Source: Marinobacter sp. BW6
Lineage (GTDB): Bacteria > Pseudomonadota > Gammaproteobacteria > Pseudomonadales > Oleiphilaceae
Direction: 5' to 3'
Assembly: GCF_008107725.1 (NCBI RefSeq)
Contig: NZ_VIRN01000064.1
Span: 1,116,001-1,180,000, forward strand
Length of the DNA: 64,000 bases
The number at the start of each line of letters is the position of its first letter. Positions within the stretch are counted from its first letter, which is position 1. The notes below the pieces were generated by a model. That model made no database searches, was not told where the DNA came from, and worked only from the letters and a program-made list of their open reading frames with translations. Below are positions 1-64,000 of this stretch, in pieces. The position numbers were made by a program, and so were the translations under genes.

Positions 1-1
1 T

Positions 2-301
2 CAGCCCATGGACCCGAACCACCCCCGGTTCAAAGGCCACTGGGGCCAGGGCGGTGCCACCGTGCAGGCCACCCTCTGGGTGGTTGGCCTGGAGGACGAA
101 GCCGGCGCCATTGAAGAGCTCAGAGAAAGCCTGCCGGAAAGCAAACGCTGGGCGGTTACCCGCCGACGGGGCGTGGTGCTGCTGCGTTACCTGGGGCAGG
201 AACGAAACGAAGCCTGGGCGCTGTGCCAGCAAGCCTGGGAACTCATCCGGCCAAGACTTACCGGCCAGCCAGCCAGCGTTCCCCGAATCTGGCTGACCTG
301 A
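2..301 (+). CDS. ureD: Urease accessory protein UreD, C-terminal part
   Basis: This reading frame enters from the left edge and gives the last 100 residues of UreD. UreD is the scaffold that joins UreF and UreG to the apo-urease during nickel insertion in the cytoplasm. The tail has the family pattern: a strand-rich ATLWVVG segment, an arginine-rich segment, and the ending RPRLTG..PRIWLT that UreD proteins usually share. The identity is supported by its position 41 bp before ureA at the head of a ureDABCEFG run. The internal ATG at base 8 is not the start, because the frame is open to the edge. Confidence 0.9.
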   Translation, partial: QPMDPNHPRFKGHWGQGGATVQATLWVVGLEDEAGAIEELRESLPESKRWAVTRRRGVVLLRYLGQERNEAWALCQQAWELIRPRLTGQPASVPRIWLT

Positions 302-342
302 ACAACAGACGAATTGCGTAGCGATAAGCGGAGCGAACAACG

Positions 343-645
343 ATGGAATTAACGCCCAGAGACAAAGACAAACTGCTGCTGTTCACGGCAGCCCTGCTGG
401 CCGAGCGCCGCAAAGCCAAAGGCCTGAAGCTCAACTACCCGGAAGCCGTGGCCCTGATCAGCGCTGAAATCATGGAAGGCGCCCGCGAAGGCCGCACCGT
501 GGCCGAGCTGATGACCGCCGGCACCGAAGTCCTCACCCGTGATGACGTGATGGACGGCATTGCCGAAATGGTCGACGAAGTGCAGGTGGAAGCCACCTTC
601 CCCGATGGCACCAAGCTCGTCACCGTCCACAACCCCATCGTGTAA
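343..645 (+). CDS. ureA: Urease subunit gamma
   Basis: UreA is the small gamma subunit of nickel urease, which hydrolyses urea to ammonia and carbamate. At 100 residues it has the usual length. It starts [14 protein letters not shown] and carries the conserved [10 protein letters not shown] and VTVHNPI segments. The gene begins 41 bp after ureD and is followed by a Shine-Dalgarno AAGGAG 10 bp before ureB. It is transcribed with the rest of the cluster. Confidence 0.97.
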
Positions 646-655
646 GGAGCGCGCC

Positions 656-973
656 ATGATCCCCGGTGAATATGATTTGAAAGACGGCGACATCGAGCTC
701 TGCGAAGGCCGCGAACGCATCGAGATTGAGGTGGCCAATACCGGCGACCGCCCGGTCCAGATCGGCTCTCACTACCACTTTGCCGAAGCCAACCCGGCGC
801 TGGATTTCGACCGCGCCAAGGCCCGGGGCTATCGCCTGGACGTCGCTGCCGGCACCGCCATCCGCTTCGAACCCGGCCAAAGCCGCAAAGTGACACTGAT
901 CCCGTTCGCCGGAGGCCGTGAAATCTACGGTTTCCGCCAGGAAGTCATGGGCAAACTGGAGGGCCAGAAATGA
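656..973 (+). CDS. ureB: Urease subunit beta
   Basis: UreB, 105 residues, is the beta subunit of urease. The start at 656 is chosen because it opens with the family's MIPGEY sequence and is preceded by AAGGAG; an upstream in-frame start at 560 would overlap ureA. The [11 protein letters not shown] segment, typical of UreB, is present, as is the FRQEVMG tail region. Its stop overlaps the ureC start by 4 bp (ATGA), so translation is probably coupled. Confidence 0.97.
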
Positions 974-2673
974 AAATCACCAGACAAGCCTACGCAGACA
1001 TGTACGGCCCAACCACCGGCGACCGGGTAAGGCTCGGCGACACCGACCTGTGGATTGAAGTGGAAAGCGACGCCGCCCACTACGGCGACGAAGTAAAATT
1101 CGGCGGTGGCAAGGTTATACGCGACGGCATGGGCCAGAGCCAGCGCGCCGATGCGGCGGTGATGGACACCGTGATCACCAACGCCCTGATTCTGGATTGG
1201 TGGGGCATCGTCAAAGCCGACGTGGGCATCCAGAAAGGCCGTATCGCCGCCATCGGCAAAGCCGGCAACCCCGACACCCAGCCAGACGTCTCCATCGTCA
1301 TCGGCCCCGGCACCGAAATCATCGCTGGCGAGGGCAAGATCCTAACCGCCGGCGGCATTGACGCCCATATCCATTTCATCTGCCCCCAGCAGGTGGAAGA
1401 AGCCCTGATGAGCGGGATTACCACCATGCTCGGCGGCGGCACCGGCCCGGCCACGGGCACCAACGCTACGACCTGCACGCCGGGCCCCTGGCACATTGGC
1501 AAGATGCTCCAGGCGGTGGATTCCCTGCCCATGAACATCGGCTTTTTGGGCAAGGGCAACGCCTCCCTGCCGGAATCCCTGGAGCTGCAAATCCAGGCCG
1601 GCGCCATGGGCCTGAAACTCCATGAAGACTGGGGCACCACCCCGGCCAGCATCGACAACTGCCTCACCGTGGCGGACAAATACGACGTACAGGTGGCCAT
1701 CCACACCGACACCCTGAACGAATCCGGCTTTGTGGAAGACACCCTGGCCGCGTTTAAGGAACGCTGCATCCATACCTACCACACCGAAGGCGCCGGCGGC
1801 GGCCACGCACCAGACATCATCACCGCCTGCTCCAAGTCTTACGTACTGCCGTCGTCCACCAACCCGACCCGGCCCTACACCGTGAACACCATCGACGAAC
1901 ACCTCGACATGCTGATGGTGTGCCACCACCTGGACCCGAACATCCCGGAAGACGTGGCCTTTGCCGACTCCCGCATCCGCCGCGAGACCATTGCCGCAGA
2001 AGACATCCTGCACGACATGGGCGTGATCTCCATGATTGCTTCCGATTCCCAGGCCATGGGCCGGGTGGGCGAAGTGGTGTGCCGCACCTGGCAAACCGCC
2101 CACAAGATGAAACAGCAGCGCGGCCTGCTGCCGGAAGACGAGGACCTGGGCGCCGACAACCTGCGCGCCAAACGCTACATCGCCAAGTACACCATCAACC
2201 CCGCGATCACCCATGGCATCGCCCACGAAGTAGGCTCGGTGGAAGTGGGCAAGCTGGCGGACCTGGTGCTCTGGAGCCCGGCGTTCTTCGGCGTGAAGCC
2301 GGCCACCATCCTCAAGGGCGGCATGATTGCAGCCGCGCCCATGGGCGACCCGAACGCCTCGATTCCCACGCCCCAGCCGGTGCACTACCGCCCGATGTTC
2401 GGCGCCTTCGGCAAGGCCGCCAGTGCCACCCGCCTGAGCTTTGTGAGCCAGGCCGCGATTGATGCCGGTATTGGCAATGAGCTTGGCCTGGACAGCCCGC
2501 TATCCGCCTGCAAGGGCGTGCGCGAGGTGCGCAAGGGCGATATGAAACTGAACGACGGGTGCCCGCACATCACCGTGGACCCGCAAACCTACGAAGTGCA
2601 TGCCGACGGCGAACTGCTCACCTGTGAGCCCGCCACCGAATTGCCCCTGGCCCAGCGCTACCATCTCTTTTAG
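970..2673 (+). CDS. ureC: Urease subunit alpha (catalytic, nickel-binding)
   Basis: UreC, 567 residues, is the catalytic subunit. GLKLHEDWG contains the lysine (residue 216) that is carbamylated to bridge the two nickel ions. The mobile-flap Cys-His pair sits in MVCHHLD at about residue 318, and metal-binding histidines are in HIHF and GGHAPD. The length matches active enzymes and no key residue is missing. It overlaps ureB by 4 bp and is followed by a 47 bp gap before ureE. The product assembles with UreA and UreB in the cytoplasm. Confidence 0.98.
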
Positions 2674-2720
2674 TCAATACAGCTCAAGGCTGTTCTGAGC
2701 CGGGGATAAGAGGACTTTTT

Positions 2721-3293
2721 ATGTTGGAACTGATTGAACGCATCGGCGATGTGAAATCCACCGGGATCGACACCAGCGAAATCCTGGACAACCTGATCCT
2801 GCCCTACGAACTGCGCATTCGCGGCCGGCTGCGGGCCACCACCGAAACCAACGTGGACGTGGGCCTGTTCCTGGATCGCGGCCCGGTGCTAAGAGACGGC
2901 GACCTGCTGCAGGCCCGAACCGGCGAGATCGTGCGTATCCGCGCCGCCGCAGAGCAGGTAGTCACGGCCCGCATCGAATCCGGCCAGCCGTTGGCCCGCC
3001 TGTGTTACCACCTGGGCAACCGCCACGTTTCCCTCCAGATTGGCTCCGGCGGTGCCATCGGCGAAGACGAGCTTGGTAGTTGGGTGCGCTTCCCGCCGGA
3101 TCACGTGCTGGAAGAGCTGGCGGAACGCCTGGGCGCCACCGTGGTGCATCACACCGCCCCGTTTGATCCGGAACCCGGTGCCTATTCCCAGGCCGGGCAT
3201 TCTCATGGTCACAGTCACGGTAACAGCCACAGTCATTCACACGATCACGACCACGGGCACAGCCATGGCCACAGTAAGAAACACACCCACTGA
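2721..3293 (+). CDS. ureE: Urease accessory protein UreE (nickel chaperone)
   Basis: UreE, 190 residues, delivers nickel to the UreG-containing maturation complex. The body has the UreE N-terminal domain and C-terminal metal-binding domain, including a histidine in the CYHLGNRH segment. The last 31 residues contain 14 histidines with Ser, Gly and Asp, a nickel-storage tail found in only some UreE proteins. The 3' end overlaps the chosen ureF start by 29 bp, so the two are probably translationally coupled. The repetitive CAC/CAT codons make this stretch prone to slippage. Confidence 0.96.
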   Translation: MLELIERIGDVKSTGIDTSEILDNLILPYELRIRGRLRATTETNVDVGLFLDRGPVLRDGDLLQARTGEIVRIRAAAEQVVTARIESGQPLARLCYHLGNRHVSLQIGSGGAIGEDELGSWVRFPPDHVLEELAERLGATVVHHTAPFDPEPGAYSQAGHSHGHSHGNSHSHSHDHDHGHSHGHSKKHTH

Positions 3294-3978
3294 GGCCGCC
3301 ACCCCGCAGGTGGACGACCTGGCCCTGCTGGGCCTGATGCAACTGGTCAGCCCGGCACTGCCCATCGGCGCCTTCGCCTGGTCCCAGGGCCTGGAAAGCG
3401 CCTTTGAACTGGGCTGGGTGAACAACGAGGCCGAACTGGCCGAGTGGATTGAAGGCGTTCTGGAAGACGGCCTGAGCCGCTGCGAACTGCCCCTGCTGGT
3501 GCGTTTGCAGACCGCGTGGGCCGAAGGCGATGCCATTACGCTGGCAAAGTGGAACGACTGGCTACACGCCACCCGGGAAACCGCCGAACTGAGCGACGAA
3601 GACACCCGCCTCGGCGGCGCCCTCGTCACTCTTTTGCGCAACCTGGAGCTGCTGCCCCAGCCACACCTGATTCCGGAAGAGCCCGGCTACATCACCATGT
3701 TCGCCTGGGCCGCCCATAAACGCTTTGTGCCCGTGCGCCAGACGCTGCTCGGCTTCGCCTGGGCCTGGCTGGAAAACCAGCTTGCCGTCGCCTGCAAGGC
3801 ATTGCCCCTGGGCCACACCGCTGCCCAGCGCATTATCGAACGGCTGCGACCGCAGCTGTCGGTGGCAGTGGACAGGGCCCTGGAACGGAATGACAACGAA
3901 CTCGGGCCCATCCTGCCGGGACTGGCGCTCGGAAGTGCCCTACATGAAACACAGTATTCACGGCTTTTCAGAAGCTGA
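3265..3978 (+). CDS. ureF: Urease accessory protein UreF
   Basis: UreF, 237 residues, helps UreG and UreD insert nickel and carbon dioxide into urease. The ATG at 3265 inside the ureE histidine tail is chosen. It gives a normal-length protein with the hallmark LLQLVSPALPIGAFAWSQGLE-like region near the N-terminus, and the earlier in-frame starts would only translate the ureE tail out of frame. The C-terminus ends in the YSRLFRS segment expected for UreF. It is followed 22 bp later by ureG. Confidence 0.95.
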   Translation: MATVRNTPTEAATPQVDDLALLGLMQLVSPALPIGAFAWSQGLESAFELGWVNNEAELAEWIEGVLEDGLSRCELPLLVRLQTAWAEGDAITLAKWNDWLHATRETAELSDEDTRLGGALVTLLRNLELLPQPHLIPEEPGYITMFAWAAHKRFVPVRQTLLGFAWAWLENQLAVACKALPLGHTAAQRIIERLRPQLSVAVDRALERNDNELGPILPGLALGSALHETQYSRLFRS

Positions 3979-4000
3979 ATAACAATTGAGGAGATCTGCC

Positions 4001-4639
4001 ATGACACATTGTCTGAGAGTTGGAGTGGGTGGCCCGGTTGGTTCCGGCAAAACCGCCCTGTTGCGCCAGTTGTGCAAAGCCCTGCGGGACCATTACGACA
4101 TCGCCGTGGTGACCAACGACATCTACACCCGCGAAGATGCGGACTTCCTCCTGCGCCACGAAGCCCTGGCCGCAGACCGCATCCTCGGCGTGGAAACCGG
4201 CGGCTGCCCCCACACCGCCATCCGCGAAGACGCCTCCATGAACCTGGCGGCGATCGACGACCTCCAGCGCCGCCACCCGGATCTGGAATTGGTGCTGGTG
4301 GAATCCGGCGGCGACAACCTCTCCGCCACCTTCAGCCCGGAACTGAGCGACCTCACCCTGTACGTGATCGACGTCTCCGCCGGCGACAAGATCCCCCGTA
4401 AAGGCGGCCCCGGCATCACCAAATCCGACCTGCTGATCATCAACAAGATCGACATCGCCGAACAGGTGCATGCCTCCCTGGATGTAATGGAACGGGACAG
4501 CAAGAAAATGCGCGGCGAACGCCCCTTCGTGTTCACCAACCTGTACGACGGGGTAGGGCTGGAGACGATCATCAGCTTCATTCTGGAGCGGGGCATGCTG
4601 CCGGAGCGCCGGCCTGAGAAGCTTGCCGAGACTGCTTAA
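4001..4639 (+). CDS. ureG: Urease accessory protein UreG (GTPase)
   Basis: UreG, 212 residues, is the SIMIBI-class GTPase that powers nickel insertion. The P-loop GGPVGSGKT is at residues 10-18. The metal-binding [13 protein letters not shown] motif, the ESGGDNL switch and the NKID guanine-specificity motif follow in order. The start at 4001 has GAGGAG six bases upstream; an in-frame TTG at 3986 is less likely. It is the last accessory gene of the cluster. Confidence 0.97.
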
Positions 4640-4683
4640 CGACAACGGATTTTGAGATTTAAACGAACTACGGAGAGACAACC

Positions 4684-4869
4684 ATGAAACTGACTAACCG
4701 ACTGACTGTGACTGCCGGCCTGCTTCTGATCTCTGGCGCTACTTTTGGCCATGCCGGCCACGAAGCGCTGGGTGATGGGGTGCATATTGAGTACTTCCTG
4801 GCTGCCGGTGCGGCTGTTGCTGTTGGCATCTATGCGCTGATGCGGCAAAAGCGTGACGGGCAGGATTGA
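4684..4869 (+). CDS. Small single-pass membrane protein after ureG
   Basis: A 61-residue protein with an N-terminal hydrophobic signal or anchor (about residues 8-22), a histidine-containing stretch GHAGHEALGDGVH, and a second hydrophobic segment (about 37-52) ending in basic residues. It starts 44 bp after ureG with a GGAGAGA ribosome site, and the operon terminator follows it, so it is probably part of the urease transcript. The His residues are compatible with metal contact, but that is inference. I do not recognise a named family. Confidence 0.7.
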   Translation: MKLTNRLTVTAGLLLISGATFGHAGHEALGDGVHIEYFLAAGAAVAVGIYALMRQKRDGQD

Positions 4870-4904
4870 GGAAATACCTTAACTGATTTGCTCACTATTG
4901 GTTG

Positions 4905-4935
4905 GAAAGCCGCCCCTAACTCGGGCGGCTTTTTC
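4905..4935 (+). terminator. Rho-independent terminator of the urease operon
   Basis: AAAGCCGCCC and GGGCGGCTTT form a strong GC stem around a short loop, followed by TTTTT. It lies 36 bp after the small membrane protein and closes the urease transcription unit. Confidence 0.9.
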
Positions 4936-5041
4936 GTATCGGAGTTACCAAATTTTACGTCCGACGGGTAGGAAGTTTCCTTACGATTAGGCTAGTGTGT
5001 AGTTATAAGAAACGGACTTACGCCGCTGTTAAGGATAACGG

Positions 5042-5842
5042 ATGGACCACACCCAGATATTGCACGCCCTCCAGAACAACATTTCGACCGAGATTTGGTA
5101 TCTGATTCCCCTATTTCTGCTGGTGGCGGCGGTCATCAAATCTCCCTGGTTTAAAGGCAGAGCCGGGGAAGCTGTGGTTAACCTTTCAGCCAGACTGTTT
5201 CTCGATAAAGCCCGTTACCACCTGATCAAGAACGTCACCCTGCCCACCGAAGACGGCACTACCCAGATCGACCACATCATCGTTTCCCGGTACGGGGTTT
5301 TTGTGGTGGAAACCAAGAACATGAAGGGCTGGATCTTCGGTAACGCCAAACAGCGGTATTGGACCCAGAAGATCTTCAAGTACTCGCAGAAATTTCAGAA
5401 CCCGCTGCATCAAAACTACAAACACGTTAAGACTCTGCAAAATCTGTTGGGCCTGAGTGATGAGCAGGTTTTTTCGGTAGTGGTCTTTGTAGGGGATTCC
5501 ACATTCAAGACGCCCATGCCGGAGAACGTGACCCACGGTGGTGGGTATGTCCGCTATATCAAAGCCCAAACCGAGCAGCGGCTCTCGGATGTTGAGGTTC
5601 AGAAGGTGATCGAAGCCATTGAATCCGGGCGGCTGGCGGCTACGTTCAAAAATCACAGATATCACGTCAAGCATGTGAAGGAGGTCGTGGCGAAGAAAAA
5701 TAGTGAGCCACGATGCCCGAAGTGCCAGGGTGAGATGGTAAAGCGCACGGTGAAGCGTGGAGAAAATACTGGGAAGGAGTTTTTTGGCTGTAAGGCATTT
5801 CCCATGTGTCGGGGGATCATTGGTGCTTCGTTATTGCAATAA
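5042..5842 (+). CDS. NERD-domain protein with C-terminal topoisomerase-type zinc finger
   Basis: A 266-residue membrane-anchored protein. An N-terminal hydrophobic helix (about 17-33) is followed by a NERD domain (about 40-160), a PD-(D/E)XK nuclease relative. The visible core is QIDHIIVSRYGVFVVETKN, with the Asp and the E-T-K expected of the fold. The C-terminus holds CPKCQGEM..C..C, like the zinc fingers of DNA topoisomerase I. NERD proteins are thought to process nucleic acid, but the substrate is unknown. The start has AAGGAT five bases upstream. It heads the accessory block, and its stop codon lies in a 24 bp palindrome. Confidence 0.85.
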   Translation: MDHTQILHALQNNISTEIWYLIPLFLLVAAVIKSPWFKGRAGEAVVNLSARLFLDKARYHLIKNVTLPTEDGTTQIDHIIVSRYGVFVVETKNMKGWIFGNAKQRYWTQKIFKYSQKFQNPLHQNYKHVKTLQNLLGLSDEQVFSVVVFVGDSTFKTPMPENVTHGGGYVRYIKAQTEQRLSDVEVQKVIEAIESGRLAATFKNHRYHVKHVKEVVAKKNSEPRCPKCQGEMVKRTVKRGENTGKEFFGCKAFPMCRGIIGASLLQ

Positions 5843-5848
5843 CGAAGC
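5825..5848. repeat. Perfect 24 bp palindrome across the NERD stop codon
   Basis: The arms GCTTCGTTATTG and CAATAACGAAGC are exact reverse complements with no spacer. The TAA stop (5840-5842) lies in the right arm. The 16 bases 5833-5848 recur exactly at 5962-5977 before the next gene. There is no T-run, so it is not an ordinary terminator. It could be a recombination or protein-binding site. Confidence 0.85.
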
Positions 5849-6000
5849 TGTCAAATGATTACAGCGCGACCAGAGTGTTAGCGCAGCGTAGCGCTTTGAT
5901 TTAAATAGTTTAATTGGAAAAAACTGAGTTTTGGTTCTGAGTTTTTATTGACGCTCATCTGATTGCAATAACGAAGCACGCTATCTAATCACTGTTAAGT
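5837..6000 (+). other. Candidate long attC-like site before the HEPN-like cassette
   Basis: The right core GTTAAGT (5994-6000) matches GTTRRRY exactly and ends 4 bp before the next start codon. Bases 5854-5867 (AATGATTACAGCGC) are imperfectly complementary to 5979-5993. The left core is poor. The 160 bp length suggests a large apical loop or an insertion into a shorter site. Confidence 0.45.
5962..5977 (+). repeat. 16 bp direct copy of the right part of the palindrome
   Basis: ATTGCAATAACGAAGC repeats bases 5833-5848 exactly, 129 bp downstream. The two copies bracket a low-GC non-coding stretch, which suggests a duplication or a short insertion. Confidence 0.8.
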
Positions 6001-6004
6001 TTCT

Positions 6005-6598
6005 ATGAACCTATTAGGTCCCAAGAAAGATCTCGACATCGCGAATAAAGCGATCGATTGCATGAAATCCACCACAGATTTTTCTGAGTTTCAGGAAAGC
6101 TGGGAGAATTTTCTGTTCCGAATAGAGAGAGCCTGGGAGTTCACCGAACGAACGCTCAAATCGAAGAAGGGCTTCCAGCAATGGCATAAGCCATACACTG
6201 AGCTGCGGAAAAAGGACCCTTTGCTGGTGTTTTTACGGCAGGCACGAAATGCAGAGATGCATAGCGTTTCGCCCACAGTGACCAAGCCTCTTAAGATGGC
6301 AGTAATTGATAAAAGTGGACGTGGTTTTCAGCTCAATTCAATTTCATCACGGCTGGAAAATGGGACTTTGACGATAGATTTGGATTCACCCGACATATTG
6401 CTCGATCTGGATACCAGAATCGTGCCTACCGATCCTGAAGTTGTGCGTTTCAAGAATAGAGGAAAGTGGTACAACCCACCATGGCAGCATCTCCGGGAAA
6501 GAATCCGTGATCTCCACCCAGTGGCTTTGGCAGAACTTGGCCTCGTGTTCTATCGAGCCTATGTCAATGAAGCTGAGCTTTGGAGTCAGAAAACTTAA
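6005..6598 (+). CDS. Cassette-encoded protein with a HEPN-like RNxxxH motif
   Basis: A 197-residue soluble protein, largely helical in its first half. It contains RNAEMH at residues 81-86, which fits the R-N-x3-H active-site pattern of HEPN ribonucleases. Such proteins are common in toxin-antitoxin and anti-phage systems, but the motif alone does not prove activity. The gene begins 5 bp after an attC-type GTTAAGT core, and its stop codon lies inside the next attC site, so it is a typical cassette. I do not recognise the rest of the protein. Confidence 0.75.
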   Translation: MNLLGPKKDLDIANKAIDCMKSTTDFSEFQESWENFLFRIERAWEFTERTLKSKKGFQQWHKPYTELRKKDPLLVFLRQARNAEMHSVSPTVTKPLKMAVIDKSGRGFQLNSISSRLENGTLTIDLDSPDILLDLDTRIVPTDPEVVRFKNRGKWYNPPWQHLRERIRDLHPVALAELGLVFYRAYVNEAELWSQKT

Positions 6599-6664
6599 CA
6601 ATGTGGTCAACGGGACGCCAACTACGCTGCGCTCCGTTGCCGCCCATTACCACTGGCGTTAAAA
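6593..6664 (+). other. attC-like recombination site 1
   Basis: A 72 bp imperfect inverted repeat. The left core ACTTAAC (6593-6599) matches RYYYAAC exactly and overlaps the stop codon. The right core is GTTAAAA (6658-6664). Inside, AATGTGGTCAACGGG pairs with the reverse complement of CCATTACCACTGGCG, with extra unpaired bases as in real attC sites. The ACGCTGCGCT apical segment is common in such elements. Confidence 0.8.
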
Positions 6665-6675
6665 AGTAGAGAAAT

Positions 6676-7590
6676 ATGCTGTCATTAGCAGAAGAACTTT
6701 TACACACGACGGTTCGGCTCGAAGGAAAGAAAGCGAACGGCACCTCGGTTGGTACTGGCTTCTTCTTTTTTCGTGACGAACGGCTGTGGCTTGTAACCAA
6801 CAAGCACGTCGTTGAAGGAGTGCTCGCTGGACGCTTTTTTGTATTGAAAGGAATAGGTGGAGGTGAAGACAAGCAACCACTTTTAGGTGAGTTTCATGAA
6901 GTTAGCTTTTCTGCATCGAACTTTATAGGTCATCCCGATCCCACCGTTGATGTCACTGTCATGAATGTCTCAAAGATCATGTCAGAAAACGGAGGAATCG
7001 GAAGCACGGCGTTTTGGAAGCATATATCAGAAGATTTGTTCCCGACTGAGGAGCATCTTGATAAGTTCATTGGGCCGATGGAGGAAATTGTATTTATTGG
7101 CTACCCAAGCGGTCTTTGGGACACCAAAAATATGCTCCCAATCGCCAGAAAAGGAATGACTGCAACTGCTTGCTATGTGGACTTTGATGGCGAGAAAAAA
7201 TTCTTGATCGATGCCTCTGTTTTTCCCGGCTCAAGTGGGAGCCCAGTCTTCATTTACTACGCAGGATCGCATCCTGACAAGCGAGGCGGGTTCTACTCTG
7301 GTAACCGGATGCATTTTATCGGCCTAATCGCTAAGGTATTTCAGAGGCTCGAGGAGGGGGAAGTAAAGGCTGTTGATATTCCAACGGAGGAGAATCAGAT
7401 AGCGCAGGTGTATCAGATGATTGATCTTGGGATTACGTTTCGGCCCGAGACAATAATTGAGGCCATTGATTATTACCTAGCATGTGTTGGTAACTCGCCT
7501 ATCAGCACCCCTAAATCACCTTCTAGGAATTCTTTGTGTCAGTGTGGGAGCGGGAAAAAATACAAACACTGCCATGGATTGATCGAATAA
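6676..7590 (+). CDS. Trypsin-like serine protease with C-terminal SEC-C motif
   Basis: A 304-residue protein without a signal peptide, so probably cytoplasmic. The chymotrypsin-fold triad is visible: His44 in TNKHVVEG, Asp92 in PTVDVTV and Ser187 in GSSGSP. The last 20 residues contain a SEC-C zinc motif, CQCGSGKKYKHCHG. Cytoplasmic trypsin-like proteases with small accessory domains occur in defence islands, but the substrate here is unknown. The start lies 12 bp after attC site 1 and attC site 2 follows the stop, so the gene is one cassette. Confidence 0.85.
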   Translation: MLSLAEELLHTTVRLEGKKANGTSVGTGFFFFRDERLWLVTNKHVVEGVLAGRFFVLKGIGGGEDKQPLLGEFHEVSFSASNFIGHPDPTVDVTVMNVSKIMSENGGIGSTAFWKHISEDLFPTEEHLDKFIGPMEEIVFIGYPSGLWDTKNMLPIARKGMTATACYVDFDGEKKFLIDASVFPGSSGSPVFIYYAGSHPDKRGGFYSGNRMHFIGLIAKVFQRLEEGEVKAVDIPTEENQIAQVYQMIDLGITFRPETIIEAIDYYLACVGNSPISTPKSPSRNSLCQCGSGKKYKHCHGLIE

Positions 7591-7591
7591 T

Positions 7592-7661
7592 TTTTGACAA
7601 GTGGCTGTTGTCGGACGTACCTACGCTGCGCTTCTGTGCGCTGAAAAGCCAAGCGTTAGCG
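7592..7661 (+). other. attC-like recombination site 2 (degenerate)
   Basis: This 70 bp element follows the protease stop codon. The right end AAGCGTTAGCG keeps the GTTAG core. The left core TTTTGAC is degenerate. ACAAGTGGCTG pairs imperfectly with the reverse complement of the AAAAGCCAAGCG region. Length and position match sites 1 and 3. Confidence 0.6.
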
Positions 7662-7674
7662 CAATAAGGAAACT

Positions 7675-9237
7675 ATGAGAGACTTAGGGTTAATGGGAGA
7701 GAGCACCTTCAGCCTTTGGTGTGCTGATGTTGGTTTAATCCCGAACGGTTCACAAATTGATAAAACTGGGTGGGACTTTTTTGTCGAGTTCCCGTTTAGC
7801 TCCGAAATCTCAACTCATGAAATCCATAAGTCAGCATTTGAGTGCAAAGTTCAGGTTAAGGCAACCGATAAGAATCAAAGAAAACTACCCATAACGCTCT
7901 CAAATTTGAGGCGGTTGATTACCGCGCAAATGCCCGCATTTTTTGTCTTTATTGAATTCGACGGGAAGGAGGTTGCTCAAAGAGCGTTCGTTGTTCATGT
8001 TGATGATGATTTGATTTCCAAGGTCTTGAAAAGACTGCACCAGGTAGACCAGAGTGACAGTGATAATAATTTTAATAAACGTAAAATGACTATAAATTAT
8101 GATGAGAGCCACGCTATAGAGCCGTTGAATGGCGCAGGTTTGAAAGAACGTTTTTTATCTTATATTGGCGGTAGTGTTGAAGAATATATAGCTATAAAAA
8201 AATCTCACCTTGAATCTACTGGTTATGAGAATGGGTTTGCTCAAATGACTTTTACTACAGGTGGTGAGGAAAACTTAAAAGCATTAATTGACGTCTCTCT
8301 GGGAATTGAAAAGCAAGTTGAAATCTCGAAGTTTAAAGGTTTTGATACACGATTTGGCATAAAAAACAAAAGCCCATTTGTTGATTCTGAGGGTGGCAAA
8401 TTGGAGATGCCAAATGTGCAGCCAACAGCGGATGGCAAGATTAGATTTAAAGAGGATAAGTTGTCTTCAGGTTTATCGTTTGTTGCTAAGCTATATAACT
8501 CTCCATTTAACGCGATGGTTCCAGATTCTTTAAAAAAGATGAGAGTCGAGGGCGAATTTTTTGATCTTACCTTTAATCCGTATACAGGTTTTGCAAGCTA
8601 TTCTTTCTCTATTGGAGAAGGGGTCCGGCTAGAAGTTAAAAAATTTAGAGATGCTGTAAAATTACTAAATCATCTCAATTCATCTGGAACAAAATTATTT
8701 GCTGAGTTTTTATTCGAAAGCCTTCCTAAACTTGAGTTTAAGGTTGGCTGCTCCGAGCAGGGATTTGACTTTTCAGATGAGCTTCAGTCTCTAGAGTGTG
8801 CTGTTAGAATTTTGTCAGATTTTGAAGTCAATGATATCGTTGATATATCTTTGGAAGAGATATCTCGGCACGGCTCTAGCATATGCCAAATGCACAGCAT
8901 TTCTGGATCTGATCCTAGTCTTTTTAAAGTCGAGTTTGATGTTGAGGGAGATGGTTACGATCCATTGAAACCAACAGCATGTATATTTCTAGTAACAACA
9001 CCAATCGGGAGCCATGTTTTTGGTGTTATTTTGGTTTTGACTGGCAAGGTTGAAAGCATAGAAAATGGTAGGTTTCGGCTAATAAGTGACAATGTTGTTA
9101 TAGAGCAAAAAATTGTATCAGAGAGAGATTCGACTATATCAAATGAAGATTTGGTGTCGGCTGTAGAAAGAATAGAACTAAAGTACGAGTCAGATTTTTC
9201 AGTAGTCACTATGTTTGATAAAAGTGCTAACAAATGA
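7675..9237 (+). CDS. Large cassette protein with N-terminal DUF4365-like nuclease-fold domain
   Basis: A 520-residue protein. The N-terminus resembles DUF4365, a PD-(D/E)XK-fold domain: GES near residue 9, GWDFFVE with Asp34, then ECKVQVKAT around residues 56-64. The remaining 400 residues are low-GC and unfamiliar to me, with predicted beta-rich character. DUF4365 proteins often sit in defence loci, but an activity is inference. The gene is longer than most cassettes. It starts 13 bp after attC site 2, and its final codons lie within attC site 3. Confidence 0.8.
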   Translation: MRDLGLMGESTFSLWCADVGLIPNGSQIDKTGWDFFVEFPFSSEISTHEIHKSAFECKVQVKATDKNQRKLPITLSNLRRLITAQMPAFFVFIEFDGKEVAQRAFVVHVDDDLISKVLKRLHQVDQSDSDNNFNKRKMTINYDESHAIEPLNGAGLKERFLSYIGGSVEEYIAIKKSHLESTGYENGFAQMTFTTGGEENLKALIDVSLGIEKQVEISKFKGFDTRFGIKNKSPFVDSEGGKLEMPNVQPTADGKIRFKEDKLSSGLSFVAKLYNSPFNAMVPDSLKKMRVEGEFFDLTFNPYTGFASYSFSIGEGVRLEVKKFRDAVKLLNHLNSSGTKLFAEFLFESLPKLEFKVGCSEQGFDFSDELQSLECAVRILSDFEVNDIVDISLEEISRHGSSICQMHSISGSDPSLFKVEFDVEGDGYDPLKPTACIFLVTTPIGSHVFGVILVLTGKVESIENGRFRLISDNVVIEQKIVSERDSTISNEDLVSAVERIELKYESDFSVVTMFDKSANK

Positions 9238-9295
9238 ATCAAGCCGACCGTTTTCTGCTGCCGCTACAATAGGCGGCTTATTCAAGGCGTTAGGC
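9225..9295 (+). other. attC-like recombination site 3 (best conserved)
   Basis: A 71 bp site with left core TGCTAAC (9225-9231) and right core GTTAGGC (9289-9295, exact GTTRRRY). TGAATCAAGCCGACC pairs with the reverse complement of the GGCGGCTTATTCA segment, with a single extra base. The pattern TAACAA-N-CAAGCCG...CGGCTTA-N-GCGTTAG closely resembles well-known cassette attC sites such as that of aadA. It overlaps the preceding stop codon. Confidence 0.88.
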
Positions 9296-9315
9296 AATAG
9301 GAAGAGCATCATCGA

Positions 9316-9627
9316 ATGGAAATTTTGCTATCAATACTCGGCTCGTTAGCGTCCATTGGTGGTACAATCTGGGCGTATGTCCAAGCGCGGCGATCTAAAA
9401 CGTTTGCAGAACAGGCAAAGCCTGTCAGGGATGTGCTTGTAGAAAGAAGGAAGACTATTGAGGTTTCTAAAGTAAATTCAGAAACCGCTAGGATTTTTCG
9501 TCTCGTTTCCAAGGTTGGGCCAACATGTACTTCTACTTCCGTAAAAGCGAAAACCGGGACAGATATATTTTCCCGTCCAGGTTGTATTCGGAGTATTTGC
9601 AACGCGATAATAATAAGGTCCTTTTGA
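9316..9627 (+). CDS. Small membrane-anchored cassette protein, probably 3'-truncated
   Basis: A 103-residue reading frame beginning with a hydrophobic helix, MEILLSILGSLASIGGTIW, followed by a charged region. It starts 20 bp after attC site 3, as a cassette gene should. From about base 9549 the frame reads through the dispersed CCGGGACAG repeat and ends in low-quality sequence, and no attC follows. I infer that the original 3' end and its attC were lost when the repeat arrived. Confidence 0.55.
   Translation: MEILLSILGSLASIGGTIWAYVQARRSKTFAEQAKPVRDVLVERRKTIEVSKVNSETARIFRLVSKVGPTCTSTSVKAKTGTDIFSRPGCIRSICNAIIIRSF
9549..9573 (+). repeat. Dispersed CCGGGACAG repeat, copy 1
   Basis: GAAAACCGGGACAGATATATTTTCC-type copy lying inside the 3' end of the preceding frame, where an attC would be expected. 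Confidence 0.85.
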
Positions 9628-9645
9628 TACAGCGATAGGGTTGAG

Positions 9646-10782
9646 ATGAGATCCAAGTATTCAGGAAAAGAAGTAATAAAAGCCGGTGAAATATTTCTGC
9701 ATGAGGACGGAAATTACTCGGCTGATGAATTGAATAGAGCCATGGATGTTCTTTCATATTGGAGATTTGAACACGAATACGCCTTAGAGAAGGCTCTGGA
9801 GTTGTTGAGAAAGGAGACTTTAAAAAAAGATAAAAGTGCAATATTTGCAAAGAGATTGAAAAGGTACGCGTCGATTGTCTCAAAGCTCAAAAGATTTAGG
9901 AAAATGAAGCTGAAGAATATGCAAGACATCGGCGGTTGTCGGGCTATTGTTTCAAGTGAAAAAAAGCTTTATCAAGTAGTGAGAGAGCTTAGAAAGAAAG
10001 ATAATTTCAAAAACGGTCAAGGTATAATTAGATATAAAGACTATGTGAAGAACCCAAAAGATGATGGATATAGAGGTTATCATCTGATTGGGTCATTTAC
10101 AGACGGTTTCGGAGGCAAAAAATCAATCGAGATTCAGGTTAGAACTGTGATTCAGCATGATTGGGCTACCGCGCTTGAAATCGTAGACCTATTTACAGGT
10201 CAAGCTTTGAAGTCGAATCAGGGCAAAGCCGAATGGAAGAATTTTTTTCGACTGGTCAGTGATCATTTTTCTTTGATGGAAAGTGTTCACTTGTTTGTAT
10301 CCAAGAGTCAGCAGGATCAGTTTTACGAATATGAAAGGATAATAAATGAGAATAAAGATTATTTTCAGTCTGGAATTGAAATCCAAGAATATGAGTCGAA
10401 GTTAAAGGTCGTAAAAAGACTTCAGGCATATGCTCATTCTCTTAAAATAGCTGATGAGCATATATCCGAGCATAAGGTTGATGGTTATGTTTTGCTTAGG
10501 GTTGATACCGCAAGAAAAGAAGTGGAGTCTACGATATTTTCAAGCTCAAACAATGAAGAGGCGGAAAGAAAATATATAGAGTATGAGAAAGAATCAGCAA
10601 AAAAAACGAATTTAGTGGTTGCTTTGGTGTCAACTACAGCGGTCGGTGGGATAAAAGAGGCGTACCCAAACTACTTTGCAGACTCTACCGATTTTTTACA
10701 ATATCTAATCCACATACTTGATGCACCCTTTGCAAGGAAGACATCGTTTTTAGAGAAATGGCTCAAAGGTACCGGACTTTAG
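9646..10782 (+). CDS. RelA/SpoT-domain (alarmone synthetase-like) cassette protein
   Basis: A 378-residue protein with a central RelA/SpoT synthetase-type domain. Visible are NMQDIGGCRAI (residues 91-101), KDYVKNPKDDGYRGYHL (131-147) and EIQVRT (162-167), the hallmark blocks for ppGpp synthesis. There is no HD hydrolase, TGS or ACT domain. The N-terminal 80 residues are basic and the C-terminal 200 residues are unfamiliar. Such single-domain proteins include housekeeping small alarmone synthetases and toxic ones that pyrophosphorylate nucleotides or tRNA. Which applies here is unknown. An attC left core (GCCTAAC) follows the stop by one base. Confidence 0.85.
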   Translation: MRSKYSGKEVIKAGEIFLHEDGNYSADELNRAMDVLSYWRFEHEYALEKALELLRKETLKKDKSAIFAKRLKRYASIVSKLKRFRKMKLKNMQDIGGCRAIVSSEKKLYQVVRELRKKDNFKNGQGIIRYKDYVKNPKDDGYRGYHLIGSFTDGFGGKKSIEIQVRTVIQHDWATALEIVDLFTGQALKSNQGKAEWKNFFRLVSDHFSLMESVHLFVSKSQQDQFYEYERIINENKDYFQSGIEIQEYESKLKVVKRLQAYAHSLKIADEHISEHKVDGYVLLRVDTARKEVESTIFSSSNNEEAERKYIEYEKESAKKTNLVVALVSTTAVGGIKEAYPNYFADSTDFLQYLIHILDAPFARKTSFLEKWLKGTGL

Positions 10783-10898
10783 AGCCTAACCAGAAAGCCG
10801 GATAAAGCCGATACAGATCCAGTTTTTCGCTCTCTCTGATGGTGCAGCCCAGAAAAGACTCTGTGTTTCAACAGCAAGGATGGGTTGATGCCGCCGGA

Positions 10899-10922
10899 GA
10901 AACCGGGACAGATTTATTTTCC
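10899..10922 (+). repeat. Dispersed CCGGGACAG repeat, copy 2
   Basis: AGAAACCGGGACAGATTTAT followed by TTTCC. It lies downstream of the RelA/SpoT cassette, where the right half of the attC is missing. Confidence 0.9.
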
Positions 10923-11074
10923 GGGGTATTTTTCCAGCTTCTTCAGTGTCTGAAAGCCAACTCGAGTCACTACCAACAGCCTCTCTGGTTCGGTTAACAT
11001 CGGCTTCCACTGCATAGAACGGATTCTGTGCTTCAAAAGTAAGGAGAAGCTGATGCCAAGACAGGCCAGGGTGA

Positions 11075-11092
11075 ATGTGCCCGGTTTTCCGC
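11075..11092 (-). repeat. Dispersed CCGGGACAG repeat, copy 3 (inverted, partial)
   Basis: On the minus strand this reads GGAAAACCGGGCACAT, a partial copy. It lies 9 bp beyond an attC-like left core that follows the inverted gene at 11123-11647. Confidence 0.5.
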
Positions 11093-11122
11093 GCCACATT
11101 GTTCAGCCTAGGTAGGTGTAGG

Positions 11123-11647
11123 TCATTTGGGGCCTGAAAATCTTTCTCTGACCTTTCTATAAAGATAACCAACCGGAACCCAGCGGTTCCAATCTTTTCC
11201 TTTTCGAATGCCTAGCTCCTCTGAACCAATCTGTTTAACCTCTTCCAGACAACGATCAACTGCTATTTGGGTTTCGTCCAAGTGTTGGTACCAATCTTGG
11301 GCATCTCTGGCCTCGGACAGCCCATTTAACATTCTTTGGATTGCATCGAAAACATCGGCGGAGATTATGAAGTCAGCACTGTCAGCGATCTTCCAAACGC
11401 GTCTTTCTGCTTGATGGTAGTTTTCCCAAAGCTCTTTTTCCCTCTCAGGAGCAACCTCTCGTCCATCGACACCCGCTCCAAAATACTCGGAAGGTGGTAA
11501 ACCCATATCGTGCAAAGCTTCTATGAGCTCGATGTAGGCGTTAGCCTTTTTTTCCCACCACCTTTCTATCCTAAACCTCTGGAGGGTAAACCACGCACCA
11601 AAAAAGGCTGCCAATAGGGTCAAGATTATTTGTAAAAATAGAGACAT
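11123..11647 (-). CDS. Membrane-anchored hypothetical protein (inverted cassette-like gene)
   Basis: A 174-residue protein with one N-terminal transmembrane helix (about residues 3-20) followed by a helical cytoplasmic domain rich in Glu, Arg and Trp. I choose MSLFLQ at 11647, preceded by GGAAG, over an upstream Met that adds 11 polar residues. On the minus strand, 16 bp past the stop, a GCTGAAC-AATGTGG segment resembles attC site 1. It may therefore be a cassette lying in the opposite orientation. No family recognised. Confidence 0.7.
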   Translation of the reverse strand: MSLFLQIILTLLAAFFGAWFTLQRFRIERWWEKKANAYIELIEALHDMGLPPSEYFGAGVDGREVAPEREKELWENYHQAERRVWKIADSADFIISADVFDAIQRMLNGLSEARDAQDWYQHLDETQIAVDRCLEEVKQIGSEELGIRKGKDWNRWVPVGYLYRKVRERFSGPK

Positions 11648-11759
11648 ATTCTGGCTTCCAAAATTCTGAGCTACCGGCAATCAAGAATGAAATGAACGTA
11701 GACTTCATGTTAGCAAAGCTTCAAGAATTATTTTTTCTAAGTCGTTCTGGTCGACACCA

Positions 11760-11785
11760 TGAAAACCGGGACAGATCTATTATTG
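11760..11785 (+). repeat. Dispersed CCGGGACAG repeat, copy 4
   Basis: TGAAAACCGGGACAGATCTA followed by TTATTG. It marks the right boundary of the AT-rich accessory block and abuts the 3' end of the tautomerase gene, whose last codons lie just beyond it. Confidence 0.85.
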
Positions 11786-11788
11786 CGG

Positions 11789-12220
11789 TTATTTGGGCAA
11801 GCAGGCCCGCTTCCCCGGAGAAATTCCCTTTTCCCACTCAGCCTCATTGCCCGGCGCTGGCAAAAACCGCCCAAACTCGATCATCTGGTTGGCCGGAATG
11901 TCCTGCAGATAGAACCAGACATCTTCAGCTGAGATGTTCACGATTTGGGCGATTTCTTCAAGCATCTGGTTCATCAGGGCCTGTTTGATCTCGATGCTTC
12001 TGCCCTCACGCACCAAGCCGTGCACATACACCTGAGGCGCGGTGTTCGCTCTGCCACCCACAAAGTGGTCGCCCTGATTGGCCGCAGAAAAAAGAACCTG
12101 GGCAAAGAACCGGGGAGCGCCGGTTTGGGCATTGTGGGCCGCTGTGATGGCTTCGGCGATCTGTGATTTCTGCTGCGGCGACAGAGACAGATTCGCGACC
12201 GTGACGGTGTAAGTGGGCAT
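11789..12220 (-). CDS. Tautomerase-family protein (oxalocrotonate tautomerase-like)
   Basis: A 143-residue tautomerase-superfamily protein related to the long, cis-CaaD-type subgroup. The start at 12220 gives MPTYTV, so Pro1, the catalytic base, is exposed after Met removal, and GGAGCTTCC precedes it. The gene therefore does not start at the upstream Met at 12253. The substrate cannot be told from sequence. The final residues lie next to a dispersed repeat, so the C-terminus may have been altered. It diverges from the hydrolase gene at 12463. Confidence 0.8.
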   Translation of the reverse strand: MPTYTVTVANLSLSPQQKSQIAEAITAAHNAQTGAPRFFAQVLFSAANQGDHFVGGRANTAPQVYVHGLVREGRSIEIKQALMNQMLEEIAQIVNISAEDVWFYLQDIPANQMIEFGRFLPAPGNEAEWEKGISPGKRACLPK

Positions 12221-12462
12221 AGGAAGCTCCTGCCATGTGTTGTACGTTTGCACTGGATCTCGCCACTACGGGAGTGGGGCGGGCTTGTTTCACTATAGCA
12301 ACGCTTATCTGCCTGGCCCCGGCGTTTTACGCTGCCGATCACGGTAGGGCGGTTGCAGGTGAGTGAAGAGGGTGTGGTAGGTGAGATTATTGAACTTGCG
12401 GTTTGATATTGAAGCAATGAGCTATCCTGAGACTCTCGACCTTCAAGCATGCGAGCCAAACA

Positions 12463-13353
12463 ATGATCGAAACGCCCCTGGAATTTCAGAGCGATGGTAC
12501 AACCTGTCGCGGTGTTCTTTACACGCCGGATGCCGGCAGTAAAGGTTTACCGTGTATCGTCATTGCCCATGGTTTTGGGCTGACTCATGCCAGTGGTCTG
12601 GCACCGTTTAAGGAAGCCTTCTGCAATGAGGGATACGCGGTCTTTGCCTTTGACTACCGCCATTTCGGTGACAGTGATGGCCAGCCACGGCAAACGCTGA
12701 GCCCCCGGAGGGAAGTGGCAGATTGGCTGGCGGCACTGAATTTTGCGCGGCAGCTGGATCGTATCGATGGCAGCCGCATTTGCCTGTGGGGAACGTCGTT
12801 TTCCGGCGGGCTTGTGGTTGCGGCCGCGGCAAAGGATGGGAACGTGAAATGCATCATCTCCCAATGCCCGATGATGGATGGCCTGGCGTCTTTGCTGGGG
12901 GTTGTCGGTTATGCCGGCATCATGCAGGCGATGCGTCTGACCTGGCACGGCACGGTTGACTGGCTTCGTCGTGGGCTGGGGATGTCTCCCCGGTATATTG
13001 CTTCGGCCGGCCGCCCCGGCGAGTTGGGCATGATGACGGCAGAGGACTGCCAGGAGGGGTATGTTCCCTTGCTGGCCGACAACGCATCGAATTACGTCGC
13101 AGCGGGTGTGAGTTATGCCATTCCTCTTTTTCGGCCCATCCGGTTGGCCAGCAAAGTCGCCTGCCCGGCACTGGTGTTGATTTGCGACCACGATACCGTC
13201 GCTCCGGCGAGCGCTGCAGCCAAAGCGGCCGGGAGAATGCCGAACGCGGAAGTTAAGCACTATCGGGTCGGTCATTTTGATGTCTATCGGGGCGAAGCTC
13301 TGGATCAGTCCATCGAAGATCAGCTGGATTTCCTGGCCCGGTTTTTACGGTGA
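12463..13353 (+). CDS. Alpha/beta hydrolase
   Basis: A 296-residue cytoplasmic alpha/beta hydrolase of the dienelactone-hydrolase/Xaa-Pro-peptidase-like type. The oxyanion-hole HGFGLTH segment is near residue 36. The nucleophile Ser112 is in GTSFSGG. An acid in ICDHDTVAP and the catalytic His in VGHFDVY close the triad. The natural ester or thioester substrate is not evident. A dispersed repeat begins 4 bp after the stop. Confidence 0.85.
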   Translation: MIETPLEFQSDGTTCRGVLYTPDAGSKGLPCIVIAHGFGLTHASGLAPFKEAFCNEGYAVFAFDYRHFGDSDGQPRQTLSPRREVADWLAALNFARQLDRIDGSRICLWGTSFSGGLVVAAAAKDGNVKCIISQCPMMDGLASLLGVVGYAGIMQAMRLTWHGTVDWLRRGLGMSPRYIASAGRPGELGMMTAEDCQEGYVPLLADNASNYVAAGVSYAIPLFRPIRLASKVACPALVLICDHDTVAPASAAAKAAGRMPNAEVKHYRVGHFDVYRGEALDQSIEDQLDFLARFLR

Positions 13354-13356
13354 CAG

Positions 13357-13382
13357 CGAAAACCGGGGCAGAGCTATTTTGG
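13357..13382 (+). repeat. Dispersed CCGGGACAG repeat, copy 5
   Basis: GCGAAAACCGGGGCAGAGCT followed by ATTTTG, 4 bp after the hydrolase stop. The similarity to copy 12 (29165) continues for about 110 bp. Confidence 0.85.
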
Positions 13383-13466
13383 ATGGGGTTAAGGGCATAG
13401 AATTGGCGAATGGTATCGACTGGGTGTGGATGTGCACTCAGATAACAACCGCAACGACAGGCCCTC
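13383..13466 (+). repeat. Extended repeat unit shared with 29190-29271
   Basis: Both loci share GCATAGAATTGG or ACATAGAATTGG, then TATCGACTG and CAGATAAC, in the same order and spacing after a CCGGGACAG core. Each copy fills the whole gap between one gene's stop and the next gene's start, so it may carry a promoter for the downstream gene. Confidence 0.75.
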
Positions 13467-13469
13467 ACT

Positions 13470-13775
13470 ATGAATGTGGATAAAGCAAAAAAGCGTATTG
13501 CGAAGCAGGTTAAGAAGGGCTTTCACGGCTATCCGTTGGTTTCGCTGGAGTACTTTGGTAAAGCGAACTCTGGCAAAACGCCCGATGCAGCCAGCGAGGT
13601 TGTGATTTCTTATACCGAGGAAGAGGGCGCGGAACCCCAGAAGCAAACGTTCGCAAGTGGCGGTGATGCCAGGGAAGACGAAACCATTCAATCCACACTC
13701 CTCAAAATCATTGAACGGGCGGATGCAAAAACGGTTACTGAGATCGACGGTATTTCCACTGTCCGTGAAAGCTGA
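13470..13775 (+). CDS. Conserved hypothetical protein, 101 residues
   Basis: A small, charged, soluble protein. A basic N-terminus (MNVDKAKKRIAKQVKKG) precedes a mixed alpha/beta region with VVISYTEEEG and an acidic tail. No signal peptide, membrane segment or recognised motif. It begins directly after an extended dispersed repeat, with no clear Shine-Dalgarno sequence, so its start is uncertain. Confidence 0.6.
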   Translation: MNVDKAKKRIAKQVKKGFHGYPLVSLEYFGKANSGKTPDAASEVVISYTEEEGAEPQKQTFASGGDAREDETIQSTLLKIIERADAKTVTEIDGISTVRES

Positions 13776-13973
13776 AGGTCAGTGACCTGAATAGCTAACT
13801 CCACAATAGGTGCGAGATTGCCTGTGGCAGTTCGTATGATCAGGTGTGACCCTACCCCAAAATTTAGGGCCACTCGGAGTTGGAAAATCCGACACAATGG
13901 CATTGCCCATTGAAACGGTTCCGGCCCGAAACCGCGATGGATGGCGAGGAAAGATATTCCTCGCCATCACTCC

Positions 13974-14921
13974 TCACAAGATCGGTGCAAAGCCAACGCC
14001 GTTGCAGTCGGCATAGCTTTCAACAATCTGGCCATCTATCCACACCGCTACGGCGCCTGCTGTTCCAGCCGCACTGCTGCCATATCGAACTTCTGCAGAA
14101 CCATCACTGGAAATACGGATGATTCCCTCGGTTGGACAGGTTTCATTGACAGAGATGCTTACCGGAGTGGGTGTCGATATCTGAACATGCCCTTTAATCC
14201 CGGATCCGATCAGCGTGCCACCCATCGAGTATTGAAGGTCAAACTCCGTACCTTCCAGGCGAGTCTCCGTATTGGTAAGAGCGATGTAACGATTGCCGAC
14301 TTTCATCTCGAAGGCTTCGATGGTGTCAACAAAGCGACCGCTTGCCGTGTCATTTTGCCAGCTGAAAAGTTGATTCCAGTCGCTGCGGCCTTTCACCTGC
14401 AATGGCTCGCCACTATTCTTGAGCTCCCCGTTGATATTGTAGCTTTCGTACCCCTTCCAGCTTTCGCTGGTCGCGGTTCCACCGGTGAGGGTATCAACGT
14501 ACCGGAAAGTGCCACTGAGCAGAACGTCGCCGTGGCCGTAGGTTGAAACGACGCAGTCATTGAACTCCCAGCTTTCATCAACATTCCAGTCTTTGCCCGC
14601 GTATGTGACGTTGGCCGTGCCTCCCCCATCACAATTGGTGGTTCCCGACTGCCCTCCGGATTGATCCCAAAGAGATTCATGAAGGTCACCAAGTAAACCA
14701 AAAGCGTCGTTTATATCAGTCGAAAGCTGGTTGACGTTGTTGACGTTCGTGGACGGGGAAATTTCAATTTTTTTGCTCGCGTAGCCGCTAGAGTCAAGCG
14801 AGAGAGTTGTCTCTGCATTATCGCCGCCGCCTCCACCACCACCGCCACCACCACCGCAAGCGGTCAGTAGAGCCAAGCTGGAGACTACAGCGCAACGCCC
14901 GATCAATTTCCGTTTATTCAT
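13974..14921 (-). CDS. Lipoprotein with polyglycine linker
   Basis: A 315-residue exported lipoprotein. The signal peptide ends in a lipobox LLTAC, with Cys22 followed by eleven glycines, a flexible tether from the outer-membrane anchor. The mature part is rich in Ser, Thr and Asn and looks beta-structured, with paired cysteines in a CDGGG and a FNDCV context. GAGGGAAGC precedes the start. No family recognised. The GGX-codon run is a likely slippage tract. Confidence 0.8.
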   Translation of the reverse strand: MNKRKLIGRCAVVSSLALLTACGGGGGGGGGGGDNAETTLSLDSSGYASKKIEISPSTNVNNVNQLSTDINDAFGLLGDLHESLWDQSGGQSGTTNCDGGGTANVTYAGKDWNVDESWEFNDCVVSTYGHGDVLLSGTFRYVDTLTGGTATSESWKGYESYNINGELKNSGEPLQVKGRSDWNQLFSWQNDTASGRFVDTIEAFEMKVGNRYIALTNTETRLEGTEFDLQYSMGGTLIGSGIKGHVQISTPTPVSISVNETCPTEGIIRISSDGSAEVRYGSSAAGTAGAVAVWIDGQIVESYADCNGVGFAPIL

Positions 14922-15194
14922 GCTTCCCTCTCAGATTTTCTCAAATGCTCAATGCCTGGAGTCCAGTGTTCGGAATCTGTTCCAGACGCACGTGTCTGCA
15001 TTCAGAGGATTTCAAGAGAGCACGGGAGGTAAAACGGAGGTGTGTTTTCAACATCCAATGTTGCTTCCTATCTATCCCTGAACAACTGCATACTAATACG
15101 ACATATGAAAATGAAGGTAAAGCCTGGACGCTGAGTTCTGTGACACGTATGTGATGTTTTTGAATACGGTTTTCCAGACAAATCGGAGCGCGAA

Positions 15195-15428
15195 GTGATA
15201 AAACCCAGTTGTTACAGTTGCCGACAAAAATTTGAGCCGTCTGAGCTCCGGGTTTCTTACTCGAAAAACTACTGTGAGCGCTGCGGTGTTGGGCTGTTTG
15301 GTGAGGATTATTTCAGTTTCAACGCCAAGCCCGCCCCGACTGTCCGGAAGAACCTGGCTGTTCATTTTGCAGTGCTTCTTTTCGGGGTTGCTGGCTTGTT
15401 GTTATGGCTTTTGACTGGCCGGTCGTGA
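15195..15428 (+). CDS. Zinc-ribbon membrane protein, 77 residues
   Basis: The protein starts from GTG with a GGAGCG site upstream. Two CxxC-type knuckles, CYSC and CERC, form a zinc ribbon in the first 35 residues, and one transmembrane helix (about 55-73) ends the protein. This resembles small zinc-ribbon anchors of unknown role. A partial, internally deleted copy lies at 19612-19667. A dispersed repeat begins 8 bp after the stop. Confidence 0.7.
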   Translation: MIKPSCYSCRQKFEPSELRVSYSKNYCERCGVGLFGEDYFSFNAKPAPTVRKNLAVHFAVLLFGVAGLLLWLLTGRS

Positions 15429-15435
15429 CCGCTCA

Positions 15436-15458
15436 GAATCGGGACAGGCCCATTTTCT
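15436..15458 (+). repeat. Dispersed CCGGGACAG repeat, copy 6 (diverged)
   Basis: AGAATCGGGACAGGCCCATT followed by TTC, 8 bp after the stop of the zinc-ribbon gene. Confidence 0.6.
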
Positions 15459-15477
15459 GAAAGCGTTCGACATAACC

Positions 15478-16140
15478 ATGCACAGCAGCAGCCTGCGAGG
15501 CAGCGATTTCAAAATCACCCAGGATGGCGAGGGCATTCCGCACGCGGACTTGTTTTCGTCGTTTCAGGATACGGATCGCCTTGGCATCGTTGTCCCTCGT
15601 CGGTTAGAGGGCATTGGTGCAATGACCCTCATCATGGCCTACGTCACGGCGTTCTATGACCGCTATCGCGAGCGCGGGCCAGAGTTTTATGCCTACCCGG
15701 ATTTCTTTACGTTTCAGCGAGAGGCCCCCTGTGCCGACTATGGCATGTTCGACATCTGGCCAAACCACAAGAACGTCCACGTTCCAAACGATGCGCGGAA
15801 GACCGCAGAGGCCATTAACGGGCGGGGCGTGAACGTTTTACTGGTTCCCGACAACGACCCGCGGGAGGTTGCGATCTCACCGGCTGAACGGGAAAGCGCC
15901 AGGCGCAATGTCCAGCGCTGTTTTGCCTACTCCGGGTCCGGTACTGCGGCGTCGTCCGATCTTGTCATCGAGTGCCGGAGTGAGTTGCTCCGCGATTATG
16001 CATTGTCCGTTCTCGATTCCGTACCTGCTGATGACTCGGTGCTTGAAGAACGCAGGCAGTGGGAAGCACGAATGGCCGGAGAGACGTTGCGCCAAACGTT
16101 TCGTAAATCGGACTTAGATGATGCTTTGCGGCGGCTGTAA
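15478..16140 (+). CDS. Hypothetical protein, 220 residues
   Basis: A soluble protein without signal peptide or membrane segment. A central segment DYGMFDIWPNHKNVHVP and LLVPDNDPREV suggests an alpha/beta fold, and the last 40 residues look helical. I do not recognise the family. It follows the zinc-ribbon gene by 49 bp, with a diverged dispersed repeat between them. Confidence 0.65.
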   Translation: MHSSSLRGSDFKITQDGEGIPHADLFSSFQDTDRLGIVVPRRLEGIGAMTLIMAYVTAFYDRYRERGPEFYAYPDFFTFQREAPCADYGMFDIWPNHKNVHVPNDARKTAEAINGRGVNVLLVPDNDPREVAISPAERESARRNVQRCFAYSGSGTAASSDLVIECRSELLRDYALSVLDSVPADDSVLEERRQWEARMAGETLRQTFRKSDLDDALRRL

Positions 16141-16158
16141 TTCGAATTATGGCTGACA

Positions 16159-16258
16159 TTGCTGGATGCTGGCTTTCGTGGCCTGCTGGGCTACGCACGC
16201 CCTGTCTTTAGTCGGCCGTGCGTGATGCGGGTTATAGGAGTAGCCAATCGGAAAGTAA
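16159..16258 (+). repeat. Direct repeat, left copy, downstream of the CARDB operon
   Basis: The first 38 bases match 18051-18088 with three differences, and a weaker match continues to about 16258. With the copy at 18051 it brackets the two-gene operon between them. Confidence 0.8.
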
Positions 16259-16271
16259 GCCCGCCGCTGTT

Positions 16272-16826
16272 TTAGAGTATTTCTTCAATCGGGTAGACGT
16301 ACTGCAGATAAAGGTAAAAGAACAGCAGAGAAATCACCAGGATGATCACACCCAGTACTGGTGAACTGACCTTGATGCCGGAGGTCGACGCTTCCAGCGT
16401 AGAGAGGCCCCGATTTCCCTCCTTGTCGGTCGCTTTCAGGTCCGCCCGAAACTGCAGCCACGAAAAATAGATGCCAGCTCCAACCAAGACAATGACAACG
16501 ACAAAGATGATCCGCGACGACAACAGTTGCCACTCGAATACGCGTTGTCGGTGGTCGTATCCTTCCGTACGGTAGTCGTAATAGGCCTTGAGGGCGGACT
16601 GCATGGCGGCTTGCCCTTCCGCGTCCATCAAATTGCCAGAGATTATCACCGGGGCCTGCAGCGGTTGGAGACCGCTCTGATTGTCCTCCGCTTCGAGGGC
16701 AGACTTCATGGTATCGATCCGTGAAGTGTCCGCCAGTTTAGAGCTGTTTTCACGTTCCTCGCTCCAGGACATCGACATCGGCCCCATCAACAACGCGCTT
16801 ACGAATAATGCATGCCAAAATCGCAT
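16272..16826 (-). CDS. Envelope protein with two transmembrane helices
   Basis: A 184-residue protein: a signal sequence (about residues 1-20), an extracytoplasmic helical stretch, a transmembrane helix (about 107-127), a short cytoplasmic loop and a second helix (about 155-175). Its start codon overlaps the stop of the upstream CARDB gene by one base (TAATG), so the two are coupled and probably work together. No named family. Confidence 0.7.
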   Translation of the reverse strand: MRFWHALFVSALLMGPMSMSWSEERENSSKLADTSRIDTMKSALEAEDNQSGLQPLQAPVIISGNLMDAEGQAAMQSALKAYYDYRTEGYDHRQRVFEWQLLSSRIIFVVVIVLVGAGIYFSWLQFRADLKATDKEGNRGLSTLEASTSGIKVSSPVLGVIILVISLLFFYLYLQYVYPIEEIL

Positions 16827-17911
16827 TATATGTTGTCCTCCAGAGCGGTCAGGAACTGGATGCTGCGCAGGCGCCAGTTGATACGCTCGTAATAGCCTTT
16901 GTCGGCCTCGGTTTGCTGGTAGGCCTCGAATTCAGCGTCGGTCAGGATGTTTCTGAGGATGGCCAACAGATCGTTTGCGAGCCCGCTGCCCCAGTCACCC
17001 AACGCCTCGGGCAGCTCCGGCAGATCGGCGCCCTGAACCTGGATAGCTATGGGAGACATTATGGTGCCATCCGGACTAACGTATTCAACCAGGCCGTCCG
17101 GTCTCAGGCGCCGCTTTGACCCGTCCTGCCATTTCAAGACGATAGAGCCGTCTTCAAGAATGGTTCGTGTAGCGTCGGATGTGCCGACTGGGGTCTCCGG
17201 GGTGACGGAAGGCGGGCCGAGATTGACCTGTTCACGCTCTAGGATGCGAAGTTCCTGATTCCGATGCTCGGGCAGGAGCACCTCGAATCTCGGCAGGGCT
17301 TGAATGAGCATGAGGGACACGTTAACCGATAGTGTCTGGCAATGAGTGTTGTTGTCTTCGATGGCCTCTTGGACTTTGTCTCCCGGGTCTATGCGGGCGC
17401 AGAGTTGGTACCGGCCCGGTGGAATGTCAGTTGGCAGTATTGCCGAGGTGTGATAACGCGCGCGTTGCCGTGGAGGCAAGGTGTCGGTATTGCTGACGCG
17501 TCCACCCTTGAGCAGGACGCCATCGAAGTAGTGTTCGTCGTAGCGGGCATAGCCAGTGGGCATGATTTTACGGGTTATGAAAATGTCGATCATATAGCCG
17601 TTGTTGGATGAGCGGGTCCCCTGTGCCACGCGATCCCCGCGGTTTATGGCAGTCAAGGTGAGGGAAGTGCCGATGTCTTCTCCGGCGTTTGCGGTATCTG
17701 GCGCTTCTAGCCCGATCATCAGATCGGGCTGAGCCCAAGTCAGTCCGGGATAGAGGGATAAGCCGAAAATCACAATGAAGTAAAAATAAAACGGCGTATT
17801 TATGTTCTGGGGGGCCTGCCTTTGCAAACTGCTTTTTTTGTTAGACCCGTTTTCAATCTGGTCTCTGGGTGACCTCATCCCGGATGAAATTTTTTCTTTG
17901 AGTTCATTCAT
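16826..17911 (-). CDS. CARDB-like adhesion-domain membrane protein
   Basis: A 361-residue protein with an N-terminal membrane anchor (about residues 40-60). Residues about 65-205 form a CARDB-like immunoglobulin-type domain (PDLMIGLEAPDTANAGEDI..., ending in DNNTHCQ), used in extracellular recognition. A VEYVSPDG-type segment follows, then a helical C-terminus. Coupling with the next gene suggests a two-component envelope system. The operon sits between two direct repeats, which hints at acquisition as a unit. Confidence 0.7.
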   Translation of the reverse strand: MNELKEKISSGMRSPRDQIENGSNKKSSLQRQAPQNINTPFYFYFIVIFGLSLYPGLTWAQPDLMIGLEAPDTANAGEDIGTSLTLTAINRGDRVAQGTRSSNNGYMIDIFITRKIMPTGYARYDEHYFDGVLLKGGRVSNTDTLPPRQRARYHTSAILPTDIPPGRYQLCARIDPGDKVQEAIEDNNTHCQTLSVNVSLMLIQALPRFEVLLPEHRNQELRILEREQVNLGPPSVTPETPVGTSDATRTILEDGSIVLKWQDGSKRRLRPDGLVEYVSPDGTIMSPIAIQVQGADLPELPEALGDWGSGLANDLLAILRNILTDAEFEAYQQTEADKGYYERINWRLRSIQFLTALEDNI

Positions 17912-18050
17912 TTCGCCACATCCTTTTAGCGTGTTGATGGCGGCACAGATCGATAACTCCGGAAATATCTCGATCTGAGGGTGTTTAAAAAATATACACC
18001 CATATTGTTTGATTGTCGTTGGACAGCAAAAACATCCCCCGCGCCGTCGC

Positions 18051-18150
18051 TTGCTGGATGCTGGCTTTCGCGGCCTCCTGGGCTATGCTTGCGTTATCTG
18101 GAGGCGGCCTTGGGGCGGCTTGCAGGAGAAGCTAATCGAATAAGTGCAGA
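18051..18150 (+). repeat. Direct repeat, right copy, upstream of the CARDB operon
   Basis: TTGCTGGATGCTGGCTTTCG and the following 18 bases match 16159-16196 with three mismatches in 38. Similarity continues in AGGAGAAGCTAATCGAATAA versus AGGAGTAGCCAATCGGAAAG. Confidence 0.8.
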
Positions 18151-18202
18151 GTAGTGGCTGTAACAGGAGGTTCTGCCCGAGAAAATCGAAAAGGGATTTG
18201 TC

Positions 18203-19594
18203 ATGAAAGATCGCTTCAACGGCACCCGCCTTGCCTTCATTATTGCAATAGTTCTCTCACTGTCGGCCTGTATTTCTCATCAGCGTTACCGTACCGAATC
18301 TGGTTTGTGTATTTCGGCCAACCCTCTTGAAGAATGTTCTCAGCATACGCTCCAAGTATTTCAGTCCCCCGAGGCGATTAACGAAAAGTACCACTTGGGC
18401 TTTGTCGAATTCGACGATCAGGGGCAGCTCTGGGATCGTGGGCAATTAAGGGAGGTGATCGGCCAGGTCAATACTTTGGCCGCCCATCAGGATCTTTTGA
18501 TGGTGGTGTTTGTGCATGGCTGGAAGCATAGTGCGCAAGCCGGAGACAACAATATATCCAGTTTTCGAGCGTCATTGCGTCGATTGAGTGCACTGGAGTC
18601 AGCAATGAGCGCCAGGACCGGTACGCCGTCAAGGGAAGTAGTCGGCATCTATCTGGGCTGGCGCGGCGGCTCCGTGAGTTTGCCTGGATTGAAAGAGCTG
18701 ACATTCTGGGAGCGCAAGAATACCGCCCATAAAGTAGGGCGGGGTGGCGCGACTGAATTGCTCAGCCGCCTGGAGCTCGTTCAGAAAACCAAACGGGCTC
18801 AGTCGCTTGCCGATGGCAAACCCCACCGTACCCGTTTTGTCGTGGTGGGGCACAGTTTTGGTGGAGCTCTGGTCTTTTCAGCGATGAGCGAGATTTTAGA
18901 GAACGGATTTGTACAAACTTATGGCCCGGACGCAGTGGTGAGCGATACAGTCGGCTTCGCGGATCTGGTTGTCCTGATCAACCCGGCTTTCGAGGCAGGA
19001 CGCTATGCGGCGCTCAGTGACATGGCGAATGAGCGGCGGCGGTACTTTCAGGGCCAGTTGCCAGTATTGGCGGTACTCACCTCTGAGGACGACGATGCAA
19101 CCGGCATGGCATTCCCCCTGGGCCGCTGGTTTTCTACGCTGTTTGAAACCGAGCGGGATGCCCAGCGCCTTAATCCCGTTACCGGGGAGAACGAAGTTAT
19201 CGATCAGGGCTCTGCCAATGTGACGGCATTGGGCCACTTCGATCCCTATCTGACCCATTCCCTTCGTGCGGAGGAGACCCTTGCGGACGACGAGCAAGGC
19301 GGTTTCAGCGCATCCACGGCAGTTCAGACGTTCGTTGAAGCCAGCAAGGGCTGGGAAGCAGACAAGCCAGGTAGACGCATCCCGTTTGAAGGCGCAGTGC
19401 TCGAGCGCACGGATTCCTCGGCCGGGCGAAATCCTTATTTGAATATACGGGTGGATGGCGAATTGATTCGGGATCACAACGATATTTATGATCCAAGAAT
19501 TGCGAGCTTCATTCGGCAACTGATTCTGATTTCTTCCCAGAGCCAGGATGAGGAAGATCGGGCAGATGCGCGAATAAAGATGGCCACCCCTTAG
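18203..19594 (+). CDS. Alpha/beta-hydrolase lipoprotein
   Basis: A 463-residue lipoprotein with lipobox LSAC at about residue 23. The mature part has a serine-hydrolase core: FVHGWKHS near residue 105 for the oxyanion hole, and VVVGHSFGGAL near residue 213 with the nucleophile serine. This resembles the DUF900/esterase-type alpha/beta hydrolases. It is probably tethered to the outer membrane, where it could act on lipids or esters. The stop lies beside a dispersed repeat. AAGGGA precedes the start. Confidence 0.8.
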   Translation: MKDRFNGTRLAFIIAIVLSLSACISHQRYRTESGLCISANPLEECSQHTLQVFQSPEAINEKYHLGFVEFDDQGQLWDRGQLREVIGQVNTLAAHQDLLMVVFVHGWKHSAQAGDNNISSFRASLRRLSALESAMSARTGTPSREVVGIYLGWRGGSVSLPGLKELTFWERKNTAHKVGRGGATELLSRLELVQKTKRAQSLADGKPHRTRFVVVGHSFGGALVFSAMSEILENGFVQTYGPDAVVSDTVGFADLVVLINPAFEAGRYAALSDMANERRRYFQGQLPVLAVLTSEDDDATGMAFPLGRWFSTLFETERDAQRLNPVTGENEVIDQGSANVTALGHFDPYLTHSLRAEETLADDEQGGFSASTAVQTFVEASKGWEADKPGRRIPFEGAVLERTDSSAGRNPYLNIRVDGELIRDHNDIYDPRIASFIRQLILISSQSQDEEDRADARIKMATP

Positions 19595-19595
19595 A

Positions 19596-19614
19596 TACGG
19601 AGACAGATCTATCT
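19596..19614 (+). repeat. Dispersed CCGGGACAG repeat, copy 7 (diverged)
   Basis: TACGGAGACAGATCTATCT, touching the stop codon of the hydrolase lipoprotein and immediately preceding the zinc-ribbon gene remnant. Confidence 0.6.
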
Positions 19615-19667
19615 TACTCGAAAAACCACTGTGAGTGCTGCGGTAGTGGGCTGTCCGGTCGTGACCG
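19612..19667 (+). pseudogene. Remnant of the zinc-ribbon membrane gene at 15195
   Basis: Bases 19612-19654 match 15255-15297 of the intact gene at nearly every position. Bases 19655-19667 then match 15419-15431, so about 120 bp, including the transmembrane segment, are missing. It has no open frame of its own and is a decayed, internally deleted duplicate. Confidence 0.75.
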
Positions 19668-19678
19668 TCATCCGTTCT

Positions 19679-20479
19679 CTATTTCGAACAAGTGTACAGA
19701 AAGCGCAATAAACGCCTCTCGCTCGTTAGCCGGCGAACGCCGGCCAAAAATCGCTGCACGCCCAGAAAATTCTCCTCACCCTCACAGTCGATAAGCGCAT
19801 CTTTTCGTTTTTCGCGCGCATCGTGCCAACGTTTGGACAACAGAGCACAATTCGCCGTGGTATCGCGAGCTTCAAGCAGCTTGAGACCGGATTCCTGTAT
19901 TAATTGCTCGTTGACGCCCGGGGGGCTAAAAAAATACAAGCCATCTGGGCACCGATTCTCAAGCTCTTCATATGAAATCAGTCCCCCAATCACCAAAGCG
20001 TCACTAAAAACGAATTTCCCACCAGGTTTGAGCAACCTTTGTGTGTTGGAGAGAACTTCTCTCCGAAGCGGGACATGACACAGGACATCCGTGGAATAGA
20101 TGGCGTCAAACGAATTATCTTCATAGGGCAATTCTTTAGACGCATCGTGTTGTTCAAATTTTACGAGGTCGCTGACCTTCTCATTTTCGGCCAACGCATT
20201 AGCCGTTTTCACGCCCGACGCATTTATCTCGAACCCTACAACCCGACAGCCTATACGCTTTGCCAGGTCGACAGCGTACCCGCCAGATCCACACCCTATG
20301 TCCAGGACCGATGAATCCGATGTCAGCTGAAGTAACTCGGGTATCTCGTGAGATTCTTCAGTCGAAACCCAACTGGTTTGCCCATAGTCCTCGCCATATG
20401 TCTCCAGCCGGACCTCGCTGTAGGTTTCCAGCGAGTAATTGCTGTACGAGCTACTGTAGAGATCGACTTTTTTGCTCAT
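19679..20479 (-). CDS. Class I SAM-dependent methyltransferase
   Basis: A 266-residue cytoplasmic methyltransferase. Motif I VLDIGCGSGGYAVDLA is at about residues 59-74, the acidic ribose-binding residue follows in VVGFEIN, and motif IV/post-motif segments are DAIYSTDVLCH and LLKPGGKFVF. The acceptor substrate is unknown. It resembles small-molecule methyltransferases of the UbiE/Methyltransf_11 kind. GGGAAG precedes the start. The MOSC gene lies 528 bp further upstream on the same strand. Confidence 0.88.
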   Translation of the reverse strand: MSKKVDLYSSSYSNYSLETYSEVRLETYGEDYGQTSWVSTEESHEIPELLQLTSDSSVLDIGCGSGGYAVDLAKRIGCRVVGFEINASGVKTANALAENEKVSDLVKFEQHDASKELPYEDNSFDAIYSTDVLCHVPLRREVLSNTQRLLKPGGKFVFSDALVIGGLISYEELENRCPDGLYFFSPPGVNEQLIQESGLKLLEARDTTANCALLSKRWHDAREKRKDALIDCEGEENFLGVQRFLAGVRRLTSERRLLRFLYTCSK

Positions 20480-20506
20480 GGGTTCTTCCCTTTCTGTGCT
20501 GATGAC

Positions 20507-21010
20507 TCAGAGCTGGTGGAATAGCAATGCTTGCACTTCGTCACCAACAGCCAGCTCACCCCCTTCAATCACCCGCGTAGTAATGCCTCCATGCCCACGC
20601 ATGGCGTTGTACCCACCCGGCCCGAGGGCGGTCTCCATCTTGCTGCAGGGGTGGCACAGGCCCGTATATTCCAGCACCACACCACCAATCCGGAACCGTT
20701 TGCCTTTCAGGGCCAGCAGGTTCAGGCCAGAGACGACGATGTTGCGCCGGAAAACGTCGGGTTCAATGGCTTCCCGCTGCAGGCATGAGGCAATGGCATG
20801 CAGGTGTTCTTTCTGGATCAGGGTCACCTGCCGTTTGCTGGTATCGCGGCCCTTGAATCGATCTCCGTCCAGCCCTTTGCCCGGGGTGGCCATCACCCTC
20901 TCGAGCACCTGCATGGGCTCGCCGCGTGCAGGGCGGATGCCAATCCACTCAACGCGGCCGCATTGAGGAAGTGTGTCGAGCAGGGTTTGTAGTGGGGTCG
21001 ATTCGGGCAT
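20507..21010 (-). CDS. MOSC-domain protein
   Basis: A 167-residue MOSC protein (molybdenum cofactor sulfurase C-terminal type). The core is GLDGDRFKGR, then VTLIQ..HL, with the conserved cysteine in CHPCSKME. Such proteins are thought to carry sulfur or bind molybdenum cofactor. The same N-terminal sequence (SLQTLLDTLP..GRV..IGIRPARG) occurs as a truncated fragment at 57393-57512. Followed downstream by the methyltransferase. Confidence 0.88.
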   Translation of the reverse strand: MPESTPLQTLLDTLPQCGRVEWIGIRPARGEPMQVLERVMATPGKGLDGDRFKGRDTSKRQVTLIQKEHLHAIASCLQREAIEPDVFRRNIVVSGLNLLALKGKRFRIGGVVLEYTGLCHPCSKMETALGPGGYNAMRGHGGITTRVIEGGELAVGDEVQALLFHQL

Positions 21011-21047
21011 GGGCGTTATAAAACTCCTTGGGCGATGAGTTGGAGGC

Positions 21048-21800
21048 TCAGGACAAAACCTGGCCGCCGTCCACCACCAGTGTCTGGCCAGTAATCCAGC
21101 GGGCCATATCGGAGGCCAGGAATAACGCTACGTCGGCGACTTCCTCCGGCGTGCCCAGGCGCCCGAAGGGAATCCCTCCGCGAATACGCTGGTAGAGCTC
21201 TGGATTGTTCTGCCGGGCCTGATCCCAGACGCCGCCCGGAAACTCGATCGAGCCCGGCGCAACGCCATTAACACGCACTTTATGCGGGGCCATGGTCACC
21301 GCCAGGCTGCCGGTGTAGTGAGCGACGGCGGCCTTGATGGCTGCGTAGGGAGCGGTGCGTGTCGAGGCATGCAGCGCGGCGATGGAGGCAATGTTGATGA
21401 TTGTGCCCCCGGTTTCCTTAAGCGCCGGGAGGCAGGTATGGCCGGCGCGAACCGTGCCCATCAGATCCACTTCAACGCTGCTCAGCCAGCCTTCTTCGTT
21501 GTCCTCCCGCCCGAACGCCGAGGCGCAATTGACCAGCACATCCAGGCCACCCAACTCGTCCATGGCGCTCTGCAGATAGGTCTCCAGCGCGGTCTTGTCG
21601 CCGATGTCGCAGGGGGCCACATGCAGCGCCGCCAGCCCCTCGCCTGCCACCTCTTCCGCCAGCGCGTCCAGGGACGCCTGCCCGCGTGCGCAGACAGAGA
21701 CGCTTGCGCCGGCTCGGGCAAATCCCAGCACGATGGCCCGGCCAATACCTTTGCTGCCGCCAGCGACGATGACGCGCCGGCCGTGGAAATCAAACGTCAT
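21048..21800 (-). CDS. Short-chain dehydrogenase/reductase
   Basis: A 250-residue classical SDR. The nucleotide-binding GGSKGIGRA is at residues 14-22, NCAS near residue 90 corresponds to NNAG, and the catalytic Ser, Tyr and Lys are in ASIAAL and YAAIKAA. The C-terminal GQTLVVDGGQ is typical. The substrate is unknown. It starts with AGGAG eight bases upstream and lies 37 bp before the MOSC gene, probably in one transcript. Confidence 0.9.
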   Translation of the reverse strand: MTFDFHGRRVIVAGGSKGIGRAIVLGFARAGASVSVCARGQASLDALAEEVAGEGLAALHVAPCDIGDKTALETYLQSAMDELGGLDVLVNCASAFGREDNEEGWLSSVEVDLMGTVRAGHTCLPALKETGGTIINIASIAALHASTRTAPYAAIKAAVAHYTGSLAVTMAPHKVRVNGVAPGSIEFPGGVWDQARQNNPELYQRIRGGIPFGRLGTPEEVADVALFLASDMARWITGQTLVVDGGQVLS

Positions 21801-21861
21801 TGAAGGCTCCTGTTTTCCCGCAAGGTATCGTCTCGCCGTTGGGGACCTCGAACTCTTTTGT

Positions 21862-21903
21862 CTAGGTTCCCTCTTTGAGTTTTGCTTTGCAATTGCCGCT
21901 AAG
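21862..21903 (-). pseudogene. C-terminal remnant of a 55-residue zinc protein
   Basis: Read on the minus strand this gives LSGNCKAKLKEGT and a stop, matching the end MSGNCKAKFKKGN of the intact gene at 34374-34541. Nothing upstream matches, and an inverted dispersed repeat (21930-21948) lies at the break. Confidence 0.65.
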
Positions 21904-21929
21904 CTGAACGGATACCCAGCTCTGAAAAA

Positions 21930-21948
21930 AATAGATCTGTTCCGGACT
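21930..21948 (-). repeat. Dispersed CCGGGACAG repeat, copy 8 (inverted)
   Basis: On the minus strand it reads GTCCGGAACAGATCTATTT, at the broken end of the zinc-protein remnant. Confidence 0.75.
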
Positions 21949-22067
21949 ATGCTGGATGGATTAGTGGTACCAGAAAGTGGCGCAAGGGACTATGATTTTA
22001 ATGTGTGTCCAGCTAGACGGCTTTAAGCTGGGAGGCAGGGTTATATTTTTGGCCAGGAGGCATCTCG

Positions 22068-22739
22068 ATGCACGGTCGCTGCGGCTTTACGTGTGGACTG
22101 TTTGGTTTCTCACTTCTGATACTGTTGATGCCCACCATGGGTGCGGCTAACGAAGCAGGGAAAAAACTGGCGCAACAGGGCGGTGAAGGGGTGCAAGCCT
22201 GTTCTTCCTGTCACGGCGCGCAGGGCGGTGGGAATGCAGCCGCCGGATGGCCGCGCTTGGCGGGGTTGAATGCCGATTATATGGCCCAGCAACTCACAGC
22301 AATGGCTGACGGCACTCGGAGCAACCCGATTATGGCCCCCATTGCCTCTGCGCTTTCAGAGCAGCAGCGTGGGGATGTCGCGGAATACTTCGCCAGCCTG
22401 AAACCTCCGACCATGGCACCCGGTGGGGAAGTGGATCAGAAAACCTTGCATCGGGGGGAGACGCTCGCTCAGCGTGGAGACTGGCAACAGGGTATTCCCG
22501 CTTGTACCTCCTGCCACGGCCTCCAGGGTCAAGGCGTGGGTGTCGCTTTCCCATCGATTGCGGGGCAACCGGCAATGTACCTCCAAAACCAGATCAAGGC
22601 CTGGCAGTCCGGCAGCCGCCACAACGACCCCAATGGCTTGATGGCATCGGTTGCAAAACGCCTCAGTGACGAAGATAGCCAGGCGGTGACCGCCTGGTTC
22701 GCCTCGTTGCCCGCCAAACCTTCCAATAACGATCAATAA
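22068..22739 (+). CDS. tsdB: Di-heme cytochrome c (TsdB/cytochrome c4-like)
   Basis: A 223-residue periplasmic cytochrome. A signal peptide covers about residues 1-26. Two class I heme domains follow, with CSSCH at 45-49 and CTSCH near 144. It precedes the TsdA-like gene by 19 bp. In several proteobacteria TsdB is the di-heme electron acceptor of thiosulfate dehydrogenase, and the layout here fits tsdBA. A general cytochrome c4 role cannot be excluded. AGGAGG precedes the start. Confidence 0.82.
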   Translation: MHGRCGFTCGLFGFSLLILLMPTMGAANEAGKKLAQQGGEGVQACSSCHGAQGGGNAAAGWPRLAGLNADYMAQQLTAMADGTRSNPIMAPIASALSEQQRGDVAEYFASLKPPTMAPGGEVDQKTLHRGETLAQRGDWQQGIPACTSCHGLQGQGVGVAFPSIAGQPAMYLQNQIKAWQSGSRHNDPNGLMASVAKRLSDEDSQAVTAWFASLPAKPSNNDQ

Positions 22740-22758
22740 TCCGACCCGAGAGGCCGCC

Positions 22759-23751
22759 ATGACAGCAAAGGACAGCAAACACCCCCTTCGTGGCATCCGG
22801 AGTCCGCTGTTGCCAGCGGTCCTGGCGCTCTTTGTACTTTCAGTGAATGCCCAGGTTGATGAGACGCTCACTGAGCAGGTGGAACTTGAACCGGCTCCAG
22901 AAGCCGGCGCGGAGGGGTACCATCAGCCCCCAAGCCTCGACGATATTCCCGAAGGGCCGTTCGGTGACAGCGTGCGCAGCGGTTGGGAGGCATTCGTGAA
23001 TACGCGCCAGCACCCGAAAGCCAAGCGCTTTGTGGGTAACAAGCAGAATTGCGGCAATTGTCATCTGGCCGGCGGTCTCGCCGCTAACTCCGCTCCCATG
23101 TGGGGCGCGTGGGGGATTTATCCCAAATACCGGGGCAAGAACGATCACGTCAATACCATGGATGAACGCATTCGCGGCTGCTTCACCTACTCGATGAATG
23201 CGAACAGTTCGGAGGCCGGTGGACCGCCCGAGCCCGATAGCCAGGTGCTCAAGGATCTGCAAACGTTCTTTTTCTGGTCGGCCCAGGGGGCACCGATTGG
23301 CAAGAATCTGCCTGGACGCGGTTATGCGGCTGTTCCCGAACCCCAAAACGGAAGCAGCGTGAGCCGTGGTGAGGAGGTGTACCAGAATCAATGCAGCATT
23401 TGCCATGGCAGTGACGGCAGTGGAAAATTCGCGGACGATGGCCGCCAGATTTTCCCGCCACTTTGGGGTGCTGGAGCCTACAACTGGGGGGCTGGAATGC
23501 ACCGGATCAACACAGCGGCTGCCTTCATCAAATACAACATGCCTCTTGGCAAAGCCAGTCCTGTGGAGAAGGAAGCCGTTCTCACGGACCAGCAAGCCTG
23601 GGATGTGGCTGCCTACATCAACAGTCACGAACGGCCTCAAGATCCCCGGTGGGAAGGCAACAAGGCTAGCACGGACGAGAAATGGCACACGCACCAATGC
23701 CTCTACAACGAGACCGTTAGAGGACATACGTTGGGCGACGGCGCGGGTTAG
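22759..23751 (+). CDS. tsdA: Thiosulfate dehydrogenase-like di-heme cytochrome c
   Basis: A 330-residue exported cytochrome resembling TsdA, which oxidises thiosulfate to tetrathionate in the periplasm, reversibly in some bacteria. Heme motifs CGNCH (98-102) and CSICH (212-216) are present. Cys141 in RIRGCFTYSMN is in place for the unusual Cys heme ligand of TsdA, and YNMPLG carries a possible Met ligand to the second heme. PPLWG and GAGM blocks also match the family. It forms an operon with the upstream cytochrome. Identity rests on recognised motifs only. Confidence 0.8.
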   Translation: MTAKDSKHPLRGIRSPLLPAVLALFVLSVNAQVDETLTEQVELEPAPEAGAEGYHQPPSLDDIPEGPFGDSVRSGWEAFVNTRQHPKAKRFVGNKQNCGNCHLAGGLAANSAPMWGAWGIYPKYRGKNDHVNTMDERIRGCFTYSMNANSSEAGGPPEPDSQVLKDLQTFFFWSAQGAPIGKNLPGRGYAAVPEPQNGSSVSRGEEVYQNQCSICHGSDGSGKFADDGRQIFPPLWGAGAYNWGAGMHRINTAAAFIKYNMPLGKASPVEKEAVLTDQQAWDVAAYINSHERPQDPRWEGNKASTDEKWHTHQCLYNETVRGHTLGDGAG

Positions 23752-23798
23752 CGACACCGATTAACCAGCCAGTGTGGATACCAGTGCTCGGCGCTGCA

Positions 23799-24692
23799 TC
23801 ACATTTCTTCGTGAACCTGGGCGTAGGCCAGCATCGCGAACAGACCTGTACCACCGATAATGTTGCCGATGAGTACCGGGGAAATATGATAGACCAGGGC
23901 GTTGAAGACGCTCATTTCCCCACTGAGCACGAGCGTGAAAATCTCGTTTGACCCGGCAATCACATGGGTAAAGTCACCCGCCGCAATCAGCCAGGTAAAC
24001 ATGACGATAACCAGCACTTCGGATCTCTTCGCCGAAGGCAGCATCCACACAATAGCCGCTATGAAAAAGCCGGATGGAATACCGCGCAAAAGTGCCTCGG
24101 CCGGAGTCAGTGTTGCCAGGTGGCGCGACATCTCCAGGATCGCCGCGAGGGTGTCGGCGGGAAGGATGCCCACGTAGACGGCGATGGCGGCGGTAATAAA
24201 CGTGCCACAGACATTGGCCCCAAGCACGATTGCCCAAAGGCGGGCACTGCAATAGAACCGGTTGCGCGTCGGCTGGGCCAGAACCGGCAGCACGACGGTG
24301 ATGGTGTTCTCGGTGAACAGTTGAAGCCGGCACAGGATCACGAGGACAAACCCGAACGAGTAGCCCAGGCTTGCAATCAAAGTCAGGTAGGGGTGATCTG
24401 AGCCCAGATTGGCTCGGATAATGCCCTCGACGAGGACCGAGGTCGAAATCCCGAGACCTGCTGCCACACCGGACCACCAGAGCGAGCTTTTCGGGCGCTT
24501 AAGCTCATTTTCGCCCTCGCGCAGGATGATAGAGTAGACAGTCAGCGACGATAGAGTGGTATGTTCGGCTACGGCCTCACGCTCTTTCCGAGTCAGCGAC
24601 TTTTCGCTCAGCGTCGGTGTCTGTTCGCGGGATTCACGATCCTGGACCTTGACTCGAGACTCTTGCTCGTCCGCAGCTTCCCTGTCACTCAT
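23799..24692 (-). CDS. Formate/nitrite transporter-family channel (YfdC-like)
   Basis: A 297-residue FNT-family inner-membrane protein with a charged N-terminal extension of about 60 residues, as in E. coli YfdC, and six predicted helices. FNT proteins are pentameric channels for small anions such as formate or nitrite. The substrate of the YfdC branch is not settled. The gene converges on tsdA, with 47 bp between the stops. Confidence 0.85.
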   Translation of the reverse strand: MSDREAADEQESRVKVQDRESREQTPTLSEKSLTRKEREAVAEHTTLSSLTVYSIILREGENELKRPKSSLWWSGVAAGLGISTSVLVEGIIRANLGSDHPYLTLIASLGYSFGFVLVILCRLQLFTENTITVVLPVLAQPTRNRFYCSARLWAIVLGANVCGTFITAAIAVYVGILPADTLAAILEMSRHLATLTPAEALLRGIPSGFFIAAIVWMLPSAKRSEVLVIVMFTWLIAAGDFTHVIAGSNEIFTLVLSGEMSVFNALVYHISPVLIGNIIGGTGLFAMLAYAQVHEEM

Positions 24693-25059
24693 TCAACTGT
24701 TCCTTTGCTATCCAGAAACGCGTGTGTTGCTGCAAGATGGAGCCCGCCGAAAAGTTGTCTTTGGTATCTATGGTAGCTTAGATGCTTTAACCGAACACAG
24801 CGCAGGCCGCGATTCTGGTGTGAAGAATGCACGAGCTACTGCCGGGAGAAGTCTTTTAGCATGCTTGGGGGGGCTGAGATGTAGGCAGATATAACTTTCT
24901 GAATCGGCTCGGGTAAAGGAAGTCGGGACAGGGTTATTTTGGCGGCTCTATAAGCGGATTTTGCATGCATCAGTGATTAGAGTGTACTAATCTGAACGTG
25001 GATCTGATAATGGCCACGGCTCATGTCAGGGATGTGCTATTGGTGAAAAGGAATCGCTA
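24693..25059. other. Intergenic region between the FNT gene and the yiaW-like gene
   Basis: No gene is seen in 367 bp between two divergent genes. The first 130 bp show nothing clear. Bases 24822-24942 form a repeat also present at 31026-31140, ending in a CCGGGACAG-type core. The last 110 bp should hold the promoter of the downstream gene, but I cannot assign -35/-10 boxes with confidence. Confidence 0.6.
24822..24942 (+). repeat. About 115 bp repeat, copy A (includes CCGGGACAG copy 9)
   Basis: GAAGAATGCACGAGCTACTG, then GTCTTTTAGCATG, CAGATATAA and TTTCTGAATCG, match 31026-31140 in order. Ends in GTCGGGACAGGGTTATTTTG, a diverged dispersed core. Confidence 0.8.
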
Positions 25060-25404
25060 GTGCTCAGTTACGTCGCTCTGTTCTTGTTGATTTTCGTGGT
25101 TTTAGTGCTTTTTTATGGTGTCATTGCCATCCACGACATTCCCTACGAAATTGCCAAACACCGTGATCATCCCCACCAGGATGCTATTCATGTAGCAGGC
25201 TGGGTCAGCTTATTTACCCTGCATGCTATTTGGCCGTTCCTGTGGATCTGGGCAACGATTTACCGGCCCGATCGTGGTTGGGGAATGCAGCATTCAGCGG
25301 AGCGGCAATCTGCGGATGAAACCCTGTTGAACGAGCTGAATAAAAAGCTGGACGAGCAAGCCAGGCGTCTGGAAATCCTCGAGCAGAAGCAGGGAGAGGA
25401 GTAA
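25060..25404 (+). CDS. yiaW: DUF3302 inner-membrane protein (YiaW-like)
   Basis: A 114-residue membrane protein with two hydrophobic helices (about 4-24 and 46-66), the DUF3302 landmarks YGVIAIHDIPY and WPFLWIWATI, and a C-terminal coiled-coil-like tail. GTG start with AAAAGGAA upstream. DUF3302 genes typically pair with an HlyD-family gene, as here, where the next gene starts 3 bp later. Role unknown; probably part of an export assembly. Confidence 0.85.
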   Translation: MLSYVALFLLIFVVLVLFYGVIAIHDIPYEIAKHRDHPHQDAIHVAGWVSLFTLHAIWPFLWIWATIYRPDRGWGMQHSAERQSADETLLNELNKKLDEQARRLEILEQKQGEE

Positions 25405-25407
25405 CTT

Positions 25408-26535
25408 ATGGACCTTCTTCTGCTTCTGACCTACGCCGCTGTCTGCATCGTTATCTTCAAGGTTTTTCGAATTCCTCTCAATAAATGGACTGTGCCTACC
25501 GCCGTGCTCGGTGGTGTGGTTCTTGTCGGCACACTGGTGCTGTTGATGAATTACAACCACCCGTTTACCCACAAGGCGAGGCAGGTTTTCGTGGTGACGC
25601 CCATCGTGCCGGAGATCAAAGCCAGGGTGGTAGATGTTCCGGTATCGCCCAACACACCCCTTCAGCAGGGGGAGCCCATGATCGTTCTGGACGACACTCG
25701 GGTCATGGCCCGTATCCGCCAACTGGAAGCCCAACTGGCAGATACAGGCCAGGGTGTGGCCTCTAATGTTGCCAGTGTCTCCGAGGCCCGTGCCAGAGTC
25801 GCTCAGGTGACAGCGATAAGGGACCAGGCGGTGCAAACCCTGCGCCGTTACGAAGGGGCGGCCTCCGCTTTCAGTCAACAACAGATCGACACCCAGCGTC
25901 AAAGGGTGGCGGCCAGCAATGCAGATCTCGATGCGGCCAGGGCGGCATTGGAAAGAGCGGAGGCGCAGCTGAGCGGCTCGGTGGATGGCCAGGACCCGGC
26001 AGTGGCGGCCATAGAGGCTCAGCTGGAGGAAGCTCGTTTTGATCTCGAGAACACCATTTTGCGGGCACCAACGGATGGCTTCGTGACTCAGTTGGCGGTT
26101 AGGCCGGGAATGATGGCGGTGCCATTCCCACTCAGGCCAGTGGCCAACTTTGTAAATAAAGAGGAACGCCGTTTCGTGGCTGCTTTTCGCCAGCAATCAC
26201 TGTTGCGCCTGAAGCCGGGGTACGAGGCAGAGCTGACCTTCACCGCGTTGCCCGGCGAGGTTTTTTCAGCCCGGGTGGTTGAGGTACTTCCTGCCGTCGC
26301 GGAAGCACAGCTCGCTGCGGGGCAACAGTTAATCGGTGGCGAAGCGTTCCGGAGAATGGACAACGAGACGCTGGTTGTCCTGGAAATGGAGGATGTCAGC
26401 GCGATCGAAGGTCTACCTCTTGGAGTCAGCGCACAAGTGGCGGTGTATTCCGATCACATGCATCATGTGGCGATCATGCGCAAGATCCTTCTCAGGATGT
26501 TGAGCTGGCAGCACTACCTTTACCTGGACCACTGA
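25408..26535 (+). CDS. yiaV: HlyD-family secretion/efflux periplasmic adaptor (YiaV-like)
   Basis: A 375-residue membrane-fusion-type protein. N-terminal transmembrane helices (about 3-20 and 27-48) lead to a biotinyl-lipoyl half domain, a coiled coil (about 105-210), the second lipoyl half (DLENTILRAPTDGFV) and a beta-barrel domain. No outer-membrane factor or ATPase lies nearby. It forms an operon with the DUF3302 gene, as yiaW-yiaV does in E. coli. Confidence 0.87.
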   Translation: MDLLLLLTYAAVCIVIFKVFRIPLNKWTVPTAVLGGVVLVGTLVLLMNYNHPFTHKARQVFVVTPIVPEIKARVVDVPVSPNTPLQQGEPMIVLDDTRVMARIRQLEAQLADTGQGVASNVASVSEARARVAQVTAIRDQAVQTLRRYEGAASAFSQQQIDTQRQRVAASNADLDAARAALERAEAQLSGSVDGQDPAVAAIEAQLEEARFDLENTILRAPTDGFVTQLAVRPGMMAVPFPLRPVANFVNKEERRFVAAFRQQSLLRLKPGYEAELTFTALPGEVFSARVVEVLPAVAEAQLAAGQQLIGGEAFRRMDNETLVVLEMEDVSAIEGLPLGVSAQVAVYSDHMHHVAIMRKILLRMLSWQHYLYLDH

Positions 26536-26557
26536 TCCTCAATCCGGTCGATCATCG

Positions 26558-26583
26558 CGGAAACCTGGACAGATGTATTTTCC
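26558..26583 (+). repeat. Dispersed CCGGGACAG repeat, copy 10
   Basis: CGGAAACCTGGACAGATGTA followed by TTTTCC, 23 bp after the HlyD gene. Confidence 0.8.
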
Positions 26584-26770
26584 GCCGCCCACATCTCCCA
26601 GGTAATGCTTGGTTTCTTCCAATCTGCCCTGATTGTCAAAATCAGGGAACAGTCGCAAGCAGAGTGATCATGGTTGCAGTCGAAAGGTATCGGGTAGTTC
26701 GGAGTCCGTGGATTGCATTTAGATTGTTTGTGACGAGCCTGCCAATGTATGGGCGTCTTCGGTACAATAC

Positions 26771-26785
26771 GTAGCTTTAAGCTAC
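26771..26785. promoter_or_regulatory. Palindrome upstream of the diguanylate cyclase
   Basis: GTAGCTT-T-AAGCTAC, with 7 bp arms around one base, lies 18 bp before the start codon and just after a TACAAT -10-like box (26763-26768). Its position fits an operator overlapping the transcription start. The binding protein is unknown. Confidence 0.5.
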
Positions 26786-26802
26786 ATTAAAGGGCAATTT
26801 GA

Positions 26803-27705
26803 ATGATCAATGTCCAGCAGATGGGCGCTGTATTAAACGCTTTGCCAGATCCTGCTTTTATCCTGTCTCGCAGCGGCAAATATGTTGACGTGTTCGGCGG
26901 CCGCGATGAGCGCTACTACCACGACGGCAGTGGGCTTGTCGGAAAATATATCTCTGACCTGGTCAAACCCGATAAAGCCGAGTGGTTCCTTGAACGGATA
27001 GAGCGCGCGCTTGAAACCAGAAGGCTCTTGATTGAAGAGTACGAGCTCAGTAATAAAGATGTTAAAGGTTTGCCCGATGAGGGGCCTTCGGAGTCAATCT
27101 GGTTTGAAGGCCGCATCCAGGCTCTTGAATTTGAGGTAGACGATGAGCCGGTGGTGCTCTGGGTCGCCAGTAACATTTCCGAACGGCACGAGTTGGAAAT
27201 CAGGCTTCGGGAGCAAAGCGACACAGACGAGCTTACGGGCCTTTTCAACCGCCGGAAGTTGGAGCGTGACCTTTCGCTCCACTACGAAACGTTCACGCGT
27301 CATGCTGTACCAACGTCCATTCTGATGTTCGATTTGGACAACCTGAAAAAGATCAATGATTCCCAGGGGCATTATGTTGGGGATGAAATGATCCTGACAG
27401 TGGCCAACACCTGCAGATCAGAACTCCGTAAAACCGACATCGTTTGCCGCTTCGGGGGCGATGAATTTGTAGTCTGTCTTCCCAATACCGGGGCAGATCA
27501 GGCATTACAGTTTGCGGAGCGTTTGTGGGCGAGCTTTCGACAGGAACTGAATCGTTTTTCGGTGGGAGATGTTGCTGCAACCGTCAGCTTGGGTGTCGCA
27601 ACCATGCTGCCCGAAGATCTCTCCTATGAAGACACTATCAGGCGGGCTGACGGTGCTCTTTACCAGGCCAAAGCTCGAGGTAAAGACAGAGTTGTGTCTG
27701 TATGA
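26803..27705 (+). CDS. PAS-GGDEF diguanylate cyclase
   Basis: A 300-residue cytoplasmic protein. Residues about 1-125 form a PAS-type sensor (DPAFILSRSGKYVDVFGGRDE resembles the N-terminal strand-helix of PAS). Residues 135-300 form a GGDEF domain with intact RFGGDEFVV at about 215-223, so it can be expected to make cyclic di-GMP. No RxxD inhibitory site stands out in the required position. Monocistronic, with a palindrome before the start. Confidence 0.9.
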   Translation: MINVQQMGAVLNALPDPAFILSRSGKYVDVFGGRDERYYHDGSGLVGKYISDLVKPDKAEWFLERIERALETRRLLIEEYELSNKDVKGLPDEGPSESIWFEGRIQALEFEVDDEPVVLWVASNISERHELEIRLREQSDTDELTGLFNRRKLERDLSLHYETFTRHAVPTSILMFDLDNLKKINDSQGHYVGDEMILTVANTCRSELRKTDIVCRFGGDEFVVCLPNTGADQALQFAERLWASFRQELNRFSVGDVAATVSLGVATMLPEDLSYEDTIRRADGALYQAKARGKDRVVSV

Positions 27706-27785
27706 CATAACCCAGCGGTATGGCCTGAAGGTCATTGCTCTCTGAAAGGTTGAACAGAAATGGTTCTGGGTTCCAAGAGCAAGCG

Positions 27786-27809
27786 GAAAGTCGGGACAGT
27801 TTTATTTTC
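27786..27809 (+). repeat. Dispersed CCGGGACAG repeat, copy 11
   Basis: GAAAGTCGGGACAGTTTTAT followed by TTTC, between the cyclase gene and the MscS gene. Confidence 0.75.
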
Positions 27810-27886
27810 TGGATCCTATACTGTTAAGAGGCTGAACGCTGCCAAGTGCGGCCAGTTACTGAGTTCTCGCTACCCGGGAGTTGTCG

Positions 27887-29158
27887 ATGGTGGAAAGCTG
27901 GCAAGGTTTGCTGGTAGCCATGCAGGAAATACAATTGCTGGACGTCATCCCGCAGGCCGCGATTCTGCTGTTTGCGGGGATGACCGCGTTCTATCTGCAT
28001 CGGCTCATTGCCCGGCGTACCGCTGCCGAGACTCTGGGCGTGCGACACCTGACGCAACGCGCCATCCAGCGCCTTGCCTTTCCCATCTCGATGCTGGTGG
28101 TGGTTCTGCTGGGGCGCGCGTTACTCGACGCGCTGAATCAGACCCATTGGGCCCTGGATCTGGCTATCCCGCTGCTGATTTCGTTCGCCCTGATCCGCAC
28201 CCTGGTTTATATGTTGCGCAAGGGGATGCGGAGCGGCCCCTTGGTCAAGGCCTCGGAAAATGTCATCAGTACGCTCATCTGGCTGGTGGTGGGCCTGCAT
28301 CTCGTGGGCTTGCTACCCGGGTTGCTTGAGGCCATGGATAGCCTCGCCTTCTCCGTGGGCGAGCTGCGCATATCCCTGTTGGCGGTCATCAAGTTAATCC
28401 TGCTGATGGGCCTTGTGTTGGTGGTTGCCATTTGGCTCTCGGGCATTATCGATCGGCGACTGACACAGTTGCCGTATCTGAGCCCCGGCGCGGCTGTGGG
28501 TTTCTCCAAAGTCGCCAAGCTGGTGCTGATCACCGTTGCTGGACTGTCCGTTCTTAATCTGGTTGGTATTGATCTCACGGCGCTCGCGGTGTTCGGCGGT
28601 GCCCTGGGTGTTGGCCTTGGCTTTGGCCTGCAGCGTATTGCCAGCAATTTCATCAGCGGTTTTATTCTTGTGTTCGACCGCTCGATTCGCCCCGGTGATG
28701 TGGTCAGTGTTGGTGAGAAGTTCGGCTGGGTGGTAGCCCTGCATGCCCGCTACGTAGTGGTGCGCAACCGCGACGGTGTGGATACGCTCATTCCCAACGA
28801 AAACCTGATCACCACCGAGGTGATTAACTGGTCCTATTCGGACCCCAACGTACGGCTGAAGATCCCGGTTTCGGTCAGCTACAGTGATGACGTGGAGCGC
28901 GCCATGGCCATCATGCTGGAGATCGCCCGGGAGCACCCGCGGGTGATTTCGGAGCCGGAGCCGGTGTGCCGGTTAACGCAGTTCGGCGACCACGGCATTC
29001 ATCTGGAAGCCCGGGTCTGGGTCGCAGACCCGCAAGCAGGTTTCGGTAGCGTCAGCTCCGACATCAATCTGGAGATCTGGCGCCGATTCAAGCAAGAGGG
29101 CATCACCATTCCATTTCCGCAACAAGACCTTTACATCAAGGAAGTGCCACCGAAATAA
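27887..29158 (+). CDS. MscS-family mechanosensitive channel
   Basis: A 423-residue inner-membrane protein. About five N-terminal helices precede the conserved pore helix (GGALGVGLGFGLQRIASNFISG-type, near residue 225-245) and the cytoplasmic MscS beta domain (RPGDVVSV... NRDGVDTLIPNENLI). ATG at 27887 is chosen because GGGAG lies seven bases upstream; a TTG two codons earlier lacks room. It would release solutes on hypo-osmotic shock. Dispersed repeats flank it on both sides. Confidence 0.9.
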   Translation: MVESWQGLLVAMQEIQLLDVIPQAAILLFAGMTAFYLHRLIARRTAAETLGVRHLTQRAIQRLAFPISMLVVVLLGRALLDALNQTHWALDLAIPLLISFALIRTLVYMLRKGMRSGPLVKASENVISTLIWLVVGLHLVGLLPGLLEAMDSLAFSVGELRISLLAVIKLILLMGLVLVVAIWLSGIIDRRLTQLPYLSPGAAVGFSKVAKLVLITVAGLSVLNLVGIDLTALAVFGGALGVGLGFGLQRIASNFISGFILVFDRSIRPGDVVSVGEKFGWVVALHARYVVVRNRDGVDTLIPNENLITTEVINWSYSDPNVRLKIPVSVSYSDDVERAMAIMLEIAREHPRVISEPEPVCRLTQFGDHGIHLEARVWVADPQAGFGSVSSDINLEIWRRFKQEGITIPFPQQDLYIKEVPPK

Positions 29159-29163
29159 CCCTG

Positions 29164-29188
29164 GGAAAACCGGTACAGATCTATGTTG
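29164..29188 (+). repeat. Dispersed CCGGGACAG repeat, copy 12
   Basis: GGAAAACCGGTACAGATCTA followed by TGTTG, 5 bp after the MscS stop, followed by the extended unit. Confidence 0.85.
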
Positions 29189-29189
29189 T

Positions 29190-29271
29190 ATGGATGTAAC
29201 GACATAGAATTGGCCAATGATATCGACTGTGTGTTCACATGGCAGCCAGATAACAGAGCCACAGCTCCTCA
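29190..29271 (+). repeat. Extended repeat unit shared with 13383-13466
   Basis: GACATAGAATTGGCCAATGA, TATCGACTG and CCAGATAACA occur in the same order as in the other copy. It ends just before the ribosome site of the next gene. Confidence 0.75.
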
Positions 29272-29280
29272 GAGGTAACC

Positions 29281-30075
29281 TTGGCGAATAAGCATCTTTT
29301 GGAAGGATTTTCGGCGTCGTTTTGCGGCGCGTTTCTGGTTGTATTCCTTGCTTTGCCTGGTGTCGCGGTGGGAAGCAACAATCTGACATTCGCCTTCGGC
29401 GAAAAATCACCGCCATATAGTTCCTCGCTTGATGAGAGGGCTGTGGGGCTGTTTCCGGATTTGGTGCAGCTGACGTTCAGGTTTATCCCCGGCTATACCA
29501 CGGAACATGTGGTGGTGCCCTGGGCCAGGGCGCAGTACAACGTCAGACTCGGCCGTACCGATGGCCTTCTCACGTATCCGTCGGAGGAGCGAGAGAAATA
29601 CGCCATGTTTTCAGCCAAGCCACTCTTCACGCAGAGCTTTGGCTATCTGGTTTATTCGGCTGACAACCCCAGCATAGATCTGATCGAATCGGCTACCAGC
29701 TTTACTGAATTGTCCAGTCTGAAGGTGATCGTCGAGAGGGGCTCGCAATGGGAAGAGGACAATATTCCCGATTACCTGGAACGTGTGTCGGGCCGGGACA
29801 TGAAAGCGATGATGCATCTTCTTATGCTGCGGGAGGCCGGCGATTTCATGGTGCAGCCCGCTGAAGACGCCCGATTCATTGCTCAAAAGCTTGGCTATTC
29901 GGAGAAGCTGAAAATTCGCAAGGTTGATTTTATTCCGAATTCCCAGATCCCTTTTCACATTGGCGTTTCGCGGCAGCTTCCGTCCGCTATGGATGTGATC
30001 AATCAGGTTGACTCGGTCATGCAGAACCCTGAATTCCAATCAGAGCTGAACACTTTGATCAAAGGTTATCGATAA
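29281..30075 (+). CDS. Orphan periplasmic solute-binding protein (SBP_bac_3-like)
   Basis: A 264-residue exported protein: signal peptide (about residues 12-36), then a type 3 solute-binding fold with FAFGEKSPPYSS at the first strand and VVVPWARAQYNVRLGR. TTG start with AGAGG five bases upstream. No ABC permease or ATPase is adjacent, so it may act as a sensor, a redox-linked or envelope protein, or serve a remote transporter. A second orphan of this kind lies at 50907. Confidence 0.78.
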   Translation: MANKHLLEGFSASFCGAFLVVFLALPGVAVGSNNLTFAFGEKSPPYSSSLDERAVGLFPDLVQLTFRFIPGYTTEHVVVPWARAQYNVRLGRTDGLLTYPSEEREKYAMFSAKPLFTQSFGYLVYSADNPSIDLIESATSFTELSSLKVIVERGSQWEEDNIPDYLERVSGRDMKAMMHLLMLREAGDFMVQPAEDARFIAQKLGYSEKLKIRKVDFIPNSQIPFHIGVSRQLPSAMDVINQVDSVMQNPEFQSELNTLIKGYR

Positions 30076-30158
30076 GCCATTGGGAAATTAGAGGGGGCGC
30101 AAGCATGCAAATCGGAGTGATCGGTGAGATAACTGAACTGCCGGTTTGACCCCTTTGC

Positions 30159-30180
30159 CAAACCGGTACGAATCTATTCT
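30159..30180 (+). repeat. Dispersed CCGGGACAG repeat, copy 13 (diverged)
   Basis: CAAACCGGTACGAATCTATT followed by CT, between two convergent genes. Confidence 0.6.
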
Positions 30181-30194
30181 GTGATTACACACTT

Positions 30195-30635
30195 TCACGT
30201 CCGCTCGCCCTGCAGCTGCCCCACATAAGCAGCGATGAACGCCGTTTCCTGAAAGGCCTTCAATCCCGTCTCTGTAAACGCAATGGGCAGCGGGTTGGCT
30301 GCCAGGGTGGACTTGATCAGTGCCGAGGGTAGCAGTGTTACTGTAAGCTCAGCACTGGTGATCAGTTGAATGGCTGCTTCCATTTTAAAGCTGATGGCAC
30401 CACCGGCGAACTTGCCCTTCGGCATCCGCTCTTTGATCGCGACGCTGTTGACCCCGTACTCCGCCATTAGCTCCGCAAAGGCCGCCTGGAACCGCTTCAG
30501 ATCTTCACGGCTATGGTTTTTTGGCAGTGACAGCTTGCGCACCTTGCACTCCGGCAGGTTGAACTGCCCCCTGTCCATATTCAGCAAACACACCACCGCA
30601 TCGCTGCCAGTCAGCTCAACTCCGCAAACAATCAT
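30195..30635 (-). CDS. DUF3010 family protein
   Basis: A 146-residue protein opening MIVCGVELTGSDAVV, the start of the DUF3010 family, which has an RNase-H-like look (Asp/Glu-bearing strands: GVELTGSD, VAIKER). The start at 30635 has GAAGG upstream; the longer frame overlaps the upstream gene. Located 29 bp after the SEC-C gene on the same strand. Function unknown. Confidence 0.85.
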   Translation of the reverse strand: MIVCGVELTGSDAVVCLLNMDRGQFNLPECKVRKLSLPKNHSREDLKRFQAAFAELMAEYGVNSVAIKERMPKGKFAGGAISFKMEAAIQLITSAELTVTLLPSALIKSTLAANPLPIAFTETGLKAFQETAFIAAYVGQLQGERT

Positions 30636-30664
30636 AGCTATTACCTTCGTTGCTCCGGCGGTCG

Positions 30665-31009
30665 TTAGCCGCAGCACTTCTTGAATTTGAGTCCACTACC
30701 GCAGTTGCAGACGTCGTTGCGGGAGGGTGATTTTACCGTGGTGACCGTGCCTCCTTTATTCAGGATAGCGGTGAGCTCGGTGATGGATTCAACGGCGCCC
30801 TCGCGGGTATCAACCGAAATGTTCGCGTACAGCTTTGCCTTGGCCACCTGTGCCTCTACTTCCTGCTTGCGTGCTTCATTGGTCACCACCAGCGTTAGGG
30901 GGTATTTCTTGCTGCCACTCTTCTGGCTGGCGTTGGTCTGAAAACCGCCGTAAGCGGTGTGGTGCTGGCGTGCGTCCTGACGACCCTTGAAGAAAAATTT
31001 ATCTGACAT
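30665..31009 (-). CDS. SEC-C metal-binding protein (PBPRA1643-type)
   Basis: A 114-residue protein with a charged N-terminus (MSDKFFFKGRQDARQHHTAY) and a C-terminal SEC-C motif, CNCGSGLKFKKCCG, that binds zinc. It resembles the PBPRA1643-type SWIM/SEC-C small proteins. The DUF3010 gene follows in the same transcript. The 24822-like repeat begins 17 bp upstream of the start. Confidence 0.85.
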   Translation of the reverse strand: MSDKFFFKGRQDARQHHTAYGGFQTNASQKSGSKKYPLTLVVTNEARKQEVEAQVAKAKLYANISVDTREGAVESITELTAILNKGGTVTTVKSPSRNDVCNCGSGLKFKKCCG

Positions 31010-31025
31010 GCTGAGATCCTGATGG

Positions 31026-31140
31026 GAAGAATGCCCGGGCTACTGCCGGGAGGAGTCTTTTAGCATGGTTGCGGGAACGGGGATATAGTCAGATATAATT
31101 TCTGAATCGTGTCGCGAGGCGGGAACACGGGGAACAGGTT
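31026..31140 (+). repeat. About 115 bp repeat, copy B
   Basis: Matches 24822-24942 in several ordered blocks. Bases 31035-31050 can form a CCCGG-N6-CCGGG stem. The terminal core is more diverged here (CGGGAACACGGGGAACAGGT). Confidence 0.75.
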
Positions 31141-31191
31141 CCGCGGAACACCGGGGCTTGTTCAATCCGCCCCGGGTTCAAGAGATACCTT

Positions 31192-31806
31192 TTACCGAAC
31201 GTCGTAAACCTCAATGATCGTTTTAGCCAGCTCAAGGTCGTTCTCATTGGCCAGCGCAAGCTGGTTCAGTGCCCGGATGGTGGTGTCTTTCTCCGAGGCG
31301 TCGATACCCAGCAACTGCACGATGGTGTCCACCTTTTCACCACCGCCGCTCGCCAGCTGGTGGCGAAACTCTCCGCTGAACGCGATGATGATTTCCTTGA
31401 TTTTTCGCGGCTTGGAAGTGGAGATTCCCGTCGGGGTGTCAGGCTTCAGAGTAACGAAGTATTGGTCCGGGGAAAACTCGTGGATGGCGCCGGAAACGCC
31501 ATCGGTCGTGGAACCCAGCAGGCCACCAATCACGATGTTACCGAAGAACCACGGGTTGGTTGTGGTGGAAAGCTGAGCGGTATAGGTTTCGTAGCCTTCC
31601 TTCTCAAAGGTAATGGATTGGTTGGAATCCCGATCCACCGGCACAGTCAGTGGCGTTTTACCGAGCACACGGCCGGAAACCGTAACGGTGGCTTCTTCAG
31701 GCTCGCTGTTGAAGGTGAGCTTCTGGTCGGTTCCGGAGACCACCGATGCGCAACCGGTAGACAGAAACGCGATTGCAGCGAGTGTGAGGAGTAGGGGGTA
31801 CTTCAT
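31192..31806 (-). CDS. PEGA-domain lipoprotein
   Basis: A 204-residue lipoprotein with lipobox STGC at about residue 19. Residues about 30-80 form a PEGA-like domain (FNSEPEEATVTVSGRVLGKTPLTV...), common in surface proteins. A glycine-rich hydrophobic stretch (FFGNIVIGGLLGSTTDG) follows and the C-terminus is helical. AAGGAAGG precedes the start. It follows another lipoprotein gene by 36 bp, probably in one operon. Confidence 0.82.
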   Translation of the reverse strand: MKYPLLLTLAAIAFLSTGCASVVSGTDQKLTFNSEPEEATVTVSGRVLGKTPLTVPVDRDSNQSITFEKEGYETYTAQLSTTTNPWFFGNIVIGGLLGSTTDGVSGAIHEFSPDQYFVTLKPDTPTGISTSKPRKIKEIIIAFSGEFRHQLASGGGEKVDTIVQLLGIDASEKDTTIRALNQLALANENDLELAKTIIEVYDVR

Positions 31807-31842
31807 GATCCTTCCTTGTTGTAGAGCTGGGTTCCAGAAACG

Positions 31843-32394
31843 TTATTGCGTGAGGGAGACGTCACCTGGCTGGATCTGCAGTTCGGAGAGTTTGTCCAGC
31901 AGACCCTGAATGTTGGCTTTTCCGGATCCCTCGTTGGCCAGTCTCAGGCGCTTGATGGCGGCAAAGGCATCGCCAATGGTGGCGGTGTAGGGGGTAACAA
32001 CCGTTTCGTTAAGGACCACGGTGCCGTTGTTTTCACGGTCAGTCAGGATGTACCTCACGTGGGTGGTTACCTCGAAGTCCAGCCCGAACATGGGTTGGTC
32101 AACCTCAAGCAGGAGAGCTTCGAGCTGATATCGACCAGATCCGGAGAGCAGTCCCTGTTTCTGCAGAGTCTGTTTCAGGGCGCCTGCGAAGGCATCGTTG
32201 TCGATCTCTGAGGTCCATGCGGGGTTCGTTTCCTCGCCGCCCGAGACGTTGGTGACATCCACATTGTCTTCCAGGGCCGTGTCGTAGGCCTTCACTGGCC
32301 CCTCATACACCATGTTGCCCATTTTGGCGCCAGAGGCGCAGCCAGTGAGGTAGATCAGTGCGGCCAGTACTGCCAGGATCCTTGCGTTTCGCAC
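31843..32394 (-). CDS. Lipoprotein, 183 residues
   Basis: A GTG-started lipoprotein with lipobox LTGC near residue 19. The mature protein carries YEGPVKAYDTALEDNVDV and a long alternating strand region (FEVTTHVRYILTDRENNGTVV) reminiscent of outer-membrane assembly-type lipoproteins, but I do not recognise a specific family. AAGGAA lies seven bases before the start. First gene of a two-lipoprotein operon. Confidence 0.75.
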   Translation of the reverse strand: MRNARILAVLAALIYLTGCASGAKMGNMVYEGPVKAYDTALEDNVDVTNVSGGEETNPAWTSEIDNDAFAGALKQTLQKQGLLSGSGRYQLEALLLEVDQPMFGLDFEVTTHVRYILTDRENNGTVVLNETVVTPYTATIGDAFAAIKRLRLANEGSGKANIQGLLDKLSELQIQPGDVSLTQ

Positions 32395-32624
32395 GATAGA
32401 TTCCTTCTTACTTAGTTGATTGTTTTGGGAATTCCCTGCCTATAAGCCGTAACTCATAGCGGCGCGCCATAGTAGCCGAGCGGTTGTGAGCTTGCTATGA
32501 ATTGAGTGGGTAACCGGGGTAAAATTTCGTGAAATCTATCGAGGGTGCTCTACCGGATTGCTGGTCAGGTTTGCGGCCTCTTTCTGCCAGGTGCCGGGGA
32601 AAAACCGATCTAAGGGAACCGCAA

Positions 32625-33257
32625 GTGAATCAAAAAGGCTCACTCACCTCATGGAACGACGCCAAGGGTTTCGGCTTCATCACACCGGAAAACGGCGGGG
32701 AGCGTCTGTTTGCCCATATCAGCGCCTATCAGGGGCGGGGCCGGCCTTCGGCCAGCCGCAAGGTGGTTTACGCGCCGACCAAAGACGAGAAAGGGCGGTT
32801 GAGGGCGGCCAGTTTCCAGTACGCCGGCGTGGCGCGGCACCGTGCAGCGGTCGCGCCCGGAGTCTGGGTTGCCCTGTTGATTGCAGCTGCAGTCGGAGGT
32901 GCGGTCTCAACATTGTATCTTCAGGGCTATGTTCCGGTTCTTTTGCCCGTGGCTTATGGGGTGATGAGCCTGGTTACCTTCTTGATGTACGCAATCGACA
33001 AAGGGGCCGCCGAAAGCGGTAACCGACGCGTGCCGGAGGGGCGGCTGCACCTTTTTGAACTGCTGTGTGGCTGGCCGGGTGCGCTGGTGGGCCAGCAATT
33101 TTTTCGGCATAAAACCCGCAAGGCTTCGTTTCAGGTGTCGTTCTGGTTTTATGTGATTCTGAATCTTGCGGTTCTCGGGTGGTTGTTGCTGTGGCCGGAT
33201 GCGGAGTTTGCCCGGCAGGCGCTGGAGATTAAACCGGTCATGCTTATCAGGATTTAA
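32625..33257 (+). CDS. Cold-shock domain plus DUF1294 membrane protein
   Basis: A 210-residue protein. Residues about 1-65 form a cold-shock nucleic-acid-binding domain ([29 protein letters not shown]), and four hydrophobic helices with the DUF1294 signature (YAIDKGAAESGNRRVPEGRLHLFELLCGWPG) follow. I choose the GTG at 32625, with AAGGGA upstream, because the longer frame adds 32 unrelated residues. The two domains are often fused in gammaproteobacteria. Confidence 0.88.
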   Translation: MNQKGSLTSWNDAKGFGFITPENGGERLFAHISAYQGRGRPSASRKVVYAPTKDEKGRLRAASFQYAGVARHRAAVAPGVWVALLIAAAVGGAVSTLYLQGYVPVLLPVAYGVMSLVTFLMYAIDKGAAESGNRRVPEGRLHLFELLCGWPGALVGQQFFRHKTRKASFQVSFWFYVILNLAVLGWLLLWPDAEFARQALEIKPVMLIRI

Positions 33258-33259
33258 CG

Positions 33260-33595
33260 GTGCACAAAGTCTGCTCAGAAGAGGCCTTATCGGCATTGCT
33301 CCAGTCCAGCCCGGCGGTGCTGCTTTTGTATGGGGGCGCGAACTGCGGTGTCTGTCAGGCCATCAAGCCGCGGTTAGAGACGCTGGCCAGCGAGGAATTC
33401 CCGAAGCTGGTGACCGCTTACATCGATTGCCAGGAAGCCGCCGGCCCGTTATGTGCAGCTCGCGGTATCTTTTCTCTGCCGGTTGTTCAGCTGTGGTTCA
33501 ATGGGCAACGATTCGCGGAATTCGCCAGGGTGTTTTCTATTGGCGATTTGCGTGCTGCCCTGGAGCGGCCTTATGGGCTTATGACACAGAAGTGA
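33260..33595 (+). CDS. Thioredoxin-fold protein
   Basis: A 111-residue cytoplasmic thioredoxin-like protein. The active site is CGVC at about residues 29-32, rather than CGPC, and the cis-proline follows in SLPVV. GTG start two bases after the previous stop, so the two are coupled. The variant dipeptide changes redox potential in other family members. Target unknown. Confidence 0.85.
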   Translation: MHKVCSEEALSALLQSSPAVLLLYGGANCGVCQAIKPRLETLASEEFPKLVTAYIDCQEAAGPLCAARGIFSLPVVQLWFNGQRFAEFARVFSIGDLRAALERPYGLMTQK

Positions 33596-33644
33596 ATCGG
33601 GGGATACGATCTGCTTCTGAGTTGGCCACGAAATACGTCAGACG

Positions 33645-34325
33645 CTATTCCTTGAGTCGAACGAGCAACCGCCCATCTTCGACCTGGATATAATCCACGC
33701 CGGCTGCAAAGGATTGCCAGAAGCCGGGGTTGGCGCCGAACTCGTTAACCAGGTCCACATTCTTGAGGTTGCCCAGCCAGGCATTCGGGATGGGGACGCC
33801 CATCAGGCTCACACCCTTTAACTTAACCAGGGGGCGACCGTTGGCAAAAGAGAGTTCTACTCCGGCATTTACTCGTAGGGTTCTGCCTCCGAGTACGGGG
33901 AAGTCTTCTTCAAGAGGCACGAGAAGCAGTGCACTCAGAAGATTGTCCGAAAGATCGACGGCAAGTCTTTGGGCCAGATCGGTGTTGTTGGCCAGCATGC
34001 CGTTGAGTTCCCGCTCGCTAAAGCGTACCTCCCGGCTGGCCCCTTCCTCACTGTAGGGCTCCGGCTGCAGGGGGCCGCCAGATTCACGGCCTTGGGTATC
34101 AATGCCCAGAGTATTCAGCTTGTTGTTAAGTGAATCCTGTTCACTGGCATTCAGGGTTACGGGTTCGAAGTTGTCTGGGAACACATAGTGGCTTAACCAC
34201 CAGTAACCTATGCCGACAGTGGCAACGATGGTAAGCAGGACAATGCCAAAGACATGCAAGCCATTGAAGCCCTTCTTTGCGGGCGTTGGCGCTGACGCTG
34301 GTTTATCGTCGGTTGTTTCATTCAT
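33645..34325 (-). CDS. Single-pass membrane protein, 226 residues
   Basis: A cytoplasmic N-terminus rich in Pro, Ala and Lys, one transmembrane helix (about 27-47), then an extracytoplasmic domain of about 175 residues with beta character (ELSFANGRPLVKLKGVSLMGVPIP). Databases often give related proteins a misleading acyltransferase name, but I see no such motif. GTG at 34337 is an alternative start. Confidence 0.7.
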   Translation of the reverse strand: MNETTDDKPASAPTPAKKGFNGLHVFGIVLLTIVATVGIGYWWLSHYVFPDNFEPVTLNASEQDSLNNKLNTLGIDTQGRESGGPLQPEPYSEEGASREVRFSERELNGMLANNTDLAQRLAVDLSDNLLSALLLVPLEEDFPVLGGRTLRVNAGVELSFANGRPLVKLKGVSLMGVPIPNAWLGNLKNVDLVNEFGANPGFWQSFAAGVDYIQVEDGRLLVRLKE

Positions 34326-34373
34326 TGCCGATGACACCTGATTGCCCGCTGAAACCGCCTTGATGCGGTGGTT

Positions 34374-34541
34374 TCAGTTCCCTTTTTTGAATTTGGCTTT
34401 GCAATTCCCGCTCATGCACATCGTACAGTAATGCTCACGGTCCTCGTGACTGGTGCCCTCTGTGATTTTGATACCACAGCCGTTGCAGAGCAGGATGGCA
34501 ACGTCGCCTTCAAATTTCACGATAGCGTGTTCGTATTCCAT
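34374..34541 (-). CDS. Small zinc-binding protein, 55 residues
   Basis: Starts MEYEHAIVKFEGDVAILLCN and carries CNGC..., CTMC and GNCKAK cysteines, enough for a zinc ribbon. A decayed C-terminal copy lies at 21862-21903. Function unknown. The stop lies 48 bp before the next gene on the same strand. Confidence 0.65.
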   Translation of the reverse strand: MEYEHAIVKFEGDVAILLCNGCGIKITEGTSHEDREHYCTMCMSGNCKAKFKKGN

Positions 34542-34662
34542 AAGACAGCCCGTTCCCGATTTAAAGTGCTTACTGAATGGTACGGTATTTCCGTCGGGGT
34601 AGACCGCCGGCAGGCGATCAACCCCGGTGTGTTTGAGAATAAACCGAGACCAATTCTTTTCG

Positions 34663-35106
34663 TCATTCCAGAACCTTTGGCCAGTTCACGTCTGCCTGCC
34701 GAATGAATCCCTCTGTGTCCTTCAGCCATCGATCCTGGACAGACTCATTGTAGTTAAGATACAGACGGCCATCGCGGATGGCCCAGTGTTGAGGGTCGCC
34801 TTTGGCGAGGTAGCCCTGGGCGACCGCCCAGGCGCAGTAGCCGCCGTAGGCAGGCAAGTAGCGTTCAGGATTGGCTTCGAAGCGCGTCAGGTTCTCTGCA
34901 CTTTCGAATCGCCAGGTTACGCCGAGGTGCTCTGTGGTGTATTCGCGCGAGCCTTTGGCTGGTTTTCCCGTTTCGAAGTAGCTGACTGTGTCGTAGCCGC
35001 CTGCTCCTGTGTTGCTCAGCAGGCCAGTGTAGACGGCTGGTTCGGAAGCCCAGGTGGTGGCGGTAAAGAAGAGTGCGAAGGTGATGAATACCAGTCGTCT
35101 GTTCAT
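34663..35106 (-). CDS. YHS-domain periplasmic protein
   Basis: A 147-residue exported protein: signal peptide (about 1-20), then a YHS-type domain with AVYTGLLSNTGAGGYDTVSYF near the start and YGGYCAWAVAQGYLAKGDP. YHS domains are linked to metal handling. Start at 35106 has GGGGGA eight bases upstream; the longer frame adds 45 improbable residues. Confidence 0.85.
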   Translation of the reverse strand: MNRRLVFITFALFFTATTWASEPAVYTGLLSNTGAGGYDTVSYFETGKPAKGSREYTTEHLGVTWRFESAENLTRFEANPERYLPAYGGYCAWAVAQGYLAKGDPQHWAIRDGRLYLNYNESVQDRWLKDTEGFIRQADVNWPKVLE

Positions 35107-35362
35107 GTCGGTGTCCCCCGAAGGATTTGGTTCTTCAACCGAGAACCCTGGTGCAGCCTTGTTGCCACAAAACACCCCATGCTGTGCTGGCGATATTGGC
35201 GCATGCTGAATCGTTGATGTTTGCTCCCGCTCTATGGACACAAATGAGGTGGTTTTGTTTCGCGCCCTGAAACCTGCAGCTCATAAAAAGATGTGCAGAA
35301 GCTGCTTTGCCACTTTCCGTAGCCACAAAATCGGAGGCGGTGAGTAGGGCAAGACACTGACT

Positions 35363-36007
35363 CTACTGCCGAATAAACGCTTCGGTCAGAACACTCAGGT
35401 GGTTTCCCAGTGTGTCCGAGAACTCCACCTGAAACACTGTCAACGGTTCCGCCTGCATGGCTTTGCGGGCCGGCTCCGGCGGGTGGGACATATGCCAGCA
35501 GCCAATCAACGCCTGCTGGCACTGCATCAGATACCGAAAACAGGCGGCTTCCTCCTGGCCTGTCGCTGCAGCGAAGACGGCCGTCAGACGGCGGGTCTGG
35601 GCCAGCAGAAACAGTTTGAATTCCCGGGCCTCCTCCTCGCTCAGACCAGTTTCCAGGGCAATGTGGAGGATGGCGGTCAGGCCGCAGAACACGGGATGAG
35701 CCAGAATGCGGTCAACGAACTGTTCAGGGAAGCCGTCTGGGCCAATCGCTTCAACGTCTGCAACCCAGTCCGACATCGCACGGCGGTAAACTGCAATGAA
35801 TAACAACTCCTTGCTGCGGAAATAACGATACAGCGCGGCCTTGGTAAGTCCGGTCTCACGGGCCACATCTGCCAGAGTCAGGCCGTGGAATCGATGATTC
35901 AGAAACAGGCTTTCCGCCGCATCGAGTATCTGTTGTTCCCGTAGCGCTTTATCAGACTCGGACCGGGCGCGCTGTTTACCGCTGCATAATCTGTGCTTCA
36001 AAACCAC
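35363..36007 (-). CDS. TetR-family transcriptional regulator
   Basis: A 214-residue TetR repressor. The N-terminal helix-turn-helix is clear (ILDAAESLFLNHRFHGLTLADVARETGLTKAALYRYF at about 26-62). The C-terminal ligand domain is helical. GTG at 36007 is uncertain: a TTG at 36001 has better spacing from GAGG. It lies 27 bp after the SDR gene on the same strand and probably represses that gene from an operator at 36811. Confidence 0.88.
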   Translation of the reverse strand: MVLKHRLCSGKQRARSESDKALREQQILDAAESLFLNHRFHGLTLADVARETGLTKAALYRYFRSKELLFIAVYRRAMSDWVADVEAIGPDGFPEQFVDRILAHPVFCGLTAILHIALETGLSEEEAREFKLFLLAQTRRLTAVFAAATGQEEAACFRYLMQCQQALIGCWHMSHPPEPARKAMQAEPLTVFQVEFSDTLGNHLSVLTEAFIRQ

Positions 36008-36034
36008 CTCAAAGTACTCGCTCGTTGGTCAACA

Positions 36035-36796
36035 TCAGGCCTGCAGCCAGCCGGCAAGCCGTCTTGTCACGGCCCGGGGCGAGAGTTTACCAGACCAGAC
36101 CATCAGCAGGTTACGCAGCCCTGGAATCACAATCGCTTTTCTGCGCTGGGCCAGGGATTTCTTTACCACCGCTTCGGCCGTCATGGTGCCGGCTTTGAAC
36201 AGTTTGGTGTCGGTCATGTGCGCTTCCGTCGCAAACTCAGAATCGGTAGCTCCCGGGCACAGCGTACTCACCGAAACACCTGCCCCCCTCAGTTCTTCAT
36301 GCAATGCCTCGGAGAAGGACAGTACGAAGGCCTTGGTGGCATAGTAGATGGCCATATTGGGCCCGGCCTGAAACGCCGCGGTGGACGCCACATTAATCAC
36401 AAAACTCCCCGGCTGCTTGCGCAGCGAGGGCAGCAGTTGCCAGGTCAGGGAGACCAATGAGGTAATGTTCACCTGAATCATCGACAGCTGACGTTCAAGC
36501 CCCAGATCGGCAAAGGCGCCGCGGTCGCCAAATCCAGCGTTGTTGATCAGGCCAGACAGTGCCCAACCGCCGTCGTTGATTTGCCGTGCCAGTGCTTCTG
36601 CGCCAGCCTCATTCGCCAGGTCGGCTTTCAGGACAATGGCCTCGATCCCATGCTGCTGCTTCAGCTCTGTGGCCAGGGTATTCAAGCGCTCTTCCCGGCG
36701 GGCCACCAGAATCAGATTCTGCTTTTCAGCTGCCAGCGCCCGGGCGAAGCACTCGCCAATGCCGGCACTGGCGCCGGTGATAACCACGTATGACAT
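36035..36796 (-). CDS. Short-chain dehydrogenase
   Basis: A 253-residue classical SDR: GASAGIG at about 8-14, NNAG near 85, catalytic Ser in NVASTAAF and YYATKAF. It keeps the C-terminal RAVTRRLAGWLQA tail seen in fatty-aldehyde or oxidoreductase homologues. GGAGAG precedes the start at 36796. It forms a unit with the TetR gene. Substrate not evident. Confidence 0.88.
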   Translation of the reverse strand: MSYVVITGASAGIGECFARALAAEKQNLILVARREERLNTLATELKQQHGIEAIVLKADLANEAGAEALARQINDGGWALSGLINNAGFGDRGAFADLGLERQLSMIQVNITSLVSLTWQLLPSLRKQPGSFVINVASTAAFQAGPNMAIYYATKAFVLSFSEALHEELRGAGVSVSTLCPGATDSEFATEAHMTDTKLFKAGTMTAEAVVKKSLAQRRKAIVIPGLRNLLMVWSGKLSPRAVTRRLAGWLQA

Positions 36797-36810
36797 GACT
36801 CTCTCCATTT

Positions 36811-36829
36811 AAGTGAACCTTGGTCACTT
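36811..36829. promoter_or_regulatory. Probable TetR operator upstream of the SDR gene
   Basis: AAGTGAACCTTGGTCACTT is an imperfect palindrome with AAGTGA/TCACTT arms, 14 bp upstream of the SDR start. A further TGGTCACC half-site lies at 36863. This is the arrangement expected for repression by the co-transcribed TetR protein. Confidence 0.6.
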
Positions 36830-37104
36830 AATGTACCCGGGTGATCGGGATCTGTAAATAACCATTGGTCACCTATTTTCGGGTTTCCCGTTCCGAACTT
36901 GAAAACCCCGATGGTTCAGCACAGCTTCAACGTGTCAGCGTGTTCGGAGCTGCAACTGGCGGGAGGCCATCTGTGAATGCATCGAGCCGGTCACGTGGGA
37001 TATCGAGCAGGTTGAAACAAGAAGAGGATGATGCGGAGGAAGAGGCATTGAGGAAGACGATGAAGAAGTCGGATACATACGCCGTACTGAACTGGTTTTC
37101 AATA

Positions 37105-37134
37105 AAAAAGGCAGCCCGAGGGCTGCCTTTTTTG
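37105..37134. terminator. Terminator of the cold-shock gene
   Basis: AAAAAAGGCAGCCC and GGGCTGCCTTTTTT are perfect arms around GA. With runs on both sides it can act in both directions. It ends the cspA-like transcript. Confidence 0.93.
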
Positions 37135-37153
37135 ATCACGTATTGGCTGTTAT

Positions 37154-37360
37154 TTACAGACCAATAACGTTCTCTGCCTGCGGGCCTTTCTGGCCTTGAG
37201 TCACGGTGAACTCAACTTCCTGGCCTTCGGCCAGAGTTTTGAAACCGCCACCCTGAATATTGCTGTAATGAACAAAGACGTCTGCGCCGCCTTCACGAGT
37301 GATAAAGCCAAAACCTTTTGCTTCGTTGAAGAACTTAACGTTACCGGTAATTGTAGACAT
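37154..37360 (-). CDS. CspA-family cold-shock protein
   Basis: A 68-residue single cold-shock domain with RNP1 KGFGFI and RNP2 VFVHYS motifs, an RNA chaperone in the cytoplasm. Start [11 protein letters not shown] at 37360 fits the family; the extension to 37384 is not typical. The unassigned stretch upstream probably contains the long leader usual for such genes. Confidence 0.95.
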
Positions 37361-37611
37361 AAATATTATCCTGATATTAATCAATAAGGTGCCGCCAAAG
37401 TATCGTTGTGATCTTTGATCAGCGATATGCGGGAAACAAGAAAACGTGCAGGATCAAAAACAGGACAAAAGGTGTGGTAACACAAGAGGTCTTATTCGTG
37501 AAATGCTTTGCTAAATCTTTCCAACGAGACTCACGGTACGCTATTTAAGAGGCCCTGCATAGCAAAGTTTTGAATATTGCGAATATAACTTTGTCCCGTG
37601 TCTTCCCGTAA

Positions 37612-37632
37612 TTCGGGACAGGTTTGTTTTTT
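37612..37632 (+). repeat. Dispersed CCGGGACAG repeat, copy 14
   Basis: TTCGGGACAGGTTTGTTTTTT lies in a small stem: TGTCCCG (37591) pairs with CGGGACA (37614). Upstream of the dehydrogenase gene at 37674. Confidence 0.6.
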
Positions 37633-37673
37633 GGGCTGAACTACACTTACCGAAAACGAAAGGGGAGGATTGC

Positions 37674-38543
37674 ATGAACGTCGCGTTTATCGGTCTCGGC
37701 ATCATGGGCAGCCGCATGGCCAAAAACCTGCTCAAGGACGATGGCATTTCACTCACGGTCTTCAACCGGTCTTCAGAGGCTACGACCGCTTTGGAGAGGG
37801 CTGGCGCAAACGCCGCTGACTCGGCGCGGGCAGCCGTGGCGGGTGCGGATGTTGTATTTACCATGCTCAGTGCGCCGGAAGTGGTGGAAAAGGTTGCGTT
37901 CGGCGATGAGGGCTTCATCGATGCGATGGAGGAGGGCGCCTTGTGGGTGAATTGCTCCACGGTGAATCCGTCCTACACCCGTGAATGTAACGGCCGGGCT
38001 CGTGCCCACGGTTTGCGGTATCTGGATGCACCCGTGGCAGGGACGAAAATGCCGGCGGAAAGCGGGGAGCTGACGTTCCTGCTCGGCGGTGAATCTGACG
38101 ACCTGAAGCAGGTTCGGCCATTGCTTGAGCACATGGGCCAGAAGATTCTCCATGTCGGTCCTGCTGGCCAGGGAAGTGCGTTCAAGATGTTGGTGAACGC
38201 CTTGCTCGCCCAGAGCATGCTGGTGTATTCAGAGACCGCTCTGCTGGGCGAAAAGCTGGGCTTCAGTCGGGATTTTCTGATGGATACCTTGCCGAACCTG
38301 CCGGTGACCGCGCCTTTCCTCAAGGGCAAGGCAGAGTTAATCAAAGAGGGCAATTATGAGGCCCAGTTTCCGCTGGAGCTGATGCTCAAGGATCTGCACT
38401 TGCTGGATTTGACCGCCTACGAGGAGCGCCAGCCGCTGTTCCTTGCGGGTCTTGCGAAATCCGTTTTTGGCCAGGCCAACAGCGCCGGTCACGGACGGGA
38501 TGATTTTGCCGCGGTTTTCGATTACCTGGGAAAGCTGAGTTAG
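37674..38543 (+). CDS. NAD(P)-dependent beta-hydroxyacid dehydrogenase family protein
   Basis: A 289-residue protein of the 3-hydroxyisobutyrate dehydrogenase/GLYR family. N-terminal Rossmann motif GLGIMGSRMAKNL at 7-19, DAPVAGT substrate-binding block near 122, and the conserved Lys in GSAFKMLVNAL near 170. It reduces or oxidises a small beta-hydroxy acid or succinate-semialdehyde-like substrate. GGGAGGATT precedes the start. Confidence 0.88.
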   Translation: MNVAFIGLGIMGSRMAKNLLKDDGISLTVFNRSSEATTALERAGANAADSARAAVAGADVVFTMLSAPEVVEKVAFGDEGFIDAMEEGALWVNCSTVNPSYTRECNGRARAHGLRYLDAPVAGTKMPAESGELTFLLGGESDDLKQVRPLLEHMGQKILHVGPAGQGSAFKMLVNALLAQSMLVYSETALLGEKLGFSRDFLMDTLPNLPVTAPFLKGKAELIKEGNYEAQFPLELMLKDLHLLDLTAYEERQPLFLAGLAKSVFGQANSAGHGRDDFAAVFDYLGKLS

Positions 38544-38610
38544 CCTCAACTCACCGATCGCAGACACCCTCAGAAAAATGTGTCCCAAAGCCAGCAGGTC
38601 CTGGGCTACA

Positions 38611-38641
38611 AGAGGGGCCGGTCGAGTGACCGGCCCCTCTT
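38611..38641. terminator. Bidirectional terminator between convergent genes
   Basis: AGAGGGGCCGGTC pairs with GACCGGCCCCTCT around GAGT. It separates the dehydrogenase gene from the tautomerase gene, which converge here. Confidence 0.85.
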
Positions 38642-38645
38642 GATT

Positions 38646-38867
38646 TCAGGCAGCAGAGGCCTGGATTTTGTGGACGTCTTCGCTGCTGAGGGGTTTTCCG
38701 CCGATTCCCCACTCCCCCTCGCTGACTTCGTTAATGACTACCCAGGTCAGACCTCTCATCGCTTCCCCTTCAATACCCACCATGGCGTCGGTGACTTTCG
38801 CGATCATCTCCTGCTTCTGTTTTTTGTCGAATACGTTCGCAATCAGGTTGATAGTGACTAATGGCAT
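38646..38867 (-). CDS. 4-oxalocrotonate tautomerase-family protein
   Basis: A 73-residue tautomerase starting MPLVTI, so Pro1 is the catalytic base. Arg residues and the C-terminal GIGGKPLS segment fit the short 4-OT subgroup. Diverges from the CadC-like regulator at 39045, which may control it. Substrate not determinable. Confidence 0.88.
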   Translation of the reverse strand: MPLVTINLIANVFDKKQKQEMIAKVTDAMVGIEGEAMRGLTWVVINEVSEGEWGIGGKPLSSEDVHKIQASAA

Positions 38868-39044
38868 GGTTGTTCTCCTTTGTGTGGTTGAAAGCCTCCC
38901 TTGATGGGAGGGCGGTACAACAACTTGAGATCAGTCTACGAGGTTGCCCCCGGCCATACTTGGGGAAGGTGTGAAGAATATGTGGAGAATCTGGAGGTGT
39001 TGTCTGCTAATTTAGGAATCAGCTAGTCATAGCGGAACAGATCC

Positions 39045-40646
39045 ATGATTTTCAGGTTTTCTGATTTTCAGTTGGACACCCATCAGCTCCAGCTGCGTCG
39101 CGCCGGCGCAGTCCAGCCTCTGGAGCCGCTTGTCTTCGATTTGCTGACCTATCTGGTGACTCACCGCGACCGTATCGTGAGCCGGGCGGAACTGCTGGAC
39201 CAGCTGTGGTCGGGCAAGGTTGTCAGCGAGTCTGCCTTGAGCAGTGCCATTAAAGCCGCACGCCACGCCTTGGGGGATAGCGGGCAGACGCAGGGCCTCA
39301 TTGCCACGTTCAATCGTCGGGGTTATCGCTTTGTGGCCGACATTGATGCGTCTGAGCCGCTGGCCGAGGTTCCTGGGGCGGATGTCATGCAGCAGAGCGC
39401 TGCCGAGGCGCATCAGGTGCTGGCCGCCGCCGGCCTGTTTTCGTCCCGCAATGAACGGGAGAAAGAGCAGCCCGTGCTGGCGGTGCTTCCGTTCTCGCAC
39501 GGCGTGGGCGTTGATCAGACTGCCTGGGTTGCGGAGGTGCTCTGTGAAGACATCAGTATTCACCTGGCCCGGATCCCCGGCTTTCTGGTGCTGTCTCGCA
39601 ATACCGCCTCTCAGTATCGTCAGCGGGAAGTGAGCATTCAGCACATCGCAAGAGAGCTGGGTGTGGACTACGTCATCGAAGGTTCGGTGTGGCCCATGGG
39701 GGACAACTTGCGAGTCGGGGTCCAGCTGCTGGACGCGGCGAGCGGCAACATGCTCTGGTCAGACCGGAAACTGATCCCGGTAGACAGCCTGAACGTGCTC
39801 GAAGAGGAGGTGGTACGCGAGATCGTGAGCCGGATTGAGCCCCAACTCAATCGGGCTGAGCTAATCCAGCTCCGAAAACGACGTACGGTGGATCTGGGTG
39901 CCTGGGCACTGTATCGCCAGGGCCACGCCATTCTTGGCCAGAAAGGCTGGAGTGAGGAAAGCTTCATCGAAGCTGCCAACCTTCTGCGACAAGCGATCCA
40001 GCGGGATCCGGAACTTGCGTTTGCCCACGCCTATCTGGCTTTGATTATCGCCATTGGCCATCTGGTGGGGCTCATTCGTGGGCAGGAGTGGCTCTTTGAA
40101 GCCACCCAGTCAGCTGAAAAAGCCGTGGCTCTGGACGGTCAGGATACCGATGTTCTGGGCTATGCCGGCTGTGCGTTTGCCGATATGGGGGACCTGCAAC
40201 GGGGCGTTGGCATGTTACGTCGTGCAGTGGAACTGGACCCAAGCAATGCCCAGGCGATGACTGCGCTTGGGGCCGCCATGATTCGCCAGGGCGATGTTCA
40301 GGGCATCGACTTCATGCTCCAGGGTATGAAGATCAGCCCGCGAGATAATCGTCGCTCGGCGTGGGGCGCGTTGCTTGCCCGGGGGATGCTCAATTTCGGC
40401 CAGATTGACAACGCCATTCGGACAGCCAGCGATGCCTGCCGTTGTGATGACCGGATTTTCCTGCCCCGAGTTGTACTGGCCATTGCCCATATTCACGAGG
40501 GGAACATCCCGGGGGCAGTCGATGCCTTGAGCGATGCCCGTCGTATCCGGCCGACTCTGGGCCAGAGAGAGATCGCCTGCTTTGCCAGTCGCGCCGAGAT
40601 GGCGTTATTGCAAAAAGGCGGGGTGCTGGCTGGGCTGCCGTCCTAG
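39045..40646 (+). CDS. CadC-like winged-helix regulator with TolB/TPR C-terminus
   Basis: A 533-residue protein. Residues about 1-100 form an OmpR/CadC-type winged helix (LEPLVFDLLTYLVTHRDRIVSRAELLDQLW, then GYRFVADI). No transmembrane helix follows, unlike CadC. Residues about 140-265 resemble the FlgO/TolB-like domain (VLAVLPFSHGVG...), and the remainder is TPR-like helical repeats. It probably senses a cytoplasmic signal through the repeats. It is divergently transcribed from the tautomerase gene. Confidence 0.82.
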   Translation: MIFRFSDFQLDTHQLQLRRAGAVQPLEPLVFDLLTYLVTHRDRIVSRAELLDQLWSGKVVSESALSSAIKAARHALGDSGQTQGLIATFNRRGYRFVADIDASEPLAEVPGADVMQQSAAEAHQVLAAAGLFSSRNEREKEQPVLAVLPFSHGVGVDQTAWVAEVLCEDISIHLARIPGFLVLSRNTASQYRQREVSIQHIARELGVDYVIEGSVWPMGDNLRVGVQLLDAASGNMLWSDRKLIPVDSLNVLEEEVVREIVSRIEPQLNRAELIQLRKRRTVDLGAWALYRQGHAILGQKGWSEESFIEAANLLRQAIQRDPELAFAHAYLALIIAIGHLVGLIRGQEWLFEATQSAEKAVALDGQDTDVLGYAGCAFADMGDLQRGVGMLRRAVELDPSNAQAMTALGAAMIRQGDVQGIDFMLQGMKISPRDNRRSAWGALLARGMLNFGQIDNAIRTASDACRCDDRIFLPRVVLAIAHIHEGNIPGAVDALSDARRIRPTLGQREIACFASRAEMALLQKGGVLAGLPS

Positions 40647-40668
40647 GGGCACTTTGGAGTGGGGCGGT

Positions 40669-40692
40669 CAAAAACCGGGACAGATTTATTGA
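40669..40692 (+). repeat. Dispersed CCGGGACAG repeat, copy 15
   Basis: TCAAAAACCGGGACAGATTT followed by ATTG, 22 bp after the CadC-like gene. Confidence 0.9.
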
Positions 40693-40766
40693 TGTCTCGA
40701 AGGCAACGGCAATTGCATTTGCTAGTATGACCGCCTTGTCCTCCTGATAACGACTACGCACTACGA

Positions 40767-42518
40767 ATGAATGCGCCTTTCAAACTGCGGCCTTACCAGC
40801 AGGAAGCTGTCGACGCCACGCTGAATCATTTCCGAAAATCCGATGAGTCTGCCGTTATCGTGCTGCCAACCGGTGCGGGTAAAAGCCTGGTTATTGCCGA
40901 GCTGGCCCGCCTCGCCCGGCGCAAGATTCTGGTGCTGACCCACGTCAAAGAGCTGGTGGAGCAGAATCACGCCAAATATCAGAGCTATGGGTTAGAGGGC
41001 GGTATCTTCTCCGCCGGGCTGAAACGCAAGGAAAACCGGTATCAGGTGACCTTTGCCAGTGTGCAGTCGGTATCGGCGAATCTGGATCAGTTCCGGGGTG
41101 AATACTCGCTGGTCATCATCGATGAGTGCCATCGGGTCAGCGGTGAGGAAACCAGTCAGTATCAACGGATTATCGAGCTGCTGCGGCAACAGAACGACGC
41201 CCTCAAAGTACTCGGGCTAACCGCCACTCCCTACCGTCTGGCCATGGGCTGGATCTATCGCTATCACTACCGGGGCTTTGTTCGTAGTGAGGAGGATAAG
41301 CCCTTTCAGCATTGCATTTATGAACTGCCGTTGAGCTACATGATCAACCGGGGGTATCTCACCCGGCCTGATCTGGTGAACGCGGCGGTGGCGCAATACG
41401 ACTTCTCCGCGCTGTCTCAGGACCGCTTTGGCGAATACGCCGAAAAGGATGTCAACCAGCTGCTGAGCAAACACAAGCGGGTGACCCGTGCCATCATTGA
41501 GCAGGTGATGGAGCTGGCCGCTGAACGCCTGGGGGTGATGATCTTTGCGGCCACGGTGGAGCATGCGCGGGAGATTACCGGCTACCTGCCGGAACACGAA
41601 ACGGCCCTGGTGACCGGCGCGACCGATCTGAAGGATCGGGACTTGCTGATTCAGCGCTTCAAGCAGCGCCAGTTAAAGTATCTGGTGAATGTGTCCGTGC
41701 TCACCACGGGTTTTGACGCGCCCCATGTGGACGTTATCGCCATTCTCCGTCCTACCCAGTCCGTGAGCCTGTATCAGCAGATTGTGGGCCGTGGTCTTCG
41801 TCTGGACGAAGGCAAGCAGGATTGCCTGGTAATTGATTACGCCGGCAACCATGTAAACCTGCATCACCCCGAGGTGGGGGAGCCGAAACCGAACCCTGAT
41901 AGTGAGCCGGTGCAGGTGTTCTGCCCGGGCTGCGGGTTTGCCAATATCTTCTGGGGCAAAACAGACGATGACGGCCGTGTGATCGAGCACTACGGCCGCC
42001 GTTGTCAGGGGCTGCTGGAGCCGGCCGTGCAGAACGGCCGTCCTGAACAGTGCGATTACCGTTTCCGTTTCAAGGAGTGCCCACACTGCGGTGGCGAGAA
42101 TGATATTGCGGCCCGCAACTGTCACCAGTGCCATAAAGCCATCATCGACCCGGATGATCAGCTGAGAGATGCGCTGAAACTCAAGGATGCTATGGTGATC
42201 CGTTGTGCCGGGCTCACGCTGGGCGCTGATGGGGCCAGACTGAGGATCACCTATCACGGTGAAGATGGGGAGGAACTCAACGAGTCGTTTGATCTCAGCA
42301 AGCCGGGACCGCGCAATGTGTTCAACAAACTGTTCGGGCGTCGTTTCGCCAATGGCCAGGCCCCGAAAGCGTTCGGCAGGGCGGATGAGGTGCTTGAGAG
42401 TCAGGCCTCGCTGACTGCACCGGATTTCGTCATTGCCCGCAGGCAAAAGCACTACTGGCAGGTGCAGGAGCGGATTTTTGATTATCGGGGTGCCTATCGT
42501 AAGGCGAATGAAACGTAA
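40767..42518 (+). CDS. radD: RadD-like SF2 helicase
   Basis: A 583-residue DEAD/DEAH-box helicase resembling RadD (YejH), a repair protein that works with SSB and RecA. Walker A PTGAGKS (34-40), Walker B DECH near 119, motif [10 protein letters not shown], and C-terminal cysteine clusters (CPGCGF, CPHCGG, CHQC) for zinc. Monocistronic. The N-terminal [10 protein letters not shown]-motif-like block is typical. Confidence 0.9.
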
Positions 42519-42543
42519 GGCCACTTCGTTGAAGTATCCAATC

Positions 42544-42562
42544 TGAAAACGGGGGCAGCCAC
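42544..42562 (+). repeat. Possible dispersed repeat, weak copy
   Basis: GAAAACGGGGGCAGCCACT resembles only the front of the core. It lies 25 bp after radD. Confidence 0.3.
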
Positions 42563-42574
42563 TCGATCGCTGAT

Positions 42575-43255
42575 TTATATCGGCCAGCTGGCAAACTTGT
42601 CGCCGAAGATCAGCAGAACGAGCGGGATGGGTGAAATTGCGACGGCGACCAGAAGCAGGTATCGGCCAACGGAGAATATCCGGCTCATTCCGGCCATCAG
42701 CGCAAGGCCGCCACCCCCGCCCAGAACCATATTGCCCGGCAGATTGATCGCAAGCATCAGGGTGAGGTAGCGATGCCGCAAAAGCCACGGGACCCAACGC
42801 CGGGGGGAGAGGTCTGACAGGCGTGTCAGTCGCTGCTCGGCAGATAGCCCGCTGAAGCTCTCCAGGAATGACGCGGCTTTAACGAGACGTATTTCTCTCA
42901 AGAACTTGATGATACTTCTCTCTGGGACCAGGCGACCGATCAGAAAAGCCAGGCACATGGATATCAGAGTGCAGGCATAGACCAGTGGCACAATTTTAGG
43001 CCCGAGGATCATCATCAGGGCGAGCCCGATTTCGACGCCCGGCACGAATGGCATCGCCATCAAAACAATGTAGGCGGCCATGGAGAACATGATGATCTGG
43101 TGCAGCAGGGGCTCGTTCGTGGGTCGGACGTCCATCTCCAGGCCATCAATGATACCGCTCGTCAACAGGTTTCCGGCGATGATGACGCTGATGAGGAGGG
43201 CGAGTTTTACGAGTCCTGCCAGGCCCTTACCCGCCAGTAGGCCTTGCCTGGTCAT
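42575..43255 (-). CDS. Multi-pass inner-membrane protein
   Basis: A 226-residue polytopic protein with about five hydrophobic helices. The segment FVPGVEIGLALMMILGPKIVP, followed by LIGRLVPE, faintly resembles the VTT/DedA fold, but I would not assign it. Its start overlaps the preceding gene's stop by 4 bp (ATGA), so it is co-translated with the exported protein upstream. Confidence 0.7.
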   Translation of the reverse strand: MTRQGLLAGKGLAGLVKLALLISVIIAGNLLTSGIIDGLEMDVRPTNEPLLHQIIMFSMAAYIVLMAMPFVPGVEIGLALMMILGPKIVPLVYACTLISMCLAFLIGRLVPERSIIKFLREIRLVKAASFLESFSGLSAEQRLTRLSDLSPRRWVPWLLRHRYLTLMLAINLPGNMVLGGGGGLALMAGMSRIFSVGRYLLLVAVAISPIPLVLLIFGDKFASWPI

Positions 43256-43740
43256 CGATTGTTGGTCTCGATCAGCCGACCTTTGAAGCTGAACTCTTTT
43301 TCAAAGGTCCAGTACCAGCGCCTGTTTACCCAGGTGAACGAGCCTTCGATTTCATTCCCCCGTACAGTGCCCCGCCAATACATGACTGCATCCGAATTGC
43401 TACATGGCACTTCGGCTCGCATCTGAATGCCATCATTGTGCGCCCTGACCCAGTATTCGACCTTGGCATAACCGCAACGCCGAGCGCACTCCTCAGAGAC
43501 GAAATAGCCGTCTTCGAATACCAACAGATCGTCAGTATCGGCGGGTTGCCCCATCGGGCCGAGTGCACTCTTGAAGGACAGGCCATCCAGTGCTTGAGGC
43601 GAGTGGGCCAGTTCATCGGCGAGCGGGTGGACGGAAATAACGAGGGCGGCAAGGATCATCAGCCAGGAAAGTCCGTGCCTGGAAAACCGCCCTAAAGAAC
43701 GCGTGGAGGCGCTTCCTGTGGAGTCAGGAGACGGATTCAT
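43252..43740 (-). CDS. Exported hypothetical protein, 162 residues
   Basis: N-terminal signal sequence or anchor (about 24-42), then a mature domain with two cysteines in CARRCGYAKVEYW and strands such as YWRGTVRGNEIEGSFTW, recalling small lipid-binding or redox-linked domains. The start at 43740 is uncertain: an ATG at 43758 is also in frame. Coupled to the membrane protein that follows. Confidence 0.65.
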   Translation of the reverse strand: MNPSPDSTGSASTRSLGRFSRHGLSWLMILAALVISVHPLADELAHSPQALDGLSFKSALGPMGQPADTDDLLVFEDGYFVSEECARRCGYAKVEYWVRAHNDGIQMRAEVPCSNSDAVMYWRGTVRGNEIEGSFTWVNRRWYWTFEKEFSFKGRLIETNNR

Positions 43741-43795
43741 GGCACGAACCCCGTACATTTGATCTGGTTAAAGTTTAGTCAATCTGGTCATGAAA

Positions 43796-43822
43796 TGGAA
43801 AACCGGTGCAGGTTTTATTTTG
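43796..43822 (+). repeat. Dispersed CCGGGACAG repeat, copy 16
   Basis: TGGAAAACCGGTGCAGGTTT followed by TATTTTG, between divergent genes. Confidence 0.75.
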
Positions 43823-43944
43823 TGCGTTCTGATCAGCGTGCCCGCCGCCCGATGGGGCCCTCAACTGCTTTGACCGCAGGAGATACTGAAGTCAACGCCT
43901 CCGCTGGTTATACTGCCCTACCGTTAACCGTTTTAGAGAGACCT

Positions 43945-44427
43945 ATGCCCATCGAAAAAAACCAAGTCGTCCTGTTCCATTACAGCCTGCGCGATGAACA
44001 GGACAATGTTGTTGAAAACTCCCATGGCGGCCAGCCGAACGCTTACCTGCATGGTCATGGCGGCATAATCAAGGGCCTGGAAGAAGCCCTGGAAGGTCGC
44101 GACGCGGGCGATACATTCAGCGTCACCGTCAGCCCTGATAAAGCCTACGGGCCCCGCAAGCCGGACGCCATTCAGCGGGTGCCGATCAAGCATCTAATGG
44201 GCGCCAAGCGCTGGAAGGCGGGCATGGTCGCCCAGGTGAAAACCGACCAGGGGCCTCGCCACGTTGTTGTTGCCAAGGTGGGCCACAAGTTTGCCGATGT
44301 TGATACCAATCATCCGATGGCCGGCAGAACCCTGACGTTTGATATTGAAATTATTGACGTGCGCGAGGCCAGCCCGGAAGAGCTGGCCCATGGTCACGCC
44401 CATGGCCCCGGTGGGCACCATCACTGA
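43945..44427 (+). CDS. SlyD-like FKBP-type peptidyl-prolyl isomerase
   Basis: A 160-residue cytoplasmic isomerase with FKBP halves (VLFHYSLRD, LHGHGGIIKGLEEALEGRDAGD, VSPDKAYGPR) and an inserted IF domain. The C-terminus is histidine-rich (ELAHGHAHGPGGHHH), as in SlyD proteins that bind nickel. Start at 43945 has AGAGAG upstream; the longer frame lies in repeat sequence. With the urease maturation genes in the window a nickel role is possible. Confidence 0.9.
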   Translation: MPIEKNQVVLFHYSLRDEQDNVVENSHGGQPNAYLHGHGGIIKGLEEALEGRDAGDTFSVTVSPDKAYGPRKPDAIQRVPIKHLMGAKRWKAGMVAQVKTDQGPRHVVVAKVGHKFADVDTNHPMAGRTLTFDIEIIDVREASPEELAHGHAHGPGGHHH

Positions 44428-44587
44428 GCATTTGAGGGGGCAGGCATGAATTACCTTCATGCCCCGGCCGGCCGAAACTGGCGGAATGAAAGATACCTGA
44501 TAGGCTTTATTGGTCGCAGCTGATTCTGCGGCAAGACGCGAGTGGTACCCAGGGAAAGATAAAAATAACGCAGCAAGGAGCTATGCC

Positions 44588-46114
44588 ATGTTAAACGTCA
44601 GGTTTAATCGTACACCTCTTGCCATCGCAGTGGTCGCAGCAGCGACCGGCTTACCTGTCTTCGCCGCTACCAGCGTCGATACCTACACCCTTCGAGAAGC
44701 GGTTACTGTTGAAGGTGTTCGCAATCATCAGGCTGCCTTTCAGGCAGCAGCCGATGCCAATGGAGGAACTCGCGAAGCTTCATCGCCCGGCTATCAAGCC
44801 TCGGTGGACTATGTCGTTGAGCAGATGGCCTTAGCAGGGTATGACGTAACGATTCAGCCGTTCGACTATCCATTCTTTGAAGAAAACAGTCCCGCTACTC
44901 TTGAGCAGATAAGCCCCAATCCGACTGTCTATGAGTATTTTGGCCTTGATGGCTTTGCCACCATGACGTATTCCGGCAGTGGTAATGTAACGGCAGAAGT
45001 GGAAGCCGTGGATTTGGCATTACCACCGGGAACTGAAGCCAACACCTCCACCAGTGGCTGTGAGGCAACGGATTTCGCAGGTTTCACCCCCGGCAACATC
45101 GCGCTGGTCCAGAGAGGCTCCTGTTCATTCAGCCTCAAGGCCGAGAATGCCGAGAGCGCCGGTGCCAGCGGCGTTATTATCTTCAATGAAGGTCAGCCTG
45201 GGCGCACAGATAACTTTCTGGGAACGCTCGGTGGCCCTGGCTTTACTGTTCCAGTGGTGGGGGCCGCATTCGGGGTCGGAGTTGAGCTTTCCGATGGCGG
45301 TGTTGTAGTGAATCTCATGGTAGACGCCAGCTCGGAAATCCGTACCACGTCGAATGTAATTGCCAACTCGCCGGAAGGCCGGGACGACCGGGTAGTTGTT
45401 GTGGGCGCTCACCTTGATTCTGTCGCCGAAGGCCCTGGCATCCAGGACAACGGCAGCGGCTCGGCGGCCATCCTGGAGGTTGCTATCCAGATGGCAAACC
45501 AGGAAATCAGCCCGAGAAATCAGGTTCGCTTTGCCTGGTGGGGGGCGGAAGAAGCCGGCTTGCTCGGAGCACAATACTACGTTGATCAGTTGAGCCCTCG
45601 AGATATCAAGGACATTGCGCTGAATCTGAATTTCGACATGATAGGTTCACCGAATTTTGTCCGTTTTGTTTACGATGGCGACGGCTCTGATACCCCGCTG
45701 GCAGGCCCCAACGGCTCGAAGAACATCGAAAGCGTATTTCAGGAATATTTCGCAGCGATGTCTTTAGCGGTTGAGCCCACGGCATTCGACGGCCGCTCCG
45801 ATTACGGACCCTTTATTGAAGTCGGAATTCCGGCTGGCGGGCTTTTCACCGGCGCGGAAGGGATCAAGACACCTGATGAAGCCGCTCTGTATGGTGGTAC
45901 AGCCGGTGAGCAATATGACCCCTGCTACCACCTGGCCTGTGACACCTTCGATAATATAAGCCTGCAGGCGCTCGACGAGATGTCTGACGCCGTCGCCCAT
46001 TCGGTAATGACTTTCGCCATGACCACCTCTTCGGTTAACGGAACCGATAAAGGTAAAGGGTTAGGTAAGATCGAGAGCGAGATGGAATATCGCGGATCTC
46101 ATCTGGTGAAATAA
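44588..46114 (+). CDS. Exported M28-family metallopeptidase with PA domain
   Basis: A 508-residue secreted peptidase. Signal peptide (about 1-25), PA domain (about 130-245), then the M28 catalytic core: VGAHLDS (zinc His), IQDNGSGSAA (bridging Asp), WWGAEEAGLLG (catalytic Glu pair), FDMIG and a late Asp/His region. AAGGAG lies seven bases before the start. Likely an aminopeptidase acting outside the cytoplasm to supply amino acids. Confidence 0.9.
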   Translation: MLNVRFNRTPLAIAVVAAATGLPVFAATSVDTYTLREAVTVEGVRNHQAAFQAAADANGGTREASSPGYQASVDYVVEQMALAGYDVTIQPFDYPFFEENSPATLEQISPNPTVYEYFGLDGFATMTYSGSGNVTAEVEAVDLALPPGTEANTSTSGCEATDFAGFTPGNIALVQRGSCSFSLKAENAESAGASGVIIFNEGQPGRTDNFLGTLGGPGFTVPVVGAAFGVGVELSDGGVVVNLMVDASSEIRTTSNVIANSPEGRDDRVVVVGAHLDSVAEGPGIQDNGSGSAAILEVAIQMANQEISPRNQVRFAWWGAEEAGLLGAQYYVDQLSPRDIKDIALNLNFDMIGSPNFVRFVYDGDGSDTPLAGPNGSKNIESVFQEYFAAMSLAVEPTAFDGRSDYGPFIEVGIPAGGLFTGAEGIKTPDEAALYGGTAGEQYDPCYHLACDTFDNISLQALDEMSDAVAHSVMTFAMTTSSVNGTDKGKGLGKIESEMEYRGSHLVK

Positions 46115-46350
46115 AACGTTGTTACGATGGCAAGCGATCAGGGACGGTCGCTTTGCCACTCCTCTGTCGGTGACCACCGTATTGCCTGCCTTCTGCCCGC
46201 CGATGATTTGGCCCTGCATGCCTCAATTGCTCCTTCATTACTGATGGTCTCTGGGGTTGAATTCACAGGTTCTCCCACACAAGTCTGTGGTATGAGGCAC
46301 TCTCAGTGCCGCATTTTATCTAAATGACTTTCATGGCAACGGGAGGACGC

Positions 46351-47340
46351 ATGGATACGCGAATATTCGGAAATACAGATATCCAGGTAACACCGGTCGG
46401 GCTCGGTACCTGGGCCATAGGCGGCTGGATGTGGGGCGGAACGGACGAAGCCCAGTCCATCGACACTATCCACAGGGCAATCGACAAGGGCATTGGTGTG
46501 ATCGATACGGCGCCGGTATACGGCTTCGGGCGCTCCGAGGAGATTGTGGGCAAGGCCCTTGCCGATGGCCGGCGGGATCAGGTTGCGCTGGCCACCAAGG
46601 TGGCTCTGAACTGGAACGATGATCACGACAAGGTCTGGAGGGATGCCACTGGCTCGCGCATAGAGCGGGAGGTCGAGGATTCCCTGAAACGCCTTCAGAC
46701 GGACAGGATCGACATTTACCAGGTTCATTGGCCGGATCCGAAGACGCCCATGGAAGAGACCGCTCGGGCGTTGGAAAACCTTTACAAGGCCGGAAAAATC
46801 CGCGCCATTGGTGTCAGCAACTTTACGCCGTCGCAGATGGATGAGCTTCAGAAGAATGTGCCACTTCACAGTTTGCAGCCGCCGTATAACCTGTTTGAGC
46901 GTGATATCGAGCAGGAGATTCTGCCCTACTGTCGCGAAAACGACATTGCCACCATTACCTACGGCGGACTCTGCCGCGGCTTGCTGACCGGAAAGATGCG
47001 GGAAGACACCCAGTTCACCGGTGACGACCTGCGCAAGAACGATCCCAAGTTCCAGGGTGATCGCTATCGTCAGTACCTGAATGCCGTGTCTGAACTGGAT
47101 GCGTTTGCCCGCGAACGGTACCAGAAAAGCGTACTGGCGCTGGCCCTTCGCTGGCTGGTGGATCAGCCGGGTGTCACCACAGCGCTCTGGGGTGCGAGAA
47201 GACCGGAACAGCTGGATCCGGTCGATGAAATTGAGGGATGGTCGCTAGATAAGGAAGCGATGGCCGCTATCGATGACATTCTCGCCAAGTGTATTGATGA
47301 TCCCGTCGGGCCTGAGTTTATGGCGCCGCCAACGCGGTAA
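46351..47340 (+). CDS. Aldo/keto reductase
   Basis: A 329-residue TIM-barrel oxidoreductase. Signatures: VTPVGLGTWAIGGW at the N-terminus, Asp48 and Tyr53 in IDTAPVYGFGRSE, Lys in ATKVAL, His in [13 protein letters not shown] precedes the start. NADPH-dependent reduction of a carbonyl is expected; the substrate is unknown. Monocistronic. Confidence 0.92.
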   Translation: MDTRIFGNTDIQVTPVGLGTWAIGGWMWGGTDEAQSIDTIHRAIDKGIGVIDTAPVYGFGRSEEIVGKALADGRRDQVALATKVALNWNDDHDKVWRDATGSRIEREVEDSLKRLQTDRIDIYQVHWPDPKTPMEETARALENLYKAGKIRAIGVSNFTPSQMDELQKNVPLHSLQPPYNLFERDIEQEILPYCRENDIATITYGGLCRGLLTGKMREDTQFTGDDLRKNDPKFQGDRYRQYLNAVSELDAFARERYQKSVLALALRWLVDQPGVTTALWGARRPEQLDPVDEIEGWSLDKEAMAAIDDILAKCIDDPVGPEFMAPPTR

Positions 47341-47389
47341 TTTGTGGCCAGGGCGGGGTTTTTTAGCAGTGTGGTTTTCGTTGTCTGTT

Positions 47390-47524
47390 CTAAACTTCGA
47401 TAAGGACCAGATGTTTTTGGCCGGGTTCACACATCGCTTTTGACGACTCGAACGTTACAGGCTGGTTCAGCGCCATGCCCCGATAGGAGCAGGAACCGCC
47501 CGGCCCACCGAACATTGAGACCAT
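47390..47524 (-). CDS. Possible short protein, 44 residues
   Basis: The minus strand gives MVSMFGGPGGSCSYRGMALN and ends KHLVLIEV, with two cysteines. No good ribosome site is seen, and it may be a remnant. It lies in an otherwise empty gap. Confidence 0.3.
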   Translation of the reverse strand: MVSMFGGPGGSCSYRGMALNQPVTFESSKAMCEPGQKHLVLIEV

Positions 47525-47619
47525 CACGGAAGTACTGAGCAAAAACGGGGTTACGTTGCACTTGCTAGTGGCATGCGACTCACTTTTGCCCTGACAAGCC
47601 CGCGATAAGAGGATTGGAT

Positions 47620-48000
47620 ATGCTTCAGCTTCGTTTTACCTACCTGCTCTGTTTTGCTGTTCTTGCCGCTTTTCTGGCTGCCTCTTCTGCGCAGGCCCAT
47701 CACGGTTGGGCATGGGCAACCGACAAGGAATTTGAGATCACCGGTGTCGTCCAATCTGTTCGTCTGGGTAATCCCCATGGTGAGGTCACCATAAGTGTGG
47801 ATGGCGAGGATTGGGTTGTGGAAGTTGGTCAGCCCTGGCGTAACGACCGTGTTGGGCTTACCAAAGAGATGTTGAGCCAGGGCCGGGAAATCACCGTGCA
47901 TGGTCATCGCTCGGCCAAAGAAGGCGAGCGGCTGGTCAAGGCGGAGCGGGTTGTCATCGACGGGCAGGACTACGATCTGTATCCCGACCGTGATTCCTGA
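47620..48000 (+). CDS. DUF6152-type exported protein
   Basis: A 126-residue periplasmic protein: signal peptide (about 1-26) ending in AQAHHGWAWATD, the DUF6152 landmark, followed by a beta domain (EFEITGVVQSVRLGNPHGEV) that may bind metal through the His pair. Start at 47620 has AAGAGGA; a TTG two codons upstream lacks room. It is followed 8 bp later by a membrane gene, and the pair is probably functional together. Confidence 0.82.
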   Translation: MLQLRFTYLLCFAVLAAFLAASSAQAHHGWAWATDKEFEITGVVQSVRLGNPHGEVTISVDGEDWVVEVGQPWRNDRVGLTKEMLSQGREITVHGHRSAKEGERLVKAERVVIDGQDYDLYPDRDS

Positions 48001-48008
48001 GCTTCGGG

Positions 48009-48494
48009 ATGATTGAGCAGTCGCTGGCCCCCGTCGAGAATCTCGCCTTTGTATCGGCCCTGCGTAACTCCACATTCATGTACCCGCTGGTAAACGCCGG
48101 GCATATTCTCGGGGTTTCTATGCTGGTAGGCGGCATTGTGCCGCTGGATCTGCGTTTGCTGGGGCTCTGGCGCAGTTACCCCGTGATGGTGTTTGTTGAT
48201 GTGCTTCGAATCACATCGGTGATTGGTTTGGGGTTGGCGGTTGTTTGCGGTGCGCTGTTATTTGCTACAGCAGCCGTGGATTATGCCGGGTCGCCGTTGT
48301 TCCAGGCTAAGATCCTGCTTGTCTTGTTGGGTGTGTTGAATGCATTGATTCTGGGGCGGGTGTTGAAGCACGAAGATATACGGAGCCTCCCGATGAAGGC
48401 CCGCATGCCTTCATCCGTGAGGGTAAGGGCCGGGATGTCTCTGGTAGGTTGGATCAGCGTGCTGATCCTTGGCCGGCTGTTGGGGTATTTCTGA
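48009..48494 (+). CDS. Four-helix inner-membrane protein (DUF6644-like)
   Basis: A 161-residue polytopic protein with the pattern FMYPLVNAGHILGVSMLVGGIVPLDLRLLGLWR, recalling DUF6644 membrane proteins that accompany DUF6152. The histidines in the first helices could ligate haem or metal, but this is inference. It follows the DUF6152 gene by 8 bp. Confidence 0.72.
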   Translation: MIEQSLAPVENLAFVSALRNSTFMYPLVNAGHILGVSMLVGGIVPLDLRLLGLWRSYPVMVFVDVLRITSVIGLGLAVVCGALLFATAAVDYAGSPLFQAKILLVLLGVLNALILGRVLKHEDIRSLPMKARMPSSVRVRAGMSLVGWISVLILGRLLGYF

Positions 48495-48523
48495 GTTTGC
48501 ACAGGAGCGACTCATGATTCCAA

Positions 48524-49147
48524 CTAACGTCTCGTTTCGGGAGCCATCGCCAACAACTCCTGCAACATGCTGTAGCTCAGCCCCCAGATGCACGAATCCC
48601 GGTAGCGACAACAGGGCAGGTTCAATGTACCGAGCGGAGTGCGCCAGGGGAGTTGGCTCTGGTTCTCGCCGGCAGCGAGGTAGTCCAGGGGGACCCAAAC
48701 CACCCGCTCGACTTCATGATTGGGCGAGACGGCCTTTGGCCCCCGCCATTCGAACACATAGGGTGTGACTACCATCGGGCGCCAACGGCTGTGATGGCGG
48801 GTAATCAGGTCTGATAACCGCGCCAGATAGCGGCCGTGGCGGCTGAGGTCGATGCCGGTTTCTTCCAGTGTCTCCCGCTCGGCAGCGGCCCGGGCGGACG
48901 CGTCTTCGGGTTGCAGTCGGCCACCGGGGAACGCCATATCGCCAGACCAGGGATCACCCTCCCGCCGGGCTCGCTGGATAAAGAGCAACTCCTTGCCGCC
49001 GGCTTCTGTTTTTCGAGAGATCAACGCAACAGAAGCGCGAGCGCATCGGCGCCGGAACGGTATTTTTTGAGGCCGAAAATGGCTGACCCAGGACTTAGGG
49101 GGCACGGAAATCTGTCCTCTGCTGACTAGGGCTATAGTTAAACACAT
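48524..49147 (-). CDS. Nudix hydrolase, CoA-pyrophosphatase-like
   Basis: A 207-residue Nudix protein. The box lies around AFPGGRLQPED...RETLEETG, preceded by DPWSGDMAFPGG, as in NudL/CoA diphosphatases. The first 25 residues cross an inverted dispersed repeat, so the true N-terminus may be later and this end is uncertain. Confidence 0.8.
   Translation of the reverse strand: MCLTIALVSRGQISVPPKSWVSHFRPQKIPFRRRCARASVALISRKTEAGGKELLFIQRARREGDPWSGDMAFPGGRLQPEDASARAAAERETLEETGIDLSRHGRYLARLSDLITRHHSRWRPMVVTPYVFEWRGPKAVSPNHEVERVVWVPLDYLAAGENQSQLPWRTPLGTLNLPCCRYRDSCIWGLSYSMLQELLAMAPETRR
49101..49120 (-). repeat. Dispersed CCGGGACAG-like repeat, inverted, weak
   Basis: The minus strand gives AGAGGACAGATTTCCGTGCC, near the front of the Nudix frame. 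Only the GGACAGATTT core is kept. Confidence 0.4.
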
Positions 49148-49243
49148 CCTGCAGAGTCAGGGGGTGTTCTATGCGACCGCGTTGCCAGGGGCTGCGTGGA
49201 AGACTAGATTGCAAGGCCAGGGGAAGTAAATCAGGCTGGACAG

Positions 49244-50548
49244 ATGAAACCGCTCTTTTTGATCCTTGTTTACCTTGTTGCTGTCACATTGCCGCTGATC
49301 CTGTCCGCGTGGGTGGGCGGACCGCCACGCCAGTTCCATCAGGAACTGGCATCTGGTCTTGGCATCCTTGCCTTCTCGATGATTCTCATGGAGTTCATCC
49401 TGTCCGGCCGTTTCAAAGCCATTTCAAATGGCGTCGGAATGGATGTGACCATGAGGTTTCACCAGATCATGGCCCGCACAGCTCTGGTCTTTGCTCTGTT
49501 GCATCCGTTCCTTTACCAGGGAACTCCGACAGGTGGTCAGCGCCCCTGGGACCCAACGCGCCAATTGACGATCACGACCGACTTTGCCGATCTGTCGACA
49601 GGTATTGTCGCCTATCTGCTTCTTGCAGGCCTTGTTGTTATGGCAATCGGGCGCACCCAACTGGACTATAAATACGAGACATGGCGCCTCTTGCATGGGA
49701 TCGGCGCACTTTTGATTGCGGTTCTTCTGTTGCACCACACCGTCTATGGCGGGCGTTATGGATCGGAGCCAGTGATGACCTGGGTGTGGCTGGCAATGAC
49801 TGGGGTAGCTGTTGGGTCATTGCTTACGGTTTACCTGCTGGTTCCCCTTTGGCAGAAAGCTCGTCCCTGGCGCGTCGCCTCGGTCGTCCAGTTGACGCCA
49901 AAGCAATGGGAGTTGACCGTAAAACCCGAAGGTCATAGGGGGCTTGAATACCAGGCCGGGCAATTCGCCTGGCTGAATGTCGGTCACAGCACCTTCTCGA
50001 TGAAGGAAAACCCGTTCTCCATTTGCTCGGCACCGGCGTCCGGGGCTGAAGTATCTTTCATGATCAAAGAGCTTGGCGACTTCACGCGAACAGTAGGCCA
50101 GATAGAGGCGGGTACAGTCGCCTACGTTGACGGCCCTTATGGCAATCTGTCTGTCGATGGTCGCACTGAACCCGGGGTCGCTCTCATCGCAGGTGGCGTT
50201 GGCCTTGCTCCGCTGCTGGGTATACTTCGGCAAATGCGCCTCACCGGCGATTCGCGCAAGGTAAGGGTGATCTATGGAAATCGGCTGATCGACCAGATTG
50301 CCTATCGTGAGGAGTTGGGGGAGCAGGACGTGGTTCATGTGCTGTCAGAGCCGCCCGAAACCTGGCAGGGAGAGACAGGTTTCATCGATGCAGCGCTGAT
50401 GGATCGTGTCTTTTCAGACCAAGAGATCAATGAATGGGTCTTTGTGATGTGCGGCCCGTCGATCATGATGGATATCGTTGAAGATCACCTGATTAAGAGG
50501 GGCACGCCCTCTTACCGTATCCTGTCTGAGCGGTTCAACTATGACTAA
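49244..50548 (+). CDS. Ferric-reductase-like transmembrane flavoprotein
   Basis: A 434-residue protein: about six helices (residues 1-205) with paired histidines for haem (RFHQIMAR, LLHPF, LLHGIG, LLHHTV), then an FAD-binding domain (ENPFSICSAP) and an NAD-binding domain (GGVGLAPLLGIL, CGPSIMMD). It would move electrons from NAD(P)H across the inner membrane. A 35-residue membrane peptide gene overlaps its end by 8 bp. Confidence 0.88.
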   Translation: MKPLFLILVYLVAVTLPLILSAWVGGPPRQFHQELASGLGILAFSMILMEFILSGRFKAISNGVGMDVTMRFHQIMARTALVFALLHPFLYQGTPTGGQRPWDPTRQLTITTDFADLSTGIVAYLLLAGLVVMAIGRTQLDYKYETWRLLHGIGALLIAVLLLHHTVYGGRYGSEPVMTWVWLAMTGVAVGSLLTVYLLVPLWQKARPWRVASVVQLTPKQWELTVKPEGHRGLEYQAGQFAWLNVGHSTFSMKENPFSICSAPASGAEVSFMIKELGDFTRTVGQIEAGTVAYVDGPYGNLSVDGRTEPGVALIAGGVGLAPLLGILRQMRLTGDSRKVRVIYGNRLIDQIAYREELGEQDVVHVLSEPPETWQGETGFIDAALMDRVFSDQEINEWVFVMCGPSIMMDIVEDHLIKRGTPSYRILSERFNYD

Positions 50549-50648
50549 TCCAACCAAGCATGCGAGTCTGCGGAAACGGGTTTCTTTGATCGTCTGGGCG
50601 GTGAACATCACCTTATGTCTGCTTCTTTTAGTCTTTGTGTTGCGGTGA
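50541..50648 (+). CDS. Small membrane peptide overlapping the ferric-reductase gene
   Basis: Encodes 35 residues, with basic MTNPTKHASLRKRVSL then one hydrophobic helix, VWAVNITLCLLLLVFVL. It starts 8 bp before the reductase stop, so it is probably translated by coupling and could be a small subunit. Too short for family recognition. Confidence 0.55.
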   Translation: MTNPTKHASLRKRVSLIVWAVNITLCLLLLVFVLR

Positions 50649-50906
50649 TTCATGGCATTGCGTTTCTTGCATTAAAAACCGGGGAAGCTTCTGCGAACGC
50701 CTGATGCTGTTTCGGTCAATTTTGATCGTCCTGCTCGTCATAATGAAGGGACGCACGCCATTAATTGAGATTCGAAGGATTAGACGCACTATGCCTGATG
50801 ATCTAGTCTGAGATTAAATCGAAATGCAGTCTTTCGGGGCAAACCGCAAAGACGGGAGGAAGTGCTTGGCTCTTATTTCTGTGTTCCTCGGAAAGACAGC
50901 AAAGCG

Positions 50907-51713
50907 ATGAAAGTTGCCGCTAAAGTTCTGATAGGGGCTTGTTGGGCATTGGCGCTTTCGCCAGCATGGCCTAACGCACCGGCGGGAGAATCGCTCACGA
51001 TTTCTATCGCCGCGCCGGGGTATTGGTGCCCCTACGCCTGCAATTCGACCCAACCACTTTCGGGCTTTGCCGTTGATATTGCCCGTGCAGCGCTGGAGTC
51101 CGAAGGGCACAAGGTTGTATATAGAAATCTGCCGTACGACCGGGCCCTTCTTGAGGTAAGAGCTGGTCGTGTCGATGCCATTTTGCCTTCGTTCAAGGGA
51201 GAGGCCCCTGATTTTGTCTTTCCTTCCTACGCAGTGTCGCAGACCGAATATTGCTTTTACGTTTCGGGGGATGAGCCTCGCCGTTATGATGGGCTGAATT
51301 CGCTCAAGGACATTCGATTCGTGGCCACTTCCGGCTACACCTACGGAGAGGAGATGGACGCTTATATTTCTGATCATCAGGGTGAGCGAGCCATCCTGAT
51401 AGGCGGAGAGGACGTCTCCAATCGACTTAGGGAACTTGTCAGAAGGGGGCGCGTTGATGCGCTTCTGGATGATCGTCTTCTGTTTGAATCCGGCCAGAAT
51501 CGCGTCGGTCTGGTGAATGCCGGCTGTCTGGATGAACGTCATCGCGGATACCTGGCTCTTTCCCCGGAGGACCGGGAACGATCAAATGCGATTGCGGAGG
51601 CTTTCGATCGTGGTTTCAAGAAGATTCGCAAGGACGGGCAGCTTTGCGGAATTCTGGAGAATTACGGGCTAGGTATCGATTTTGTGCCGGATCTGAATGG
51701 GGAGTACTGCTAG
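50907..51713 (+). CDS. Orphan periplasmic solute-binding protein (SBP_bac_3-like)
   Basis: A 268-residue exported protein with signal peptide (about 1-27) and type 3 binding-protein fold: LSGFAVDIARAALESEGH, YDRALLEVRAGRVDAI. Four cysteines (WCPYAC, YCFY, AGCLDE) are more than usual. No transporter genes adjoin. The upstream in-frame start at 50862 is less likely. Confidence 0.78.
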   Translation: MKVAAKVLIGACWALALSPAWPNAPAGESLTISIAAPGYWCPYACNSTQPLSGFAVDIARAALESEGHKVVYRNLPYDRALLEVRAGRVDAILPSFKGEAPDFVFPSYAVSQTEYCFYVSGDEPRRYDGLNSLKDIRFVATSGYTYGEEMDAYISDHQGERAILIGGEDVSNRLRELVRRGRVDALLDDRLLFESGQNRVGLVNAGCLDERHRGYLALSPEDRERSNAIAEAFDRGFKKIRKDGQLCGILENYGLGIDFVPDLNGEYC

Positions 51714-51732
51714 CCAAAAAACTGGAGGACAA

Positions 51733-52197
51733 GTGACCTTTGAGCACATCGTTCAGATAAACGACCTGACCAAGCCGGAATTACCGATTCTGACTCGGTT
51801 TCAAGTATGGGAAGGCCTGGTACTTCGAGCCCGGCGCCCAGACAAGTTCCTGGTGGGCGTTGACGATTACGAGATTCTAGAGCAGGAACCGGCCTATATG
51901 AAACGGTGCCTGCAGCTGCCGGGGCTGGAGGTGGTTGACGAAATCACGTTCTGGCATGAGACGAGGATCGAGTATCAAACTCAGCCAACTCATACCGTTC
52001 CAGCTGCAACACTTGTCATGGATATTGAGGAGCCGGAACCTGAGTCGCTGTTTGTTCGCTTTCGCTATCACACGGCGAGCATCGAGAACACCGCTGATGC
52101 GATGCCCTATGACCAATACCTCCACCAGGCCTATGTGGCCACAGACGTAGAAACCATTCAGATCATCCGGCAGCTGGCGGAGACGGGGGTGTTCTGA
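51733..52197 (+). CDS. SRPBCC-like protein (DUF1857/AtaL-type)
   Basis: A 154-residue soluble protein resembling the DUF1857 branch of the START/SRPBCC fold: FEHIVQINDL, then WEGLVLRARRPDKF, with a binding-cavity beta-sheet. GTG start with GGAGG four bases upstream, after the solute-binding protein. Probable ligand-binding or aromatase-like role, not proven. Confidence 0.75.
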   Translation: MTFEHIVQINDLTKPELPILTRFQVWEGLVLRARRPDKFLVGVDDYEILEQEPAYMKRCLQLPGLEVVDEITFWHETRIEYQTQPTHTVPAATLVMDIEEPEPESLFVRFRYHTASIENTADAMPYDQYLHQAYVATDVETIQIIRQLAETGVF

Positions 52198-52211
52198 GAT
52201 CTGGTGATTGG

Positions 52212-52236
52212 ACGAAATGGGACAGATTGAAAATAC
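52212..52236 (+). repeat. Dispersed CCGGGACAG-like repeat, weak copy
   Basis: ACGAAATGGGACAGATTGAA followed by AATAC, 14 bp after a stop codon and just before the K+ channel ribosome site. Confidence 0.4.
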
Positions 52237-52254
52237 AGCCAAGGGAGAGCTTAG

Positions 52255-53112
52255 TTGGCGACTATAAAACCCGGCGGTCTGGGGATTAAAACGCGTCTGT
52301 TTCAGGTTATTTTCGAGTCAGATACCCGGCTGGGCAAAGGTTTTGATATTTTCTTGGCGTTGCTGATATTCCTCAGCGTGGGGATTATTCTCCTGGACAG
52401 TGTTCCGGAATATCATGCTCGCTTCGGTGATCTTTTTTATGCGGTGGAATGGGGCATAACACTGCTGTTCACCCTTGAGCTAGCCCTGCGCATTTATTGC
52501 CTGGAAAAACCAAAGCTTTATCTCAAAAGCTTTTACGGCGTTATCGACTTTCTGGCTGTCTTGCCTACCTGGTTGGCGCTGTTGTTCCCGGGTGCCCAGA
52601 CCCTCGTCGTTGTGCGTCTTCTGCGGACGCTGCGCCTGTTCCGGGTACTGGAAATGATGACGGTTGTGGGGGAGGGGCGCCTGCTGATGGATGCCCTGAT
52701 TCGTAGCCGGCATCAGATCCTGCTGTTTCTGTTCACAGTGTTGATGCTGGTGACCATCTTCTCTTCTTTGCTCTATCTTATTGAACCGGCCGAGGCGGGC
52801 TTTAGCAGTATACCCAAATCCATCTATTGGGGAATCGTGACACTGACGACCGTGGGGTATGGCGATATAACGCCTGTGACCGCCTGGGGTCAGTTCATTT
52901 CCATGATGATCATGTTGACGGGGTACTCGATTATCGCGCTTCCCGTTGGCGTTTTTTCCGCGGAAGTGATTCGCGCCCTGCGTGCGGAACGTTATTCCGA
53001 TGAAGCATGCCCGGGATGCGGGAAGCATCGGCATGAAAAAGATGCCAGGTATTGTAAATACTGTGGTACCTGGCTTAATGAGGAAACGCCCGATCCGGGC
53101 AGAGCCGGATGA
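52255..53112 (+). CDS. Voltage-gated-type potassium channel with zinc-ribbon tail
   Basis: A 285-residue inner-membrane channel. Six helices, including an arginine-bearing S4-like segment (VVRLLRTLRLFRVLEM) and the selectivity filter TVGYGD near 199-204. After the pore helix the protein ends in CPGCGKHRHEKDARYCKYCG, a zinc ribbon. TTG start at 52255 with AAGGGAGAG upstream. Zinc binding at the tail may regulate gating or assembly. Confidence 0.9.
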   Translation: MATIKPGGLGIKTRLFQVIFESDTRLGKGFDIFLALLIFLSVGIILLDSVPEYHARFGDLFYAVEWGITLLFTLELALRIYCLEKPKLYLKSFYGVIDFLAVLPTWLALLFPGAQTLVVVRLLRTLRLFRVLEMMTVVGEGRLLMDALIRSRHQILLFLFTVLMLVTIFSSLLYLIEPAEAGFSSIPKSIYWGIVTLTTVGYGDITPVTAWGQFISMMIMLTGYSIIALPVGVFSAEVIRALRAERYSDEACPGCGKHRHEKDARYCKYCGTWLNEETPDPGRAG

Positions 53113-53213
53113 TGCGCGGATCGCCATGAATCGGATAAGGCCTGCGTATTCACGGGTTCCCTAGAGGCAAGCTTTTCCGATCTCGACGGTTCTGGCTTTC
53201 AGGGCCTGCAGGT

Positions 53214-53759
53214 TCAGGCATCGACCAGCGCCCGAACACAGCGACGGAACACTTCTGCTGAGAAAAACCGGTGTTCGCCTGGCTCGGCGGCCACCAATAG
53301 CTGGCCACCGGAGTCCCTGATTCCGCCCTCAATCATGAGGTTGTCGCTCATCTCAAAATCCTCAATGGAGTGGTCCGGATCGTCCAGATCGGCTGCGCCT
53401 GTGCGTTCCCGGTAGTGCCGGCTGTCCAGGGTGAATCCGAAGGCGGACTTGCCCTGGCCGATCATATAGCCTACCTCGAACACGGTGCCCGGATCCGCGC
53501 TGATGCCGCGAAAGGGCGTGAGGTTGGCGATGATGGCATCACAGCTGTCCATCAAGTCGCGGTTGGCGTGGTAGATCCGGTGTCCTCGGTCCTGTTTGGC
53601 CGCATCCTCTGAAAACACCAGTTCGGTGTCCAGCGGGTCTACGCCCTCAAGCCCAGCCTCTCGTAGCAGGCGTTTTTTCTCGTCGACAATGGCCCGATGT
53701 TCTTCGGCCGGGAAGAAAACTTCGGGTCCGGCGAGGTAGATGCGCTTGGGCTTCTGCAT
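53214..53759 (-). CDS. Nucleoside 2-deoxyribosyltransferase-like protein
   Basis: A 181-residue protein of the nucleoside 2-deoxyribosyltransferase family: N-terminal RIYLAGPEVFFP, SCDAIIANLTPF with the conserved Asp, and GTVFEVGYMIGQGK carrying the catalytic Glu. It transfers deoxyribose between bases or hydrolyses nucleotides in the cytoplasm. Monocistronic. Confidence 0.9.
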   Translation of the reverse strand: MQKPKRIYLAGPEVFFPAEEHRAIVDEKKRLLREAGLEGVDPLDTELVFSEDAAKQDRGHRIYHANRDLMDSCDAIIANLTPFRGISADPGTVFEVGYMIGQGKSAFGFTLDSRHYRERTGAADLDDPDHSIEDFEMSDNLMIEGGIRDSGGQLLVAAEPGEHRFFSAEVFRRCVRALVDA

Positions 53760-53927
53760 GATCAGGTGTCTGTCACTTTCTGCGACCCGAGTTCGTATTT
53801 AGTCATGCTCCACCTCCAGCAGTTTCCCGAATGGTCTGGAAACGGTATCAAAAAAACGAGGAAAACCCATTCATTTGATGACGCGTAAGCGTATCTTGTC
53901 TGTCAGCCCAGGTTTTAAGGAGTAGCT

Positions 53928-54362
53928 ATGTTTCGCATTCACGTTGAGCGGGTTCTTGGAAAGGATATCGAGACTGTCTTCGAGGCCATTTCCGACCATG
54001 CCCGTTACGATCGCTTTCCAGGGGTTAGCAAGTCTTTGCTGATTGAGGCAGGGGAGCATGAGAAAAATGGCACCGGCGCCCTGAGAATTATTGGAGCAGG
54101 CCGGCTTGAACTGACTGAGCGTATTACGCAGTTTGAGAGGCCAAACCGGATGCACTATCAAATTGAAAAATCGAGCCCATTCGCCGTTCAGCACACGAAG
54201 GGGGAGATTATTTTAAAGCCCGAGGGCGAACAAACCCGGGTGACCTGGGTTTCCGAAGGGCACGTGCAGGTGCCCGTTCTGGGTCGGATAATGGACCGAT
54301 TGGCTGAGCGCAGCTTTTCGAAAGCTTTCAGTTCTCTGCTCAAGGCCATTGAGCGGCTTTAG
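53928..54362 (+). CDS. SRPBCC-family protein
   Basis: A 144-residue START/polyketide-cyclase-like protein: IHVERVLGKDIETVFEAISDHARYDRF at the N-terminus and VTWVSEGHV strands. Probably binds a hydrophobic ligand. AAGGAG precedes the start. No partner evident. Confidence 0.8.
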   Translation: MFRIHVERVLGKDIETVFEAISDHARYDRFPGVSKSLLIEAGEHEKNGTGALRIIGAGRLELTERITQFERPNRMHYQIEKSSPFAVQHTKGEIILKPEGEQTRVTWVSEGHVQVPVLGRIMDRLAERSFSKAFSSLLKAIERL

Positions 54363-54494
54363 GGTGTTCTGACAATCGAATAGGCGTTTTGTTACGGCAT
54401 TTCTCAGGTTCATGTTGTTGCACCGCCAGATGAGCTACTTTTTAAGGTAGCGAGAGCAATCAACATCGTCAGTCCCTGATTTTGGAGAATGTTC

Positions 54495-54872
54495 ATGCAG
54501 CCAAAGGAAATTGTGGCTCAGTTCGTCGAAAACATCCGCGCCCAACGGTTGGATGAAGCCAAGGACCTGCTGGCCGAAGAGGGCTTTGAATACGTGGGGC
54601 CGAATATGCGTTTTCTCAGCCGGGACGACATGCTGGCCTACCAGTTCGGTATGTTTGCCATTCAGAAAGACCTGGTTCTTCGGCAGCTAAGTGCCGACGG
54701 CGAGCACGTGTTTGCGATCCTCGATTACCGTACCTACTTCGAGCCGATCGGAGATGTGCGCCTGGCAATCTGGTTTCGTGTGCGAGAGGAAAAAATCCAG
54801 TGCGTTGAAACTTTCTACAACGCAGCGGTGATCGAAAACATGCTGGGTGGGAGTCTGCCCGCCGCTGATTGA
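54495..54872 (+). CDS. NTF2-like / limonene-epoxide-hydrolase-fold protein
   Basis: A 125-residue protein with the SnoaL/LEH cone-shaped fold: VAQFVENIRAQRLDEAKDLLAEEGFEYVG, then LDYRTYFE and IWFRVREEKI. Start at 54495 has GGAG seven bases upstream; the ATG two codons earlier is too close. Function unknown. Confidence 0.75.
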   Translation: MQPKEIVAQFVENIRAQRLDEAKDLLAEEGFEYVGPNMRFLSRDDMLAYQFGMFAIQKDLVLRQLSADGEHVFAILDYRTYFEPIGDVRLAIWFRVREEKIQCVETFYNAAVIENMLGGSLPAAD

Positions 54873-54891
54873 GCTTTTCAAAACTCCGGGC

Positions 54892-55344
54892 TCATTCCTC
54901 AATGACGTTCCGTTCAAAGCGGCCAAGCACCACCATAATGATGAGTGCCAAAACGGTCACCATGCTGGCAAGCACCAGGGTGCCGAGACCGCATGCGACC
55001 CCGATGGCTCCGGAAATCCAGATGGAGGCACCGGTGGTAATGCCCTGAACGTTGCCCCGGCTTTGAATGATGCAACCGGCACCAAGGAAACCGATACCGC
55101 CGATCACACCTTCAACGATCCGCGACGGGTCTATCCGGGCAGAGGGGTCGCCTTCGGCCGTTGTCATCAGGATGTGGAGGCCAATCAGGATGAATGCGGA
55201 AGCACCTACTGAGACCAGCATGTGGGAGCGCAGGCCTGCGGGCTTGCCGCGCAATTCCCGCTCAAGCCCCAGTAGCAGGGCCAGTCCTGCAGCCATCACC
55301 AGCCGGACCAATATGTCCATTGGTGGGATTTCGCTTTCGAACAT
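54892..55344 (-). CDS. MgtC/SapB-family membrane protein
   Basis: A 150-residue protein with four helices and the MgtC landmarks GLERELRGKPAGLRSHMLVSVGA and GGIGFLGAGCI. Related proteins affect magnesium homeostasis and survival. Start at 55344 has AGGAG; a longer frame runs through the DUF1328 gene in another frame. Confidence 0.9.
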   Translation of the reverse strand: MFESEIPPMDILVRLVMAAGLALLLGLERELRGKPAGLRSHMLVSVGASAFILIGLHILMTTAEGDPSARIDPSRIVEGVIGGIGFLGAGCIIQSRGNVQGITTGASIWISGAIGVACGLGTLVLASMVTVLALIIMVVLGRFERNVIEE

Positions 55345-55394
55345 ACCGAATCTCCTGCGGAAAACGATATAGGCGATAGCGTCTTGGCCGCCCG

Positions 55395-55571
55395 CTAGAC
55401 TTTTGGTCCTTTGCCGCGGAAGACGTTCACGATCAGTGACACGACCAGCAATACCAGGAAGATGAAGAACAGTATCTTCGCAAAGCCGGCGGCCGTCCCT
55501 GCAATACCTCCAAAACCAAGAACACCCGCAATGATCGCAATTACCAGACAGACGATAGCCCAATAGAGCAT
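55395..55571 (-). CDS. DUF1328 small membrane protein (YtjA-like)
   Basis: A 58-residue protein, [20 protein letters not shown] at the start, with two hydrophobic helices and a KGPKV tail: clear DUF1328. AGGAGG precedes the start. The family is often stress- or envelope-associated. The MgtC gene follows 50 bp downstream. Confidence 0.9.
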
Positions 55572-55672
55572 GTCCTATCCTCCTTACGAGAGATGTCCTT
55601 CAACATTGGCACGCAGATCGTGTATGCGCAACTTTATGGGGTGTTTGTGTAGGGACAGTAAGGGAGTATCCA

Positions 55673-55876
55673 TTAGAGTTCGATAAACCGCGGCACCACC
55701 ATCAGCCCAGCACCCACCGCCAACATCTCCCAGGCGCTGCTCGCCAGATACGGATAAAGAATCATGGCAATGCCGCAGTATCGGATGACAATGTTTTTCA
55801 TGCGCCGCCCGTACATGAAATACCCGAAACCGATGCAACCGAACAGCAGCGCCAGGAAAATGTCAGCGGTTTCCAT
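55673..55876 (-). CDS. Small membrane protein, 67 residues
   Basis: METADIFLALLFGCIGFGYF and a second hydrophobic half around ILYPYLASSAWEMLAVGAGL, separated by a basic loop GRRMKN. Two helices, inner membrane. AGAGGA lies upstream. No named family. Confidence 0.75.
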   Translation of the reverse strand: METADIFLALLFGCIGFGYFMYGRRMKNIVIRYCGIAMILYPYLASSAWEMLAVGAGLMVVPRFIEL

Positions 55877-55980
55877 GCGGTGAAGTCCTCTGATCTACAG
55901 AAATCGAACAATTTTTCGCCATTTCGGGTATACTGGCGGGCTTATGTTGTTAATGAAGCCATCCTGACCTGGATATTACT

Positions 55981-56139
55981 ATGAGCAAGAAACCCGAGAA
56001 AGTAACTCTGACGTCCGCCGCGATTGAGGAACAGACCGCTGCTTTTTTAAAGGCGGGGGGATCCGTTGAATATGTCGGCAAAGGTAAAAGCGGACAAATT
56101 GCCCCAACGGGTTCAAAGCAGATTAGCCTGAAAAAGTAA
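55981..56139 (+). CDS. Small conserved protein, 52 residues
   Basis: Starts MSKKPEKVTLTSAAIEEQTA, then AFLKAGGSVEYVGKGKSG. This basic pattern with an FLKAGG core resembles short transcription- or ribosome-associated peptides in Marinobacter-type genomes, though I cannot name it. It stands alone between divergently and convergently placed small membrane genes. Confidence 0.7.
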   Translation: MSKKPEKVTLTSAAIEEQTAAFLKAGGSVEYVGKGKSGQIAPTGSKQISLKK

Positions 56140-56153
56140 CGATAGAACGCAAC

Positions 56154-56339
56154 TCAGTGGCGAGGATTGCTTTGATCTGGAGAGGACTCGTCATCTGAGG
56201 CGTTATCATTCGATGTAAGGTAATAGTCCTTCTCATCGAATGTTTTCACATCAGGATCTTCAACGACGTTTTTGCGCTTGCCCCGATATAGCCAGATGGC
56301 TACTACCGCGACGATTATTGCGATCACAATCCACTTCAT
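56154..56339 (-). CDS. Small membrane protein with acidic tail
   Basis: A 61-residue protein: one N-terminal helix (about 3-18), a basic stop-transfer RGKRK and an acidic, disordered C-terminus. Inner membrane with a cytoplasmic tail. Function unknown. Confidence 0.7.
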   Translation of the reverse strand: MKWIVIAIIVAVVAIWLYRGKRKNVVEDPDVKTFDEKDYYLTSNDNASDDESSPDQSNPRH

Positions 56340-56400
56340 GTCCCTTTCCTCCGGAAGATAGTAACTCCTATAGTGAGGACCCCGCAGGGCGATCCGTCAA

Positions 56401-57396
56401 CTAGAGTAAACCTGCTTTGATCATGTCGAAGGTGTCCAGAACCCGGGCTATGAACTGGTCTTTCGGGCGGAAGCTGCTTTGCGTACTGAGCGTGACGTCT
56501 CTCTGTAGATGATCCAGCAGTTTGTGCAGACGCCTTCGGTGCAAGCCGAGCGCCGCCTGAATGGGATCAAAAATCATACCGGATAAAGCTGCGAACGCCG
56601 CCAGTGCGGCCATGACGGCGAGCATGACGCTGGCCGTGGTCAGCGCGGAAGGCTCTGGTGGAAACACGCTGTAATACCACCCGCCAATGGTCTCACCGAG
56701 GATGAAATCCCTGGCGGCCAGAGTCTTGGCAAGCACGGATGCGAGCATGACCCCAAGCCCGATTCCACCGGGGGTGAACTTCTGAAAGGCGAACGCCCCC
56801 AACACCGTACAGGTGATGCTGTTGGTGATATCGGCTGATGCCGTGCGGGTCACCCTGTACTGACTGAGTGTGTCTGCCACCAGCGGTTCGATCAGAGTTT
56901 TGAACTGCTGATGATCGACCGGCTCGCAGTTATGGCGCTCATAAACGGCTTCCAATTCTTCAATCAGGTAGCTCTCCAGCAGCGGTTTTTCCCGGCCATT
57001 GTTCAAAAGCTCTACCAGAATCAGGTGGGAGATGTGCTGTTGTACCTGAGTGGTAAGACCGGCGGGTACCCGGTTGGCCACTTTGTGAAGCCACCGCAGG
57101 GCTGAACGTTGGGGAACGAGGATTTTCAGCAGGCAGGCGAGGGCATAGACGGGTGCCCACAGTAGATTGATGGGTGCCCGAAGCATGTCCCATCCCAGCG
57201 CGATCCGGTTGGTTGCGAAGGCCCCCGGGTAGTGGAAATGGCGGTCAATGAATGCCGGTATTCGGCCCCGGCAGTCGTCAAAGTAGCGCTCAATGCCTGA
57301 GCGGATTGCCTGCTCTACCTCAGCTTCGGAAAAGGTTTGTTCCGGCGTTGCGGACCGGGGCGCAGGCGAGTCTCCCGCCAAGTAATCACTGCTCAC
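56401..57396 (-). CDS. Membrane protein resembling DUF6635
   Basis: A 331-residue protein with a helical soluble N-terminal half and hydrophobic segments around 200-230 and 255-280. It contains FIDRHFHYPGAFATNRIALGWDMLRAPIN and TRTASADITNS. GTG at 57396 is chosen because it overlaps the TGA of a truncated MOSC fragment (ATGTGA); a TTG at 57402 is the alternative. Function unknown. Confidence 0.72.
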   Translation of the reverse strand: MSSDYLAGDSPAPRSATPEQTFSEAEVEQAIRSGIERYFDDCRGRIPAFIDRHFHYPGAFATNRIALGWDMLRAPINLLWAPVYALACLLKILVPQRSALRWLHKVANRVPAGLTTQVQQHISHLILVELLNNGREKPLLESYLIEELEAVYERHNCEPVDHQQFKTLIEPLVADTLSQYRVTRTASADITNSITCTVLGAFAFQKFTPGGIGLGVMLASVLAKTLAARDFILGETIGGWYYSVFPPEPSALTTASVMLAVMAALAAFAALSGMIFDPIQAALGLHRRRLHKLLDHLQRDVTLSTQSSFRPKDQFIARVLDTFDMIKAGLL

Positions 57397-57512
57397 ATGC
57401 AAGCCTGAACCTGGTCACCGCGGGCTGGGCGGATTCCGATCCTGTCGACCCGACCGGTCTGGGGAAGGGTGTCTAGCAGGGTTTGGAGTGAGGTCTGTTG
57501 AGGGTTCGTCAT
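57393..57512 (-). pseudogene. Truncated MOSC gene, 39 codons
   Basis: The minus strand gives SLQTLLDTLPQTGRVDRIGI and RPARGDQV, then a stop. It matches the first 35 residues of the intact MOSC protein at 20507 (LQTLLDTLPQCGRVEWIGIR) but nothing follows. Its stop overlaps the start of the DUF6635-like gene, so it may serve as an upstream translated leader. Confidence 0.75.
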
Positions 57513-57528
57513 TCGCTGAAATTACCAT

Positions 57529-57557
57529 AAAAAAGCCCCTGCAAGCAGGGGCAAAAA
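57529..57557. terminator. Terminator of the porin gene
   Basis: AAAAAGCCCCTGC and GCAGGGGCAAAAAG are arms with an AA loop. On the minus strand the stem ends in a T-run, 31 bp after the porin stop. Confidence 0.85.
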
Positions 57558-57587
57558 GACAACAACAAAGATGCTGTGTTGATCGCT

Positions 57588-58838
57588 CTAGAACTTCACC
57601 CGCAAGCCGGTAGTCACCAGAATGATGTCTTCATACTCCGGGGCATAACAGGTATTTCCTGATGTGGTGCACCATTCGGCCCGCTCATGGCTGTGGATTT
57701 TGGCGCCCGCGTAGGCGTCAAACAGGTCGGTCGGGCTAAAGACATAACCCATGCCAATCACAGACCCTTTCTCGTCATTTTTGTTCCGATCCCGGGTTTC
57801 GCCGTAATGAATGTCAAAGGCATGTGTTCTGTTAGGACGGTAGCCGAGCTTCACGTAGCGGAACTGACCAAGTTCCGAATCGGTGGCGTCAAAGGTATCC
57901 GTCGCTTCCTCGGCGGTCAGTTTCTGGGCGCGGTTTACTGCAGCCAGGGTCAGGTTCAGGCCGGTATCACTGTGAAAGTAAGATACCGAGCCGCCGTAGA
58001 TGTTTACATCCGGCTCGTCACTGCTGAGGTTGTCGACGTTCTGAGTCGCACGGGAATAACCGGCGCCAATCAACATACGGCCACCCGGAACCCGCAAGCC
58101 GGATTTAACGCCCATCTGGAGAACTGAGTCCTGACCATCATCGCCGTCGTGGCCGGCACTCACTGATACTGTAACGGGGCCAATGCGGGGGCTGTCGTAA
58201 CGGATCCGGTTATGACGGCCTTCAAAGTTGTAATCCCGGATACTGCCGGAAATGCTTACTTCGTTCCCGAACGGGTTGGCTTCATCAAAGGGATTGATTT
58301 CCGGTGGGGTTCTGTTCGGCCTTGAACGAAACGATGCCGGGAAGGGTTTCAGTGCGAACCGGAGTTCGCCACCAATCAGACTGGGATTGCGGAAACTGAT
58401 CACGCCTGTGCCGGAATAATCCCGGCGTCCCGCATTGTAGGCGGCGCCCTCACCGAGGCCTACGGTCAGTTTGCCGTAGGGTGTGTCCAGAAAGGCATCG
58501 GTGACGCGCTCATCCAGCTCCGGGCCGAAGTTTTTCTGTGCTGGATCCACATCGTTGGATCCGTTGGCAAATACCCCAACTTCGATCAGTGCACCGGCGG
58601 TCCAGCCGTCAATGATGCGCTGGGTGCCGCCAATGTTGAACCTGGTGGGGCTATTGCGGTTGTCTACATGGTAGATCTCGGTATCGGATCCAAGTCCAAG
58701 TTCGTTGGCATTATAACCGTCTTTCGCGTACATGATTGCCCGGTTTACCTGGCCACCTACTTCTACCTCAAGGGCCGATGCCGGGGATGCCGCAATGCCG
58801 AAAATTCCAGCCGCCAGCAGTGTTTTTGAAAACCTCAT
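57588..58838 (-). CDS. Outer-membrane porin
   Basis: A 416-residue beta-barrel protein. The signal peptide (about 1-22, MRFSKTLLAAGIFGIAASPA) is followed by EVEVGGQVNRAIMY, the first strand of trimeric gram-negative porins, and the last residue is Phe, as required for barrel assembly. Divergent from the LysR gene, with one putative LysR box between them. It likely admits the substrate of the downstream ABC transporter. Confidence 0.9.
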   Translation of the reverse strand: MRFSKTLLAAGIFGIAASPASALEVEVGGQVNRAIMYAKDGYNANELGLGSDTEIYHVDNRNSPTRFNIGGTQRIIDGWTAGALIEVGVFANGSNDVDPAQKNFGPELDERVTDAFLDTPYGKLTVGLGEGAAYNAGRRDYSGTGVISFRNPSLIGGELRFALKPFPASFRSRPNRTPPEINPFDEANPFGNEVSISGSIRDYNFEGRHNRIRYDSPRIGPVTVSVSAGHDGDDGQDSVLQMGVKSGLRVPGGRMLIGAGYSRATQNVDNLSSDEPDVNIYGGSVSYFHSDTGLNLTLAAVNRAQKLTAEEATDTFDATDSELGQFRYVKLGYRPNRTHAFDIHYGETRDRNKNDEKGSVIGMGYVFSPTDLFDAYAGAKIHSHERAEWCTTSGNTCYAPEYEDIILVTTGLRVKF

Positions 58839-58951
58839 ATTGCCTCCGGTTTTTGTTTTGTACTGATTCCTCAGTGGCGTTTCCTATGTTGACGCCTCCT
58901 GTTATCGACTACAGTTGATACCTATGTAAATTGAAAACATTAGATAGATAT

Positions 58952-58966
58952 ATGCGTTTTATGCAT
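58952..58966. promoter_or_regulatory. Putative LysR box in the porin/lysR intergenic region
   Basis: ATGCGTTTTATGCAT is ATGC-N7-GCAT with the T-N11-A rule. It lies 18 bp before the LysR start and has the same arms as the site at 59910. Confidence 0.6.
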
Positions 58967-58983
58967 GTGATCCGGAGATCATT

Positions 58984-59907
58984 ATGAATATCAAGAAGTT
59001 GAGGTGCTTCCGTGCGGTGGTAATACATGGCTCTTTGGTGGCGGCCGCATCTGTGATGAACCTGAGTCAGCCGGCAACCAGTCGTCTCATCTCCACATTA
59101 GAAGACGAACTGAAGCTAAAACTTTTCAAGCGTGAGAAGCGCCGCCTCGTGCTGACCCCTGAAGGCAAGGAGTTCTATCAGGAGGCAGAGAAGATTCTGG
59201 CCAACCTCGATGATCTGCCCCGCATCGTGAGGGAAATCAAGGATGGTGGTACCCGTACCCTTCGGATTGTGGCACTTGCCCGGCTGGCGAACAGCCTGGT
59301 TTCTCCGGCGCTTGCCCGGTTCGTGGCGGAACATCCTGAACAACGTTTCAGTGTAGACGTTCGAGGCCATCGTGATATCGAACAGTGGGTGGCTGGCAGG
59401 CATTACGACATTGCGGTGGCACTGACCAAGCCCTGCAACCACCCATCGGTGATTCAGAGGCCTTTCTTTGATACGGATGCCATGGTGATGGTGCCAAAAG
59501 GCCATCCGCTGGAACAGCTGGATTCCGTGACACCGGAACAGATGTCAGAACACGACATCATTGCGCTGGCTCCGGGACTGCGACCACGATTTCAGATGGA
59601 AGAGATCTTCAATGCCGCTGGCGTTGAACTCACCTGCAAGATCGAAACAACCTCCAGCGTGCTGGCCTGCCAGATGGTGGTAGAGGGGCTTGGCGTAACC
59701 ATTATTGACCGACTGGCAGCACTGGCGGTTGATGAAAGCCGATACAGTCTGCTGCCCCTGAACCCGACATACAGGCTTCAGTTTGTTCTGCTCTTTCCTC
59801 CGGGCTTTGAAGAAACACCAGCGACTAAGAGCCTGGTTCGTTGCCTTGGTAACCAGGTACGCGAGTCTCTGGGCGATCACGCCGTGATGACTGGCGACAT
59901 CGATTAA
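58984..59907 (+). CDS. LysR-family transcriptional regulator
   Basis: A 307-residue LysR protein: winged helix (LRCFRAVVIHGSLVAAASVMNLSQPATSRLISTLEDEL, about 6-43) and a periplasmic-binding-type sensor domain. GGAG lies seven bases upstream. Divergent from the porin gene and upstream of a peptide ABC operon, each side bearing the same palindrome. Confidence 0.92.
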   Translation: MNIKKLRCFRAVVIHGSLVAAASVMNLSQPATSRLISTLEDELKLKLFKREKRRLVLTPEGKEFYQEAEKILANLDDLPRIVREIKDGGTRTLRIVALARLANSLVSPALARFVAEHPEQRFSVDVRGHRDIEQWVAGRHYDIAVALTKPCNHPSVIQRPFFDTDAMVMVPKGHPLEQLDSVTPEQMSEHDIIALAPGLRPRFQMEEIFNAAGVELTCKIETTSSVLACQMVVEGLGVTIIDRLAALAVDESRYSLLPLNPTYRLQFVLLFPPGFEETPATKSLVRCLGNQVRESLGDHAVMTGDID

Positions 59908-59909
59908 AG

Positions 59910-59924
59910 ATGCATTAATTGCAT
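59910..59924. promoter_or_regulatory. Putative LysR box upstream of the ABC operon
   Basis: ATGCATTAATTGCAT is ATGC-N7-GCAT, identical in layout to the box at 58952, and lies 135 bp before the binding-protein start. Confidence 0.6.
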
Positions 59925-60058
59925 AGAAATATGACTTATATTCAATTTTAAAATCAATTAGCCGTCCCTAAACTGGCCTCATTCACTGATCGCCCATCAA
60001 TGAACCTCGCCAGGGTGGGTTGGTTAGATTCTCCAAATAATGACAATCAGGAGGAGAG

Positions 60059-61612
60059 ATGAGGACCCGGACCCCGGTGCCATTCAAAAACCGATTAACG
60101 AGCGTGGTCGTCGCTGGCCTCTTGCCGTTGTGCGCAAACGCAGGCAAGGACGACAACACGCTGGTGGTTGCTTTTGAAAAACCACTGACCACCGTCGACC
60201 GGCTCTATTCGATCCAGCGTGAGGGACTGATTCTCTCCCGCCTGACCGACGACGGCCTTTTCTATGTGAACCCAGAGTCTCTCGAATTTGAGCCACTGGC
60301 TGCCGAGTCTTATGAGTGGGTCAATGAAACCACGCTGGATGTCACCGTGCGGGACGATGTGCTTTTCCATGATGGAAGCAAACTGACCGCCGACGATGTG
60401 GTTTATACCTTTGAATGGGTGCTCGATGGAGAGTCCGACACCAGTCGCGGACCTGTGATTCAGTCTTGGCTCGAGAGCATTGAGAAGACCGGCCCGAGAA
60501 CCGTGCGCTTTAACCTGCGGCTGCCGTATCCAATGGCGTTGCGGGACATGGCGATCAGTATCCCTGTACGCAAAAAGGGTACGTATGAGGGGGCCGATGG
60601 AATGGAGGACGCGGCCGAAGACAGACCGCTGAACGGTATTGGCCCATACCGGATCAAGGAGTTCAGTGCCGGCCGGGAAATTGTCATTGAGCGTTTTGAT
60701 AATTACTACCAGGCCAGTCCGAAAGCCAATCCCGCTATTGAAACCATGATATTCCGGGTCATCCCGGACCAGGGGACCCAACAGGCGGAGCTGCTCAGTG
60801 GTGGTATCGACATGATGATGGGCGTGCCGCCGGATGTGGCCGACAACATCAGCCACCTCCCGGGTGTCGAGCGCAAGGAAGGCAATGATATTCGCATTGG
60901 CTACATCACTCTGGACGCTGCCGGCTATTCAGACCCGGAAAGCCCGTTTACCAAACTCAAGGTGCGTCAGGCGATCAATCACGCCATCAATCGCGAGGAA
61001 ATCACCCGATATCTGGTGCGCGGCAGTGCGGAGGTGGTTCCTTATGCCTGTCACCCCCGGCAGTTTGGCTGCAAAGGTGACGGCCCGGTTTATCCCTACA
61101 ATCCTGAAAAGGCGAAGCGGCTTCTGGAAGAAGCCGGTTACCCGGATGGCTTTGCCTTCAAGCTGTGGGCCTACCGGGAAAAGATCATTGCCGAAGCCGT
61201 GGTCAGCGACCTGAAGGCGATCGGTCTGGATGTTGATCTTCGGTTCGTGAAGCTGAATGTGTTCGCCAAAGTCCGCAATGACAAGGACATGGAAGCGTTC
61301 TTTGCCTCCTACGGTAGTGGTGGTACCGCTGACGCCTCTGCTTCAACCGGGGTGCACTTTGCCGAGGGTTCTGCCCGCAACTACACCGATGACGAAGCGC
61401 TGGCAGAGACCGTTCTGGCCGCCGAGCGCACCATCGACACCGATAAGAGGAAACGGCTTTATCGTGAGGCCCTGAATCGCATTGCCGAGCAGGCCTACTG
61501 GGTTCCCATGTTTTCCTACAGCCAAAACTACCTGCTGTCGCCGGGGCTTGAGTTCTCAGTTCCCAAAGACGGTGTTCCGCGTTTCTGGCAAGCCAGCTGG
61601 AGCGACCAATAA
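60059..61612 (+). CDS. Peptide-type ABC transporter substrate-binding protein
   Basis: A 517-residue periplasmic protein of the SBP_bac_5 (dipeptide/oligopeptide/nickel) family. Signal peptide (about 1-28), then DALVVAFEKPLTTVDRL-like region, FHDGSKLTADDVVYTFEW, and the long two-lobe body. AGGAGG precedes the start. Its stop overlaps the permease start (TAATG). Confidence 0.93.
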   Translation: MRTRTPVPFKNRLTSVVVAGLLPLCANAGKDDNTLVVAFEKPLTTVDRLYSIQREGLILSRLTDDGLFYVNPESLEFEPLAAESYEWVNETTLDVTVRDDVLFHDGSKLTADDVVYTFEWVLDGESDTSRGPVIQSWLESIEKTGPRTVRFNLRLPYPMALRDMAISIPVRKKGTYEGADGMEDAAEDRPLNGIGPYRIKEFSAGREIVIERFDNYYQASPKANPAIETMIFRVIPDQGTQQAELLSGGIDMMMGVPPDVADNISHLPGVERKEGNDIRIGYITLDAAGYSDPESPFTKLKVRQAINHAINREEITRYLVRGSAEVVPYACHPRQFGCKGDGPVYPYNPEKAKRLLEEAGYPDGFAFKLWAYREKIIAEAVVSDLKAIGLDVDLRFVKLNVFAKVRNDKDMEAFFASYGSGGTADASASTGVHFAEGSARNYTDDEALAETVLAAERTIDTDKRKRLYREALNRIAEQAYWVPMFSYSQNYLLSPGLEFSVPKDGVPRFWQASWSDQ

Positions 61613-62529
61613 TGCTTAATTACATCCTCCGACGTGGGCTGATGGCCCTGCTAGTAGCACTGACAGTGTCTTTCGGCACGTTTGCACTGTTCCATTTTGC
61701 GACGGACCCCGCTCAGACCATTGCGGGCGAAGACGCGCCCCAGGAAATGGTCGACGATATCCGCGAGCAGTACGGTTTTGACCGGCCGGTGTCTGTCCAG
61801 TACGCCGACTGGCTTGGCAGTGCCCTTCAGGGCGATTTCGGCCAGAGCTATTTCTGGAAGCAACCGGTGGTGGAACTGATCAAGGACCACGCCAAAGTCA
61901 CCATCGTGCTGGCGCTGGCGGCATTGGGGGTCACCATCCTGATCGCGCTGCCATTGGGAATCAGTGCAGCCCTGAAACCCAACAGTTGGGTGGACCGGTT
62001 TGCACTGTCGACGGCGGTGTCGGCCCAGGCCATCCCCAACTTCTGGCTGGGCCTGATGCTGATCATCCTGTTCTCCGTGACCTTTCCGATATTTCCGGTG
62101 TCCGGTGATGCCACCTGGAAACACTATGTACTGCCTGCGCTGGTACTCGGGGCCAGCTCGGTCCCTGCGGTGATGCGCTTGACCCGAACTGGTCTGCTGG
62201 ACGTGCTCTCATCCGATTACATTCGCACCGCTCGCGCCAAGGGCTTTATGGGCTACCGGTTGATTCTGCAGCAGGCCATGCGCAACGCCTTGCTGCCTAT
62301 TGTCAGTGTGCTGGCCGTGCAGCTTGGCCACAAGCTGGGTGGTTCGGTGGTGACCGAATCAGTATTCAGTATGAATGGCCTTGGCCGCCTGGCCGTGGAA
62401 TCCATTTTCAACTCGGACATTCCGACAGTGCAGTCTTTGATCCTGATCTTTGTACTGACGTTCGTACTGCTCACGCTGGCGGCTGATCTGATCAACGCCT
62501 GGCTTGACCCACGGATCCGGATGGGGTGA
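61612..62529 (+). CDS. Peptide ABC transporter permease (DppB-like)
   Basis: A 305-residue permease with six helices. N-terminal MLNYILRRGLMALLVALTVSF and an EAA-loop segment (DYIRTARAKGF) define the DppB/OppB class. Overlaps the binding-protein stop by one base and is followed 3 bp later by the second permease. Confidence 0.94.
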   Translation: MLNYILRRGLMALLVALTVSFGTFALFHFATDPAQTIAGEDAPQEMVDDIREQYGFDRPVSVQYADWLGSALQGDFGQSYFWKQPVVELIKDHAKVTIVLALAALGVTILIALPLGISAALKPNSWVDRFALSTAVSAQAIPNFWLGLMLIILFSVTFPIFPVSGDATWKHYVLPALVLGASSVPAVMRLTRTGLLDVLSSDYIRTARAKGFMGYRLILQQAMRNALLPIVSVLAVQLGHKLGGSVVTESVFSMNGLGRLAVESIFNSDIPTVQSLILIFVLTFVLLTLAADLINAWLDPRIRMG

Positions 62530-62532
62530 ACC

Positions 62533-63471
62533 ATGACTGCTAGAAACGCTATGAATCCATCTGAACTGACAGCCGACGAACGGCACATCGAGTCGGAAGA
62601 GGCCGGTCTTGGCCTCAGCCCGACTATGGCAGCTCTCAAGCGCGCCCGCAGCCACTATGGCCTGAAGATCGGCTTCGGCATCCTGCTGGTAATGGCTGTG
62701 TTTGCCCTGTTTGCTCCCTGGCTGGCACCCCATGATCCATACCTGCAGAACCTGCCCATGCGTATGCTGCCGCCGGTCTGGGTAGAAGGCGGCACCTGGG
62801 AATACCTGCTGGGTACTGATCATCTAGGCCGGGATTACCTCAGCCGCATTATCTACGGTGCTCGCATCTCCATGACCATCGGTATTGGGGCCGCCACCAT
62901 TGGCATGATCATCGGCGTCACCCTTGGTCTGCTCGCCGGGTACTTCGGCGGCTGGCTGGATCAGGCGGTGAACTTTCTGGTGACTTGCCAGCTGGCGGTG
63001 CCCAGCCTGCTGTTGATAATGGCGCTGGTGTTCGTCATTGGCCAGTCGATCACGGTGGTGATCTTCGTGATTGGTGCCACTCACTGGGTGTTTTATCTGG
63101 TGGTCACGCGATCAGCAACGCTGCGAATGCGGGAATTGGATTTTGTCGCAGCGGCACAGGCCATGGGGTGCAGCAAATTCCAGATTGCGGTCAAGGAAGT
63201 GCTGCCGAACCTGGTCAACCAGATCATGGTGATTTTCACCCTGGAGGTGGCGGTGGCGATCCTGAACGAGGCTACCCTGTCATTCCTGGGCCTGGGCATT
63301 CCATCGCCGATTCCGTCCTGGGGTCTGATGATCGCCGAAGGCAAGCAGGCGATGTTCTTCCAGCCCTGGCTGGTGATTCTGCCCGGCATCTCGCTATTCA
63401 TCCTCGTTATTGCCATCAACCTGCTGGGTGATGGTGTGCGGGACGTGACCGTTACCAATCGGAGGAATTGA
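62533..63471 (+). CDS. Peptide ABC transporter permease (DppC-like)
   Basis: A 312-residue permease with a cytoplasmic N-terminal stretch, six helices and an EAA-type loop (LDFVAAAQAMGCSKFQIAVKEVLPN). Second permease of the heterodimeric channel. Ends one base before the ATPase start. Confidence 0.94.
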   Translation: MTARNAMNPSELTADERHIESEEAGLGLSPTMAALKRARSHYGLKIGFGILLVMAVFALFAPWLAPHDPYLQNLPMRMLPPVWVEGGTWEYLLGTDHLGRDYLSRIIYGARISMTIGIGAATIGMIIGVTLGLLAGYFGGWLDQAVNFLVTCQLAVPSLLLIMALVFVIGQSITVVIFVIGATHWVFYLVVTRSATLRMRELDFVAAAQAMGCSKFQIAVKEVLPNLVNQIMVIFTLEVAVAILNEATLSFLGLGIPSPIPSWGLMIAEGKQAMFFQPWLVILPGISLFILVIAINLLGDGVRDVTVTNRRN

Positions 63472-63472
63472 T

Positions 63473-64000
63473 ATGAGCACGGCTTCCATTCTGGATATCC
63501 AGGATCTGTCAGTCGACATTCCGACCGATTCGAGCACGCTGCACGCGGTGCGGGGCATCAGCCTGGAGCTCAATCGGGGCGAAACCCTGGGTATTGTGGG
63601 CGAATCCGGCTCTGGTAAATCCATGACGGCTTTGGCTCTGATGAACCTGCTGCCACCGGCTGCCCGGCGCCAGGCGTCCTGTATCGACTTTGACGGCAGT
63701 GACCTGACTCACGCCACAGAACGTGAACTGGCCAGCAAGATCCGGGGCCAGCGCATCGGAATGATTTTCCAGGAGCCGATGACCAGCCTGAATCCGGTGT
63801 ATTCGATCGGCCGGCAGCTCAAGGAAACCATGACGCTGCATAGGAAGGTATCCGACGCAGAGGCCGAAAAGCGGGCAATCTACCTGCTGGAGAAGGTAGG
63901 CCTGCCAGACCCTGCCAGCCGGCTTAAGCAGTACCCCCATGAATTGTCCGGTGGTCAGCGTCAGCGGGTGATGATCGCCATGGCCCTGATGAACGAGCCG
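63473..64000 (+). CDS. Peptide ABC transporter ATPase (partial)
   Basis: The first 176 codons of a DppD/OppD-like ATPase, cut by the window's right edge. Walker A GESGSGKS and signature LSGGQRQRV are present. GGAGGAATTGAT provides the ribosome site. The rest of the gene and possibly a second ATPase lie outside the window. Confidence 0.93.
   Translation, partial: MSTASILDIQDLSVDIPTDSSTLHAVRGISLELNRGETLGIVGESGSGKSMTALALMNLLPPAARRQASCIDFDGSDLTHATERELASKIRGQRIGMIFQEPMTSLNPVYSIGRQLKETMTLHRKVSDAEAEKRAIYLLEKVGLPDPASRLKQYPHELSGGQRQRVMIAMALMNEP

Follow-up and report, generated by a model that had tools for sequence, protein, structure and literature searches.

A four-cassette array behind an attI site without an adjoining integrase gene in a marine Marinobacter genome, probably filled by an integrase acting in trans

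We report that the stretch of DNA analysed here (64,000 nucleotides, referred to as the window), from a marine Marinobacter genome, carries a string of four cassettes behind a predicted attI site without an integrase gene (intI) beside it. The features of the locus are listed below, with scores from an attC model (R1) and an attI model (R2).

5042-5842, plus strand: gene for a NERD-domain protein with a C-terminal zinc ribbon, left flank (Pfam NERD, 4.1e-34)
5825-5994, plus strand: predicted orphan attI of type B, without intI; crossover G5994^T5995; R2 116.3 bits over 5825-5997, a score to be read knowing that R2 was trained on this copy among its 17 rows
5995-6658, plus strand: cassette 1, CDS 6005-6598, 197 aa, no family match
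6593-6664, plus strand: attC of cassette 1 (R1 56.0 bits, E 1.4e-11, at 6594-6665)
6659-7655, plus strand: cassette 2, CDS 6676-7590, trypsin-like protease with SEC-C motif (PADLOC PDC-S45)
7592-7661, plus strand: attC of cassette 2 (R1 36.7 bits, E 1.1e-6, at 7593-7662)
7656-9289, plus strand: cassette 3, CDS 7675-9237, 520 aa, DUF4365-like below cut-off
9225-9295, plus strand: attC of cassette 3 (R1 47.7 bits, E 1.8e-9, at 9226-9296)
9290 to about 10800, plus strand: cassette 4, which has lost its right end; ORF 9316-9627 plus RelA/SpoT-domain CDS 9646-10782 (PADLOC PDC-S33)
11053-11106, plus strand: presumed N-terminal fragment of a transposase-like (RAYT) gene
11789-12253, minus strand: Tautomerase-family gene, right flank (Pfam Tautomerase_3, 3.5e-14)

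The attC sites were searched with R1, a covariance model trained on 30 of the 31 strict attC sites of the integron on contig C67 of this genome and on no window sequence; training rows from locus L015 were cut one base off and R1 matches therefore begin one base late. All three attC sites of the original prediction were detected, and with filters off and E up to 10 the window gave just two further matches, of 10.4 and 10.0 bits, which is chance level. In a whole-genome pass, where 150 of 1511 candidates were scored, two of the three were listed and the 36.7-bit site was unlisted. Copies of approximately 66 bases of the cassette 1 attC, with at least 90% identity, occur in many genomes among those listed, and the cassette 2 attC has one mismatch in R'' and a right spacer that lacks one base compared with its C67 relative. 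Judged by eye, C67:104335-104406 closely resembles the latter site. When the sites were folded as single strands, a clear advantage over shuffled sequences was seen for the bottom strand of the first (z -2.99) and no clear one for the bottom strands of the second and third (z -0.27 and -1.17).

The crossovers fall at G5994, G6658, G7655 and G9289. Together with R''/R' complementarity, R'' is the reverse complement of the start of its cassette at 7/7 bases for cassettes 1 and 4 and at 6/7 for cassettes 2 and 3; the exact test picked cassettes 1 and 4 alone, the 6/7 values being letter comparisons. A half-site proposed at 10784 (GCCTAAC) fits as R'' of cassette 4 (10784-10790; cassette start GTTAGGC), but R1 detects no site there, and the attC of this cassette therefore looks truncated; it lies beside repeats and the transposase-like fragment. 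A second, inverted half-site at 11101 has to be given up: it arises when a short reading frame (MPRQARVNVPGFPRHIVQ, about 11053-11106, plus strand) is read as its reverse complement, and this frame presumably encodes the N-terminus of a REP-associated (RAYT) transposase.

With respect to the cargo, PADLOC assigned 6676-7590 to PDC-S45 (1.2e-83) and 9646-10782 to PDC-S33 (5e-102), both candidate families; the predicted defence cargo is thus partly supported, two of the five genes being candidate anti-phage genes by family match. Of the other two labels, the HEPN-like label of cassette 1 has no family support (a single-sequence structure model was poor, pLDDT 46), and the DUF4365-like label of cassette 3 scored 15.9 bits against a Pfam cut-off of 24.3 (single-sequence model, pLDDT 36). 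Cassette 1 is also present in genome G046, with 92% identity inside the cassette bounds and 58% and 53% in the flanking 160 bp; there its edges are sharp and it is preceded by a weak attI-like stretch (14.4 bits). Elsewhere in the genus, 4 of 20 first genes, randomly drawn from 70 orphan attI loci that pass the junction test described below, matched PADLOC at 1e-10, where the sampled gene was the first ORF of 90 aa or more that the script retained and may differ from the true first gene. The rest of the window, used as control, gave 8 family matches over 59 ORFs (uncurated longest-ORF picks); defence genes are thus a part, though not demonstrably the larger part, of the cargo.

The element at the left edge, absent from the original prediction, is to us the most interesting part of the locus. 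It begins with a 24-bp palindrome (5825-5848), the right part of which is repeated at 5962-5977, and it supplies the final codons of the NERD protein (ASLLQ, stop); four NERD homologues without the element (L057, L058, L062 and L066) have the ending CRGxLxxxxE, as judged by eye. A scan of 5000-12000 for sigma-70 promoters gave 14 promoter-like sites where 10.4 were expected, none of them listed within 5825-5994. What had been described as a long attC variant (about 5837-6000) is a homologue of attI and not an attC; as an attC candidate, 5837-5980 gave no R1 match and folded like shuffles on both strands. The homology was established with R2, whose 17 training sequences were all orphan copies, none of them linked to intI. 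Of the type-B intI loci supplied, R2 detected the attI of all 27, with E-values from 2.7e-14 to 1e-5 and every match running up to the crossover (model position 172-173); it had no match in 11 other sources, including types A and C. Moreover, the first cassette is joined directly at the crossover (7/7 in the window). By sequence comparison, 5825-5994 is thus a predicted attI, homologous to the attI beside one Marinobacter intI lineage (type B).

This bears on the possibility that the cassettes landed by chance at a secondary site (attG), the sequence to the left being incidental. Off-target insertion has been proposed for CALINs (accessible text of PMC12444791 and PMC8618304), and PMC10127599 describes attI-like secondary sites as frequent in genomes. 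The left side is here a 170-bp type-B attI homologue that is found at many places with cassettes, where an attG insertion would have no attI-like entry sequence, and we consider this origin very improbable.

Since at least two attC sites are present (three at 36.7-56.0 bits) and no intI lies beside them, the array is a CALIN in the strict sense, and a complete integron, with intI next to attI, is not found here. The term integrase-less, as originally applied, is correct for the array but not for the genome: a search for intI elsewhere found a complete gene on contig C67 (TIGR02249, 421.8 bits, cut-off 265), the genome's only match above cut-off, with a large array of at least 31 attC sites. 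A type-A integrase is present in this genome (G000) and type B is absent. A candidate relic of a type-B intI at C12:441777 was rejected, with 52.9 bits against the cut-off of 265 and no R2 attI there.

Comparison with close relatives (G084, G005 and G049) shows that the NERD gene and attI are common to all up to a few bases from the crossover, with 88-91% identity over most of a 959-base query (attI 85-91%), and that different sequence follows. The first-cassette junction is 7/7 in G084 and G005, and at 5/7 it fails in G049. A gene order shared by all close relatives, which would speak against cassettes, was not seen, and with a common left junction followed by divergent sequence the cassette reading stands unrefuted.

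Across the genus (124 genomes) R2 identified 127 copies of at least 30.2 bits, 20 of which have intI within 1.5 kb while 107, in 66 genomes, do not; weaker matches, which were listed down to about 28 bits and include two at exactly 30 bits, are outside these counts. Only one of the 107 orphan copies has an intI match within 20 kb, and this is a partial one. Of 87 orphan loci 80 were retrieved, and we examined 101 copies, namely 100 of the 107 together with L101 (in G065), detected through DNA similarity alone. Downstream attC sites were present in 82 of the 101 (75 of the 87 copies for which 4.5 kb or more of sequence was available): 243 sites were downstream on the same strand, none downstream on the opposite strand and six upstream, in a tally that omits two sites cut by the locus end and counts one twice (overlap of L277 and L283). 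Three of the six upstream sites (L095) come after the neighbouring orphan attI (L235). When the bases after the crossover were compared with the R'' box of the first attC, the junction was 7/7 in 57 of 82 copies and at least 6/7 in 71 of 82, where shuffled pairs give an expectation of 16.9; leaving aside one site with a short upstream sequence and two that are split by an IS, 70 of 80 pass, and 57 of the 65 among these that were outside R2 training. Related orphan attI copies are found throughout the genus at recurrent chromosomal places, with different cassettes behind them.

A missing intI could be a product of assembly, the gene adjoining attI in reality but being placed on another contig or hidden behind an IS. 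Many of the genomes are drafts, and two orphans (L246 and L311) are apparently integrons split by an IS, with IS-like ends at the LexA box. The window, in contrast, is on a 1.78 Mb contig with the NERD gene immediately upstream of attI, many orphan copies lie inside large contigs, and the left flank exceeds 210 bp in 98 of 101 copies, such that an artefact is of all the explanations the one we find least credible.

With a probability of roughly 70%, our data thus suggest a CALIN of four cassettes that has an orphan attI as its anchor and was filled in trans by an integrase. The cassettes would have entered as circles, joined at G5994^T5995 by recombination of attI with attC through an integron integrase whose gene lies elsewhere in the genome, and cassette 1 would be the most recent arrival. 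The right part of the array has decayed, its last attC being truncated. Related orphan attI sites at recurrent places would have been filled in the same manner with different cassettes.

The main rival to filling in trans is loss of intI in place, where a complete type-B integron was present at each position, intI was deleted, and attI with its array was left as a frozen relic. Remnants of intI are kept by 6 of the 101 orphans, and a half LexA box was scored in 30 under a loose rule (within three mismatches, 35/101 compared with 5/101 for shuffled sequences); on the tree these half-box rows mix with intI-linked rows (11 changes for the former group, 10 for the linked), and orphans with either trace look like in-place loss. 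Furthermore, type-B intI is lacking in 38 of the 65 genomes with analysed orphans. The 34 copies with a palindromic left end, that of the window included, are in contrast separated by one branch from the half-box and linked rows (support 83/99, 96% of bootstrap trees), noting that both left-end classes follow a loose motif rule and that 37 of 101 copies fall in neither. A clade of 44 rows over six flank groups (three of them single-row) also contains none of the 20 intI-linked attI sites of the tree. One common left end argues against independent deletions, which would hardly share it, and the different first sequences in close relatives likewise speak against frozen relics. Taken together, we regard in-place loss as a real possibility for the family at somewhat below even odds.

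A further-reaching reading is that attI, uncoupled from intI, multiplied to several fixed chromosomal places in Marinobacter and its family and was loaded in trans by integrases encoded elsewhere, which would provide several entry points per cell; this dispersed docking we put forward tentatively, as a possibility that falls short of even odds. As points against filling in trans, no downstream attC was found for 19 of 101 copies, of which 12 have 4.5 kb or more of sequence, and attC-less copies make up 11 of 35 in genomes with an intact type-B intI compared with 8 of 53 in genomes without, the reverse of the pattern expected if type B simply loaded these sites in trans. In favour of it, where attC follow, the junction passes as often without type-B intI (39 of 45) as with an intact one (21 of 24). 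That G000 has a type-A and no type-B integrase counts against filling of the window's attI in trans; the intI of this attI may simply have been lost later. A comparison at the fba locus for an empty site gave no clean target, most of the listed matches without the element stopping near the gene end. If docking is true, CALINs arise at predetermined positions. A recurrent attI without intI at the array head offers a testable reason for CALINs at conserved positions.

Sedentary integrons reportedly act as stores of anti-phage genes, as Darracq et al. 2025 are said to have described, and defence-like cassettes are found in both systems, here in a small array without intI. The locus shares with CALINs in general an attC array without intI beside it, and it differs by an identifiable attI at the head and by a family that recurs at fixed places. 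In a large survey CALINs (2961) and complete integrons (2760) were similar in number, and IntegronFinder leaves attI outside class 1 integrons undetected (both from the accessible part of PMC9024848), which suggests that surveys may miss orphan attI sites. For Marinobacter sp. LQ44, a CALIN and an In0 have been published (PMC10295459, in part), and the origins proposed for CALINs include off-target insertion, loss of intI and rearrangement (excerpt of PMC8618304). In the open-access literature, as far as its accessible text goes, we found no report of an orphan attI family, the single related case being a CALIN of the Shewanella prophage M16-3, which as here has attI at its head and a complete integron elsewhere (PMC9892861); that is one prophage, whereas the Marinobacter copies are many and at recurrent chromosomal places. 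In delta-attI cassettes of mobile integrons attI is likewise away from intI and usable by IntI1, but there it apparently replaces attC (PMC12901181, accessible part), while the Marinobacter attI would be the entry site of an array. Finally, the CALINs of Xanthomonas, at seven loci away from intI, occupy conserved chromosomal positions as in our case; attI at those loci is unmentioned in the accessible text (PMC12444791), whereas in Marinobacter attI marks the site.

The window is part of contig C12, which accounts for 1.78 Mb of the 4.2 Mb genome. Another contig of the same genome, C67, carries a complete intI (421.8 bits, cut-off 265), as the original prediction had suggested looking for, together with 31 strict attC sites (103.7-120.7 kb). 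A 32nd strict match on C67, at 28.9 kb, was treated as chance and not counted. A covariance model (R1), trained on 30 of these 31 sites with the window sequence excluded, recovered all three attC sites proposed for the window and, beyond these, just two window matches up to E 10 (10.4 and 10.0 bits). The R'' box agrees with the cassette start at 7, 6, 6 and 7 of 7 bases for cassettes 1 to 4, and on the basis of this agreement and the recovery by R1 the region is a real cassette array (window coordinates):

5825-5994, orphan attI (attI without intI beside it), crossover G5994^T5995
5995-6658, cassette 1
6659-7655, cassette 2
7656-9289, cassette 3
9290 onwards, cassette 4, attC cut short

The claim of a CALIN, i.e. 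an attC cluster without an adjoining intI, was thus borne out, but the array is headed by an orphan attI: the element at 5825-5994, taken earlier for a long attC variant, is an attI and not an attC. This sequence type is present at many sites across the genus, and the first further copies inspected had other sequence behind them, in most cases including attC. At least three kinds of attI occur among 40 intI regions taken from relatives; integrase types A, B and C are labels coined for this analysis and distinct from the clinical classes. The type-B query integrase shares 50% identity with the type-A enzyme of this genome, and full-length type-B integrases, 74-100% identical to the query, are found in 28 genomes. 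R2, a sequence-only model built on 17 orphan copies, found an attI in 27/27 type-B intI loci tested, every match ending at the crossover, and gave no match in 11 sources without type-B intI (five intI regions truncated by an IS or contig end were left out). Judged by this sequence evidence, the window element is a type-B attI that lacks its intI. The attI of types A, B and C end alike before the crossover (TAATTAGCTG^TTA, TAATTGCTG^TTA and TAATAAGCTG^TTA), and with such ends the integrases might be able to use one another's attI. Inside the orphan attI, at 5880-5895 on the + strand, there is a putative terminator hairpin, AGCGCAGCGTAGCGCT, followed by a T-rich tail.

R2 at E up to 1e-3 matched 86/124 genus genomes, with at most seven matches per genome (the seven in G113 include one that is the palindrome read from the opposite strand). 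There are 127 matches of 30.2 bits or more, of which 20 have intI within 1.5 kb; the remaining 107, spread over 66 genomes, have none within that distance, and any intI match within 20 kb was seen for one of them. At the order level (E up to 1e-5) 19/390 genomes and 6/142 genera were matched, strongly in Marinobacter and two genera of its family (four matches each) and weakly in three others. The right end of the orphan attI is matched exactly by 12 stretches in named genomes: seven Marinobacter strains account for 11, and a Halomonas record for the twelfth. In the record titled Halomonas sp. M20 (locus L318) a type-B attI (49.0 bits) precedes five same-strand attC, which may reflect transfer or a misnamed record. 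At three loci (L172, L173 and L195, from G020 and G112) an IS-like end breaks the LexA box that separates type-B intI from attI, and therefore their attI contigs, L246 and L311, look like orphans. A lone attC at C12:442603-442686 (48.3 bits) has a weak tyrosine-recombinase fragment (52.9 bits) in its vicinity, and R2 detected no type-B attI in that region.

Use as cassette entry sites was examined for 101 orphan copies, i.e. 100 of the 107 (80 + 20) plus L101, found by DNA similarity. Downstream attC on the same strand were present for 82/101 copies (243 sites in total), none of the downstream attC were on the opposite strand, and upstream attC numbered six. The post-crossover bases and the first attC R'' are alike in at least 6/7 positions for 71/82 copies, compared with 16.9 expected from shuffled pairs; omitting two IS-split sites and one short site gave 70/80, and 57/65 for those copies of this reduced set not in the R2 training. 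We infer that the cassettes are loaded by an integrase acting in trans. Copies without attC are commoner where type-B intI is intact (11/35) than where it is absent (8/53), which counts against simple loading by the type-B enzyme.

When 98 copies were sorted by left flank, 39 groups resulted, the maximum number of distinct places. The biggest is the urease locus (26 copies, including that of the window), followed by the pgk-fba locus (11 copies) and two others with 9 and 8. Copies group by place in the tree (13 changes versus 38 when shuffled), and the 34 copies whose left end is palindromic lie on one side of a branch from the half-LexA-box and intI-linked copies (support 83/99, 96% of bootstrap trees). 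The clade comprises 44 rows (these 34 and 10 unclassified) and includes none of the tree's 20 intI-linked rows. Six flank groups are represented in it, with 25, 11, 4, 1, 1 and 1 rows, and one further row has no flank group assigned. Given a short alignment of 153 retained columns, many unresolved forks and a bootstrap that had not settled, this lends moderate support to the spread of an intI-free attI to several places. The half-LexA-box copies are intermixed with the intI-linked ones, which points to repeated loss of intI in place; spread and loss may each have played a part. That the orphan attI constitute a dispersed docking system at several fixed chromosomal places, loaded in trans by integrases encoded elsewhere, we hold at somewhat better than one chance in three, its weight being reduced because three of the clade's six flank groups are single rows.

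Among relatives, a NERD gene and the attI are common to the window, G084, G005 and G049, while the sequence beyond differs; the junction test gave 7/7 for G084 and G005 and 5/7 for G049, and no intI match was obtained in G084 at E up to 1e-30. Cassette 1 is also present in G046 (92% within its bounds, 58% and 53% in the 160 bp on either side), where it adjoins a weak attI-like stretch (14.4 bits). A homologue of the RelA/SpoT gene, at 75%, occurs in G003. The repeat ACCGGGACAGATNTATT flanks the RelA/SpoT gene of the window on both sides and also adjoins its G003 homologue (L328); exact copies are at 9553, 10902, 11765 and 40674, and with up to two mismatches there are 8 matches in the window versus 0.05 expected.

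The proposed defence cargo is supported in part, by cassette 2, which matches the PADLOC candidate family PDC-S45, and cassette 4, which matches the candidate family PDC-S33. PADLOC matched 4/20 sampled first genes at orphan sites. A scan of 98 first ORFs (97 from orphan loci, those without attC included, and that of the window) had ThsB-, LmuA-, AbiO-, Drt8- and CBASS-cyclase-like proteins among the best 25 of 163 families. A 185-aa reading frame at 11123-11680 on the - strand, its N-terminus hydrophobic by eye, had no family match at usual cut-offs.

We conclude that the window contains a CALIN headed by an orphan attI. Published reports list a CALIN in Marinobacter sp. LQ44 (PMC10295459), describe CALIN positions as conserved in Xanthomonas (PMC12444791) and include one CALIN, in a Shewanella prophage, that has an attI of its own (PMC9892861), as the present locus does. 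A genus-wide family of orphan attI sites with junction evidence of use is, as far as literature searches reach, new.
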